DNA from: Clostridia bacterium
GTDB taxonomy: Bacteria > Bacillota > Clostridia > UBA1212 > UBA1255
NCBI GenBank assembly: GCA_016287565.1
Contig: JAEFAM010000015.1
Coordinates: 1-43,308, forward strand
Reading direction: 5' to 3'
Length of the DNA stretch: 43,308 nucleotides
The notes beneath the pieces were generated by a model, which saw nothing but the letters and a program-made list of their open reading frames with translations, was not told the origin of the DNA and did not search any database. The stretch's first letter is position 1. Each line of letters opens with the position of its first letter. Made by a program: the position numbers and the translations under genes. Shown here piece by piece: positions 1-43,308 of the stretch.

Positions 1-134
1 CCGCGTTCTGAGCGATACAGATAAGATACAGGAGAGTATATAAGTCTAAAAAAGATAGATCTCATCAGAATGCCAACGCTGAAGAAAAGTCCGTAAGGGC
101 GCCTTCGGTCTGCTCCTGCGGCGGCCAGGCCCTT
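1..134 (+). other. Window edge: possible 3' end of an upstream gene and the unresolved 5' end of the DUF1385 gene
   Basis: A reading frame entering from the left edge ends at TAA 41-43, and another ends at TAA 22-24. Either could be the tail of an upstream gene; too little remains to name it. From about base 90 onward the frame of the following DUF1385 gene is open and encodes the family's conserved Gly-Gly-Gln-Ala motif at 120-131. It has no ATG, GTG or TTG start before 135. An ATG at 70 lies in another frame and stops at 94. Confidence 0.3.
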
Positions 135-1298
135 ATGGAGGGCATACTTATGATAGGCCCCAAGGGAGAGTGCCAGGTCATCCGGGACCCCGAGGGAAAA
201 CTCGTCATTAAAGAGCGGGCAACGGAGCCCCTCAGCAAAAAGAACAAATTCTTTAAACTGCCTCTGGTGCGCGGCGTGGTAAGCCTCGTGGATTCCCTCA
301 GGCGCGGTATGGGCGCGCTCTTCGATTCGGCGGAAGTGGCTATGACGGAAGCCGAAAAGGAAGAGGAAGAAGAAAAGAAATCCAAATTCGAGAAATGGCT
401 TGACAATAAACTGGGCGACAAGGCCATGGGCCTCTTTATGGGCATCTCGGTGGTACTGGCCGTGGCGCTGGCTGTGGTGCTGTTTATGGTATTGCCGCTG
501 CTGATCTCCAGCCTGATATTGCCCAAAAACGTGCCTTATATGGTCAAGAACCTTGTGGAAGGCGTTATCCGCCTTATCATATTCCTGGGCTATATGGCGG
601 GCATCGCGGCAATGAAGGACATCAGAAGAGTTTATATGTACCACGGCGCGGAGCATAAGACCATCACCTGCTACGAAAAAGGGTACGAGCTCACGGTGGA
701 CAACGTCCGTAAATGCACCAGGTTCCATCCCCGCTGCGGCACCGCCTTCCTGTTCGTGGTGGTGGCCATAAGCATCCTGATCACCTCTATAGTGCCCCGG
801 TTCTCCGACGTCCAGATCGCCAATACGGTGCTGAGATTCCTGGCCAACCTGGGCGTGAGGCTGGCGCTGCTGCCTCTGATCATGGGCATTTCTTATGAGT
901 TCAACCGTTTCTGCAGCAAGCACGAAAACGCTGTTACTAAAGTGCTCAGGGCTCCCGGACTGCTGATGCAGAGGTTCACTACTAAAGAGCCGGACGACAA
1001 GATGATGGAAGTGGCCATCGTTGCCCTTGGAAAGGCGCTGGCCTTCGAAGGGATAGAAGTGGATTACTCTCAATATCTGACCGAAGAGCCGGAGACGGAG
1101 CCCGAGCCCGAGACGGAGCCCGGACAGGTCGAAAACGATGCGGCCGGCGGCGAGAACGCCTCTCTGGGAGAGGAAGAGAAAGCGGAAACGGCCGAGGCTG
1201 AGGCAGTGGCAACGGAAGAGGAAGCGGAAGAGGCAGTGGCAGAGGCTGCCGGGCAGACTGTTTCTGCCGCCGAAGAGGAAATACGGGAGGAAGTCTGA
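135..1298 (+). CDS. DUF1385 (YqhQ-like) polytopic membrane protein with an acidic C-terminal tail
   Basis: Integral membrane protein of the DUF1385/YqhQ family, whose function is unknown. From 135 it reads MEGILMIGP, the second half of the family signature GGQAxxEGxxMxGP; the first half (GGQA) is encoded upstream at 120-131, so the true protein starts before 135 and this coordinate is only the first in-frame ATG. Hydrophobic segments follow at about residues 95-130, 135-160, 195-220 and 230-250, and the family motif HGAEHKTI lies between the second and third. The last 70 or so residues are an unusual Glu/Ala-rich tail built from degenerate repeats. The stop overlaps the start of prmC (TGATG). 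DUF1385 beside prmC is a common clostridial arrangement, but the usual prfA does not follow. Family assignment is secure; the start is not. Confidence 0.85.
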   Translation: MEGILMIGPKGECQVIRDPEGKLVIKERATEPLSKKNKFFKLPLVRGVVSLVDSLRRGMGALFDSAEVAMTEAEKEEEEEKKSKFEKWLDNKLGDKAMGLFMGISVVLAVALAVVLFMVLPLLISSLILPKNVPYMVKNLVEGVIRLIIFLGYMAGIAAMKDIRRVYMYHGAEHKTITCYEKGYELTVDNVRKCTRFHPRCGTAFLFVVVAISILITSIVPRFSDVQIANTVLRFLANLGVRLALLPLIMGISYEFNRFCSKHENAVTKVLRAPGLLMQRFTTKEPDDKMMEVAIVALGKALAFEGIEVDYSQYLTEEPETEPEPETEPGQVENDAAGGENASLGEEEKAETAEAEAVATEEEAEEAVAEAAGQTVSAAEEEIREEV

Positions 1299-2185
1299 TG
1301 ACTCTTCTCGAACTTAGAAGATACCTCGAAAAACTGTACGCCGCCGCCTTCGGTGAGAACAGCGAAGAACGCGGCAGCGCGGTCAACGAGGTATCTTATA
1401 TTTTGTGTTCATACTTCGACAGGTCCTTTACCTGGCTGACCACCAATCCGGAACTGCCTGTCTCGGACAACGACGCCGCCGCTTTAGAGAACGTCATAGA
1501 GCGGGTGAAAAGGGGAGAACCGGTGCAGTACGCCCTGGGCAGCGCTCCTTTTCTGGGCCGCAGGTTCGCTGTGGATCCCAACGTGCTGATCCCGCGGCTT
1601 GATACGGAGTGCCTTTTCGAGGAAGCCGCTGATCGCATACGTACGGTCAAGGCTTCGGGACTGACGGATATCAGGGTGCTGGATCTTTGCACCGGCAGCG
1701 GCATATTGGCCGTCAGCCTGAAACTTGAATTTCCGGACGTCGCCGTCACCGCTTCCGACGTGTCCCCGGAGGCCATCAAAGTGGCGAAGGCCAACGCGGA
1801 TAATTATTCATGCGATATAGATCTGGTGCTGTCCGATCTGTTCGAAGCTCTGCCAGCCGGACGGATATACGACGTCATAGTTTCCAATCCTCCCTATATA
1901 GCCGAAGATGAGTACGATACCATTCCTTCCGAGGTCAGGGACTTCGAGCCAGAGATAGCTCTTAAGGGCGGCAGGGACGGAGCGGATTTCTACAGAGCTA
2001 TTGCCTCGCAGGCGAAAGACCATCTTAAGCCGGGGGGCTGGCTGTGTTTCGAGATAGGCGAGAAGCAGGGGAGGCTCGTTTCGGATATATTGACCCGGAA
2101 CGGGTTCTCCGGCGTGTCGGTGACTAAAGACGTGGCTTTTATGGACCGGGTGGTATGCGGAAAACTCCCGGAAGAAAATATTTAA
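1298..2185 (+). CDS. prmC: Release factor glutamine N5-methyltransferase PrmC
   Basis: SAM-dependent enzyme that methylates the Gln of the GGQ motif in release factors RF1 and RF2, aiding termination of translation. At 295 residues it is of normal length. An N-terminal helical domain (about 1-95) is followed by the linker motif ending in LIPRLDTE, then the Rossmann methyltransferase fold with the SAM loop DLCTGSGILA and the catalytic NPPY at residues 197-200, which binds the glutamine amide. The ATG overlaps the TGA of the DUF1385 gene, so translational coupling is likely. RF1 (prfA), the usual neighbour, is absent here. Confidence 0.95.
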   Translation: MTLLELRRYLEKLYAAAFGENSEERGSAVNEVSYILCSYFDRSFTWLTTNPELPVSDNDAAALENVIERVKRGEPVQYALGSAPFLGRRFAVDPNVLIPRLDTECLFEEAADRIRTVKASGLTDIRVLDLCTGSGILAVSLKLEFPDVAVTASDVSPEAIKVAKANADNYSCDIDLVLSDLFEALPAGRIYDVIVSNPPYIAEDEYDTIPSEVRDFEPEIALKGGRDGADFYRAIASQAKDHLKPGGWLCFEIGEKQGRLVSDILTRNGFSGVSVTKDVAFMDRVVCGKLPEENI

Positions 2186-2272
2186 AAATTGCCGTGCGCC
2201 CGTTTGATAAAGCAACGGCCGCCAAAACGGCCTTGAAATCATCCCGAAAACGCCATTTTTGCCTGAAAAAGC

Positions 2273-2302
2273 TTGACAAAATATCCGGCGCGACTGTATA
2301 AT
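2273..2302 (+). promoter_or_regulatory. Sigma-A type promoter of the 3D-domain gene
   Basis: TTGACA at 2273-2278 and TATAAT at 2297-2302 with an 18-bp spacer: both boxes match the consensus exactly. The TTG of the -35 box is in frame with the following gene and can be mistaken for its start codon. Confidence 0.85.
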
Positions 2303-2359
2303 TCGACCGATTTGTTGTCCCCTTTATTTCAGGCAGCAAATGGACCGGAGGGGTTACTC

Positions 2360-3466
2360 TTGAAGCAGTTAAAAACTAAGAAGAAAAAGAATATATTGAC
2401 TCCCGCAGTGAAAGTGTGCATTTTCGCTTTCGTGTGCGCGGCCGCCATCGCGTTGTGCGGCGTTATTACGTACAACCGGGCTGCTAAAATGGCTGACGAT
2501 ACCGTTATTGCCACGGAAAACGAAGGCGGCGTCAATATCCGCTTTACGGATTCGGGCTACGGCCAGACTCTCGTGAATTACGACCGTGCGGACGCTGCCG
2601 CTGACGACGAGCTTAAAGACGGTGGCTTTTCCGACGAGGAAGATCCCGCCGAGTACGTGGAAAGCGAGCCTCCCGTAAATCTTTGCGTCACCGTGGACGG
2701 ACACACCTATTCTCTCCTTACCAGAGCCCTCACCGTAGGCGAGGCGCTGGAGGAGCAGCATATAGAAGTAGGCGCTTCCGATATAGTCAACGGCGGAGAC
2801 CTGGACGCTGAGCCTGTTTCCGGAATGAATATAGACGTTATCCGCGTGGTCCGCGAGACCAGGACCGAAGTCGAGACCGTCCCTTATGAGACGCTCTACG
2901 TGTGGGATGAGGATATGATGGAAGGCGAGTATTACACCCTTACAAAGGGAAAAGACGGCTCCATCACCAGGACCTACACCCTCACTTATGAGAACGGCGT
3001 GCTGGTATCCGAAGAACTTTCCGACGTTGTTAAAGTATCCAAGACCAACGAGCGCATCGCCTACGGTTCCAGAAGCTCTTTCTCCAACTCCAGAGGCGAG
3101 CGCATCGATTATAAGAGATGCATCGAATGCTGGGGCACCGCGTACATTCCCGACGCCAAATGGGGCTATCAGACCTACGTAGGCGAGAGGAACAGGCCCG
3201 GCATCGTGGCAGTGGATCCCGAAGTCATACCTCTGGGCACCAAGCTCTACATCGAATGCCCTTACAGCGATATAGGCGACTATGGATACGCCATCGCCTG
3301 GGACATCGGCGGCCACGTCAAAGGCAACTGGGTCGATCTCTTCGTTGAATATCTCGATTACGCAAATCTTTTCGGCGCACGCTACGTCAACGTTTATATT
3401 CTTGAAGATCAGAGCGTGGATATCTTCGCTCTCCGTTCGGATTATTACGTATTTATGGACGATTGA
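2360..3466 (+). CDS. YabE-like cell-wall protein: DUF348, G5 and 3D domains
   Basis: Probable exported cell-wall-active protein of the YabE/RpfB/Sps type, thought to act on peptidoglycan. The N-terminus is Lys-rich (MKQLKTKKKK) with one membrane segment at about residues 15-37. It is followed by a DUF348-like region (about 105-160), a G5-like region (about 165-240) and a C-terminal 3D domain (about 255-350). The three aspartates that name the 3D domain are visible in AVDP, AWDIGG and WVDLF, and the cysteine of CWGTAY opens the domain. I place the start at TTG 2360 because GGAGGGG at 2347-2353 sits 6 bases upstream; the longer frame from 2273 begins inside the promoter. As in Bacillus (yabE-rnmV-ksgA), it precedes rsmA, but rnmV is missing. 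Confidence 0.85.
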   Translation: MKQLKTKKKKNILTPAVKVCIFAFVCAAAIALCGVITYNRAAKMADDTVIATENEGGVNIRFTDSGYGQTLVNYDRADAAADDELKDGGFSDEEDPAEYVESEPPVNLCVTVDGHTYSLLTRALTVGEALEEQHIEVGASDIVNGGDLDAEPVSGMNIDVIRVVRETRTEVETVPYETLYVWDEDMMEGEYYTLTKGKDGSITRTYTLTYENGVLVSEELSDVVKVSKTNERIAYGSRSSFSNSRGERIDYKRCIECWGTAYIPDAKWGYQTYVGERNRPGIVAVDPEVIPLGTKLYIECPYSDIGDYGYAIAWDIGGHVKGNWVDLFVEYLDYANLFGARYVNVYILEDQSVDIFALRSDYYVFMDD

Positions 3467-3502
3467 TATTTGACCGGAGCGATTTCTCCGGCCGGTACCG
3501 GT

Positions 3503-4423
3503 ATGAGCAAACAGGCTGAAAGAGAGAAGACCGAAAGACTGGAATATGGAAGTCATGAGCGCGTTTCACCTTACGCCATCATGGCTTCTTACGGTATTTC
3601 GGCGAAAAAATCCCTGGGCCAGAATTTCCTTTCCGATCTTACTGTAGTAAAAAAAATAGTCGACGCCGCGGGCGTGGGGCCCGAGGACCTGGTGATAGAA
3701 GTGGGGCCTGGCCTGGGCGTGATGACAGAGATACTCTCCGAAAGAGCGGGACTCACGGCAGCGGTGGAGATCGACCGTGATCTGGCTCCCGCGCTGGATT
3801 CTCTCAGCCTTATGCACGACGGCCTGGAGGTCATCTACGGCGATATAATGCGCGTGAATATAGGGGAGATCATCGACCGCCTGCAGGCCGAACATCCCGA
3901 ACTCAGGCGCGTGCGCGTCGTGGCAAACCTGCCCTACTATATAACGACGCCCATCATAATGATGTTTCTGGAGCAGTACGCCTCCCGCCTCGATTCCCTG
4001 ACTTTTATGGTCCAGAAAGAAGTGGCAAGGCGCCTGGTATCGCCTCCCGGAAGCGGTGAATACGGGGCAATATCCGTGGCCGTCGCTTACTATACCGACG
4101 CCCGCATCTGTTTCGAGGTTCCGTCCTCCTGTTTCGTGCCCCGGCCCGGAGTCGATTCCGCCGTGGTCAATATGTCCGTCTACAAAGAAAGGCCTGTGGA
4201 GCCCGAAAGCCGGGACAATATGTTCAGGCTGGTCAAAGCCGCTTTCTCCCAGAGAAGGAAAATGTTCCTGAACTCCGTTGCCAACGCTTCCATCCCCGGC
4301 ATCACGAAAGAGCGCGTTTCCGAGGCGCTGGACGAACTTGGCCTGGATCAGAAGATCAGGGGCGAGATGCTGGGCGTGAAAGAGTACGCCGCGTTGTCCG
4401 ACATACTGTTTAAAAAGCAATAG
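3503..4423 (+). CDS. rsmA: 16S rRNA (adenine1518/1519-N6)-dimethyltransferase RsmA (KsgA)
   Basis: Dimethylates two adjacent adenines in the 3' terminal hairpin of 16S rRNA during late 30S assembly. Motifs in order are KKSLGQNFL (family signature), the SAM loop VIEVGPGLGVMTE, the acidic VEID, and the catalytic NLPYYITTP. The frame is open from TTG 3470, but that would start 3 bases after the upstream stop; ATG 3503 gives 306 residues, slightly longer than usual, and ATG 3581 is also possible. None of the three has a strong ribosome binding site, so the start is uncertain. It is probably co-transcribed with the 3D-domain gene (36-base gap) and followed by a terminator-like hairpin. Confidence 0.93.
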   Translation: MSKQAEREKTERLEYGSHERVSPYAIMASYGISAKKSLGQNFLSDLTVVKKIVDAAGVGPEDLVIEVGPGLGVMTEILSERAGLTAAVEIDRDLAPALDSLSLMHDGLEVIYGDIMRVNIGEIIDRLQAEHPELRRVRVVANLPYYITTPIIMMFLEQYASRLDSLTFMVQKEVARRLVSPPGSGEYGAISVAVAYYTDARICFEVPSSCFVPRPGVDSAVVNMSVYKERPVEPESRDNMFRLVKAAFSQRRKMFLNSVANASIPGITKERVSEALDELGLDQKIRGEMLGVKEYAALSDILFKKQ

Positions 4424-4463
4424 TACTTAAGTATTTAAATATTAGTAATTGCTTATTTATTGC

Positions 4464-4483
4464 CGCCTAAAATGGCGTTTTTT
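4464..4483 (+). terminator. Probable rho-independent terminator after rsmA
   Basis: CGCC (4464-4467) and GGCG (4474-4477) form a short stem around a 6-base loop, followed by six T (4478-4483) and a second T run at 4488-4493. The stem is short, so strength is uncertain. The spacer from rsmA (4424-4460) is AT-rich and starts with the palindrome TACTTAAGTA. Confidence 0.55.
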
Positions 4484-4516
4484 ATAATTTTTTGCAGAAA
4501 AATTTCGAAAAAGCGG

Positions 4517-4545
4517 TTGACAAAACGCCTGGCGCGTGGTACAAT
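4517..4545 (+). promoter_or_regulatory. Promoter of the Tad-like operon
   Basis: TTGACA at 4517-4522, a 17-bp spacer and TACAAT at 4540-4545. It lies within the longest open frame of the ATPase gene, which shows that the start proposed from 4492 is too long. The leader to the chosen start is about 80 bases. Confidence 0.8.
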
Positions 4546-4632
4546 CAGCTCACCGTTAAAAATCAGACGCATCGAATGTGCGGCGGACATTGGAACACTT
4601 TCGCAGTAAAAAATAACGAAAGGATGATACCG

Positions 4633-5745
4633 GTGGACAGCAGGCATATTATTGATATCGTCGATAAAAATCTATCTTCCCGGATGGATCTTTCCAGAAA
4701 TTATTCGGATAAAGAGCTGAAAGAGCTGATAGACGACTGCCTCGACAGCCTGGAGAAGAGGATACCCGCCATAGGCATAGACCGGACGGATATCAGGAAC
4801 GCCATATATAACAGCAGGCGCCGGTTCGGCATCATTCAGCCTTTTCTGGACGATCCCGCGGTCAACGAGATCATGATCAACGGCACCGAGGCCGTTTTTA
4901 TAGAGCGAAGCGGATCGCTGGTAAAGACCGAGGCCCGGTTCGACGACAGGGACAAACTTTTCAATTTCATACAGACCATGATCTCCTGGGTAAACAGGAG
5001 CGTCAACGAAAGTTCTCCGATAGTAGACGCCAGGCTCACCACCGGCGCCCGCATCAACGTGGTGCTGCCTCCAGTGGCTCTGAACGGTCCCATAGTGACC
5101 ATACGTAAATTCGCCGAAAAGCCATTCGGCTGGGACGAACTCGTCGCCAACGGCACCATGACGGAGGCGCAGGCCGCCTTCCTTAAAAAGGCCGTTAGAG
5201 ATCAGAAAAATATCATAGTAGGCGGAGGCACTTCCACAGGAAAGACCACGTTCCTGAACATGCTGGCCTCTTCCATACCTCCCGAAAACCGCATAATCAC
5301 CGTGGAGGATTCGGCGGAACTGAGGCTGTTCCAGGAAAACGTTGTGAGGCTGGAGACCAGAAACGCTAATTCCGAGGGCAGGGGCGAAATAAAGATGAGA
5401 AGCCTTATAAAAGCTGCCCTTAGAATGCGCCCGGACAATATCCTGATCGGAGAGGTGAGGGACGAATCGGCTCTCGAGATGCTCACCGCACTCTGTACCG
5501 GCCACCGTGGATGTATGTCTACGGCCCACGCCAACAGTGCCGCGGATATGCTTGTAAGACTGGAGACCATGGCGCTCTGGGCAGGGAACATATCATCCGA
5601 GAGCATCCGCAAGATGATCGTGTCCGGGATCCATATATTCGTCCATCTGGTTAGAGACGAAAATGGGAGGCATGTCGGAGAGATATGCCTGGTGGACGGG
5701 ATCAGGGACGGAGAGATACGGCTTACAGACGCACGCGTTTCATAA
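4633..5745 (+). CDS. CpaF/TadA-family secretion ATPase
   Basis: Hexameric GspE-superfamily ATPase that powers assembly of type IVb (Tad/Flp) pili at the cytoplasmic face of the membrane. An N-terminal helical domain (about 1-60) is followed by the PAS-like domain containing LDDPAVNEIMINGTE and by the RecA-like core: Walker A GGGTSTGKTT, the Asp-box region ITVEDSAELRL, the Walker-B-like LIGEVRDESALEML and the His-box HRGCMSTAHAN. I chose GTG 4633 (370 residues) because GAAAGGA at 4618-4624 lies 8 bases upstream; ATG 4624 would sit on top of that site. Starts before 4545 fall within the promoter. It is the first gene of a five-gene operon with TadB, TadC, Flp1 pilin and FHA protein. Confidence 0.92.
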   Translation: MDSRHIIDIVDKNLSSRMDLSRNYSDKELKELIDDCLDSLEKRIPAIGIDRTDIRNAIYNSRRRFGIIQPFLDDPAVNEIMINGTEAVFIERSGSLVKTEARFDDRDKLFNFIQTMISWVNRSVNESSPIVDARLTTGARINVVLPPVALNGPIVTIRKFAEKPFGWDELVANGTMTEAQAAFLKKAVRDQKNIIVGGGTSTGKTTFLNMLASSIPPENRIITVEDSAELRLFQENVVRLETRNANSEGRGEIKMRSLIKAALRMRPDNILIGEVRDESALEMLTALCTGHRGCMSTAHANSAADMLVRLETMALWAGNISSESIRKMIVSGIHIFVHLVRDENGRHVGEICLVDGIRDGEIRLTDARVS

Positions 5746-5756
5746 GGAGCCCGGAA

Positions 5757-6512
5757 ATGGTCAAGGTAAACAGAACTTTTAAGCGCAAAAAATATAATTT
5801 GAACGCCGCGGCGGTATGGGGGATAACCGCAGGCGTCTGCGGCCTGGTATTTCTGTCGGCATTCGTACTGTTTACGGATACGACAGTTTCAGTGATCCTG
5901 ACTGCGGCCAGCCTCCTTCCGGTATATTCTAAAGTCAGAAAAGAATGCGAAAAAGCCTATGAAAGAACAGTGAGAAGAGAATTTGTGTCCTGCCTCGTAA
6001 CGTTATCCGGTACGCTTTCTTCCGGGGCCAGGCTGGAGCAGTGCGTCAACGAGATCGCCCTTGGCGACAGCAGCGAGATAAGGCATATCCGCCCGGAATT
6101 TCAAAGGATGGCCAAACTGATACAGCTGAATCTTCCCGTGGAAAAGGCGTTTTCCGAATTTGCAGAAAGGGTACCCGTCTCCGATATAAAACTGTTCAGC
6201 CAGGCTCTGGAATACGGCATCCCCGCCGGCGTCAATCTTATCGAACTGGTCAGATCTTTTTCCGCCGGGATGCGCATCAGGAACGACGTGGAGGCGGAGA
6301 TCACCAGGACACTTAATCTTCCAAAGTACAACAACCGGGTGGTGACCGTGATGCCCTTCGTGATGATAGCCGTGATGCGCCTCACTGCAGGAGATTACCT
6401 GGCCGGTCTGGATACGGGAGCCGGACTGACCGTGAAGGCAGTAAGCGCCGGATTGATCGTGATCGCGCTGGTGCTGGGAGAACTGCTGGGGGATATAAGA
6501 TATGCCGAATAA
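5757..6512 (+). CDS. TadB-like inner-membrane platform protein (type II secretion F domain)
   Basis: Membrane platform subunit that, with TadC, couples the ATPase to pilin extraction in Tad systems. Of the 251 residues, two membrane segments lie near the N-terminus (about 17-55), then a cytosolic helical T2SF domain (about 70-195, with LVTLSGTLSSGARLEQCV and VSDIKLFSQALEYG), then two more membrane segments at the C-terminus. ATG 5757 is preceded by AAGGAG at 5744-5749, 7 bases upstream; an earlier in-frame ATG overlaps the ATPase gene and lacks a site. It starts 11 bases after the ATPase stop and overlaps the next gene by 11 bases. Confidence 0.85.
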   Translation: MVKVNRTFKRKKYNLNAAAVWGITAGVCGLVFLSAFVLFTDTTVSVILTAASLLPVYSKVRKECEKAYERTVRREFVSCLVTLSGTLSSGARLEQCVNEIALGDSSEIRHIRPEFQRMAKLIQLNLPVEKAFSEFAERVPVSDIKLFSQALEYGIPAGVNLIELVRSFSAGMRIRNDVEAEITRTLNLPKYNNRVVTVMPFVMIAVMRLTAGDYLAGLDTGAGLTVKAVSAGLIVIALVLGELLGDIRYAE

Positions 6513-7170
6513 CAAAAGACTTTCGGAAAAAAAGAACAGGGGCCCGGCGGACAAAAAAAGTATCTTTATGACGATCACCGGTTTCGCAGCCGGGTTTGCG
6601 CTGTCCCTTGCGGCGGGCAATTCCGTCCTATTCTCCGTTTGCTGCGCGATCGCCTTTGCGGCTGTTTTCCGGTTTCTTCCCGTGTTCGCTGAAAAGAGGA
6701 AGAAGAAAAAGGAATTGAAGCTGTACGAGATCGATATGGCCGATTATCTTATCGGAGTGTCGCTGCTCATGTCCTCCGGGATGACCGTATGGGAATCGCT
6801 CAGAAGGGCCCTGGCAGGAGCGGATCTCGGCAGGCCTTTATACAGGGACATAGAAATGCTGTTCGAAGGCATCGACGCGGGAAAGTACGGAGACCCGGTG
6901 GAGGCTTTCGAAGAACTGGCTTCGGAATGCGGCTCTCCGGCTGTCAGCACACTTACCGCGGCCATCGTACAGAATTATAAAAAAGGTTCCGGTGAGATAG
7001 CGGCTCTTTTAAGAGACCTTTCGCTGACCGCCAGGAACAACAGGAAATATATCTGTATGAAGCTGGCTGACGAGGCAACCACGCTGTTGCTGATACCGTC
7101 CACGCTGATCCTGGTCGCCCTGATCGTACTGCTGGTAGCCCCTGCGGTGATGACGCTGACGGAGCTTTAA
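6502..7170 (+). CDS. TadC-like inner-membrane platform protein (type II secretion F domain)
   Basis: Second platform subunit, probable partner of the TadB-like protein. Of the 222 residues, two membrane segments lie at about 20-60, followed by a cytosolic domain with DYLIGVSLLMSSGMTVWESLRRA, typical of the T2SF/TadC fold, and a C-terminal membrane helix (about 195-218). The 11-base overlap with the upstream gene suggests translational coupling. It is shorter than many TadC proteins, but all expected segments are visible. Confidence 0.82.
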   Translation: MPNNKRLSEKKNRGPADKKSIFMTITGFAAGFALSLAAGNSVLFSVCCAIAFAAVFRFLPVFAEKRKKKKELKLYEIDMADYLIGVSLLMSSGMTVWESLRRALAGADLGRPLYRDIEMLFEGIDAGKYGDPVEAFEELASECGSPAVSTLTAAIVQNYKKGSGEIAALLRDLSLTARNNRKYICMKLADEATTLLLIPSTLILVALIVLLVAPAVMTLTEL

Positions 7171-7191
7171 AACAGAAGGATGAACGTTTTA

Positions 7192-7197
7192 TATAAT
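7192..7197 (+). promoter_or_regulatory. Possible -10 box before the pilin gene
   Basis: TATAAT at 7192-7197 lies 23 bases before the pilin start, but no good -35 hexamer is found 16-18 bases upstream. A separate pilin promoter would fit the need for more pilin than machinery; this is inference. Confidence 0.3.
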
Positions 7198-7220
7198 TCA
7201 ACGGAAGGAGGTGACAAACA

Positions 7221-7478
7221 GTGGAAAGGATCTCCGGGATAAAAAGATACGCGGACGTTATTTGCAGAAAAAGTTATATTTATTTCAAAGATCTGAAACA
7301 AAGGGTCAAGGAAAGGATCGTCAGGAGCACCGAAGGAATGGGGACGATAGAAGTCATATTGATAATCGCCGTGCTGGTGGCGCTGGCCCTCATATTCCGC
7401 ACTTTCATAGGAAACGTCTCGTCGAAGATATTTAACAAGATACAGGAAAAGACGGATTCCGCCATTGACGATCTGTAA
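7221..7478 (+). CDS. Flp1-family type IVb prepilin with a long leader
   Basis: Major pilin candidate of the Tad-like system, exported and polymerised after leader cleavage. Residues 36-54 read STEGMGTIEVILIIAVLVA, the Flp1 hallmark: Gly39 as the cleavage position, Glu44 as the +5 glutamate, then the hydrophobic polymerisation helix to about residue 58. The predicted mature pilin is about 46 residues and ends in a polar helix. The leader of 39 residues is long and basic compared with typical Flp leaders. The start is GTG 7221, with GGAGG at 7207-7211. No prepilin peptidase gene lies in the window, so processing must rely on an enzyme encoded elsewhere. Family assignment is strong; pilus formation is inferred. 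Confidence 0.85.
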   Translation: MERISGIKRYADVICRKSYIYFKDLKQRVKERIVRSTEGMGTIEVILIIAVLVALALIFRTFIGNVSSKIFNKIQEKTDSAIDDL

Positions 7479-7483
7479 ACGAA

Positions 7484-7502
7484 GGGCGTATCGCCCGATA
7501 CG
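7484..7502 (+). other. Two mutually exclusive hairpins between pilin and FHA genes
   Basis: GGGCG (7484-7488) can pair with CGCCC (7492-7496), or CGTATCG (7487-7493) with CGATACG (7496-7502). No T run follows, so this is not a standard terminator. It could protect the pilin mRNA 3' end or reduce expression of the distal gene. Confidence 0.45.
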
Positions 7503-7526
7503 TAAAAACCGGTTGCGGGTACGATT

Positions 7527-8618
7527 ATGAAACTTGAAAAAGAACGAAGCAGCATAAGGATAACTTATTTGTCCGATTCGGATCCGGAAGAGATAAGGAA
7601 AGGATTCGAAGAGCTTTGCGCCGCCGTTGACGGCATATACCTTCCTTCGGACGTTCAGAAATCCAAGGAGGGCATCGTCATCAACGTAAGGCACAGGGAA
7701 TCTCTCAAGACGTTTCTGGGCAAGAATATTTTCAGGACGGACGATTTTATCCTGCTGCTGAAGAGAATAAAAAAATATTACATTTCCGTCTCCGGGGCGG
7801 GATACGATCCCTCCGGCTGCGTCTGGGACGTGGACGCGGTTTTTATAGGCAATGGCATCGACGATACCGAGGTGATCTACCCTCTCGGAAGCAGCGAACC
7901 GAAGGACGGGTCGAACCAGCTGACGGATTTTCTGGCCATCGTCTCGTTGCACGTTTTCGACTCCCGGGACAGCGCCATAAACGCGTTGTCCGACGTGATA
8001 AGAGATTTTGCCGAATACGAAAAAAACGGTCCGGACAGGATATTTCCTCCGGCGCTGTTTGACAGGAGCGTTAATGCCCTCGAGGCTTTCGCCACGGGCT
8101 CCGGTCGCGTGCGTCAATACGTCCAGCGCGCCGCGGGTCTTATGACCGAACTGTCCGAAAGGCTCAAGAAGCAAAAGGCCGCGCTGCGCATGGGCAAAGA
8201 CAGGAAGAGGGTGTTGAAACCTTTAAGCGATCCGAAGATCAGGCCAGGCGTGCCGGGGTGGCTGGAGCAGCGGGTGGTGGGAAAGCCACGGGATCCGGGA
8301 ACGTCTCCGCCGCCCGTTCACACCGGCGAGGAAAGAAAGGAAACGTTTAGGGAAACTGTCCGGGAGGATGTCCTTTACAGGATCCCGGCAGGGCGGGAGT
8401 ATGCCGAGGAACTGTTCCGGAAACGCTGCCCTTACGTCAGCAGAGAGCACTCGACCATATGTTATAACGGCAGGATCTATACTCTGTCAGACGCCGGGTC
8501 TCTGAACGGCACGTACCTTAACGGAGAACGCATATCCAAAGGACTTTATTACAGGCTGGAGAAAGGAGACGTGGTCAGTCTGGGGCACAGGGAACTGTCC
8601 TTCTCGTTCTGCCCCTGA
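7527..8618 (+). CDS. FHA-domain protein with a DUF6382-like N-terminal region, Tad-associated
   Basis: Cytosolic protein of 363 residues. The C-terminal 75 or so residues form a forkhead-associated domain, a phosphothreonine reader: an Arg-containing segment, then SREHSTICYNG and the signature DAGSLNGTYLNGERI, ending in GDVVSLGHRELSFSF. The N-terminal region (about 1-185) resembles DUF6382, which in Clostridia is fused to FHA domains, though I judge this only by layout (LP..V....GIVINV..RESLKTFL, then a D-rich segment). A charged linker joins the two parts. No membrane segment is seen. It is last in the operon, 48 bases after the pilin gene, and may link a Ser/Thr kinase signal to pilus assembly. 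FHA call firm, N-terminal call moderate. Confidence 0.75.
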   Translation: MKLEKERSSIRITYLSDSDPEEIRKGFEELCAAVDGIYLPSDVQKSKEGIVINVRHRESLKTFLGKNIFRTDDFILLLKRIKKYYISVSGAGYDPSGCVWDVDAVFIGNGIDDTEVIYPLGSSEPKDGSNQLTDFLAIVSLHVFDSRDSAINALSDVIRDFAEYEKNGPDRIFPPALFDRSVNALEAFATGSGRVRQYVQRAAGLMTELSERLKKQKAALRMGKDRKRVLKPLSDPKIRPGVPGWLEQRVVGKPRDPGTSPPPVHTGEERKETFRETVREDVLYRIPAGREYAEELFRKRCPYVSREHSTICYNGRIYTLSDAGSLNGTYLNGERISKGLYYRLEKGDVVSLGHRELSFSFCP

Positions 8619-8659
8619 ATGATGAAATGGAATTTGCAAAAAAAAGTTGCGTTTTTTCG

Positions 8660-8688
8660 TTGCCCGAAAACCGGCGATGTGGTATTAT
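8660..8688 (+). promoter_or_regulatory. Promoter of mreB
   Basis: TTGCCC at 8660-8665, a 17-bp spacer and TATTAT at 8683-8688, 32 bases before the start codon. Confidence 0.65.
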
Positions 8689-8720
8689 AACTGACGCGAA
8701 ACGACGCGGAGGTCAGAGAT

Positions 8721-9740
8721 ATGGGATTTTTTAAACAGAACATGGCAATAGATCTTGGCACCGCCACCGTGCTGGTGTGCGTAGGTAAAAAGGGCGTCGT
8801 CCTTAAGGAACCGTCTATCGTCGCCATTAAAAACGACACCAGGGAAGTCGTGGCCATCGGAGAAGAGGCCAGGGAGATGCTGGGAAGGACCCCCGGCGAT
8901 ATAAGCACTGTCAAACCCATCCAGAACGGCGTTATTTCGAGTTTTACCATCACCAAGAAGATGATACAGTATTTCATCGGAAAGGCGCTTAAAAACCCTC
9001 TGAAGCGCATTTTTTTGCCTGACGTGATCATATGCGTCCCCAGCAGAACTACCAACGTGGAGCGCCGGGCCGTGGAACAGGCCGCGCAGGACGCGGGAGC
9101 TCACAGAGTCTTCCTGGTGGAAGAGCCACTGGCCGCGGCGGTAGGAGCGGGACTCGACATATCGCGCCCCTCGGGCCACATGGTAGTGGACGTAGGCGGC
9201 GGCACCACCGATATCGCCGTGATCTCATATGACAGCATCATTGCCAGCAGAAGCGTAAAGGTGGCCGGCAACGACTTTGACGAGGCCATTAAGAATTATC
9301 TTAAAAGAGCCCATAATCTGATGGTGGGAGACAGCACAGCCGAGATGGTGAAGATGGAAGTGGGTTGCCTCTACGAGGGCGTCAGAAACGACTCTACCGA
9401 GGTGCACGGAAGCGATATGGTCACGGGACTGCCTTCCGAACATATAGTCACTTCTTCCGAACTTTCCGAGTCGCTGATCAGTACCGCCATGCCCATTCTG
9501 GACGGAATAAGGGCGGTGCTTGAAGAGACTCCTCCGGAACTGGCGGCGGATATATATACCAAAGGCATCCTTATGACCGGAGGCGGAGCGCTGCTCACCG
9601 GATTCGACGAATTGATCAGAAAGACCACCGGCATCGACGCCGTCGTAGCCGAAGAGCCGCAGTATTGCGTGGCAATAGGTTCCATAAGTATATTAAACCG
9701 TATGAGCAACGCTAAAAAAAGCGCCTTCGCCATCAGGTAA
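8721..9740 (+). CDS. mreB: MreB/Mbl-type bacterial actin
   Basis: Actin-like ATPase that forms membrane-bound filaments and directs the lateral wall synthesis machinery. It has 339 residues. The amphipathic N-terminus MGFFKQNM is followed by phosphate-1 motif AIDLGTATVLV, the VKPIQNGVISSF segment, the phosphate-2 motif VVDVGGGTTDIAVIS and the adenosine motif LMTGGGALLTGFDELI. It has its own promoter and is followed on the opposite strand by murC. The usual mreC and mreD genes are not adjacent, so this may be a second paralogue (Mbl- or MreBH-like); sequence alone by eye cannot separate these. Confidence 0.93.
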   Translation: MGFFKQNMAIDLGTATVLVCVGKKGVVLKEPSIVAIKNDTREVVAIGEEAREMLGRTPGDISTVKPIQNGVISSFTITKKMIQYFIGKALKNPLKRIFLPDVIICVPSRTTNVERRAVEQAAQDAGAHRVFLVEEPLAAAVGAGLDISRPSGHMVVDVGGGTTDIAVISYDSIIASRSVKVAGNDFDEAIKNYLKRAHNLMVGDSTAEMVKMEVGCLYEGVRNDSTEVHGSDMVTGLPSEHIVTSSELSESLISTAMPILDGIRAVLEETPPELAADIYTKGILMTGGGALLTGFDELIRKTTGIDAVVAEEPQYCVAIGSISILNRMSNAKKSAFAIR

Positions 9741-9772
9741 GACGGGGAAGGACGCTTTAGGGCAGCAGTTTC

Positions 9773-9788
9773 CGGCCTGTGAGGGCCG
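9773..9788. other. Hairpin between convergent mreB and murC
   Basis: CGGCC (9773-9777) and GGCCG (9784-9788) form a 5-bp stem with a 6-base loop. No T run follows on either strand, so any role as a bidirectional terminator is weak. Nothing else is seen in the 62-base gap. Confidence 0.3.
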
Positions 9789-9802
9789 CAGCACGATCTC
9801 GT

Positions 9803-11236
9803 TTATTTTATAAGAGGCAGCACTTTATTGATATCTCCGGCGCCCAGAGTGATTATCAGGTCGCCGGGTCTCAGGATACCGCTTACGTATTCGGCGATGT
9901 TTTCGAAACCGCTGATATAGGAGGCGTTGAGGCCTTTTGCTTTGAAGGATGCGGCCAGAGAAGCTCCGGAAACGTCTCCGGGATCTTTTTCCCTGGCGGC
10001 GTAGATATCGGAGACCACGATAACGTCGGCCTCTATTAACGATTTGGCAAACCAGTCCTCGAAATCTCTTGCCCTCGTATACGTGTGGACCTGGAATATG
10101 GCGATTATCCTGCCGCCTTTTCCCACAGTGTCTCTGGCCGCGGAAAGGGTGGCCCTGACTTCCGTGGGATGGTGTGCATAGTCGTCGACCAGGAGAGCGC
10201 CTCTGACGCTGCCCTTTCTCTCGAACCGCCTGCCGGTGCCGGTGAATTTTCCCAGGCCGGAAACTATGGCGTCGATGCCGGCGCCCAGATACCAGGCGGC
10301 GGAAGAGGCGGCAACGGCGTTCAGCACGTTATGGATGCCTGGAACGCTAAGGCTTATTTCGCAAAGCGGCTCTTCGTAATGGAGCAGAGTGAATACGGTG
10401 TGATCCTGGCCCAGAACGATATTGTCCGCCTCGAACTCGGCCCCGGTCCTGCTTTTCGCCAAAGCGTAAGTCACCACTTTGCCACGGCAGGACGAAGCGG
10501 CCTGCATTGCCCGCTGATTTTCGGCGCAGACTGCCAGGAAGCCGTCGGGGGAGACGGAAGCGGCGAATTCAGAAAACGCGGCGTCGATGTTGGCGTCGGT
10601 CTTGTAATAATCCAGATGCTCGGATTCCACATTCAGCAAAACGGCGCCGAAGGATGACAGTTCGAGCATATGTTTGTGGTATTCGCAGGCTTCGGTTATG
10701 AGATAATTGCCCTGGGAAGGGCGAACGCTGCCGCCTATGAGAGGGAACGTGCCGCCCAGATGGATGGCGGGATCTATGCCTGATTCGATTGTGATGGCGC
10801 CAAGCATGGCCGTGGTGGTGGTCTTGCCGTGGGTACCGGCAACGGAGACGCAATACCTGTATGCTCTTGAGAGCATTCCAAGGAACTTGCCGCGCTCCAC
10901 GAGAGGGATATTGCGGCGCATGACTTCCTGTATCTCGGGGTTGTCCAGGCCTACGGCCACGGTGTAGATCGCCAGAGAGATGCCGTCGGTGATATTGTCC
11001 GCCTTCTGGCCGATGAAAACTTTGATGCCTCTGCTCTCGAGTTCCGCGGTGGCGGAGCTTGCGGACCTGTCGGAACCGCTGACGTTATAGCCGAAGGAAC
11101 TGAGCATCATGGCCAGGCCGCTCATGCTCGATCCGCCTATGCCGATAAAATATACGTTTGACCCTTTGGGAGGAAGGGTCTCCTGAAGAATTGCAGTTTC
11201 TTTTTTATAAGATCCGGAATCAAGAACGTTGTTCAT
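9803..11236 (-). CDS. murC: UDP-N-acetylmuramate--L-alanine ligase MurC
   Basis: Cytosolic Mur ligase that adds L-Ala to UDP-MurNAc using ATP, the first peptide step in peptidoglycan precursor synthesis. At 477 residues it is of usual length. Domains in order: the N-terminal Rossmann UDP-binding domain with FIGIGGSSMSGLA (about 29-41); the central ATPase domain with the P-loop GTHGKTTTTAML (about 134-145) and YHKHMLE; and the C-terminal domain with DDYAHHPTEV, the MurC/D/E/F ligand-binding segment. The gene stands alone on the minus strand, with a consensus-like promoter in the divergent region shared with the SGNH-protein gene. Confidence 0.96.
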   Translation of the reverse strand: MNNVLDSGSYKKETAILQETLPPKGSNVYFIGIGGSSMSGLAMMLSSFGYNVSGSDRSASSATAELESRGIKVFIGQKADNITDGISLAIYTVAVGLDNPEIQEVMRRNIPLVERGKFLGMLSRAYRYCVSVAGTHGKTTTTAMLGAITIESGIDPAIHLGGTFPLIGGSVRPSQGNYLITEACEYHKHMLELSSFGAVLLNVESEHLDYYKTDANIDAAFSEFAASVSPDGFLAVCAENQRAMQAASSCRGKVVTYALAKSRTGAEFEADNIVLGQDHTVFTLLHYEEPLCEISLSVPGIHNVLNAVAASSAAWYLGAGIDAIVSGLGKFTGTGRRFERKGSVRGALLVDDYAHHPTEVRATLSAARDTVGKGGRIIAIFQVHTYTRARDFEDWFAKSLIEADVIVVSDIYAAREKDPGDVSGASLAASFKAKGLNASYISGFENIAEYVSGILRPGDLIITLGAGDINKVLPLIK

Positions 11237-11268
11237 CTCTGCACCCGCGACATACTTATTTGACCGAA

Positions 11269-11297
11269 ATTATACCACCAAAACTGTTTCGGGACAA
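11269..11297 (-). promoter_or_regulatory. Promoter of murC
   Basis: On the minus strand TTGTCC (11297-11292), a 17-bp spacer and TATAAT (11274-11269), 33 bases before the murC start codon. Confidence 0.75.
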
Positions 11298-11354
11298 TAG
11301 CATGATCGCGCCTGTAAAGGTTTTAATGAGCGAGCCGGAAAACGTTTTTGCCGA

Positions 11355-11383
11355 TTGTGCCTTGATCGGTTTTATAGTATAAT
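11355..11383 (+). promoter_or_regulatory. Promoter of the AlgX-like gene
   Basis: TTGTGC at 11355-11360, a 17-bp spacer and TATAAT at 11378-11383. It is divergent from the murC promoter, with about 57 bases between the two -35 boxes. Confidence 0.75.
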
Positions 11384-11438
11384 CCGGACAGATCGCGCGG
11401 CGCAGGGCCGCGGACAACGCGGATCAAGGCGGCACCTT

Positions 11439-12491
11439 ATGAAGAAGGCTCAGACAGTAATTTCGATCACCGGTATCGCTCTCTTTTTTGCTATCGTTCT
11501 TTTTTGCGGGATCATGGAAGTATCCGGCGGAGGGACCGAAGTATTTAAGGGCGGAACTGCCTATACCGATGAAGCCGTTACTTTGAAAGACCTGGCGCTG
11601 GGAAAGCTCTTCGGCGTTTCCGGCAACGGTCAGGTGATCGCGGGCAAAGACGGATGGCTCTTCTACAGCGAAACGCTGAACGACTATACGGGCGCCGGAA
11701 GGATGACCGAAGCGCAATTGAAAGAGCTGGCGGAAAAGATCGCCGGCCTGGACGAGTATTGCCGCGGCAACGGAGCAGATTTTTATCTCATCGTTGCCCC
11801 TAATAAAAATACGGTTTACTCCGAAAAGATGCCCGGCATTTACAAAAAAGGCGATCCCGGGTCTAACCTGGAACTGCTTCTGGACAAACTGGCCAAAAAG
11901 AACGTCAACGCGCCTGATCTCGCAGGCTCGTTCCGTGAGAGGATCGAAAACGTTCCGGAAGTTTGGAAGCAAACAAACGCCGAAACGTATCTGTATTATA
12001 AAACGGATACGCACTGGAACGCCACGGGCGCTTCGGTAGTCTCGGATTATTTGACCGGAAAAATAAACGGTATTGACGGAGACGCATACGCGTCAAGGCA
12101 GTTGACCTGCAGCGGCAATACCGGAGGGGATCTGTACAAACTCCTTTATCCGTCCCGCAGGATCACTGCCGGCGGCAATGAAACCGATGATTCTTACTCT
12201 TTTGCGGAGGTCCCGGATTTCGAGTACGCAGAAGAGCCGGTTTCGATGATGGACATGGATATAAAGACTTTCAGCGAAGGAAAGCAGGGGAGCGTCATCG
12301 TCTACAGAGATTCATTCGGGTCGGAGCTTATTCCGCTGCTTTCCGGTTACTTCGGTTCAGTCCGGTACCTGCGGGGGAACATGCCGTACGATCTTACATA
12401 CGTGGCGGAAGAAAAGCCTGACGCAGTGGTGCTTGTCATTGCCGAAAGAAATCTGGAGCAGCTCCTCAAGGCGGAATTCAAATACGATTGA
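11439..12491 (+). CDS. AlgX/AlgJ-like (DHHW-type) SGNH acyltransferase-family membrane protein
   Basis: Probable extracytoplasmic, membrane-anchored SGNH-fold protein of 350 residues, related to AlgX/AlgJ and DHHW proteins that O-acetylate polysaccharides. The start is ATG 11439; the longer open frame begins inside the promoter. There is one N-terminal membrane anchor (about 7-27). Family landmarks are GKDGWLFYSET, a YLIVAPNKNTVYSE strand-loop, the catalytic Asp-His pair in TDTHWNATGA, and VYRDSFGSELIPLLSGYF carrying the candidate Ser nucleophile. AlgX/AlgJ partners usually include an MBOAT acyltransferase (AlgI-like), which is not found nearby. Substrate unknown; wall polymer or exopolysaccharide modification is inferred from the family. 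Confidence 0.78.
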   Translation: MKKAQTVISITGIALFFAIVLFCGIMEVSGGGTEVFKGGTAYTDEAVTLKDLALGKLFGVSGNGQVIAGKDGWLFYSETLNDYTGAGRMTEAQLKELAEKIAGLDEYCRGNGADFYLIVAPNKNTVYSEKMPGIYKKGDPGSNLELLLDKLAKKNVNAPDLAGSFRERIENVPEVWKQTNAETYLYYKTDTHWNATGASVVSDYLTGKINGIDGDAYASRQLTCSGNTGGDLYKLLYPSRRITAGGNETDDSYSFAEVPDFEYAEEPVSMMDMDIKTFSEGKQGSVIVYRDSFGSELIPLLSGYFGSVRYLRGNMPYDLTYVAEEKPDAVVLVIAERNLEQLLKAEFKYD

Positions 12492-12590
12492 CCGGGGTTC
12501 CCGAAGAACAAAAAAGAAAGATGCGCGCTGCGCACATGATGACGTTCGATTTGCTCACTAATACAGCGGAATTTATTTATCCCTCAATCA

Positions 12591-12648
12591 GTCCCGCAGG
12601 GACGACATCATTAGCGAAGCGACATCATCAGCGCAGCGGCATCATTTC
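12591..12648. repeat. Tandem short hairpin repeats
   Basis: The perfect inverted repeat GTCCCGCAGGGAC (12591-12603) is followed by two 17-base direct repeats, GACATCATTAGCGAAGC (12604-12620) and GACATCATCAGCGCAGC (12621-12637), and a partial third unit GGCATCAT (12638-12645). The units differ at two positions. They lie in the 177-base gap between convergent genes, which otherwise contains no clear gene. Similar small intergenic repeats are common in some Clostridia; spacing and length do not fit CRISPR. Confidence 0.6.
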
Positions 12649-12668
12649 TTCATTATTCCGGGCAGAAC

Positions 12669-13604
12669 TTACGCTTCGGTGAAAAGGGGAGTGGAATAGT
12701 ATCTGTCTCCGCTGTCGGGAAGCAGTGCTACGATAACTTTGCCCTTGTTCTCAGGCCGCTTTGCCAGCTCGACCGCCGCAAAGAGCGCCGCGCCGGAAGA
12801 TATGCCCGTAGAGATGCCTTCTTTCCTGGCCAGCAGCTTGGAAGCGGCGAAAGCGTCTTCGTTGGCCACCGGGAACACCTCGTCGTACACCGCGGTGTTC
12901 AGCACTTCCGGCACGAAGCCGGCGCCTATACCCTGGATCTTGTGAGGCCCGGACTTTCCTTCGGACAAAACGGGAGAGCTCTGAGGCTCCACCGCCACTA
13001 CCTTGACCTCAGGCTTAACGGACTTGAGGAATTCACCGGTACCGGTGATAGTGCCTCCGGTACCGACTCCGGCAACGAATATATCCACGTCTCCTTCGGT
13101 GTCGTTCCAGATCTCGGGACCTGTGGTGGCCCGGTGGATGGCAGGATTCGCCGGGTTAACGAACTGCCCGGGAATGAAGCTGCCGGGGATCTCCGCAGCC
13201 AGTTCCTCAGCTTTGGCGATGGCGCCCTTCATGCCTTTCGATCCGTCGGTAAGCACGATCTCCGCCCCGTAGGCCTTCAATATGTTACGCCGCTCCACGC
13301 TCATGGTCTCGGGCATCGTAAGTATGATCCGGTAACCTTTTGACGCCGCGATGGCAGCCAGGCCAATGCCGGTATTGCCCGACGTAGGCTCGATTATGAC
13401 GGAACCCTCTTTAAGGAGCCCCCTGGCCTCCGCGTCCTCGATCATCGCCTTGGCGATCCTGTCCTTGACGCTGCCGGCCGGATTGAAATATTCCAGTTTG
13501 ACGAGGAGCGTGGCCTCCAGGCCGAGCTCCTTCTCTATGTTGACCACCTCGACGAGAGGTGTGTTTCCTATGAGTTCCAAAGTGCCTTTATAGATCTTTT
13601 TCAT
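12669..13604 (-). CDS. cysK: Cysteine synthase A (O-acetylserine sulfhydrylase)
   Basis: PLP enzyme that makes L-cysteine from O-acetylserine and sulfide. Its 311 residues match the family. Motifs: [10 protein letters not shown] near the N-terminus, the PLP lysine in [11 protein letters not shown], the substrate loop [11 protein letters not shown], the phosphate-binding [12 protein letters not shown], and [11 protein letters not shown] near the end. The start is ATG 13604, with GAGGAGG just upstream on the minus strand; the longer open frame to 13751 includes the gene's own promoter. It lies downstream of nifS-iscU-metY on the same strand, completing a sulfur assimilation block. Confidence 0.96.
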
Positions 13605-13682
13605 GATATCCTCCTCGATCTGTTTGTCGGAGCGTTTTCTCCCGAAAACGTTGCCTCGCGGCTGATCTTTCCTGCCGCGCCT

Positions 13683-13711
13683 ATTATGAAGCAATTCCGG
13701 CGGCAATTCAA
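13683..13711 (-). promoter_or_regulatory. Promoter of cysK
   Basis: On the minus strand TTGAAT (13711-13706), a 17-bp spacer and CATAAT (13688-13683). It lies in the 184-base gap after metY, so cysK can be transcribed on its own. Confidence 0.6.
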
Positions 13712-13788
13712 TACCGGTCCTGTTTGTGCGCTTTTTTGCCCTGCCTGTCATCCGCCGGGCAGAATGCCATTCTGTTCCTTTCGCCGAT

Positions 13789-15090
13789 CTAACGGAGCGC
13801 TGCGAAACCCGCCTCCAGGTCAGCGATTATATCGTCGATATGCTCCGTGCCGATGGACAGCCGTATGGTGTTTGGATGGATGTTCTGGCTCTCCAGCTCT
13901 TCTGGGGTCAATTGCGAGTGAGTAGTCGAAGCGGGATGAATGACCAGCGATTTAACGTCCGCCACGTTCGCCAGCAGCGAAAAGATCTTGAGGGCGTCAA
14001 TGAATTTCCACGCCTCCGCCTGGCCGCCCCTGATATCGAAAGTGAATATTGACGCTCCGCCGTTCGGGAAATATTTCTCGTAAAGCGCGTGCTGGGGATG
14101 GTCCGGAAGGGAAGGATGGTTCACTTTCTCCACCAGCGGATGGTTCCGCAGAAACTCCACCACTTTTTTGGTATTCTCCGCATGGCGCTCCAGACGCAGC
14201 GAAAGCGTCTCGATACCCTGCAGCAGCAAAAACGCGTTAAAAGGCGAGATGGCCGCGCCCGTATCTCTCAGCAGGATGGCCCTCACATAAGTCACGAAAG
14301 CCGCAGGACCCGCGGCGGCCGCAAAAGAGACGCCGTGGTAGCTGGGATTAGGCTTCGCTATTGGAGCGTACCTGTCTGCGTGAGCGGCCCAGTCGAACCT
14401 GCCGCTGTCGACGATGATGCCGCCCAGCGTGGTGCCGTGGCCTCCCAGGAATTTGGTGGCGGAATGTACCACGATATCAGCCCCGTGCTCTATGGGACGG
14501 ATCAGAAAAGGAGTGCCGAAAGTGTTGTCGATGACCACCGGGATCCCGTGGGCGTGGGCAATGCCGGCGATCTCGTCGACGTCCGGAATATCGCTGTTGG
14601 GATTGCCGAGCGTTTCGATAAATATCGCCTTGGTCTCCGGCCGTATGGCGTCCTTGACCGCCTCGATATCGTGGATATCAACGAAAGTCGTGTCAATTCC
14701 GTATTGGGGAAGCGTATGGGCCAGCAGGTTGTAGCTGCCGCCGTAGATGGTCTTCTGGGCAACTATGTGTTCGCCTTTCTGGGCCAGCGCCTGGATCGAA
14801 TATGTGATCGCCGCCGCCCCGGACGCGAGGGCCAGCGCCGCCACGCCGCCTTCCAGCGCAGCAACTCGCTTTTCGAGCACGTCCTGAGTCGAATTCGTCA
14901 ACCTTCCGTAAATGTTGCCCGGGTCCGCCAGCCCGAAACGGGCCGCCGCGTGGGCGCTGTCGTGGAAAACGTAAGAAGTGGTCTGGTATATGGGCACGGC
15001 TCTGGAATCTGTTGCCGGGTCCGCCTGCTCCTGGCCCACGTGGAGCTGGAGCGTTTCGAATCTATATTTTTTATCTGCAGAATTACTCAT
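13789..15090 (-). CDS. metY: O-acetylhomoserine sulfhydrylase (homocysteine synthase) MetY
   Basis: PLP-dependent Cys/Met metabolism enzyme that forms homocysteine from O-acetylhomoserine and sulfide. Its 433 residues are typical of MetY rather than the shorter MetB/MetC. Motifs: [40 protein letters not shown], the family aspartate in [10 protein letters not shown], and the PLP lysine in [21 protein letters not shown] 15090 is preceded by AGGAGGTC, which lies inside the last codons of iscU; the two genes overlap by 8 bases. This fixes MetY as part of the nifS-iscU operon. The substrate (acetyl or succinyl ester) is inferred from family. Confidence 0.93.
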
Positions 15091-15493
15091 TTTGACCTCC
15101 TGAAGTCGTTTGCGCGTTGTTTTTCTTCTTCTCATAATAATCGTCGATCGCCTTCTTGATCGCCTCCTCGGCCAGGACCGAACAGTGCATCTTATAGTCC
15201 GGAAGGCCGTCCAGCGCCTCAGCCACCGCCTTGTTGGTAAGCTTCAGCGCCTCGCTCAAGGGTTGCCCTTTAATGAGCTCCGTCGCCATGGAACTGGAGG
15301 CGATGGCGCTGCCGCAGCCGAAAGTTTCGAACTTGACGTCGGTGACGGTGTCGTTGTCGATCTTAAGATACATTTTCATGATGTCTCCGCACTTGGCGTT
15401 GCCCACCTCTCCGATACCGTCCGCGTCTTCGATCACTCCGACGTTGCGGGGATTTCTGAAATGATCCATTACCTTTTCGCTGTATAGAGCCAT
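15083..15493 (-). CDS. iscU: Fe-S cluster scaffold protein IscU/NifU-like
   Basis: Scaffold on which Fe-S clusters are built from sulfur delivered by the cysteine desulfurase. In 136 residues the three ligand cysteines are visible: Cys35 in NAKCGD with Asp37, Cys60 in TFGCGSA, and Cys104 in MHCSVLAEEA. The N-terminus MALYSEKVMDHFRNPRNVG is typical of clostridial IscU/NifU. An AAGGAGG site lies just before the ATG. It is 97 bases downstream of nifS and overlaps metY by 8 bases. The canonical SKMH... or LPPVK HscA-binding motif is absent, as in other Firmicutes forms. Confidence 0.95.
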   Translation of the reverse strand: MALYSEKVMDHFRNPRNVGVIEDADGIGEVGNAKCGDIMKMYLKIDNDTVTDVKFETFGCGSAIASSSMATELIKGQPLSEALKLTNKAVAEALDGLPDYKMHCSVLAEEAIKKAIDDYYEKKKNNAQTTSGGQNE

Positions 15494-15590
15494 ATAGATA
15501 CCTCCTTCGGCGCATGTAAACGTCCCTTGCGGTCGCCGCCTGCGGCCGTCCCTGATAAACGTTCCCGCGCCTTTCCCTTATTTTTATCTT

Positions 15591-16778
15591 TCAAAGTATA
15601 AAATCTGTTTTTCCCGAAACGAGATCTCTCCAGACAGGGGAGAAGCTCCTCAGGTATTCAACTACGCTTTTAACCGAAGCCACGATGTAGTCCGCTTCCT
15701 CGTCGCCGATGCTCTCGTCAATAGTCAGCCTAAGCGATCCGTGGGCAACGTCGTGGACTCTCCCGATGGCCAGCAGCGCGTGGCTGGGGTCAAGCGATCC
15801 TGACGTACACGCGGAGCCGGAGGAGGCGGAGATGCCCTTGTCGTCCAGTAGCAGGAGCAGCGATTCTCCCTCGATGCCCTCGAAACAGAAGCTGATATTG
15901 CCGGGAAGCCTGCGCGTCCGGTCTCCGTTCAGCGCCGAGTGCGGGATCTCCGAAAGGCCTTCGATGATCTTGTCCCGCATCCGTATGATCGAGGGGTTGA
16001 TCCTGTCGATGGACGACGCTGCCTCCTCGAAAGCCGCGGCCATCGCCACGATGCCCGGAACGTTCTCTGTGCCTGCCCGCCTGCCTCTTTCCTGGGCGCC
16101 GCCCTCAATAAGCACGCAGGGCTTTATGCCTTTTCTCACGTACAGGAAACCGGTGCCCTTGGGGCCTCTGAATTTGTGGGCCGACGCAGAAAGCATATCC
16201 ACGTTCAGTTCTTTTACGTTGACCGGCAGGTGTCCCGCCGCCTGTACCGCGTCTGTATGGAAGAGGACTCCGCGGCTCCGGCAGATCCGTCCGATCTCGG
16301 CAACGGGCTGGATCGTGCCTATTTCGTTGTTTGCGAACATGACGGTCACCAGGCAGGTGTCCTCACGTATCGCCGCGTCGATATCCGCTGCGTTGACGAT
16401 CCCGTTTTCGCCTGCGTCAACGTAGGTCACATCGAAGCCGTTTTTCTCCAGCTTTTTCAGCGTATGCAGCACCGCGTGGTGCTCGATCGTGTCGGAAACT
16501 ATATGCTTTTTGCCCGTTTTTTCACCGAGCCGGGCGGCGGTCAATATGGCCTGGTTGTCCGATTCCGAGCCGCCGGAGGTGAATATGATCTCCCAGGGCT
16601 CGGCGCCGATACATCGGCCGATCTGTGATCTGGCTTTTTCGATGGCTTCTCTGGCCTTCTGGCCTTCTGAGTACAGACTGGACGGATTGCCGAAATAATC
16701 GGTGATATATGGCATCATGGCGTCGATGGCCGTCTGGCTCATTTTTGTCGTTGCCGCGTTGTCCGCGTAGATCTTCAT
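15591..16778 (-). CDS. nifS: Cysteine desulfurase NifS/IscS
   Basis: PLP enzyme that takes sulfur from cysteine as a persulfide for Fe-S and other sulfur cofactors. It has 395 residues. Motifs: YADNAATTKMS at the N-terminus, TSGGSESDNQA, the histidine pair in TIEHHAVLHT, HTDAVQAAGH, the PLP lysine in SAHKFRGPKGTGFLYVRKG, and the catalytic cysteine loop SSGSACTSGSLDPSHAL. This is the group I (NifS/IscS) active-site loop. It is first in the operon with iscU and metY, transcribed divergently from the Rrf2-family regulator, with an inverted repeat on its -35 box. Confidence 0.96.
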   Translation of the reverse strand: MKIYADNAATTKMSQTAIDAMMPYITDYFGNPSSLYSEGQKAREAIEKARSQIGRCIGAEPWEIIFTSGGSESDNQAILTAARLGEKTGKKHIVSDTIEHHAVLHTLKKLEKNGFDVTYVDAGENGIVNAADIDAAIREDTCLVTVMFANNEIGTIQPVAEIGRICRSRGVLFHTDAVQAAGHLPVNVKELNVDMLSASAHKFRGPKGTGFLYVRKGIKPCVLIEGGAQERGRRAGTENVPGIVAMAAAFEEAASSIDRINPSIIRMRDKIIEGLSEIPHSALNGDRTRRLPGNISFCFEGIEGESLLLLLDDKGISASSGSACTSGSLDPSHALLAIGRVHDVAHGSLRLTIDESIGDEEADYIVASVKSVVEYLRSFSPVWRDLVSGKTDFIL

Positions 16779-16813
16779 TGAACTGCCTCCCCGAAATTGG
16801 TTGGTTCCACGCT

Positions 16814-16842
16814 ATTATAGCGATAAACGCCTACTGCGTCAA
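16814..16842 (-). promoter_or_regulatory. Promoter of nifS-iscU-metY
   Basis: On the minus strand TTGACG (16842-16837), a 17-bp spacer and TATAAT (16819-16814). The -10 lies inside the perfect palindrome CGCTATTATAGCG (16810-16822). Confidence 0.85.
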
Positions 16843-16850
16843 TAGGTGTT
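16826..16850. promoter_or_regulatory. Candidate Rrf2/IscR operator over the nifS -35 box
   Basis: Near-perfect inverted repeat with arms AACGCCTA (16826-16833) and TAGGTGTT (16843-16850), spaced by 9 bases and covering the nifS -35 hexamer completely. One arm mismatch. A related GCCTAC half-site also occurs in the iscR promoter. Binding by the neighbouring regulator is inference. Confidence 0.55.
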
Positions 16851-16909
16851 TAAAAATGTTTTTTCGGAGCCGGACAAAAAACGGCAGAAAAGTATCGGCG
16901 GTTGACCGC

Positions 16910-16939
16910 TTGAATTGCCTACCGACGGGGTAGTATAAT
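16910..16939 (+). promoter_or_regulatory. Promoter of the IscR-like gene with overlapping inverted repeat
   Basis: TTGAAT at 16910-16915, an 18-bp spacer and TATAAT at 16934-16939. Between the boxes lies CTACC (16919-16923) and GGTAG (16929-16933), an inverted repeat that a repressor could use for autoregulation. Confidence 0.7.
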
Positions 16940-16968
16940 ACCGGCTGCAGGAGCGGAGGTGTTGAACG

Positions 16969-17367
16969 TTGATCTCTACAAGAGGAAGATATGCGTTGCG
17001 GGTGATGATCGACCTGGCCGAAAACGACAAAAACGGACCGGTGTCTCTCAGCGATATTGCCCTTCGGCAGGAGATATCCAAAAAGTACCTGGAGACCATC
17101 GTCCGCGACCTCGTAAAAAACGGGCTGGTCAACAGTTCCAGCGGCAGGACCGGCGGATACGTGCTTTCGAGGGCTCCGGAAGATTATCCGGTAGGGGAGA
17201 TACTGGAGAAGACCGAAGGACCGATGCCTGTGGTCGCCTGCCTGGCGGAAAATTCGGAGGCCTGCCCGAGGGCGGCACAGTGCAGGACGCTGCCTCTCTG
17301 GAGCGAATACGAAAAATTGACACACGATTTTTTCTATTCAAAAAAGCTGAGCGACCTGCTGCATTGA
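16969..17367 (+). CDS. iscR: Rrf2-family transcriptional regulator, IscR-like
   Basis: Winged-helix regulator of 132 residues. The N-terminal MISTRGRYALRVMIDLA and the recognition region ISKKYLETIVRDLVKNGLVNSSSGRTGGY are typical of Rrf2/IscR/CymR. Cys91, Cys99 and Cys105 form a three-cysteine set like the [2Fe-2S] ligands of IscR, which argues for Fe-S sensing and against CymR, the cysteine-free Bacillus relative. The start is TTG 16969, with GGAGGTG at 16955-16961, 8 bases upstream. It is divergent from nifS-iscU-metY and probably controls it. The IscR role is inferred from cysteines and neighbours. Confidence 0.88.
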   Translation: MISTRGRYALRVMIDLAENDKNGPVSLSDIALRQEISKKYLETIVRDLVKNGLVNSSSGRTGGYVLSRAPEDYPVGEILEKTEGPMPVVACLAENSEACPRAAQCRTLPLWSEYEKLTHDFFYSKKLSDLLH

Positions 17368-17424
17368 CCGTACATACGAAAAACAGCGATAACGGATCGA
17401 CGATAAAACGTCCGAAACAAACGG

Positions 17425-17453
17425 TTCAAAATAATTGACCGAAGGTATATAAT
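17425..17453 (+). promoter_or_regulatory. Promoter of the Mrp ATPase gene
   Basis: TTCAAA at 17425-17430, a 17-bp spacer and TATAAT at 17448-17453. A TTGACC at 17435 is only 7 bases from the -10 and cannot serve as -35. Confidence 0.6.
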
Positions 17454-17460
17454 ACAAAGA

Positions 17461-17478
17461 GCGCGTTACGTAGCGCGC
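17461..17478 (+). other. Hairpin at the start of the mrp leader
   Basis: GCGCG (17461-17465) pairs with CGCGC (17474-17478) around an 8-base loop containing TACGTA. It falls at or just after the predicted transcription start, so it may stabilise the mRNA 5' end or be a protein-binding site. A second possible stem (CGGTC with GACCG) follows in the same leader. Confidence 0.4.
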
Positions 17479-17533
17479 CGGTCGGAACTGATGATGACCG
17501 TAAGAAGAACAGAGAACAGGAGAAAAATTAATT

Positions 17534-18358
17534 ATGAGCGAATGTACACATGACTGTTCGTCCTGCGGAGAGAACTGCCCTTCCAGGAACGCCCCTCAGG
17601 ATATGCACGAGTCTCTTAACGAATACAGCAGGGTCGGAAAAGTGATCGCCGTCGTCAGCGGAAAAGGCGGAGTGGGGAAGTCCCTCGTCACGTCGCTGCT
17701 GGCCGTAGGTATGCGGCGCAGAGGATACAAGACCGCCATACTTGACGCGGACGTGACCGGGCCGTCGATCCCCGAAGCCTTCGGGCTCCACGAGAAAGCC
17801 AGCGGCAGCAGCGCCGGGATATTGCCCGTGAAGACGAAGACCGGAATAGACGTGATGTCCCTCAATCTGCTGCTTGAAGACGAGACCGATCCCGTCGTAT
17901 GGCGCGGACCTATAATCGCAGGCACGGTCAAGCAGTTCTGGACCGACGTGATGTGGGCAGACGTGGACTATATGTTCGTGGATATGCCTCCCGGAACAGG
18001 CGACGTCCCTCTGACCGTGTTCCAGTCACTCCCCGTTGACGGTATCGTGGTGGTGACGAGCCCCCAGGACCTGGTGTCCATGATCGTGGGCAAGGCCGTT
18101 AAAATGGCCGGATTGATGAACATACCCGTGCTGGCGCTGGTGGAAAACATGAGCTACGCTATCTGCCCCGACTGCGGCCGCAAAATAGAAATATTCGGCA
18201 AGAGCAGGATAGACGAGACCGCAGAAAAATTCGGCGTCGACACTACTGCCTGCGTGCCTATGGACCCCAAGCTTTCCGCCGCGGTGGACAAGGGCATGAT
18301 CGAGCTCTTCGAGGGAGACTGGCTCTCGAAGATAGAAGAAAAGATCGAGAAGATCTGA
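17534..18358 (+). CDS. mrp: Mrp/NBP35-family P-loop ATPase (Fe-S cluster carrier)
   Basis: Soluble ParA/MinD-related ATPase that binds and transfers Fe-S clusters to apoproteins. In 274 residues, the N-terminal cysteine cluster Cys4, Cys8, Cys11 and Cys15 resembles that of NBP35 proteins; the deviant Walker A VVSGKGGVGKS follows at about 37-47; then DADVTGPSIPEAFGL, the VDMPPGTGDVPLTVFQSLP block, and a C-terminal CPDCG pair for bridging cluster binding. Its place after the IscR-like gene supports a role in Fe-S maturation. The leader is about 75 bases with an AGGAG site. Confidence 0.93.
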   Translation: MSECTHDCSSCGENCPSRNAPQDMHESLNEYSRVGKVIAVVSGKGGVGKSLVTSLLAVGMRRRGYKTAILDADVTGPSIPEAFGLHEKASGSSAGILPVKTKTGIDVMSLNLLLEDETDPVVWRGPIIAGTVKQFWTDVMWADVDYMFVDMPPGTGDVPLTVFQSLPVDGIVVVTSPQDLVSMIVGKAVKMAGLMNIPVLALVENMSYAICPDCGRKIEIFGKSRIDETAEKFGVDTTACVPMDPKLSAAVDKGMIELFEGDWLSKIEEKIEKI

Positions 18359-18385
18359 GGGCAATACCGGTTTCGGTTAAATAGA

Positions 18386-19141
18386 TCAGATACCTCCGCC
18401 GTCGACGTCCAGTACCGCTCCGGTGACGTAGGACGACTGATCGGAGGCAAGATAATAAACGGCCCGGGCAACTTCTTCGGGAGTTCCCAGACGGCAAAGC
18501 GGCGCTGCGTCTGCCAGCGCCTTTTTTGTTTCCTCGTCCAGATGGGCGTTCATGCGGGTGTCGATAACGCCGGGGGCCACGCAGTTGACACGGATGCCGG
18601 CGGGACCGACTTCTTTCGCTAGGGCTTTCGTGAAACTGATCACGGCGCCTTTCGACGCGCTGTAGGCAACTTCGCAGGAGCCGCCGATCCGCCCCCAGAT
18701 GGAGGAGACGTTGACGATGACGCCGCTGTGGCGCCGGATCATATGAGGGAGCGCTTCGCGGCACATATTGAAAGTGCCGCCGATATTGACGTCCATGACC
18801 GCCCGGAATTCTTCCGGTGACGTCTCTGTAATGAGCTTCTGGGGAAGGGCGAGCCCCGCGTTGTTCACCAGGACGTCGGGAGCTCCGAAACGTGAAAGGC
18901 AGGCCTCCACCAGCGCTCCGGCGCCCGCAGGCCGGGAGAGGTCCGCTTTTTTAGAAACGGCGCTGAAGCCGCTTGCCCGCAGTTTTTTCACGAGTTCCCG
19001 GGCCTCCGGGGCCGAAGAATTGTATCCTATCACCACGTTGTATCCCTTTTCGGCAAACAGCTCCGAACAGGCTCTTCCGATGCCTGTGGCGCCGCCGGTG
19101 ATTATTACGTTAAGTTTTTCGTTGCGATCCGAACCGTCCAT
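18386..19141 (-). CDS. SDR-family oxidoreductase (FabG-like)
   Basis: Classical short-chain dehydrogenase/reductase of 251 residues with a Rossmann fold. The cofactor loop is ITGGATGIG (about 14-22), the structural motif is NNAG, and the catalytic Ser, Tyr and Lys appear in VSSIWG and YSASK. The fold closes with the usual VNCVAPGVIDTRM and GAVLDVDGG. This layout fits 3-oxoacyl-ACP reductase, but FabG cannot be told from other SDRs without a fatty-acid context. It starts 4 bases after the DD-carboxypeptidase stop, so it is third in that operon. Substrate unknown. Confidence 0.85.
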   Translation of the reverse strand: MDGSDRNEKLNVIITGGATGIGRACSELFAEKGYNVVIGYNSSAPEARELVKKLRASGFSAVSKKADLSRPAGAGALVEACLSRFGAPDVLVNNAGLALPQKLITETSPEEFRAVMDVNIGGTFNMCREALPHMIRRHSGVIVNVSSIWGRIGGSCEVAYSASKGAVISFTKALAKEVGPAGIRVNCVAPGVIDTRMNAHLDEETKKALADAAPLCRLGTPEEVARAVYYLASDQSSYVTGAVLDVDGGGI

Positions 19142-19144
19142 TTT

Positions 19145-20224
19145 TCAGGCCTCTTTCTGCAGCGCGCCGTATACGGTCTGCGCGTCAATAAAATGATACT
19201 TTTCAGTTTTGGTATTGCCGTCGTTGCCCGCGGTGACGAGCACGTATCTGTGGCCGTTGTACGAGGCGTACGTTACGAGACAGAGACCCGCCTGCCTGGT
19301 GTAGCCGGTCTTGCCGCCCCTGACCTCGACCTTGCCCAGATCGCAGGAGCCAAGGCCCGTGAACACGGTGCTTATGATGTTGAACGTGTATTGATGCGCA
19401 GGCTCAACTTTCGCAGCGTAGGTTTCGAGCCCGAAGAAATACGCGAAAAGCTCGTTTTTAATGGCGTGCTCCGTCAATTTTTCCAGGTCGCTCACCGTGG
19501 TGTAGTGGCCGTCGTCGTGAAGCCCGGTGCACGTCACGAAATGAGTGTTTGCCATCCCCAGCTCCTGCGCTTTTTTATTCATCAGCTCGACGAAACCCGC
19601 TTCGCTGCCCGCGATCTCGATCGCCGCCGTAAAGCTGCAATCCGCGCCGGAAGCCATAAGGATACCCGCGATTATGCCATTTTTATCCGTAGTCTCGCCG
19701 CGGCTGAAACCGGAAGTGGAGGCCCCGAGGCTGTCCGCCAGGTCCATGACTTCCTGAGTGATCGTATAGTCTTTGTCGCCGGGCAGGAGCTCCGCGGCCA
19801 GAAGTCCGGTCATGATCTTGGTCAGTGACGCAGGGAAGATCCTTTCCTCCGGGGAAAGGGAGTAGAGTACGGCGCCGGTATCGATATCTTTCAATATCAC
19901 GTTCCTGCTGTAGAGGAGTTCCGGGTCAAGGTCGAGCTTTTTTACGCCTTCCGTTGACGTCTGCGGGCCGTGCCCGTCTGTGGCGGAGGGCTCCCCGGTC
20001 AACGACGGATTTTGAGGCGTCTCCTGCGGCTCGGCCGTGCTGTCCGAACCGTGGGTATTGACCGGCGTCACCACTATAAACCCGGCTCCGGTCGGGTCGG
20101 TTAGGGCAGTGGGATCGGAACTGCCGCTTCGGGCTGAACAGGACGCCAATGAGGACACCGACAGCGATGCTGCGGCGATCAAGGCAATCAAAAGTATTAT
20201 TTTACGGGTCCTTTTTTTGCTCAT
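19145..20224 (-). CDS. D-alanyl-D-alanine carboxypeptidase (DacF-like, S11), probable lipoprotein
   Basis: Low-molecular-mass penicillin-binding protein that trims the terminal D-Ala from peptidoglycan stems outside the cell. It has 359 residues. A lipobox-like LASC at about residues 26-29 suggests lipid anchoring; a Ser/Thr/Pro-rich linker follows to about residue 92. Catalytic motifs are SLTK (in FPASLTKIMTG), then SGAD where the family normally has SxN (often SGND or SAND), then KTGYT. The Asn of motif 2 therefore appears to be Ala. The ATG overlaps the TAA of the upstream gene (TAATG), so the two are translationally coupled. The truncated C-terminus lacks the PBP5 C-terminal domain. Confidence 0.88.
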   Translation of the reverse strand: MSKKRTRKIILLIALIAAASLSVSSLASCSARSGSSDPTALTDPTGAGFIVVTPVNTHGSDSTAEPQETPQNPSLTGEPSATDGHGPQTSTEGVKKLDLDPELLYSRNVILKDIDTGAVLYSLSPEERIFPASLTKIMTGLLAAELLPGDKDYTITQEVMDLADSLGASTSGFSRGETTDKNGIIAGILMASGADCSFTAAIEIAGSEAGFVELMNKKAQELGMANTHFVTCTGLHDDGHYTTVSDLEKLTEHAIKNELFAYFFGLETYAAKVEPAHQYTFNIISTVFTGLGSCDLGKVEVRGGKTGYTRQAGLCLVTYASYNGHRYVLVTAGNDGNTKTEKYHFIDAQTVYGALQKEA

Positions 20225-21204
20225 TATCCGCGCTTCTTCTTTTTGCCCGCAACTATCACAGCCGCGATGATACCTGCCGCCGCCAATACGCCGATGACTA
20301 TGCCCGCGATCACGCCGGGATTGACGCCCGCGTTTTTCTTTTCGTTTTCATTGCCGTTATCGCCTTCGGAAGCGTTTCCGGTGGCTTCGGCAGGTACCGC
20401 GCCCGTGGCAGTTTCAGCGGGGTCCGGAGCCTCTGTAGGATCCTCAGGTATACCGGTCTGTTCCGGCTCGGGTTCCTCGGTAGGAGCCTCGGTCGCCGGG
20501 CTCTGGGCGCTGTTTACATATATAGCCGAATTCTTTATCTGAATGCCTTTAAATCCGCCTGTGAATCCGTTGCATTGGGCGAAATCCATGCAGAGCACCA
20601 GATCTCCGAACAGGTCGTCGCTGAGGGAGGAAGGGGAGACGGTGATGGGATCGGATTCGAACACGGTCCAGTCGTCTGTGACGGTGATGACGGTGGGACT
20701 CAATATAGACATGACGTTGCCGCCGAAGTCGGTCTTAAAGATCAGGTCGCTTTCTCCCAGCGCTTCATCGTAAAGAGTCATCCAGTCGCTGCCCTGACCG
20801 TCCCAGTTCTCGAGCTCTTCTACAGGGTAGGCGTAACTGTTGTTGCGGGGATCGACGCCGCGGAACAGGAAGCCGATATTGGCCGAATCGGCGCTGCCGG
20901 TGAACACGCCGCGAAGCTCTATATGGAAATAGAATTCGACGGATTCGTTGCCCTCCGCAATCTTTTTAAGGTCTTCAAAGACGCTCAGCTGGGGAGAAAA
21001 CCAGGTGGCTTCGGGGATCTGGGGAACGTACGTAGTGACGGTGGCGCCGTCTTCCTCTTTTTCGGTCAACTGGCCGGGGAAGAAGGTGGCGTTCCATTTA
21101 TGTGTGAGATGATTTGCTTCTCCGGTCTCGTCGGCGAAACAGGGGACAACGAACGTAACGGCCGTCAGCAGTACTGAAAGCACGACAGCGATGAACTTTT
21201 TCAT
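20224..21204 (-). CDS. Secreted protein with C-terminal membrane anchor, function unknown
   Basis: I do not recognise this family. The 326 residues show a clear signal peptide (about 1-24, ending CFA), a probably beta-rich ectodomain (about 25-230) with many aromatic and acidic residues, a Thr/Glu/Pro-rich linker (about 232-293) and a C-terminal membrane helix (about 296-320) followed by KKKKRG. This is the layout of a surface protein held to the membrane; no LPxTG sortase motif is present. The ectodomain could be carbohydrate-binding, but that is a guess. It is first in an operon with the DD-carboxypeptidase (TAATG overlap) and SDR genes. AAGGAGG precedes the start. Confidence 0.75.
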   Translation of the reverse strand: MKKFIAVVLSVLLTAVTFVVPCFADETGEANHLTHKWNATFFPGQLTEKEEDGATVTTYVPQIPEATWFSPQLSVFEDLKKIAEGNESVEFYFHIELRGVFTGSADSANIGFLFRGVDPRNNSYAYPVEELENWDGQGSDWMTLYDEALGESDLIFKTDFGGNVMSILSPTVITVTDDWTVFESDPITVSPSSLSDDLFGDLVLCMDFAQCNGFTGGFKGIQIKNSAIYVNSAQSPATEAPTEEPEPEQTGIPEDPTEAPDPAETATGAVPAEATGNASEGDNGNENEKKNAGVNPGVIAGIVIGVLAAAGIIAAVIVAGKKKKRG

Positions 21205-21255
21205 GAAATCCTCCTTGAAAAAGCGGGAAATGTGGGGGACCGCTTCGCTGAGGTC

Positions 21256-21284
21256 ATTTTACCAAATCCGGGCTCCGTTTACAA
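21256..21284 (-). promoter_or_regulatory. Promoter of the anchored protein / DD-carboxypeptidase operon
   Basis: On the minus strand TTGTAA (21284-21279), a 17-bp spacer and TAAAAT (21261-21256), about 50 bases before the start codon. Confidence 0.6.
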
Positions 21285-21313
21285 CTGCGTAAAGGAGCGC
21301 TTCAGGGCCGATA

Positions 21314-21351
21314 ACAGAAAAACAAAAAGCTCCCGGGTCACAGGAGCTTTT
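21314..21351 (-). terminator. Rho-independent terminator of ssrA
   Basis: AAAAGCTCC (21325-21333) pairs with GGAGCTTTT (21343-21351) around a 9-base loop; on the minus strand the stem is followed by a T-rich tract (TTTTGTTTTT). It lies 12 bases past the tmRNA 3' end. Confidence 0.85.
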
Positions 21352-21363
21352 CATTATTCGCTA

Positions 21364-21740
21364 TGGAGATGAGGGGAATCGGACCCCTGTCCGGAATCTT
21401 ATCATCACCGGCTTCTACAGGCTTAGACTGCCATAACAAATTCCCTTCAACCGACCGCGGCAGTCAGTGTCAAGTATCCGGTAGCTTCATAAGTGCCGCG
21501 CCGGCTCAAAGCTTTGCCGGTGCCGTTCTCCGATTTGACCTGCATACGGACAGGGCCGGAATTTTGACGCCGCTTGCTCCCGGACCGGCAGCCGGAAGGG
21601 CGACGGACTGCCGTCAGGCAGCCTGGAGTGCTAAATTATCGTTAGCGTTTAATTTTAGATTCCCGCTTTTTAAAGAGGCCAACGGGCACCTCTGCCTGCG
21701 ACCGACGCGTCAAAAACCCCGTCGAAACCGGTACATCCCC
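21364..21740 (-). ncRNA. ssrA: Transfer-messenger RNA (tmRNA)
   Basis: One-piece tmRNA of 377 bases that rescues stalled ribosomes and tags the unfinished protein for proteolysis. The 5' end GGGGATGTACCGG pairs with the 3' end CATCTCCA to form the acceptor stem, and CCA is encoded (21366-21364). The T-arm GGGGTCCGATTCCCC region is at 21369-21387. The tag reading frame runs 21646-21614 and encodes ANDNLALQAA followed by TGA, giving (A)ANDNLALQAA with the tmRNA-borne alanine. The segment just before the resume codon is AT-rich, as usual. No permutation is seen. smpB is not in the window. Confidence 0.95.
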
Positions 21741-21788
21741 ATGATATACCGCGCTTGCCCGGAAGGCGAAACGCCGTCACGCCGAGAG

Positions 21789-21817
21789 ATTATCGCACAT
21801 CTGTACGGAAAAATCAA
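21789..21817 (-). promoter_or_regulatory. Likely promoter of ssrA
   Basis: On the minus strand TTGATT (21817-21812), a 17-bp spacer and GATAAT (21794-21789). This gives a precursor leader of about 40 bases that RNase P would remove. Confidence 0.5.
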
Positions 21818-21870
21818 CTTCTTTGCCGCCCACGGCCCGCATCAAGCCCCGATCTCCAAAAATTAAATGA

Positions 21871-21889
21871 AATATTTTTGAAAAATATT
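21871..21889. promoter_or_regulatory. Perfect AT-rich palindrome upstream of the argC promoter
   Basis: AATATTTTTGAAAAATATT is a perfect inverted repeat (two 9-base arms around one G), 10 bases before the argC -35 box. It could be a second ArgR site or another operator; it lacks a loop and so is unlikely to be a terminator. Confidence 0.5.
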
Positions 21890-21899
21890 CACAAAACTA

Positions 21900-21928
21900 T
21901 TGACATTAACTGAATAACGGAGCATAAT
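21900..21928 (+). promoter_or_regulatory. Promoter of the arg operon
   Basis: TTGACA at 21900-21905, a 17-bp spacer and CATAAT at 21923-21928. Confidence 0.8.
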
Positions 21929-21931
21929 ATC

Positions 21932-21949
21932 CGCATATTTATTCATGCG
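21932..21949. promoter_or_regulatory. ARG-box-like ArgR operator
   Basis: CGCATATTTATTCATGCG overlaps the expected transcription start of argC. Read on the minus strand, CATGAATAAATATGCG matches the Bacillus ARG box core (CATGAATAAAAATTCA) at 13 of 16 positions. Position and match together support arginine repression; the argR gene is not in the window. Confidence 0.65.
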
Positions 21950-21975
21950 TTTCCGGAAAGGCGGTGTTTGAAGGC

Positions 21976-22926
21976 ATGAGTAAGATATTTATTGACGGGT
22001 CCGCGGGGACAACGGGGCTCAGCATAAGGAACAGGCTGGCTGAGAGACCGGAGCTGGAGATATTGACCCTCCCGGAAGAGAAAAGAAAAAATATTGACGC
22101 GAGAATAGAAATGATATATAACGCTGACGTGGCTTTCCTGTGCCTGCCGGACGAGGCTTCCGTGGAGATTGCCGAAAAGGCGAAAGACTCCAAAGCGGTG
22201 CTGATAGACACTTCCACCGCCCACAGAGTATCGGAAGGCTGGACCTACGGACTGCCGGAACTGAAAGGGCAGAGAGAAAAGCTGAAGGATTCCAAAAGGA
22301 TAGGCAATCCGGGCTGCCACGCCACAGGATATATAGTGCTGACGGCTCCTTTGGTCGAGGCGGGGCTGATCTCCGAAAACGCGTGCCTGTCCTGCACCTC
22401 TCTCACCGGTTATTCCGGCGGAGGCAAGAAAATGATCGCCGGGTACGAGAGCGGCGAGGCGGACAAGCTGCTTGAAGCTCCCAGGCTGTACGGACTCGGC
22501 CAGAGCCACAAGCATCTCCCCGAGATGGTCAGATATTCCGGGATACAAAACCCTCCTGTGTTCATGCCCGTCGTATCCTGCTTCTATTCCGGAATGGAAG
22601 TCATGATACCCTTAAGCGGGGACCTGCCTGGCGCCGGGGAGGCGGCTCCGGGGGAGATAGCGGAGATATATAAAAAGTACTACGGCGAGACGAGCGGCAA
22701 CGGAATCATCAAGATCAATTCCGGCAGCAGCGAAGAAGGGTTCCTTTCCGCCGGAGCTTTCTCCGGAAGAGACGATCTGGAGATAAGCGTTTGGGGCAGG
22801 GCAGGAAGCCTGGTCCTCACGGCACGGTACGACAACCTGGGCAAAGGCGCTTCCGGAGCCGCGATACAGAATATGAACATCGTACTTGGATACGAAGAGA
22901 CCAGGGGACTGGCGGCCGGTCGGTAA
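21976..22926 (+). CDS. argC: N-acetyl-gamma-glutamyl-phosphate reductase ArgC (type 2)
   Basis: NADPH-dependent enzyme of arginine synthesis that reduces N-acetylglutamyl phosphate to the semialdehyde. Its 316 residues and the N-terminus IFIDGSAGTTGLSIRNRL place it in the shorter type 2 AGPR group. The catalytic cysteine is in RIGNPGCHATGYI, and TSLTGYSGGGKKM and HKHLPEM are family landmarks. I use ATG 21976 with AAGGCGG upstream; GTG 21964 is in frame too. It is first in argC-argJ-argB-argD. Confidence 0.94.
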   Translation: MSKIFIDGSAGTTGLSIRNRLAERPELEILTLPEEKRKNIDARIEMIYNADVAFLCLPDEASVEIAEKAKDSKAVLIDTSTAHRVSEGWTYGLPELKGQREKLKDSKRIGNPGCHATGYIVLTAPLVEAGLISENACLSCTSLTGYSGGGKKMIAGYESGEADKLLEAPRLYGLGQSHKHLPEMVRYSGIQNPPVFMPVVSCFYSGMEVMIPLSGDLPGAGEAAPGEIAEIYKKYYGETSGNGIIKINSGSSEEGFLSAGAFSGRDDLEISVWGRAGSLVLTARYDNLGKGASGAAIQNMNIVLGYEETRGLAAGR

Positions 22927-22957
22927 GGCGTCCGGCAGAATAACGGAGGATAAAATA

Positions 22958-24172
22958 ATGAAACTGGTAAAAGGCGGCGTATGCGCTCCGAAAGGCTTTC
23001 TGGCATCGGGTATCAATTGCGGGATCCGCAAGAATAAAACTAAAAACGACCTGGCGATGGTCTACAGCGAAGTCAGAGCGGCAGCCGGGGGAGTGTACAC
23101 CACGAACCTGGTAAAAGGAGCTCCCTTGACCGTCACGAAGGACAATATTTCAGACGGCTACGCACAGGCGATCATCTGCAACAGCGGCAACGCCAACACA
23201 TGCAATTCCGACGGCATCGAGATCGCTAACAGGATGTGCGCCCTCACCGCCAAGGCTCTGGGCGTGGATCCCAAAGACGTGATAGTGGCTTCCACCGGCG
23301 TCATCGGCCAGCCGCTCCCCATCGCGCCCATAGAATCGGGCATCCCCGCGCTGAAGGCCATACTCAGCCACAAAGGCAATTCCGGAGCCGCGGAGGCAAT
23401 AATGACCACCGACACTTATAAAAAAGAAGTGGCCGTGGAGTTTACGATAGGCGGGAAAAAGTGCAGGATCGGCGGAATGGCCAAGGGCAGCGGGATGATC
23501 CATCCCAATATGGCCACGATGCTGGTGTTCCTCACTTCCGACGTTGCCATCGCTCCGGAAATGGTGAAAAAAGCGCTTTCGAAAGACGTAAAGGACACGT
23601 TCAATATGCTGAGCATCGACGGAGACACTTCCACCAACGACATGGCGGTGCTCCTGTGCAACGGCATGGCGGGCAACAGCCTCATCGACTGCGACGGCAG
23701 GGATTTCAAGACGTTCATGAAGGCGCTGAACACGGTGACCGTGTGGCTGTCAAGGAATATTGCCGCGGACGGAGAAGGGGCAACGAAGCTGCTGGAATGC
23801 GTCGTGACCGGCGGAAAGAGCAAGGGCCAGGCAAAGACCGTTGCCCGCAGCGTCGTCTGTTCCAGCCTGCTGAAAGCGGCAATGTTCGGAGCCGACGCCA
23901 ACTGGGGCAGGGTGCTGTGCGCCATCGGTTACAGCGGCGCTGACGTGGACGTGAACAAGATCGACGTTTCCTTCAAGAGCGCGGCGGGCAGCGTTAAAGT
24001 GTGCGAAAACGGAGCAGGCGTGGATTTCTCGGAAGAGGAAGCTAAAAAGGTGCTCAGCGAAAAAGAGATAGACATTTTGATCGGATTGAACGACGGCAGC
24101 TGCAAGGCCACCGCCTGGGGCTGCGACCTCACCTACGATTACGTGAGGATCAACGGCGACTACAGGACCTGA
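22958..24172 (+). CDS. argJ: Bifunctional ornithine acetyltransferase / N-acetylglutamate synthase ArgJ
   Basis: Transfers the acetyl group from N-acetylornithine to glutamate, recycling it in arginine synthesis, and may also use acetyl-CoA. The 404-residue precursor self-cleaves into alpha and beta chains at the Thr of GMIHPNMATMLVF (about residue 190). Other motifs are IICNSGNANTCN, ASTGVIGQPLP and the C-terminal AKATAWG-like segment SCKATAWGCDLTYDYVRINGDYRT in shortened form (ATAWGCDLTYDYV). ATG 22958 has CGGAGGA 7 bases upstream; the longer open frame overlaps argC. Presence of ArgJ means no argE is needed. Confidence 0.96.
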   Translation: MKLVKGGVCAPKGFLASGINCGIRKNKTKNDLAMVYSEVRAAAGGVYTTNLVKGAPLTVTKDNISDGYAQAIICNSGNANTCNSDGIEIANRMCALTAKALGVDPKDVIVASTGVIGQPLPIAPIESGIPALKAILSHKGNSGAAEAIMTTDTYKKEVAVEFTIGGKKCRIGGMAKGSGMIHPNMATMLVFLTSDVAIAPEMVKKALSKDVKDTFNMLSIDGDTSTNDMAVLLCNGMAGNSLIDCDGRDFKTFMKALNTVTVWLSRNIAADGEGATKLLECVVTGGKSKGQAKTVARSVVCSSLLKAAMFGADANWGRVLCAIGYSGADVDVNKIDVSFKSAAGSVKVCENGAGVDFSEEEAKKVLSEKEIDILIGLNDGSCKATAWGCDLTYDYVRINGDYRT

Positions 24173-24216
24173 GGCACCCGGACCGGCGGCAGGACAAAAA
24201 AGCAGAGGAGATCTGT

Positions 24217-25080
24217 ATGGAACAGCAAGTTTCCAATTCCGACAGGACCGAAGTGCTCATCCAGGCGCTTCCCTACATAAAACGCTACATAGGAAAGACC
24301 GTTGTGGTGAAATACGGCGGCCACGCGATGGTGGACGACAAGCTTAAGGCCCAGGTGATGCAGGACCTGGTGCTGCTGTGGCTCATCGGCGTGAAAGTGG
24401 TATTCGTACACGGCGGCGGCCCCGAGATCAGCGCCATGATGAAGCGGCTGGGAAAAGAGGTCAGCTTCGTCGACGGGCTCAGGGTCACGGACGCGGAGAC
24501 CGTGGACATCGTGCAGATGGTGCTGACGGGGAAAGTGAACAAGACTCTGGTCACCATGCTGGAGACCGGCGGCGGAAAGGCCGTGGGCATATCCGGCGTT
24601 GACGGGCGGCTCATCGAAGCCAGGCAGAAGGACCCGCGGCTGGGATTCGTGGGAGATATCGTCAGGGTCAATATCAGTCCCGTACGCGACCTGCTGGACA
24701 ACGGCTACATCCCCGTGATCGCGGGCATCGGCTGCGACGCAGAGGGCAATATCTACAACATAAACGGCGACACCGCCGCGGCCAGGATCGCCGGGGCACT
24801 GGGAGCGGAAAGGCTTTTGCTGATGACCGACATCGACGGCATCAGGAGAGACGTGAACGACCCTTCCACTATGATATCTGAACTCACCAGAGACGAGGCG
24901 GCGGCGCTCATAACCGACGGCGTGGTCACCGGCGGAATGATACCGAAAGTGGAATGCTGCCTCACCGCCGTTGACGGGGGAGTGAAAAACGCCGTGATAC
25001 TTGATGGAAGAGTGCCTCACTCGGTGCTGCTGGAACTGCTTACCGACGAAGGCGCCGGCACCTGGATAAAAGGGCATTGA
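24217..25080 (+). CDS. argB: Acetylglutamate kinase ArgB
   Basis: Amino-acid kinase that phosphorylates N-acetylglutamate. It has 287 residues. Motifs are VVKYGGHAM (ATP phosphate binding), FVHGGGPEIS, the substrate loop TGKVNKTLV, NGDTAAARIAGAL and MTDIDGI. The N-terminal helix TEVLIQALPYIKRYIGK matches the hexameric, arginine-inhibited form of the enzyme, so feedback control by arginine is likely. It lies 44 bases after argJ, with an AGAGGAG site. Confidence 0.96.
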   Translation: MEQQVSNSDRTEVLIQALPYIKRYIGKTVVVKYGGHAMVDDKLKAQVMQDLVLLWLIGVKVVFVHGGGPEISAMMKRLGKEVSFVDGLRVTDAETVDIVQMVLTGKVNKTLVTMLETGGGKAVGISGVDGRLIEARQKDPRLGFVGDIVRVNISPVRDLLDNGYIPVIAGIGCDAEGNIYNINGDTAAARIAGALGAERLLLMTDIDGIRRDVNDPSTMISELTRDEAAALITDGVVTGGMIPKVECCLTAVDGGVKNAVILDGRVPHSVLLELLTDEGAGTWIKGH

Positions 25081-25099
25081 CCGCCCGGGGAGAAAAAAT

Positions 25100-26266
25100 A
25101 TGACCGTTCGGGAAAAAGATAAAAAATATATCGCAAATACGTACAACCGTTTTCAGCCCGTGCTGGTATCCGGTTCGGGCGCCGTCGTAAAGGACGAGGA
25201 CGGGAAAGTATATATCGATATGGGCAGCGGCATAGGCGTCAACGTGTTCGGCTATTCCGATCCGGAATGGGCCGCCGCCGTGGCAAAACAGGCCTCTCTG
25301 CTCCAGCATACGTCCAATCTGTATTACACGGAGCCCTGCGTTAAACTGGCGGAAATGCTTTGTGCGGCCACGGGTATGGACAAGGTGTTTTTCGGCAATT
25401 CGGGAGCCGAGGCCAACGAGTGCGCCGTGAAGGTGGCCCGTAAGTACGCCGCGGACAATTACGGCCCTGAAAGGCACGTGATATTGACGCTTTCCAACAG
25501 TTTCCACGGCCGCACGCTCACCACGCTGTCGGCAACGGGCCAGGAGCATTACCACGAGCTGTTTCAGCCGTTGACGCCCGGGTTCAGGCACGTGTGCGCC
25601 GGAGATATGGAAGGACTGGAACGGGAGCTCAAAAAAGGCGACGTGGCTGCTCTCTTGATGGAATGCGTGCAGGGAGAAGGTGGAGTGATACCCGTCGACC
25701 CTGAGTGGGCATTGCAGGCGGAGCAGCTCCTTAACGAATACGGCGCGCTCCTGATGATAGACGAAGTGCAGACGGGCAACGGCCGCACCGGCGCCCTTTA
25801 TGCTTATATGAACTACGGCCTCAGACCAGACGTGGTGACCACCGCGAAAGGGCTGGGCGGGGGACTCCCGATAGGCGCGGCGCTGATGTCCTCCAAAGTG
25901 TCCGGAGTGCTGGGTTTCGGAGATCACGGCTCCACTTTCGGGGGCAATCCCGTTGCCTGCGCCGGGGCCTGTTCCGTGATCGGCCGTATCGACGAAAAAC
26001 TGCTTTCTGAAGTCAGGCGCAAGGGCAAATGGCTCACGGAGTTCTTCGGCGCGCTTCCCGGCGTCAGGTCCGTGTCGGGCATGGGCCTCATGATCGGCAT
26101 ACAGACAAAAAGGCCCGCGGGAGAGATCGTCCGGGAGTGCGTTGACAACGGCGTGCTCTGCCTGACGGCGAAAGACCGGGTGCGGCTGCTGCCTCCGCTC
26201 ACCATTTCCGACGGGGAGATGAAGAAAGCGGCGGAAATTATTGCCTCGGCCATCGGGGCATATTGA
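25100..26266 (+). CDS. argD: Acetylornithine aminotransferase ArgD
   Basis: PLP aminotransferase (class III) that makes N-acetylornithine from the semialdehyde and glutamate; may also serve in lysine synthesis as an N-succinyl-DAP aminotransferase. It has 388 residues. Motifs: YIDMGSGIGVNVFGY, FFGNSGAEANECAVK, FHGRTLTTLSATGQ, the cofactor aspartate in LLMIDEVQTGNGRTG, the PLP lysine in VVTTAKGLGGGLPIGA, and STFGGNPVACA. It starts 19 bases after argB. Its TGA stop lies inside the -35 box of the ferredoxin promoter. Confidence 0.95.
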   Translation: MTVREKDKKYIANTYNRFQPVLVSGSGAVVKDEDGKVYIDMGSGIGVNVFGYSDPEWAAAVAKQASLLQHTSNLYYTEPCVKLAEMLCAATGMDKVFFGNSGAEANECAVKVARKYAADNYGPERHVILTLSNSFHGRTLTTLSATGQEHYHELFQPLTPGFRHVCAGDMEGLERELKKGDVAALLMECVQGEGGVIPVDPEWALQAEQLLNEYGALLMIDEVQTGNGRTGALYAYMNYGLRPDVVTTAKGLGGGLPIGAALMSSKVSGVLGFGDHGSTFGGNPVACAGACSVIGRIDEKLLSEVRRKGKWLTEFFGALPGVRSVSGMGLMIGIQTKRPAGEIVRECVDNGVLCLTAKDRVRLLPPLTISDGEMKKAAEIIASAIGAY

Positions 26267-26290
26267 CAAAACGGTAAAAAGTGATAAAAT
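26263..26290 (+). promoter_or_regulatory. Promoter of the ferredoxin gene
   Basis: TTGACA at 26263-26268, a 16-bp spacer and TAAAAT at 26285-26290. The -35 hexamer contains the argD stop codon (26264-26266). Confidence 0.75.
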
Positions 26291-26323
26291 ATCCGCATAA
26301 CGAAGATTTGGAGGTGTTTGATT

Positions 26324-26497
26324 ATGGCATACAAAATTTCAGATGACTGTATCTCCTGCGGCGCTTGCGCTGCCGAGTGTCCTGTAGAGTGCATCAGCGA
26401 GGGTGACGGTAAATACGAGATCGATCCCGAGGCCTGCATCGAGTGCGGAAACTGCGCTCAGGTCTGCCCTGTGGAAGCACCCAAACTTGACGAGTGA
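26324..26497 (+). CDS. 2[4Fe-4S] ferredoxin, clostridial type
   Basis: Small soluble electron carrier of 57 residues. Two CxxCxxCxxxC(P) motifs are plain: CISCGACAAECP (Cys9, 12, 15, 19) and CIECGNCAQVCP (Cys38, 41, 44, 48), each binding one [4Fe-4S] cluster. The start ATGGCATAC has the site GGAGGTG (26310-26316), 7 bases upstream. It has its own promoter and terminator, consistent with a strongly expressed single-gene unit. Likely partners are pyruvate:ferredoxin oxidoreductase and hydrogenase, neither of which is in the window. Confidence 0.95.
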   Translation: MAYKISDDCISCGACAAECPVECISEGDGKYEIDPEACIECGNCAQVCPVEAPKLDE

Positions 26498-26527
26498 TCC
26501 AAGGAACAACGAGATAAGTTTATCCGG

Positions 26528-26564
26528 GAGGCTGTCTCTTTCCAGGAGACGGCCTCGCTTTTTT
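26528..26564 (+). terminator. Rho-independent terminator of the ferredoxin gene
   Basis: GAGGCTGTCTC (26528-26538) pairs with GAGACGGCCTC (26546-26556), an 11-bp stem with one T-G pair and a 7-base loop, followed by a T run to 26564. Confidence 0.9.
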
Positions 26565-26579
26565 AAGACGGGCAGAGTT

Positions 26580-27350
26580 ATGGACGCGGACCGGGAGGCC
26601 CTGACGGAACTGAGGGAAGGAGAGCAGCTCGACGACCTTCAGCTGAAAGGCCTTAAGATAATACAGAAAAAGGGAGCTTTCCGCTACGGCACCGACGCGG
26701 TGCTGCTGGCCAATTTCGCCGCGGAAAGGATCTCCGGAGACGGCAGGCTGAGAAAGCGTCTGGCCGCGAAGACTCCTGCCAGGCCTGTAAGGATACTGGA
26801 TGTGGGTTCCGGCACGGGGATCGTCCCCATACTTATGTGCGGCAAGATCGAAGCCGGGCCCGGAAATATCGAATATACGGGGATAGAACTGTTCGAGGAT
26901 ATGTGCGAACTCTCCAGGCGCAGCATACTTATAAACGGCCAGGAAGGCCTGGTCGATATAGTGTGCGGCGACGTCTGCGACAGCGGCCTGGCTCCTTCTT
27001 CCTTCGACGCGCTGACGATCAATCCGCCTTACGTGCGCCGCCGGAGCGGCATCATAAGCGAAGGGTCCGAGGTGGCCCATGCCAGGCACGAGATACTGCG
27101 GACCCAGGAAGAGATGATGATATCCGGCGCCAGGCTGCTTAAAGATCTGGGACTGTTTTTTATGGTCAACAGGCCGGACAGGCTTGCGGACGCTCTGGCG
27201 GCCATTCGTCAATGCGGCGTGGAACCGGTGGAGCTCCGCATGGTGCACGCGTTCGTTGACGCGGCTCCGGTGATGTTTTTGTGCTCCGGCAGAAAAGGCG
27301 GAGGCAGGGGGCTGAAAGTATTGCCACCGCTGATACTGGGCGGGAGGTAG
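26580..27350 (+). CDS. tRNA1(Val) (adenine37-N6)-methyltransferase-like (TrmN6/YabB)
   Basis: SAM-dependent methyltransferase of the TrmN6/YabB type, which modifies adenine 37 in a tRNA in the family's known members. The 256 residues begin with DDLQLKGLKIIQKKGAFRYGTDAVLLANF, characteristic of this group in its first part (GLKIIQKKGAFRYGTDAVLL). The SAM loop VRILDVGSGTGIVPILM and the catalytic NPPY (in LTINPPYVRR) follow. I use ATG 26580 because the earlier open frame crosses the ferredoxin gene and its terminator; the ribosome site is weak. It sits 7 bases before rsmI, as yabB does in Bacillus. No promoter was found between terminator and start. Confidence 0.88.
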   Translation: MDADREALTELREGEQLDDLQLKGLKIIQKKGAFRYGTDAVLLANFAAERISGDGRLRKRLAAKTPARPVRILDVGSGTGIVPILMCGKIEAGPGNIEYTGIELFEDMCELSRRSILINGQEGLVDIVCGDVCDSGLAPSSFDALTINPPYVRRRSGIISEGSEVAHARHEILRTQEEMMISGARLLKDLGLFFMVNRPDRLADALAAIRQCGVEPVELRMVHAFVDAAPVMFLCSGRKGGGRGLKVLPPLILGGR

Positions 27351-27357
27351 ACGTAAA

Positions 27358-28248
27358 ATGCTGTACGTTGTAGGAACGCCGATCGGAAATCTTGACGATA
27401 TAACGCTGAGGGCCCTCAGGACCCTCGAAAATGCCGATCTGATCGCCGCAGAGGACACCAGGCATACCATGTCCCTGCTGGAGCATTTCGGCTTTAAAAA
27501 GCCTGTTATAAGCTATTTCGAGCACAATAAAATGAGCCGCGGCCCCGAGATCCTGCAGAAGCTTAAGGAAGGGGCGGAAGTGGCCCTGGTCTCGGACGCG
27601 GGGATGCCCGGGATCTGCGATCCGGGGTACGAACTTATAAGGGACAGCCTGGCAGAAGGGATAGAAGTCACGGTGATACCGGGACCTTCCGCCTGCGTCA
27701 CCGCGCTGGTGCTCTCGGGGCTGCCCACGGACGGTTTCGTGTTTGCGGGGTTCATCGGCACGGACAATAAATCGCGCCGCGCCTTTTTCGACCGGCTCCT
27801 TTGCGAAAGCCGGACCACGGTCTGCTACGAGGCGCCCCACCGGATCCTCAAAACGCTTTCGGAACTGTCAACGCTTTTCGCCGAGAGCGGGACGCCGGAG
27901 CGGCGGATCGCGCTTTGCCGGGAGCTTACGAAGGTACACGAAGAAGTGGTGAGAGGCACGGCGGCTGAGTTGTTGACCCGGTTCGAACAGGATGCTCCGA
28001 GGGGAGAATTCGTGGTGTGCATAGAGGGCGCGAAGGAAGGAGCCCGGACAGGCGCAGGTGCAGGGCGCCGCGTTGCCGCCGGGGCGGACGATCGCCCGGA
28101 CGCTGCGGAGGAGCAGATGCGTGATTTCTATTCCGGCCTGATCTCTTCGGGAACGCTTCCCAAGGAAGCCATGAAAAAGCTCCAGGAGCGGTACGGGATA
28201 TCGAGAAACGAAGCATACAGGATAGTAAAACTGCCTGAAAAGATATAA
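27358..28248 (+). CDS. rsmI: 16S rRNA (cytidine1402-2'-O)-methyltransferase RsmI
   Basis: Tetrapyrrole-methylase-fold enzyme that 2'-O-methylates C1402 in the 30S decoding centre. It has 296 residues. Motifs: LYVVGTPIGNLDDITLRALRTL at the start (GTPIGNLDDITLRAL), AAEDTRHTM, VSDAGMPGICDPGY and VIPGPSACVTALVLSGLP. The C-terminal region holds a Gly/Ala/Arg-rich linker (about 226-250) and the small HTH-like RsmI tail KEAMKKLQERYGISRNEAYRI in its core (LQERYGISRNEAY). It is coupled to the TrmN6-like gene. Confidence 0.95.
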   Translation: MLYVVGTPIGNLDDITLRALRTLENADLIAAEDTRHTMSLLEHFGFKKPVISYFEHNKMSRGPEILQKLKEGAEVALVSDAGMPGICDPGYELIRDSLAEGIEVTVIPGPSACVTALVLSGLPTDGFVFAGFIGTDNKSRRAFFDRLLCESRTTVCYEAPHRILKTLSELSTLFAESGTPERRIALCRELTKVHEEVVRGTAAELLTRFEQDAPRGEFVVCIEGAKEGARTGAGAGRRVAAGADDRPDAAEEQMRDFYSGLISSGTLPKEAMKKLQERYGISRNEAYRIVKLPEKI

Positions 28249-28285
28249 AATAAAACGAATTCTGTTAAAAAGGGGAATGATCACG

Positions 28286-28993
28286 ATGTCTGAAGGTTTC
28301 AACGGTAAAATGAAGGCGGTCACGTTCAGCTACGACGACGGTGTGACTCAGGACAGAAGGCTTGTAAGGATATTGAACAGATACGGGCTCAAGTGCACGT
28401 TCAACATCAATTCCGCGCTTCTGGGGCAGCCCTGGAACATCTACCAGCAGGGCGTCAATCTGGCTCACGTTAAGATCCATCCCGACGAGGTGCGCCACGT
28501 GTACGAAGGCCACGAGGTAGCGGTGCACACGCTCCATCATCCGGCCCTCAGCGCATTGTCCGACGAAGAAGTGGTCAGGGAAGTGGAGGAGGACCGCCTG
28601 AAACTCAGCGAACTTGCCGGATACGAAGTGGTAGGCATGGCTTACCCTGGAGGCACTCCGTGCATGAACCGGCACGTTGCCGATCTCATCAGGGACTATA
28701 CGGGCGTTAAATATTCCAGGACCACTACCGCCACTTATTCTTTCGAACTGCCCGCGGACCCGTACGTGCTCGATCCCACGGTGCATCATCACGCAGATAT
28801 GGACGGCCTGTTCGAACTGGGCAGGAAATTCATAGAGCTGAAGCCCGACAGACCCCGGCTGTTCTACATATGGGGGCACGCCTACGAATTCGACGTTTCC
28901 GAGGACGAGTGGGAAAGATTCGAAGAATTCTGCAAGCTCATATCCGGCAGGGACGACATATTCTACGGAACCAACAAAGAAGTGCTTCTTTGA
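28286..28993 (+). CDS. Polysaccharide-deacetylase-family protein (NodB fold), cytosolic
   Basis: Carbohydrate esterase family 4-like protein of 235 residues with no signal peptide. The metal-binding NodB motif 1 is TFSYDDGV (Asp-Asp), motif 2 is the His pair in VHTLHHPAL, and motif 3 is MAYPGG. Because it appears cytosolic, the substrate may be a small N-acetylated sugar or related amide and not the wall itself; this is inference. I chose ATG 28286 because AAGGGGA lies about 10 bases upstream, while ATG 28277 sits on that site. Neighbours give no metabolic clue. Confidence 0.85.
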   Translation: MSEGFNGKMKAVTFSYDDGVTQDRRLVRILNRYGLKCTFNINSALLGQPWNIYQQGVNLAHVKIHPDEVRHVYEGHEVAVHTLHHPALSALSDEEVVREVEEDRLKLSELAGYEVVGMAYPGGTPCMNRHVADLIRDYTGVKYSRTTTATYSFELPADPYVLDPTVHHHADMDGLFELGRKFIELKPDRPRLFYIWGHAYEFDVSEDEWERFEEFCKLISGRDDIFYGTNKEVLL

Positions 28994-29033
28994 CGGCGGC
29001 GGAACAGCGGCCGATAAACGGCCTGCAGGCGTC

Positions 29034-29060
29034 TTGCAGATGACAGACAAGGGATATAAC
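29034..29060 (+). promoter_or_regulatory. Possible promoter of the dipeptidase gene
   Basis: TTGCAG at 29034-29039 and TATAAC at 29055-29060, spaced by only 15 bases. A GGCCG/CGGCC hairpin lies just before it (about 29009-29023). Confidence 0.35.
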
Positions 29061-29091
29061 GCAACGAAACAATCAGAAAAAGGTGGAAACG

Positions 29092-30090
29092 ATGGATCAC
29101 AGCGCAGAGATCAAAAAATACGTCTCCTGTCACGAAAAGGAGATACTTGAAGACCTGTTCAAACTTATGAAGATAGACAGTTCTTTCTCCGAAAACGGAA
29201 GAGACGCGGCCCATCCCTTCGGGGCCGGGAGCGCCGAAGCCCTGGAAGAATGCGCCAAAATGATGGCGGGATACGGCTTCCCCGTAAAGAACTACGACAA
29301 TTACGTGATCGCCGCAGATATAGGAGAAGGAGAGCGGGAACTGGACATACTTGCCCATCTGGACGTGGTGCCGGCGGGAGAAGGATGGACGGTGACCGAT
29401 CCGTTCAGTCCGGTATTGACCGAGGACGGGATCATTTACGGAAGAGGCTCCGCAGACGATAAAGGCCCGGCGATCGCCGCGCTTTACGCTTTCAGAGCCA
29501 TTAAAGAACTTGGCATCCCGCTTAAAAAGAATGCCAGGCTGATAATGGGCGGCTGCGAGGAGCTGGGGCTGGGAGACCTGGAATATTATTTCGAACGGGA
29601 ACCTCACGCCAGATACAGTTTTTCTCCCGACGCGGATTATCCGCTTATCAACGCCGAAAGAGGCATCTCCGGCACGGATATCAAGACGGTGTTTACCGAT
29701 GAGGAGGCGGGAGCGTCTCCCATAGTTTCGATCCATTCCGGATTGAGGCGGAATATGGTACCCTACAGCGCCGCTGCCGTGATCGACACTGCCGGATGCG
29801 GACTGGATCCCGGGGCGATCGCCGCCGTTGCCGCCTCCGTCGCCAAACGCTCGGGCACAGGCATAGAGATCACTTCCGACGGCAGCGTCGTCAAACTTGA
29901 CGTCCGGGGAGTGGGAGGCCACGCGTCCATTCCGGAAAGCTCCGTCAACAGCCTCACCTGCCTTATGGAGATCATCTCCGCGCTGCCGTTTACGGACAAG
30001 GTCTCGGAGACCGTAAGGGCTTTTTCCCGCCTTTATCCGTTCGGAGTTTATCACGGCGAGGCTGTGGGGATCGATATGGAGGACAAGTAG
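29092..30090 (+). pseudogene. PepV-like M20 dipeptidase, N-terminal part, ended by in-frame TAG
   Basis: N-terminal 332 residues of a Zn-dependent M20A dipeptidase of the PepV type, which cleaves dipeptides in the cytosol. Metal and catalytic motifs are present: HLD in DILAHLDVVPAGEGW, the bridging Asp in YGRGSADDKGPA, the Glu pair in GGCEELG, and Asp in SPDADYPL. Reading stops at TAG 30088-30090, just after MEDK. The same frame continues without another stop to 30522 and encodes the rest of the family, including its last metal ligand. Start ATG 29092 has AAAAAGGTGG upstream. A one-base nonsense change (or assembly error) is the simplest reading; readthrough is possible. Without the downstream part the enzyme should be inactive. 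Confidence 0.85.
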
Positions 30091-30117
30091 AGCGGCAGGC
30101 GTACGTCCAGCTTCAAC

Positions 30118-30522
30118 GTGATGCATTACGAAAAGGGACTGCTCACAGCTCAGATCGACAGCAGGGTGCCTTATATGGCCACCGACGGCAACTTCAACAG
30201 GCCCCTTAAAGAGGCGCTTTTAAAAGCCGGCGCGGGGGAGGTAAGAGTTTCCCTGAACCCCTGCCACCTGGTGCCCGAAGATTCGCCCTTCGTTCAGAAA
30301 CTGATGGCCAGCTACCGGAAAGTTACGGGCGACAATGAAGGAAAACCTTTCGCCATCGGCGGAGGCACCTACGTGCACAACATCGACAACGGAGTGGCTT
30401 TCGGCTGCGCCATGCCCGGCGTCGACAACCGAATGCACGGCCCCGACGAGTTCATGATGAAAGACGTGCTTTTAAAGAGCGTTGAGATATTTGCCGACGC
30501 CGTCATTTCCATATGCGGGTGA
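30118..30522 (+). pseudogene. PepV-like M20 dipeptidase, C-terminal part, same frame after TAG
   Basis: The frame resumes directly after TAG 30088 with SGRRTSSFN and continues to TGA 30522. It carries the rest of the catalytic domain and the final metal ligand in RMHGPDEFM, typical of PepV (HGxDE). A GTG at 30118 and an ATG at 30121 could restart translation but have no ribosome site, and the product would lack the active site. The joined reading frame 29092-30522 has 476 codons, close to the usual PepV length. Confidence 0.82.
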
Positions 30523-30526
30523 CCTT

Positions 30527-31189
30527 ATGAAATTCGATATCGGGACAGTTTTCGACAACAAATACCTGAAGACCTACGACCTGGGATACGGCGACGGGAA
30601 GCATTATTATATGGCTTCCAGGCGGGACGCCGGGGGCGTTGCCGCTTCGATGACTGACGAGGAATTTTGGGCAATGCTGCCTGACGCCGTGACCTGCTGC
30701 GTTATATTCACCGACCCCGGCGACGCTGCCGGCGAAAACGACCGTCTCCTGCTGTCTTACGAATTCAGATATCCCTGCGGCAGATACCTGCTGAGCCCTC
30801 CCGCCGGACTGATCGATCCGGAAGACCGTTCGGCCCCGGACGCGCTGCTCCGCACGGCGGAAAGAGAGATCAAAGAAGAGACGGGACTGGAGCTGGACCG
30901 GGAGAGGGGAGACAGGCTGTTCGAAGTTTCTCCCTTGCTGTTCAGTTCTCCCGGCATGACCGACGAGAGCAACGGCATCGCCTGCGCCGTGCTGAACCGC
31001 CCCTGGACCGAGGCGAAGATCGGATACGGCAACGCCACAGGCACGGAAATGTTCGACGGCAGCCTGTTCGTTTCCAGGAGCCAGGCAAGAGAACTCATAA
31101 AAAGAGGGCGGGATGAATACGGCAATTTCTATTCCGTATATACCGCCCTGGTGCTTTTCTGCTTCCTTTCAGGCATCTGGAAAGAATAA
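30527..31189 (+). CDS. NUDIX hydrolase (ADP-ribose pyrophosphatase-like)
   Basis: Hydrolase of nucleoside diphosphate derivatives, 220 residues. The catalytic part of the Nudix box is clear (REIKEETGL), preceded by SPPAGLID as in ADP-ribose pyrophosphatases. The space between that Gly and the REUxEE helix is about five residues longer than the standard box, and the first conserved Glu looks replaced by Asp. Substrate uncertain. ATG 30527 follows the dipeptidase stop by 4 bases; the earlier open frame overlaps that gene. The stop codon is part of the A run that serves as the T run of the opposing dapB terminator. Confidence 0.83.
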   Translation: MKFDIGTVFDNKYLKTYDLGYGDGKHYYMASRRDAGGVAASMTDEEFWAMLPDAVTCCVIFTDPGDAAGENDRLLLSYEFRYPCGRYLLSPPAGLIDPEDRSAPDALLRTAEREIKEETGLELDRERGDRLFEVSPLLFSSPGMTDESNGIACAVLNRPWTEAKIGYGNATGTEMFDGSLFVSRSQARELIKRGRDEYGNFYSVYTALVLFCFLSGIWKE

Positions 31190-31216
31190 AAAAACGGGCC
31201 GGGATCGCCCGGCCCG
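31187..31216 (-). terminator. Rho-independent terminator of asd-dapA-dapB
   Basis: CGGGCCGGG (31195-31203) pairs with CCCGGCCCG (31208-31216) around the loop ATCG. On the minus strand it is followed by a T run (31194-31188), which overlaps the stop codon of the convergent Nudix gene. Confidence 0.92.
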
Positions 31217-31229
31217 GAAAGAGATCCTG

Positions 31230-32021
31230 TCAGCTCAGCATGTCGTCCATACCGTACGTGCCGGGCTGTTTTTCTTTGACGAAATCCGCGGCCCTGAGGC
31301 TGCCGTCTGCGAACACGCTCCTGGACAGGGCGCGGTGAGAAAGCTCAACTACTTCATTGTCGCTGATGAACATGACGCTGTGGTCGCCCACTATGTTTCC
31401 GCCCCGGACGGCGCTGATGCCCAGCTCTTTTTTGGAGCGCTTTTCATGGCGCGTCGAACGGTCGTAAACGTAATCGAAACCGCCTTCTCTGGCTTCGTTG
31501 ACCGCGTCAGCCAGCGCAAGGGCCGTGCCGCTGGGTGCGTCAAGCTTCCTGTTGTGGTGCATCTCCACTATCTCTACGTCGAAATCTTCTCCCAGGAACA
31601 GTTCGGACCGGCGTGCCAGCTTTTTAAGGAGCGCGATACCTACGGACATGTTGGCCGAACGGAACACAGGGATCGTTTTGGCGGCTTCCTTTGAAAGCTC
31701 TATATCCTCGGGCTTGACGGCGGTGGTGCAAAGCACCAGCGGCAGTTTCCTTTCCAAGGCGAACAGGATGAGAGAACGGGTCAGGGAAAAGTGGGAAAAG
31801 TCGATTATGGCGTCAGCTTTCACATTCTCCGGCACGGCGTCGAAGCTCCGGTATACCGGGAAAGGCGCGGCGGAAGAAGCCACGTCGGTACCTGCCAGCG
31901 CGTCGATGCCGCACACGATCCTGTAGCGTTCTTCTTCCGACTCGGAATTTTTGGCCCTTACCAGTTCGGTTATGGCTCTGCCCATGCGTCCCAGGGCGCC
32001 GGATAATATGAACGAAGTCAT
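31230..32021 (-). CDS. dapB: 4-hydroxy-tetrahydrodipicolinate reductase DapB
   Basis: NAD(P)H-dependent enzyme of the diaminopimelate/lysine pathway acting after DapA. It has 263 residues. The cofactor loop is ILSGALGRMGR at the N-terminus, and the catalytic motif is MHHNRKLDAPSGTAL, with the His-His pair and the Lys. It overlaps dapA by 4 bases (ATGA) and ends in a strong terminator. Supplies diaminopimelate for peptidoglycan. Confidence 0.96.
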   Translation of the reverse strand: MTSFILSGALGRMGRAITELVRAKNSESEEERYRIVCGIDALAGTDVASSAAPFPVYRSFDAVPENVKADAIIDFSHFSLTRSLILFALERKLPLVLCTTAVKPEDIELSKEAAKTIPVFRSANMSVGIALLKKLARRSELFLGEDFDVEIVEMHHNRKLDAPSGTALALADAVNEAREGGFDYVYDRSTRHEKRSKKELGISAVRGGNIVGDHSVMFISDNEVVELSHRALSRSVFADGSLRAADFVKEKQPGTYGMDDMLS

Positions 32022-32944
32022 TTTAACGCACCTTTAACGATGATGGGCTTTTTAACGTTTTTGGCCTTATATTCTTCGATGGCCTGTTTCAGGAACTCAC
32101 GGTTCTTGTCCTCCATGTCGCAGAGGGGAAGGCGGCAGCCGCCTACGTTGAAGCCCAGGATGTTCAGCGCTCCCTTTACGGGAATGGGATTGACCTCGCA
32201 GAACAGCGCTTTAACCAGGCCCAGGATGGACGCCTGGAGCTCCCAGGACCCGTTGACGTCTCCGGCCTTGTATTTCATGACCATGTCGTGCATGACTCTC
32301 GGATAGATGTTGGAGACCACGGAAATGACGCCCTGGCCGCCTGCGCCCAGCATAAGAGTCACCTGGCCGTCCTCGCCGGACCAGATGTTGAGGTCGTCGC
32401 CGCACTTGCAGCGCGTCTCGCTGACCTGGCCGAGGTTGCACTCCTTGACGCCGTTGATGTTGGGTATGAGAGAAAGCTTCTTGAGGGTATCGGGGGCAAT
32501 GTTCACGCCGGTCCTGGAAGGCACGTTGTACAGTATGATGGGCACGTCAACGGCTTTGGCGATGGCAGTGTAATGCTCTATGAGCCCCTTCTGTGTGGCC
32601 TTGTTGTAGTAGGGAGTGACCTGAAGCAACGCGTCTGCGCCCCGCTTAACGGCCTCCCGGCTGAGGTTGATGCCGTGCGCCGTGTCGTTGGAGCCGGTGC
32701 CCGCGATCACCGGGATGCGGCCTGCGGTCTTCTTAACGGCGTATTCGATCACGTCCAGGTGTTCGCTGTCGGGCATGGTGGAAGATTCACCTGTGGTCCC
32801 GCAGATAACGATGGCGTCCGTGCCGCCCTTGATCTGGAACTCGATCAGCTCGCCGAGCTTGTCGAAATCGGTCTCGGAATTGTTGCTGCCCTTAAAGGGT
32901 GTTACGATGGCGCATCCGGCGCCGGTAAATACAGGCTTCTTCAT
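32018..32944 (-). CDS. dapA: 4-hydroxy-tetrahydrodipicolinate synthase DapA
   Basis: Class I aldolase that condenses pyruvate with aspartate semialdehyde. At 308 residues it is slightly longer than usual because of the C-terminal tail. Motifs: GTDAIVICGTTGESSTM (GTTGES), LQVTPYYNKATQKG with the catalytic Tyr, YNVPSRTGVN, and the Schiff-base lysine in INGVKEC. It lies between asd and dapB in one minus-strand operon, 22 bases after asd. Confidence 0.96.
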   Translation of the reverse strand: MKKPVFTGAGCAIVTPFKGSNNSETDFDKLGELIEFQIKGGTDAIVICGTTGESSTMPDSEHLDVIEYAVKKTAGRIPVIAGTGSNDTAHGINLSREAVKRGADALLQVTPYYNKATQKGLIEHYTAIAKAVDVPIILYNVPSRTGVNIAPDTLKKLSLIPNINGVKECNLGQVSETRCKCGDDLNIWSGEDGQVTLMLGAGGQGVISVVSNIYPRVMHDMVMKYKAGDVNGSWELQASILGLVKALFCEVNPIPVKGALNILGFNVGGCRLPLCDMEDKNREFLKQAIEEYKAKNVKKPIIVKGALK

Positions 32945-32966
32945 GATCTCTTCCTCCGTTTTATCT

Positions 32967-34052
32967 TCAGTCTAAATAACCCATGCTGGCGAGAAGTTCC
33001 GCCATGAGCACGCCGCCTCCCGCAGCGCCGCGGATGGTGTTGTGGGAGAGGCATACGAATTTTATGTCGTACTGAGTGTCTTCGCGAAGACGCCCTATGG
33101 AGACTCCCATGCCGTTCTCGCGCATGCGGTCAAGCCCGGTCTGGGGCCTGTTGTCTTCGTCGAAATATTTCAGGAACTGTTTCGGGGCGCTGGGAAGATT
33201 GCGCTTCTGGGCCTCGCCCTCGTAATTGTTCCAGATGTCGATTATCTCTTCTTTGGAGGGAAGCGTTCCGTCGAAGGAGGCGAACACCGCGCCCATATGG
33301 CCGTCGGACACGGGCACTCTCAGGCACTGGGCCGTGAATGCGGGAGAGGAGGCGGGAACGATGATGCCGTTCTCCAGCTTTCCGAAGAGCTTCAGGGGCT
33401 CCTTCTCCGATTTTTCCTCTTCGCCGCCGATGTAGGGGATGACGTTGTCGATCATCTCCGGCCAGGAGGCGAAAGTCTTGCCGGCGCCGGAAATGGCCTG
33501 GTAAGTGCATACAAGCACTTTAGAAAGGCCGTATTTTCTCAGTGGATGCAGCGCCGGGACGTAGCTCTGAAGGGAGCAGTTGGATTTGACGGCAATGAAG
33601 CCGCGCCTGGTGCCAAGGCGTTTTCTCTGATATTCTATGACGGCGGCGTGCTCGGGGTTGATCTCCGGCACGATCATGGGCACGTCGGGCGTGAAGCGGT
33701 TGGCGCTGTTGTTGGAGATGACGGGGCAATCGAGCCTGGCGTAGCGGTCTTCCAGAGCCTTCGTCTCCTCTTTACTCATATTGACGGCGCAGAATACGAA
33801 ATCCACGGTGCCCGCGATCTCTTCCGCGTCTTTGTCCGCGTCTTTGACTACCATATCTCTGTACTTCTGGGGAATGGGAGCGGTCATGGACCATTTGGTG
33901 CCTACGGCTTCGACGTAAGTCTTGCCCGCGGATCTTCCGCTGGCTGCCAGCAGTACCACGTTAAACCAGGGGTGATCCTCCAGGAGCAGCATAAAACGCT
34001 GTCCCACCATGCCCGTAGCTCCGATAATTCCTACGTTATAACGCTCTTTCAT
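32967..34052 (-). CDS. asd: Aspartate-semialdehyde dehydrogenase, archaeal/fungal type
   Basis: NADP-dependent enzyme reducing aspartyl phosphate to the semialdehyde, the branch point to lysine, threonine and methionine. Its 361 residues and sequence (VGIIGATGMVGQRFMLLLEDHPWF, key part GATGMVGQRF) fit the archaeal/fungal subfamily of Asd, found also in some Clostridia, and not the E. coli form. The catalytic cysteine is in SNCSLQSYVPAL, and the active-site His in DGHMGAVF. I use ATG 34052 with AAGGAG upstream on the minus strand. It is first in asd-dapA-dapB. Confidence 0.94.
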   Translation of the reverse strand: MKERYNVGIIGATGMVGQRFMLLLEDHPWFNVVLLAASGRSAGKTYVEAVGTKWSMTAPIPQKYRDMVVKDADKDAEEIAGTVDFVFCAVNMSKEETKALEDRYARLDCPVISNNSANRFTPDVPMIVPEINPEHAAVIEYQRKRLGTRRGFIAVKSNCSLQSYVPALHPLRKYGLSKVLVCTYQAISGAGKTFASWPEMIDNVIPYIGGEEEKSEKEPLKLFGKLENGIIVPASSPAFTAQCLRVPVSDGHMGAVFASFDGTLPSKEEIIDIWNNYEGEAQKRNLPSAPKQFLKYFDEDNRPQTGLDRMRENGMGVSIGRLREDTQYDIKFVCLSHNTIRGAAGGGVLMAELLASMGYLD

Positions 34053-34132
34053 TTTTGTAAACTCCTTGCTGCCGTTCCCCTCCGGACCATGCCGGGACAA
34101 TGCTTCTCTGAGGCACACCGAGGGTCATTCTA

Positions 34133-34160
34133 ACTATACCACTATCAGCGGGAAAGTCAA
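34133..34160 (-). promoter_or_regulatory. Promoter of asd-dapA-dapB
   Basis: On the minus strand TTGACT (34160-34155), a 16-bp spacer and TATAGT (34138-34133). The leader of about 75 bases is too short for a lysine riboswitch and none is seen. Confidence 0.65.
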
Positions 34161-34167
34161 TAACAAA

Positions 34168-34197
34168 TTGACGCCTTGGGCGCCTTTCGGGTATAAT
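34168..34197 (+). promoter_or_regulatory. Promoter of the YgjP-like metallopeptidase gene
   Basis: TTGACG at 34168-34173, an 18-bp spacer and TATAAT at 34192-34197. It is divergent from the asd promoter, with the -35 boxes only 7 bases apart. Confidence 0.8.
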
Positions 34198-34272
34198 TTC
34201 AACCGTAAAAAGCGCGGCGGAAGGCGGCCCCGCCCCGTCAAAAAACAAAAGGGAAAGACCGGAGCGTAAGTT

Positions 34273-34821
34273 ATGGATTATACTGTGATCCGGAGCAAAA
34301 GAAAGACGGTATCGATAGAGGTGCGCCCGGAGGGCGTGTTCGTCAGGGCGCCTAAACGCTGCTCCGACGACGAGATACGCAGGATCGTAGAGGAGAAAAG
34401 CGGCTGGATCCGGAAGAAACTGTCCGAACTGGAGGCACGCGCGAAGGCCGCGGAAGGGGCCGGACCGTTCTCGGACGAAGAGATCGGGGAGCTGTACAAA
34501 AAGGCCAGGGCGTATTTGCCGGAGCGGGTCGGTCATTATGCTTCGCTCATTGGGGTAAGGCCGGGCCGGATCACCATAAGGTGCCAGAAGACCAGGTGGG
34601 GGAGCTGCAGCGCGAAGGGCAATCTCAATTTCAACTGCCTCCTCATGCTTTGCCCGCCGGAAGTCATCGACAGCGTGGTGGTGCACGAGCTCTGCCACCT
34701 GAAGGAGATGAACCATTCGGCCCGGTTCTACGGCCTGGTGCGCGGATATTGCCCCGGATACGACCGGTGCCGCCGGTGGCTTAAGGACAAAGGAACCGTT
34801 TTGATGGACAGGTTGAAATAA
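34273..34821 (+). CDS. YgjP-like (DUF45, M48-related) metallopeptidase
   Basis: Small cytosolic Zn peptidase-like protein of 182 residues. The family features are YTVIRSKRKTVSIEVRPEG at the N-terminus, QKTRWGSCSAKGNLNFN in the middle (TRWGSCS is the hallmark) and the HExxH motif in VVVHELCHLKEMNHSARF, where the second segment supplies the third ligand region. Biological substrate unknown. It forms a single-gene unit before rpsT. Confidence 0.88.
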   Translation: MDYTVIRSKRKTVSIEVRPEGVFVRAPKRCSDDEIRRIVEEKSGWIRKKLSELEARAKAAEGAGPFSDEEIGELYKKARAYLPERVGHYASLIGVRPGRITIRCQKTRWGSCSAKGNLNFNCLLMLCPPEVIDSVVVHELCHLKEMNHSARFYGLVRGYCPGYDRCRRWLKDKGTVLMDRLK

Positions 34822-34846
34822 AACGTAAATAAAGCGCAAAAAACAG

Positions 34847-34875
34847 TTGCGCGTGGAAAAATATTGTGCTACAAT
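34847..34875 (+). promoter_or_regulatory. Promoter of rpsT
   Basis: TTGCGC at 34847-34852, a 17-bp spacer and TACAAT at 34870-34875. Confidence 0.7.
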
Positions 34876-34924
34876 TCGTCAGTACGCGTAAAAGCGTCCA
34901 GTTCGCCACAGGAGGTGAATCAAA

Positions 34925-35188
34925 TTGCCGAATATCAAATCTGCTAAAAAAAGAGTGTTAGTGGCTGAGAGAAACCACGCCAGGAACGTATCTGCAAAAT
35001 CCGCAGTCAGGACTTCTGTTAAGAAGGCGAGACTGGCTGTCGCAAATAAAGCTGACAACGCAGACGAGGCCGTGAAAGCAGCTTCCATTTCCGTGGATAA
35101 GGCCGTTTCCAAGGGCATCATGCATAAGAATACCGCCGCTCGCAGAAAGTCCAGACTTGCCAAAGCTCTGAACGCTTCTAAGGAATGA
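34925..35188 (+). CDS. rpsT: 30S ribosomal protein S20
   Basis: Primary 16S rRNA-binding protein of 87 residues that forms a three-helix bundle at the base of the 30S body. The start MPNIKSAKKRVLVAERNHARN (PNIKSAKKR) and the end NTAARRKSRLAKALN are diagnostic. Translation starts at TTG 34925 with AGGAGGTGA upstream; UUG is also the start of rpsT in E. coli, where it takes part in autogenous control. No convincing terminator was found after it. Confidence 0.97.
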   Translation: MPNIKSAKKRVLVAERNHARNVSAKSAVRTSVKKARLAVANKADNADEAVKAASISVDKAVSKGIMHKNTAARRKSRLAKALNASKE

Positions 35189-35360
35189 GGTTTCTTACCG
35201 ACGCACAGCAAAACTGACTTCCGTTTCGCTTTTACGGGACGGGAGCTTTTTGTCTGTCATAACGCGGCCGGGACGGAAACTTAACAGGACCGCAGCGGTA
35301 CCGCGAGATGACAGTAACAAGGCCGGCGCGAAACCGGCTCAGGATCCGGAGGGTAACAGT

Positions 35361-36191
35361 ATGTATATCGAGAAAAAGCTGCTCAGCAGCGACGGAAAAT
35401 ACTACGTTGACGTGTACGTTCAGACGGAGACGCCCGAGATCGGGCTGTCGCATAAGAGGCCCATGGTGGTGGTATTGCCCGGCGGCGGATACATGGCCAC
35501 GTCGGACAGGGAAGCGGAACCCATCGCGCTTTCATATATTGCCGCGGGGTTCAACGCCGCGGTGGTGCGCTACCGCATAAGAGAGGACGCCGCCTGGCCG
35601 AATCCCCAGGTCGACGCTTCCGAGGCGCTTAAGTATATCAGAGAGAACGCCGAAAGATTCCTGACGGACCCGGATAAGATAGCCGTGTGCGGTTTTTCCG
35701 CCGGAGGCCACCTCACCGCTTCCCTGGGAGTCCACTGGAACGATCCCGAGATACAGGAACGCTCCGGCTGCCACAACGGCGAAAACAGGCCCAACGCCCT
35801 GATCCTGGGTTATCCCGTGATCAACGACCCGGTGCTTTTCTCCGATCCCAGATCGATGCAGGTCCATCTTAAAGATTACGTGGGCACGGACAAATATGAT
35901 GAGATGTACGATTACATCTCCTGCCAGAAACACGTGAAAGCCGGCGTCACGCCTCCCACGTTCATATTCAGCACCTGGGAGGACAGCGTGGTGCCCATCA
36001 AGAACACGCTCCTGTTCGCAGCCGCCCTCGACGAAGAGAGGATACCCGCGGAGATACATATTTTCCAGCGCGGCGAGCACGGAATGGCACTGGGAGATTT
36101 CAGGACCTGCCCCGGCCCCATGAGCGCAGACGCCGTGGACTGGATAAGGCTCAGCGCGAACTGGCTCTGGAACCTTTTCGGACGGGCCTGA
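35361..36191 (+). CDS. Alpha/beta-hydrolase, acetyl-esterase-like
   Basis: Cytosolic serine esterase of 276 residues, in the group related to acetyl-xylan and feruloyl esterases (BD-FAE-like) and acetylhydrolases. The oxyanion-hole motif is VVVLPGGGYMATS, the nucleophile elbow is GFSAGGH, the catalytic Asp is probably in TWEDSVVP and the His in GEHGMAL. I use ATG 35361, with GGAGGG at 35348-35353; the longer open frame from 35250 has no ribosome site. The 172-base gap after rpsT otherwise holds only a weak CCGT/ACGG stem. Substrate unknown; deacetylation of plant or host glycans is possible. Confidence 0.85.
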   Translation: MYIEKKLLSSDGKYYVDVYVQTETPEIGLSHKRPMVVVLPGGGYMATSDREAEPIALSYIAAGFNAAVVRYRIREDAAWPNPQVDASEALKYIRENAERFLTDPDKIAVCGFSAGGHLTASLGVHWNDPEIQERSGCHNGENRPNALILGYPVINDPVLFSDPRSMQVHLKDYVGTDKYDEMYDYISCQKHVKAGVTPPTFIFSTWEDSVVPIKNTLLFAAALDEERIPAEIHIFQRGEHGMALGDFRTCPGPMSADAVDWIRLSANWLWNLFGRA

Positions 36192-36241
36192 ACGTAAATT
36201 AACAGATACGAAAACGATACGAAAACGCCACAAAAACGTCT

Positions 36242-36269
36242 TTGATTTTGACGCCGTTTGTGGTAGAAT
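36242..36269 (+). promoter_or_regulatory. Promoter of the ytxH-like gene
   Basis: TTGATT at 36242-36247, a 16-bp spacer and TAGAAT at 36264-36269. A TTGACG at 36248 is too close to the -10. Confidence 0.55.
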
Positions 36270-36304
36270 ACACAGCGATCAAAATAAACAAGGAGGTAAT
36301 GAAA

Positions 36305-36643
36305 ATGCTCAGTTTACCATTGACAACAGTTAAGAAAGCAAGGCAGGAAGCGCTGGTCAAATCCGTCGTCGCTCTCGCGGCCGGTTTTGCCGCAGGTGCT
36401 GCGGTCGGCGCCGCCCTCGGTCTCCTTTTCGCTCCCAAAGCGGGCGCCGAGACCAGAAAAGACATTGCCGAGAAAACCAAAGAAGTCGTAGGCACCGTAA
36501 AAGACAAGTGCGCTACCACCATCGAGGACGTGAAGGCGAAGATCTCCGAGATCAAAGCCAAGAAAGAAGAGACGGCCGAAGAGGTCGTGGCGGAAGTCGC
36601 CGAGACGGCGGAAGCGGCAGCAGAGGCCGAGTGCGAGGCATAA
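36305..36643 (+). CDS. YtxH-family small membrane protein
   Basis: Protein of 112 residues. The single Gly/Ala-rich membrane helix (about 18-42, AAGFAAGAAVGAALGLLFAP) ends in LFAPKAGAETRKDI, the YtxH signature. A Lys/Glu-rich helix follows, then an acidic Glu/Ala/Val tail. YtxH proteins are linked to general stress in Bacillus; the molecular role is unknown. ATG 36305 is 8 bases after AGGAGG; ATG 36299 would be only 2 bases away. It is followed by a DUF948-like gene, the same pairing as ytxH and ytxG. Confidence 0.82.
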   Translation: MLSLPLTTVKKARQEALVKSVVALAAGFAAGAAVGAALGLLFAPKAGAETRKDIAEKTKEVVGTVKDKCATTIEDVKAKISEIKAKKEETAEEVVAEVAETAEAAAEAECEA

Positions 36644-36665
36644 GCCGGAAAAGGTCTGGTGAGTT

Positions 36666-37073
36666 ATGATGAAAACACTGATCGCCGCCGAAAGCGGCAA
36701 TATCAGCCTTCCTTTCTCCTGGTCGCAGCTTCTTCTGGGACTACTGGCCATCGCGGGGATCGTTGCGATAGTCGTACTTATCGTGCTCCTTGTCAGACTT
36801 GCCGGAACGGTTAAGAAGGTCAACAAGCTCCTGGGCGACAATTCCGCCCAGCTGGACGAGACGCTTAAAAAGCTTCCCAGCATTGCCACCGGCGCCGACG
36901 AGACCATCGCCAATGTAAAAGGCATCACAGGATCCGTCAACGACGTGGTCACCGACGTTACGGAGCTCGTGGACACTTTCACCACTCCCGAGGGAGCGGG
37001 CGGAATAGTCGCTTCCGTTGCGGGCGCCATCGTGAGCGTGGTCCAGGTGATCAAGGAAATGAAGGATAAGTAA
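36666..37073 (+). CDS. DUF948/YtxG-like membrane protein
   Basis: Protein of 135 residues with one membrane helix (about 20-45, rich in Ile, Val and Leu), followed by an amphipathic heptad-like helix (VKKVNKLLGDNSAQLDETLKKL in its core, then Ile/Val-rich turns). This is the layout of DUF948/YtxG proteins, which lie beside ytxH in Bacillus. Function unknown; a membrane-anchored coiled-coil role is inferred. The gap to the ytxH-like gene is 22 bases. Confidence 0.7.
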   Translation: MMKTLIAAESGNISLPFSWSQLLLGLLAIAGIVAIVVLIVLLVRLAGTVKKVNKLLGDNSAQLDETLKKLPSIATGADETIANVKGITGSVNDVVTDVTELVDTFTTPEGAGGIVASVAGAIVSVVQVIKEMKDK

Positions 37074-37089
37074 GAAGCTCCGAGCGCGT

Positions 37090-37121
37090 CTCCGGCTGCC
37101 CGAAATTAAAGGCGGCCGGAG
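37090..37121 (+). other. Strong hairpin after the YtxG-like gene
   Basis: CTCCGGCTGCC (37090-37100) pairs with GGCGGCCGGAG (37111-37121), 11 bp with one T-G pair and a 10-base loop. Only a short T run (TTTT, 37133-37136) follows at a distance, so it may be a weak terminator or an mRNA 3' barrier. Confidence 0.5.
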
Positions 37122-37144
37122 CGCCGAAGCGCTTTTAGCAGATC

Positions 37145-37684
37145 ATGGGAACGGTAGAACAGTTCGTAAAAAAGAAGAAGAGCCCCTGGGCAGTATTGCT
37201 GGTGATCGCATATTTCGCCGCTGCAGTGCTGCTTACGTTCGGCCTCTACAAACTGGCCGGAAGGATAGCTTTCGTACCGGCCCCGTTCCTGCTGATAGGC
37301 GCATTGCTGGCCTCCCGGTACACCATTATGATGTCCAAGGTGGAATACGAATATTCCGTCAATACGGGAGTGCTGAACATCGACGCCATCTACGATCAGA
37401 CAAAGCGCAGGCACGTGATAAACGTCAACGCCTCTTCCATAACCGCATTCGGCAGGCTGTGCGACGACAAGGCGAAAGACGACGCTTCACGCGTTAAAAA
37501 AGCGATCTACTGTTCTTCCAGCGACGAGGACGAACAGGCGTTCTATTTCGTTTGTCCCAACGAGAACAAGGGCGATTTCATGTATATCTTCGAGCCCGAC
37601 AAGCAGGTGCTCCGGGCGATCGAGGCCTACAACCCCATGATCAAAAGATATACGGCGTGGCTGGGAAGCGGCCACGGATATTGA
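37145..37684 (+). CDS. DUF6106-like membrane protein, function unknown
   Basis: Protein of 179 residues. It opens with MGTVEQFVKKKKSP, then two membrane segments (about 15-35 and 40-60), then a cytosolic domain with VEYEYSVNTGVLNIDAIYDQTKRRHVINVNASSI (core EYEYSVNTGVLNID), ending in a region of alternating charged and aromatic residues. This layout fits the clostridial DUF6106 family, as I recall it; no function is known. The ribosome site is weak. The tRNA-Arg gene follows 54 bases after the stop. Confidence 0.6.
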   Translation: MGTVEQFVKKKKSPWAVLLVIAYFAAAVLLTFGLYKLAGRIAFVPAPFLLIGALLASRYTIMMSKVEYEYSVNTGVLNIDAIYDQTKRRHVINVNASSITAFGRLCDDKAKDDASRVKKAIYCSSSDEDEQAFYFVCPNENKGDFMYIFEPDKQVLRAIEAYNPMIKRYTAWLGSGHGY

Positions 37685-37738
37685 CGGCGGCAGCTTTGCT
37701 TCCCAAAGAGCCGTTCAAATCCAATCTGATATTTATAT

Positions 37739-37810
37739 GCTCCGGTGGTCTAATGGATACGATAGCAGACTCCGACTCTGCTGATATGGGTTCGATTCCC
37801 GTCCGGGGTA
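37739..37810 (+). tRNA. tRNA-Arg (anticodon CCG)
   Basis: 72-base cloverleaf. Acceptor GCTCCGG (37739-37745) pairs with CCGGGGT (37803-37809) with two G-U pairs; discriminator A at 37810. Short D stem GTC/GAT, anticodon stem GCAGA/TCTGC with loop CTCCGAC (anticodon CCG at 37772-37774), T stem ATGGG/CCCGT with loop TTCGATT. It reads CGG. CCA is not encoded; seven T follow directly at 37811-37817. Confidence 0.93.
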
Positions 37811-37880
37811 TTTTTTTATGTCACAAAGCTATATTGCTCCGAAGCGCGAGATTCTCTGCGGGAGAGGGAAAGGACGGAAT

Positions 37881-38819
37881 ATGGAAAACGTTTTAGACAG
37901 AAACAGATCCGTACTGAGAACGGTCGGTCTTTCCAAGAAATACAAGAACGTATATGCCGTAAAAGGCGTTGATATGCATATCGAAAAAGGCGATATATAC
38001 GGCTTCGTAGGCGAGAACGGCGCCGGCAAGACGACGGTCATCAGGCTGATCACCGGCCTCGCCGAGCCTTCCGAGGGCACGTTCTATCTCTTCGGCGAGG
38101 AAAAAGACGCGGCGCAGAAGAAACGGCGCATAGCCGGCATAGTGGAGAACGTCTCTCTTAACAAGTCGATGACCGCGCTGGAAAATCTAAAATATCAATG
38201 CTACATCTGCGGCATCAGCAGGACCGACGGAGAACTTGAAGACACGCTCAGGGAAGTAGGGCTGGATCCTGTGGAACTTGCCGGGCGCAAGGTCCGCAAT
38301 TTTTCTCTCGGCATGCGCCAGCGGCTGGGCATTGCCTCCGTCATGATACAGGAGCCCGAGTTCATATTGCTGGACGAACCGATGAACGGGCTGGATCCCC
38401 AGGGGTTCGTTGACGTGCGCGAGATCATTCTGAAGCTGAACCGCAAAGGCATAACGTTCCTGATCTCCAGCCACATTTTGTCGGAACTGGACAAGATCTG
38501 CAACAAGATAGGCTTTATTTCCGGCGGCGTTCTGACAGAAGAGATACTGGTGGAGGACCTCCACAAAAAATCCGGCGCCCGCATCGTGGTCAAATTCCCG
38601 GCTCCTGAAGCAGCGGAGAACGCGCTGGCAAAACTTTCGGCCTACGGTTTTGCAGGCGGCGGCAGCTGCGAGGCCGAGGGAGATATGCTCACGGTCTACG
38701 GCAGCGCCGATATCAACGAGGTCATCGCTGCGATCGTGCGCGAACGGTTGACGATCACCTCCATCACGGTCAAAGAGAGATCGGTGGAAGACTACTACAT
38801 CGAGAAAGCGAGGGATTGA
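37881..38819 (+). CDS. ABC transporter ATP-binding protein
   Basis: Nucleotide-binding subunit of an ABC-2 type exporter, 312 residues. Walker A GENGAGKTTVIRL (about residues 48-60), Q-loop region, signature FSLGMRQRLGIA, Walker B FILLDEPMNGLDPQG and H-loop ISSHIL. The C-terminal extension (about 215-312) is the usual accessory domain of BcrA/CcmA-like exporters. ATG 37881 has AAAGGA 6 bases upstream. It is followed at once by the permease gene. The substrate (drug, peptide or lipid) cannot be inferred. Confidence 0.92.
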   Translation: MENVLDRNRSVLRTVGLSKKYKNVYAVKGVDMHIEKGDIYGFVGENGAGKTTVIRLITGLAEPSEGTFYLFGEEKDAAQKKRRIAGIVENVSLNKSMTALENLKYQCYICGISRTDGELEDTLREVGLDPVELAGRKVRNFSLGMRQRLGIASVMIQEPEFILLDEPMNGLDPQGFVDVREIILKLNRKGITFLISSHILSELDKICNKIGFISGGVLTEEILVEDLHKKSGARIVVKFPAPEAAENALAKLSAYGFAGGGSCEAEGDMLTVYGSADINEVIAAIVRERLTITSITVKERSVEDYYIEKARD

Positions 38820-38820
38820 C

Positions 38821-39612
38821 GTGGGTGAATTGCTGAAAGCGGATCTGTACCGCATAATTAAGAGCAAACTCTTCCTGGTGGCGCTGATCATTGCCGCCGT
38901 ATTTCCCGTGCTGACTGTGCTGATGTATCTGCTGATCGACAAGATGCTGGGTTCCGGCGATGAGATCTCCTCTCTTTTTGGCATAGGCATAAACGCCCGG
39001 ATGATCGCCGGCGAAGCTTTCTCGCAGTCCAGCAACATGGGATTGATACTGACCATATTCATCACCATATTGATCGGCTTAGACGTTTCCGACGGCATGC
39101 TCCGCAACAAGATAATCGCCGGCCGCAGCAGGCAGAGCATTTACTTTTCCCACCTGATCACCTCCGGAATCATAAGCGGGGCGATCATGCTGATGTATGC
39201 GCTCATCATGCTGCTGTTCGGCTGCCTGTGCTTCGGGTACGGAGTTAAGATAGACGGCGCGGAACTTGTCCGGATCGTATTCTTCCTGGTTACCGGCGTT
39301 TTCACTTTCTTCTTCTCCGCTTCGGTCTCCACGGCGTTTGCGCTGTCGGTCAATAATATCGCCCCCGCCGTCATTTTCAGCGTGCTCACCGGCATGGGGC
39401 TCAGCCTGATCACGAGCCTGGTCCACACCTTCAATGTCGCTTCGGACAATAAATGGCTCTGCCTCATCCCGACGTATACCAACGGTTCATTCCTTTCCAG
39501 CGGCAGTTTCGATACGCTGTCATTCTCCCTGGGCATCCTGTCGTACCTGGTGCTGGGCGCGCTCGTCACCATCCTGGGCCTGAACGTTTTCAAGAAAAAA
39601 GACGTGAAGTGA
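38821..39612 (+). CDS. ABC-2 type transporter permease
   Basis: Polytopic membrane subunit of 263 residues, partner of the preceding ATPase. Six hydrophobic segments can be seen (about 17-42, 62-88, 103-128, 138-168, 175-195, 235-255), the ABC-2 layout. The N-terminal MGELLKADLYRIIKSKLFL is an amphipathic entry helix typical of these permeases. The start is GTG 38821, one base after the ATPase stop. A GC-rich hairpin (39613-39629) follows directly after the stop. Confidence 0.87.
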   Translation: MGELLKADLYRIIKSKLFLVALIIAAVFPVLTVLMYLLIDKMLGSGDEISSLFGIGINARMIAGEAFSQSSNMGLILTIFITILIGLDVSDGMLRNKIIAGRSRQSIYFSHLITSGIISGAIMLMYALIMLLFGCLCFGYGVKIDGAELVRIVFFLVTGVFTFFFSASVSTAFALSVNNIAPAVIFSVLTGMGLSLITSLVHTFNVASDNKWLCLIPTYTNGSFLSSGSFDTLSFSLGILSYLVLGALVTILGLNVFKKKDVK

Positions 39613-39629
39613 CCGGGCGACGCGCCCGG
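39613..39629 (+). other. GC-rich hairpin after the permease stop codon
   Basis: CCGGGCG (39613-39619) pairs with CGCCCGG (39623-39629) around the loop ACG. No T run follows, so it is not a standard terminator. Confidence 0.45.
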
Positions 39630-39679
39630 AGCGCATACCGGAAAAGGGGAGAGAACGGACGCCTCAGGGACGCTTCCGA

Positions 39680-39708
39680 TTTACATCGACGCCGGAAAGT
39701 GGTATAAT
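39680..39708 (+). promoter_or_regulatory. Promoter of deoD
   Basis: TTTACA at 39680-39685, a 17-bp spacer and TATAAT at 39703-39708. Confidence 0.75.
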
Positions 39709-39778
39709 AAACGCAGCGATAAGAGGCCGGAAATACGGAATAAATTGTCGTAACGACCGAATAAAAGGAGCTGTTCTT

Positions 39779-40495
39779 ATGAGTAATTATCCCACACCGC
39801 ACATCGACGCGACGCCGGAAGATTTCGCGCCCACGGTGCTGATGCCCGGAGATCCCCTCAGGTCGAGATTCATTGCCGAAAACTTTATGGAAGGAGCGCG
39901 GCTCGTCAACAACGTGCGCGGCGTTCAGGGTTATACCGGTCTCTATAAAGGCCGTCCGGTCTCGGTGATGGCTTCCGGAATGGGGCAGCCTTCCATAGGC
40001 ATTTACGCCTACGAGCTGTTCAACTATTTCGGCGTGGAGAATATCATACGCGTGGGTTCCTGCGGCTCCCTTTGCAAAGACCTGCACGTAAAAGACGTAA
40101 TACTGGCCATGGGCGCCTGCACCAACGGCAATTTCGCTTCGCAATACGAACTTCCGGGCACTTTCAGCCCCATCGCCGATTTCAAACTGCTTACCGCCGC
40201 CGCGGAATGTTGCGAAAAGGCGGGCGTGCGCTACCGTGTGGGCAACATATTCTCCTCCGACGTGTTTTACAACGACGCCGGTTCTACGCTCAAGTGGACC
40301 AAGATGGGAGTCCTGGGTATCGAAATGGAATCCGCGGCGCTTTACTGCACCGCCGCCCGGGCCGGAAAGAGAGCGCTCTCCATCTGCGCCGTCAGCGACT
40401 CCCTCGTGGCAGACGAATATATGACCGCGGCAGAGCGGGAAAAGGGCCTCACAGATATGATAGGCGTTGCCCTGGAGACCGCTTTGAAGATCTGA
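39779..40495 (+). CDS. deoD: Purine-nucleoside phosphorylase DeoD
   Basis: Trimeric/hexameric NP-I phosphorylase that splits purine (deoxy)ribonucleosides with phosphate for base salvage. It has 238 residues. Motifs: phosphate-binding MPGDPLRSRFIAE, GMGQPSIGIYAYEL, IRVGSCGSL, the ribose-binding GIEMESAALY and the catalytic Asp in AVSDSL. The low-molecular-mass DeoD form, distinct from PunA. A single-gene unit with its own promoter and an AAGGAG site. Confidence 0.96.
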   Translation: MSNYPTPHIDATPEDFAPTVLMPGDPLRSRFIAENFMEGARLVNNVRGVQGYTGLYKGRPVSVMASGMGQPSIGIYAYELFNYFGVENIIRVGSCGSLCKDLHVKDVILAMGACTNGNFASQYELPGTFSPIADFKLLTAAAECCEKAGVRYRVGNIFSSDVFYNDAGSTLKWTKMGVLGIEMESAALYCTAARAGKRALSICAVSDSLVADEYMTAAEREKGLTDMIGVALETALKI

Positions 40496-40628
40496 TCCGG
40501 TCATCAGTTACCATCATCAGGCAGATATGAAAAACAGAAAAACGATAATAAATATCATCCTTACGAAACTTAACGCAGCCGGGCGGAACCGATAAAACAT
40601 CAAATCTCATGCCGGACGGGATCGGACT

Positions 40629-42695
40629 ATGGAAGAACGTACTGTTTTCGATTGGATCGAAGAAGAGAATAAAGGCGCGGGGCAGGCGGGCGAAAAAGAG
40701 TTCGGCCGCATGAAAGAGCTCGTTAAAACGCTGAACGAAGCGGCATTCGCGTATTACGTGGACGACAGGGAGATAATGTCCAATTTCGAGTACGACAGGC
40801 TTTACGACGAATTGGCCGCCCTTGAAAAAAGCACCGGCGTCACGCTCCCGGACAGCCCTACGAAGAGCGCCGGAGCCGGGTACAGGCCCGTTTCGAAGCT
40901 GGTCAAATCGGAACACGAATTTCCCGCGCTGTCACTGGATAAGACCAAGGACAGGCAGGCACTGGCCGGATGGCTGGGAGGCATGGAAGGCGTGCTTTCC
41001 TGGAAACTCGACGGGCTGACCGTGGTATTGACGTACCGGAACGGCACGCTCTTAAAAGCGGTGACCAGGGGCAACGGTTTCGTGGGCGAGGACGTGACCC
41101 ACAACGTGGTCCATTTCGCCGGCGTGCCCAGGCGGATAGGTTTCGGCGGAAAGCTGATCGTCCGGGGCGAGGCGGTGATGAAATATGCCGACTTCGAAAA
41201 AGTGAATAAGGAATTGCCCGAGACGGAAGCCAAATATAAAAACCCGCGGAATCTCGCCTCCGCCACCGTGCGGCTGCTGGATCCCGGAATTGCCCTTACC
41301 AGGCCCGTAACGCTGTGCGCCTTCGACCTGGTGTACGCCGATCAGGGAGCGGACATTTCAGACCCGAATTCTAAATTTTCTCAACTGGAATGGCTTAAAA
41401 AGCAGGGCTTCACAGTGGTGGAGCACACGCTGGTCACGTCTCTTACGGTGGAATACGAAGTGGGACGGTACGAAGAGGAACTGCCCGGGAACGAATTTCC
41501 CACAGACGGGCTGGTGCTGATAATCGACGATGAAAAATACGGAAAGTCCCTGGGCTCCACGGGCAAATTCCCCAGGAACGGCATCGCGTTCAAATGGCAA
41601 GACGAGACCGCCGAGACCAGGATCAGGGAAGTGGAGTGGTCCGCGTCAAGGACGGGGCTGCTGAATCCCGTTGCCGTGTTCGAACCGGTGGAGATAGAAG
41701 GCACCACCGTCAGCAGGGCGTCGGTGCACAACGTCAGCATTGCCAGAAGCCTGAAACTTGCCCCGGGCTCCGGAGTCCGGGTGTACAAGGCGAACCTGAT
41801 AATACCCCAGATCGCCGAAACTTTCGACCCGAAAGGGGAAACTTTCGTGCCTTCGAAGTGCCCCGTATGCGGCGGCCCCACGGTCATCCGTGAAAACGAA
41901 GGCATCGAGACGCTGTATTGCGACGATCCCGGGTGCCCGGCCAAACACGTGGGCAGGTTCTCCTATTTCGTGTCCCGGGACGCGGTCAACGTTAACGGCC
42001 TGTCCGAGGCTACGCTGGAGGCGTTCATCGACGCCGGATTCGTAAGGCGCTTCCCGGATCTGTACCATCTGGACCGCTATAAAGAAGCCATCGTAGGCAT
42101 GGAAGGTTTCGGCGAAAGATCCTACGACAATCTCATCGCCTCCGTGGAGCAGAGCCGCAGCGTGAAATTCTCTGCGCTGCTGAACGCCCTGGGCATCCCC
42201 GGCATCGGAAAAGACATGGCAAAACAGCTTTCCCGGTTCTTAGGCGAAAACGCCTGCGAACGGTTCCGGGAGCTGCTGAAAGAAAGATACGATTTCAGCA
42301 CCGTGGACGGCATCGGCGCCGTCATAAACGACAATATCTACGCCTGGGCCGACGATCCCGAACGGTTCGGAGAATTCGAAGCGCTGCTACCCGAACTCGA
42401 CGTTTCCGACGACGCTCCTGCAGCGCGCGTCGAAGCCGGATCCGAAGGGAACGACCCGGTGTACGGCAGGACTTTCGTCATCACCGGCAGCCTTGTCAAT
42501 TTCACCAACAGGGACCAGATGATCGCATTCATAGAGGAGCGGGGCGGCAGGGTCTCCGGCTCCGTGTCCTCGAAGACCGATTACCTGATCAACAACGACG
42601 TCAATTCCGGCTCGGGCAAAAACAAGAAAGCAAAAGAGCTTGGCGTGCCCGTGATCAGCGAAGCAGAATTTATGGCAATGTGCAAAGGAAATTGA
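40629..42695 (+). CDS. ligA: NAD-dependent DNA ligase LigA
   Basis: Essential DNA ligase that seals Okazaki fragments and repair nicks using NAD+. It has 688 residues. Domains in order: Ia (about 20-80, with YYVDDREIMSNFEYDRLYDEL), adenylation domain with the nucleophile in SWKLDGLTV (KLDG, normally KxDG) and the GEAVM motif, OB fold, Zn finger CPVCGG...CDDPGCPAKH, HhH domain with LNALGIPGIGKDMA, and the C-terminal BRCT domain from about residue 610. Ia is preceded by a longer than usual acidic N-terminus. Its terminator overlaps the gltX promoter. Confidence 0.96.
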   Translation: MEERTVFDWIEEENKGAGQAGEKEFGRMKELVKTLNEAAFAYYVDDREIMSNFEYDRLYDELAALEKSTGVTLPDSPTKSAGAGYRPVSKLVKSEHEFPALSLDKTKDRQALAGWLGGMEGVLSWKLDGLTVVLTYRNGTLLKAVTRGNGFVGEDVTHNVVHFAGVPRRIGFGGKLIVRGEAVMKYADFEKVNKELPETEAKYKNPRNLASATVRLLDPGIALTRPVTLCAFDLVYADQGADISDPNSKFSQLEWLKKQGFTVVEHTLVTSLTVEYEVGRYEEELPGNEFPTDGLVLIIDDEKYGKSLGSTGKFPRNGIAFKWQDETAETRIREVEWSASRTGLLNPVAVFEPVEIEGTTVSRASVHNVSIARSLKLAPGSGVRVYKANLIIPQIAETFDPKGETFVPSKCPVCGGPTVIRENEGIETLYCDDPGCPAKHVGRFSYFVSRDAVNVNGLSEATLEAFIDAGFVRRFPDLYHLDRYKEAIVGMEGFGERSYDNLIASVEQSRSVKFSALLNALGIPGIGKDMAKQLSRFLGENACERFRELLKERYDFSTVDGIGAVINDNIYAWADDPERFGEFEALLPELDVSDDAPAARVEAGSEGNDPVYGRTFVITGSLVNFTNRDQMIAFIEERGGRVSGSVSSKTDYLINNDVNSGSGKNKKAKELGVPVISEAEFMAMCKGN

Positions 42696-42729
42696 CCGCC
42701 GGGCGGCCGATCCGCGCCAATCGTCCCAC

Positions 42730-42771
42730 AGCCCTTCGCCGTCTTCCTTTGATTGACACGGAGGGCTTTTT
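42730..42771 (+). terminator. Probable terminator of ligA, overlapping the gltX promoter
   Basis: AGCCCT (42730-42735) pairs with AGGGCT (42762-42767), extended after a 3-base bulge by CCGT (42739-42742) with ACGG (42758-42761), followed by five T (42767-42771). The gltX -35 box lies in the loop and on the inner stem. Confidence 0.55.
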
Positions 42772-42781
42772 GGTATATTAT
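42753..42781 (+). promoter_or_regulatory. Promoter of gltX
   Basis: TTGACA at 42753-42758, a 17-bp spacer and TATTAT at 42776-42781. Confidence 0.7.
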
Positions 42782-42865
42782 CTAAAGATAGGGATAAGCC
42801 CCGCCGGAACGCGCAGAAAACGCCGGCCGGCAGGCATCTTCCCGAAATAACGAGAGGGGTTCATT

Positions 42866-43308
42866 ATGAGCAAAGTCAGGACCAGATTCGCTCCAAGCCC
42901 TACGGGGTACATGCATATAGGAAACCTGCGCACGTGTCTGTACGAATATCTCATCGCCCGCGTAAACGGAGGCACTTTCGTGCTGAGGATCGAGGACACG
43001 GACCAGGAAAGGTTCGTGGAAGGCGCCATGGACGCCGTGTTCAACACGCTTGAAATGACCGGGATCGGATACGACGAAGGCCCCGGAAAAGAAGGAAAAT
43101 GCGGACCGTACATCCAGAGCCAGCGCAGGAAGATATACAAGAGATACGCCGAGAAGCTCGTCAAGATGGGCAAGGCGTACTACTGCTTCTGCACCAAAGA
43201 GCGGCTGGAGTCCCTCAAGGCGGACGAAGAGACGCTGGGCGCCTCGCTGAACTACGACCGCCACTGCAGGAATCTTTCCGAAGAAGAGATCAAAGCGAAC
43301 CTGGCCGC
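42866..43308 (+). CDS. gltX: Glutamyl-tRNA synthetase GltX, 5' part (cut by window end)
   Basis: Class I aminoacyl-tRNA synthetase that charges tRNA-Glu (and tRNA-Gln in organisms using GatCAB). Only the first 147 codons are in the window. The N-terminal [23 protein letters not shown] contains the HIGH motif (MHIG), followed by [15 protein letters not shown] and the Zn/CP-like region starting with [10 protein letters not shown]. The start ATG 42866 has GAGGGG upstream. It continues beyond 43308; the KMSKS motif is not yet reached. Confidence 0.95.

Follow-up and report, generated by a model that had tools for sequence, protein, structure and literature searches.

The window analysed here is a stretch of 43,308 nucleotides, in which five genes on the + strand at 4633-8618 encode CpaF, TadB, TadC, a Flp1 prepilin and an FHA protein. 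These genes and the features around them are as follows:

4461..4477, + strand: terminator-like hairpin and T run after ksgA (pattern match only)
4517..4545, + strand: sigma-70-type promoter, TTGACA-N17-TACAAT, with an extended -10 (TG before the -10); 11/12 matches
4633..5745, + strand: cpaF/tadA assembly ATPase; frame open from 4492, GTG 4633 the preferred start
5757..6512, + strand: tadB platform protein; ORF from 5685, ATG 5757 with AAGGAG the preferred start
6502..7170, + strand: tadC platform protein; weak T2SSF match (E=1.9e-5)
7221..7478, + strand: Flp1 prepilin; Flp1_like E=6.2e-15
7527..8102, + strand: DUF6382-like N-terminal domain of the FHA protein; no HRD/DFG, protein-kinase fold predicted
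8103..8366, + strand: helix plus low-confidence linker within the FHA protein; residues 227-279 with pLDDT<50
8367..8618, + strand: FHA domain (FHA E=2.2e-13); pThr-binding residues G289-R290, S305, H308 and N327-G328
8721..9740, + strand: mreB/mbl, the next gene, on the same strand in most relatives; a neighbour and not a Tad part

The upstream neighbour ksgA ends at 4423, and the hairpin and T run that follow it are likely to mark the upstream boundary of the five-gene unit. The promoter at 4517-4545 tops the 11 promoter-like sites within 6.5 kb (shuffles give 4.8), in agreement with the near-consensus promoter of the original prediction; position 4517, at which that prediction began, thus belongs to the promoter and not to a codon. 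On the downstream side, mreB/mbl has a promoter-like site of its own at 8660-8688.

The start of CpaF was placed at GTG 4633 on account of a ribosome-binding site and a match to the MDSRHI start of its relatives. The protein is an ATPase of the CpaF/VirB11 type (T2SSE E=1.2e-54; NCBIfam TadA-family E=2.4e-83, with a score under the curated cut-off of that model), and it is the sole T2SSE match above cut-off in the genome, four weaker matches falling below it. TadB and TadC are adjacent and T2SSF-like, the match of TadB being weak (E=5.7e-4), and their order is that of TadB/TadC in complete clusters. At residue 39 (about position 7335), Flp1 carries the class III cleavage motif G|MGTIE, which includes E5, and the motif is found in all 22 of the Flp1 sequences examined. 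Profile searches of the genome gave strong matches for one assembly ATPase and one Flp1. A further complete Tad or competence pilus was not found, and a second complete tad or competence cluster was rejected, as there is only one strong T2SSE ATPase. Of the 23 named loci of the clade, 22 show the order CpaF-TadB-TadC-Flp1-FHA, as do nearly all further relatives examined. Since it is repeated across the clade, the grouping is not due to chance, and the tight Tad/Flp1 unit with an FHA gene as its last member was correctly described at the outset, with all genes in place.

The DUF6382-like domain of the fifth gene product comprises residues 1-192 and is diverged: the window protein gave no match to the DUF6382 model at E<=0.1, FHA alone being matched. 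Among its aligned relatives, however, DUF6382 was matched in 19 of 25 and FHA in 23 of 25, so the label "DUF6382-like" that the protein had been given is right. An AlphaFold2 model of residues 1-192 (pLDDT 91.3) had kinases as its best Foldseek matches (E 4e-4), and the best 50 matches listed by VIA-align were all kinases (Z 9.7-10.6; 166-180 of the 192 residues aligned). The kinase-fold matches of this predicted model have an rmsd of 4-5 A and an identity of 3-15%. Neither an HRD nor a DFG motif is present in any of 26 sequences of the domain. As the predicted kinase fold lacks both motifs, the fifth gene product is predicted to be a pseudokinase-FHA fusion. EssB was not among the listed structural matches, and a special kinship to EssB is therefore not claimed.

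With regard to the FHA domain, the phosphothreonine (pThr) pocket is intact: R290 is conserved in 25/25, S305 in 24/25, and N327 and G328 in 23/25 sequences, which is the conservation expected of a domain that would bind pThr. Two divergent relatives, L054 and L116, lack the pocket residues, which indicates that phospho-binding is not universal. No other FHA domain was found in the genome. The genome also encodes a PknB/PASTA-type kinase, as a link to phosphothreonine control would lead one to look for, together with a PP2C phosphatase.

These data bear on whether the FHA protein may be purely structural, its FHA domain binding an unphosphorylated partner and exerting no phospho-control. Such a protein would be a sub-variant of the pilus scaffold proposed below, and it has a precedent in the EssC FHA domains of T7SSb, which have no pThr pocket and bind to EssB, a pseudokinase (PMC11217815); the loss of the pocket in two relatives points the same way. 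Set against this, the conservation of the pocket residues and the presence of the PASTA-type kinase and PP2C make a purely structural role possible but rather unlikely.

DUF6382-FHA proteins are also listed in T7SS variants: TseJ, TsfJ and TsjJ, components of T7SSe, f and j, have an N-terminal DUF6382 and a C-terminal FHA domain on one chain (PMC11217815). Together with the DUF6382 matches of the 19 aligned relatives, this might suggest that the window protein is a T7SS component whose position behind Tad genes is incidental. However, the genes for TseJ, TsfJ and TsjJ lie in T7SS loci, whereas the window gene, the last of the Tad unit, has Tad genes and mreB as neighbours. It follows flp1 in one strand-continuous unit throughout the clade, and elsewhere DUF6382-FHA genes lie in or beside complete Tad clusters. 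Moreover, T7SSe/f/j ATPases have FHA domains, of which this genome has no second one. We consider a T7SS assignment very improbable.

As the original prediction stated, no peptidase, TadZ or TadE adjoins the operon. A prepilin peptidase of the A24 (TadV) type is nevertheless encoded elsewhere in the same genome (G000:C66:3-290, minus strand, E=8e-8, GGADVK motif), in a gene that is cut by the contig end and not linked to the five-gene unit. The full-length gene is found in the congener G001 in a syntenic position, with MgtE, DAHP synthase, PlsY and Der as neighbours, and of the 31 genomes of the order, 26 have an A24 peptidase. The peptidase neighbourhood was rejected as a second Tad locus, as the neighbours are unrelated and vary between genera.

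Relatives contain an unlinked second locus (locus B), which encodes a DUF5702 (TadG-like) protein and a TadE-like minor pilin; the latter was found in 5 of 6 congeners and, across the order as a whole, in 25 of 31 genomes. Locus B adjoins dnaE in the congeners, and it is dnaE that in the genome of the window is cut at residue 1019 of 1151 by the end of a 4,036-bp contig (C8). The Pfam TadE HMM and the locus-B protein gave no match in this assembly, which would be explained by the gap beside dnaE, where the congeners have locus B. As judged by these congeners, locus B is presumably present in the window's species as well.

The TadE-like pilin of the relatives ends in a CdiA-CT EC869-like nuclease fold (PF21111 E=2e-9), and a profile of this domain matched the solved CdiA-CTs 4zqu and 4g6u with E=2e-11 and 3e-10, respectively. 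The active site of the CdiA-CT EC869 nuclease consists of Glu177, Asp198, Ser209 and Lys211 (PMC9086364). In the window's family, Glu is replaced by Arg and Asp by Ala or Ser; Lys is missing from three loci that belong to other families of the order, and the full set was seen in one locus only (L236). Judging from these residues, the fold is degenerate, and an active nuclease at the pilus tip is disfavoured for the window's family, since the catalytic residues are lost.

That the ATPase, two platform proteins, pilin and FHA regulator suffice as a truly minimal Tad-like secretion or filament system, a reading in line with a clade that keeps the five-gene order without nearby TadZ, peptidase or minor pilins and with the unmatched TadE HMM and locus-B protein, is refuted in its strict form and extremely improbable overall, given the peptidase in this very genome, locus B in the congeners at a place that is here an assembly gap, and the fact that an unlinked peptidase is already known in monoderm Tad systems (PMC6916266). 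The "very reduced system" of the original prediction is thereby withdrawn, and of the genes it took to be missing only TadZ is unaccounted for. Of the findings that, by its own account, would make this a split canonical system, a complete second tad cluster was not seen, while a peptidase elsewhere in the genome was, along with the congeners' TadE/TadG-like locus.

TadZ was not detected in this incomplete genome at E<=0.1 with a two-sequence profile, nor beside the operon; the same profile did detect it in most complete Clostridial clusters. TadZ is not universal in monoderm Tad systems, being absent from Micrococcus luteus (PMC6916266). A one-locus cluster, TadZ-CpaF-TadB-TadC-Flp-(TadE)-DUF5702-TadE-A24, occurs in Ruminiclostridium, Lachnospiraceae, Paenibacillus and the genome G036. 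These one-locus clusters share with the window the homologous CpaF-TadB-TadC-Flp1 order, DUF5702, a TadE-like pilin and an A24 peptidase, and several have a DUF6382-FHA gene in or near them. They hold TadZ and the other parts together, whereas the window clade has them dispersed and no TadZ was seen. The split layout forms a single CpaF clade (support 100/99). The monoderm Tad pili of Bifidobacterium breve and M. luteus are likewise built from one CpaF, a TadB/TadC pair, a Flp pilin and TadE-like minor pilins and need no secretin, and the B. breve peptidase is also encoded at another locus (PMC6916266). The window clade differs from them in its separate minor-pilin locus, in the DUF6382-FHA gene within the operon and in that no TadZ was found. 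Multi-locus Tad systems have been termed very rare (PMC6668835).

Taken together, we find it probable (about 0.8) that the locus belongs to a dispersed monoderm Tad (type IVc) pilus with a cytoplasmic pseudokinase-FHA scaffold. The five genes are, with good confidence, the motor and major-pilin half of a Tad pilus of the ordinary gut-bacterial type, the other genes of which lie elsewhere on the chromosome. In such a pilus, the orphan TadV-type peptidase would first cut Flp1 at its class III motif, and CpaF would then drive the TadB/TadC platform to polymerise it, with the minor pilins of locus B (TadE-like and DUF5702/TadG-like) capping or starting the filament. The fifth gene product would act as a cytoplasmic scaffold, in which the catalytically dead kinase lobe most likely docks on the base of the motor or platform and a flexible linker joins it to the pThr-competent FHA domain. 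A protein phosphorylated by the PknB/PASTA-type kinase could be the target of this domain, in which case pilus assembly would be tied to the cell-wall or growth state.

A dead kinase fold is paired with FHA domains also in EssB/YukC and EssC of T7SSb and in the MviN pseudokinase and FhaA of M. tuberculosis (PMC12599244), while TraF of pIP501 is a pseudokinase only, forming a hub of an envelope machine (PMC13037476). In contrast to these, the window protein has both modules on one apparently soluble chain encoded in a pilus operon; the likeness drawn here is one of predicted kinase fold and domain pairing. In Myxococcus, the Kil system is Tad-like, includes FHA proteins and has its genes divided between two regions; unlike the window system, it is diderm, has a secretin and an FHA domain fused to its CpaF-type ATPase, and kills prey (PMC8460266). 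FHA-Tad links as such thus have precedents, but for the Clostridial Tad gene set, to which the original prediction had confined its claim, no description was found in the literature. Tentatively, DUF6382-FHA might be a cytoplasmic hub common to envelope machines of Bacillota (Tad pili and T7SSe/f/j; compare EssB-EssC and the T4SS TraF). In the window clade, where TadZ is apparently lost, it would serve as an assembly scaffold that links the motor of the pilus with Ser/Thr phosphorylation, and the tip of the pilus would bear a toxin-derived degenerate nuclease fold.

We present as new the predicted pseudokinase-FHA fusion and the degenerate CdiA-EC869-like fold that ends the relatives' TadE-like pilin, the latter being a toxin-type fold borne by a pilus component. 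A false minimal secretion system is replaced by a probable clade-wide dispersed Tad pilus, and a fold is predicted for DUF6382, together with a role that can be tested. It has been asked what holds the monoderm Tad assembly complex together and whether TadZ and TadG replace PilM-PilN-PilO (PMC6916266); a clade in which TadZ is not visible and the motor operon encodes a pseudokinase-FHA protein would offer a direct test of this question.

The five genes form a same-strand unit between a terminator-like hairpin 3' of ksgA and mreB, and their domain matches and conserved order bear out the tight unit of CpaF, TadB, TadC, Flp1 and FHA protein that had been read from the sequence. The near-consensus promoter on the + strand also stood, and position 4517, taken as the start of the unit, is the start of the promoter itself.

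Features of the unit and of loci elsewhere
4517-4545, +, promoter (11/12 matches, extended -10)
4633-5745, +, cpaF (GTG start; T2SSE 1e-54, TadA-family profile 2e-83)
5757-6512, +, tadB (T2SSF 6e-4)
6502-7170, +, tadC (T2SSF 2e-5)
7221-7478, +, flp1 (Flp1_like 6e-15)
7527-8618, +, FHA gene (FHA 2e-13)
8721-9740, +, mreB/mbl (own promoter-like site 8660-8688)
L174:10110-13160 (contig C143 of the same genome), PASTA-type Ser/Thr kinase beside PP2C phosphatase and RsgA, close to ftsZ/ftsA genes
L140:8089-9129 (a relative; also relatives L167-L173 and L130-L145), TadE-like pilin with CdiA-CT EC869-like domain

The gene order was found in nearly all relatives examined within the genus, family and order, and in 22 of the 23 named loci of the clade, which with one or two exceptions come from rumen/gut MAGs or similar metagenome assemblies. 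The class III cleavage site of Flp1, G|MGTIE, is present in all 22 Flp1 sequences examined. The five-gene operon is thus real and conserved. In the clade mreB/mbl usually follows the FHA gene, and a tie between the pilus and cell-wall growth is possible.

The original prediction, of a very reduced system should no other Tad genes exist elsewhere, did not hold by the test it had set for itself, as the same genome encodes an A24 prepilin peptidase and congeners carry an unlinked second locus with TadE genes. The assembly is fragmented (143 contigs, 2.65 Mb, 95.9% complete; the window is C79), and its one A24 peptidase (8e-8) stands solitary on the margin of contig C66, where the contig end truncates it. 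Both aspartate contexts, SDVKN and GGADVK, are retained, and its neighbours are those of the intact peptidase in congener G001. Such peptidases occur in 26 of 31 genomes of the order, surrounded by unrelated genes where examined. The second locus, reached through TadE-like matches in relatives, encodes a TadG-like DUF5702 protein of ~700 aa (PF18960 4e-51) and a ~340-aa TadE-like protein, often joined by another, small TadE-like protein. Its TadE-like gene was found in 5/6 congeners and 25/31 genomes of the order, never on the contig of cpaF. Just upstream of the locus lies dnaE in G002 and G004, the congeners with contigs long enough to show it. In the window's genome dnaE ends at residue 1019/1151, cut by the end of the 4,036-bp contig C8 (C8:981-4034, L165), and searches for the genes 3' of it in congeners returned just distant paralogues of two; the second locus therefore most likely falls in an assembly gap. 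The unit is probably part of a dispersed Tad pilus.

Outside the clade (Ruminiclostridium, Lachnospiraceae, Paenibacillus and others), TadZ and all parts stand together as TadZ-CpaF-TadB-TadC-Flp-(TadE)-DUF5702-TadE-A24, whereas in the window's clade the parts are split, with no TadZ beside cpaF. A one-locus cluster also occurs in G036, of the same class, and several such clusters have a DUF6382-FHA gene within or near them. A two-sequence profile that recognises TadZ in most complete clusters found none in the window's genome. In a CpaF tree of 82 sequences the split form occupies one side of one branch (support 100/99), and stays apart in 200/200 bootstrap trees. Most simply, a complete cluster would have split once and lost its TadZ; because the tree is unrooted, this direction is an inference. 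In G007, of the same family, a CpaF of another type, 44% identical to the clade's own, adjoins TadZ (L109, G007:C42:1-2200), possibly a replacement by horizontal transfer.

The C-terminal domain of the relatives' TadE-like pilin is a homologue of the CdiA-CT EC869 nuclease (PF21111 2e-9; solved CdiA-CTs 2e-11) and occurs also in Ruminiclostridium (L210, L213, L215, L254) and others. Of the active site Glu177/Asp198/Ser209/Lys211 (PMC9086364), the window's family has Arg for Glu177 and Ala/Ser for Asp198; Lys211 is missing at three loci that belong to other families within the order, and all four residues are retained at one distant locus, L236. Judged from sequence, the domain in the window's family is likely a catalytically dead, domesticated fold.

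The N-terminus of the FHA protein matches DUF6382 in 19 of 25 aligned relatives. AlphaFold2 with 25 sequences gave a pLDDT of 82.5 with a disordered linker, and 91.3 for residues 1-192 modelled alone. The best Foldseek matches of the latter model were protein kinases (E 4e-4), and the best 50 rows of VIA-align were all kinases or a pseudokinase (Z 9.7-10.6, rmsd 4.2-5.5 A, 166-180 residues), the Rv3910/MviN intracellular domain among the matches. Since a kinase fold is predicted and neither HRD nor DFG was found in any of 26 sequences, a pseudokinase-linker-FHA fusion is the most likely reading. Residues of the FHA pocket are well conserved (R290 25/25, S305 24/25, N327 and G328 23/25). The FHA His and NG residues are lost in two relatives, L054 and L116, and phosphothreonine binding, as judged by these residues, is therefore not universal in the family.

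No other FHA domain was found in the genome. The Ser/Thr kinase that the original prediction had proposed looking for is present: sequence reading and a Pkinase profile place a PASTA-type kinase adjacent to a PP2C phosphatase on C143, a candidate kinase for the FHA protein. A second kinase-domain protein (C96:85939-86553; L129, L175; ~650 aa, unusual C-terminal half) lies beside a large surface protein gene.

From the observed gene content, order and synteny and the predicted kinase fold, we infer that Flp1 would be matured by the orphan peptidase before CpaF drives its polymerisation through TadB/TadC, and that minor pilins of the second locus would start or cap the filament. At the cytoplasmic base of the pilus, the organiser would be the pseudokinase-FHA protein, which may also read kinase signalling. 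Pseudokinase and FHA modules sit on separate proteins in EssB with EssC (T7SSb) and in MviN with FhaA under PknB control (PMC12599244, PMC11217815), whereas here both are predicted in one chain. In the literature searched, DUF6382-FHA proteins are described solely as T7SS components; a role for the FHA protein in a dispersed Tad pilus is a new and testable idea.
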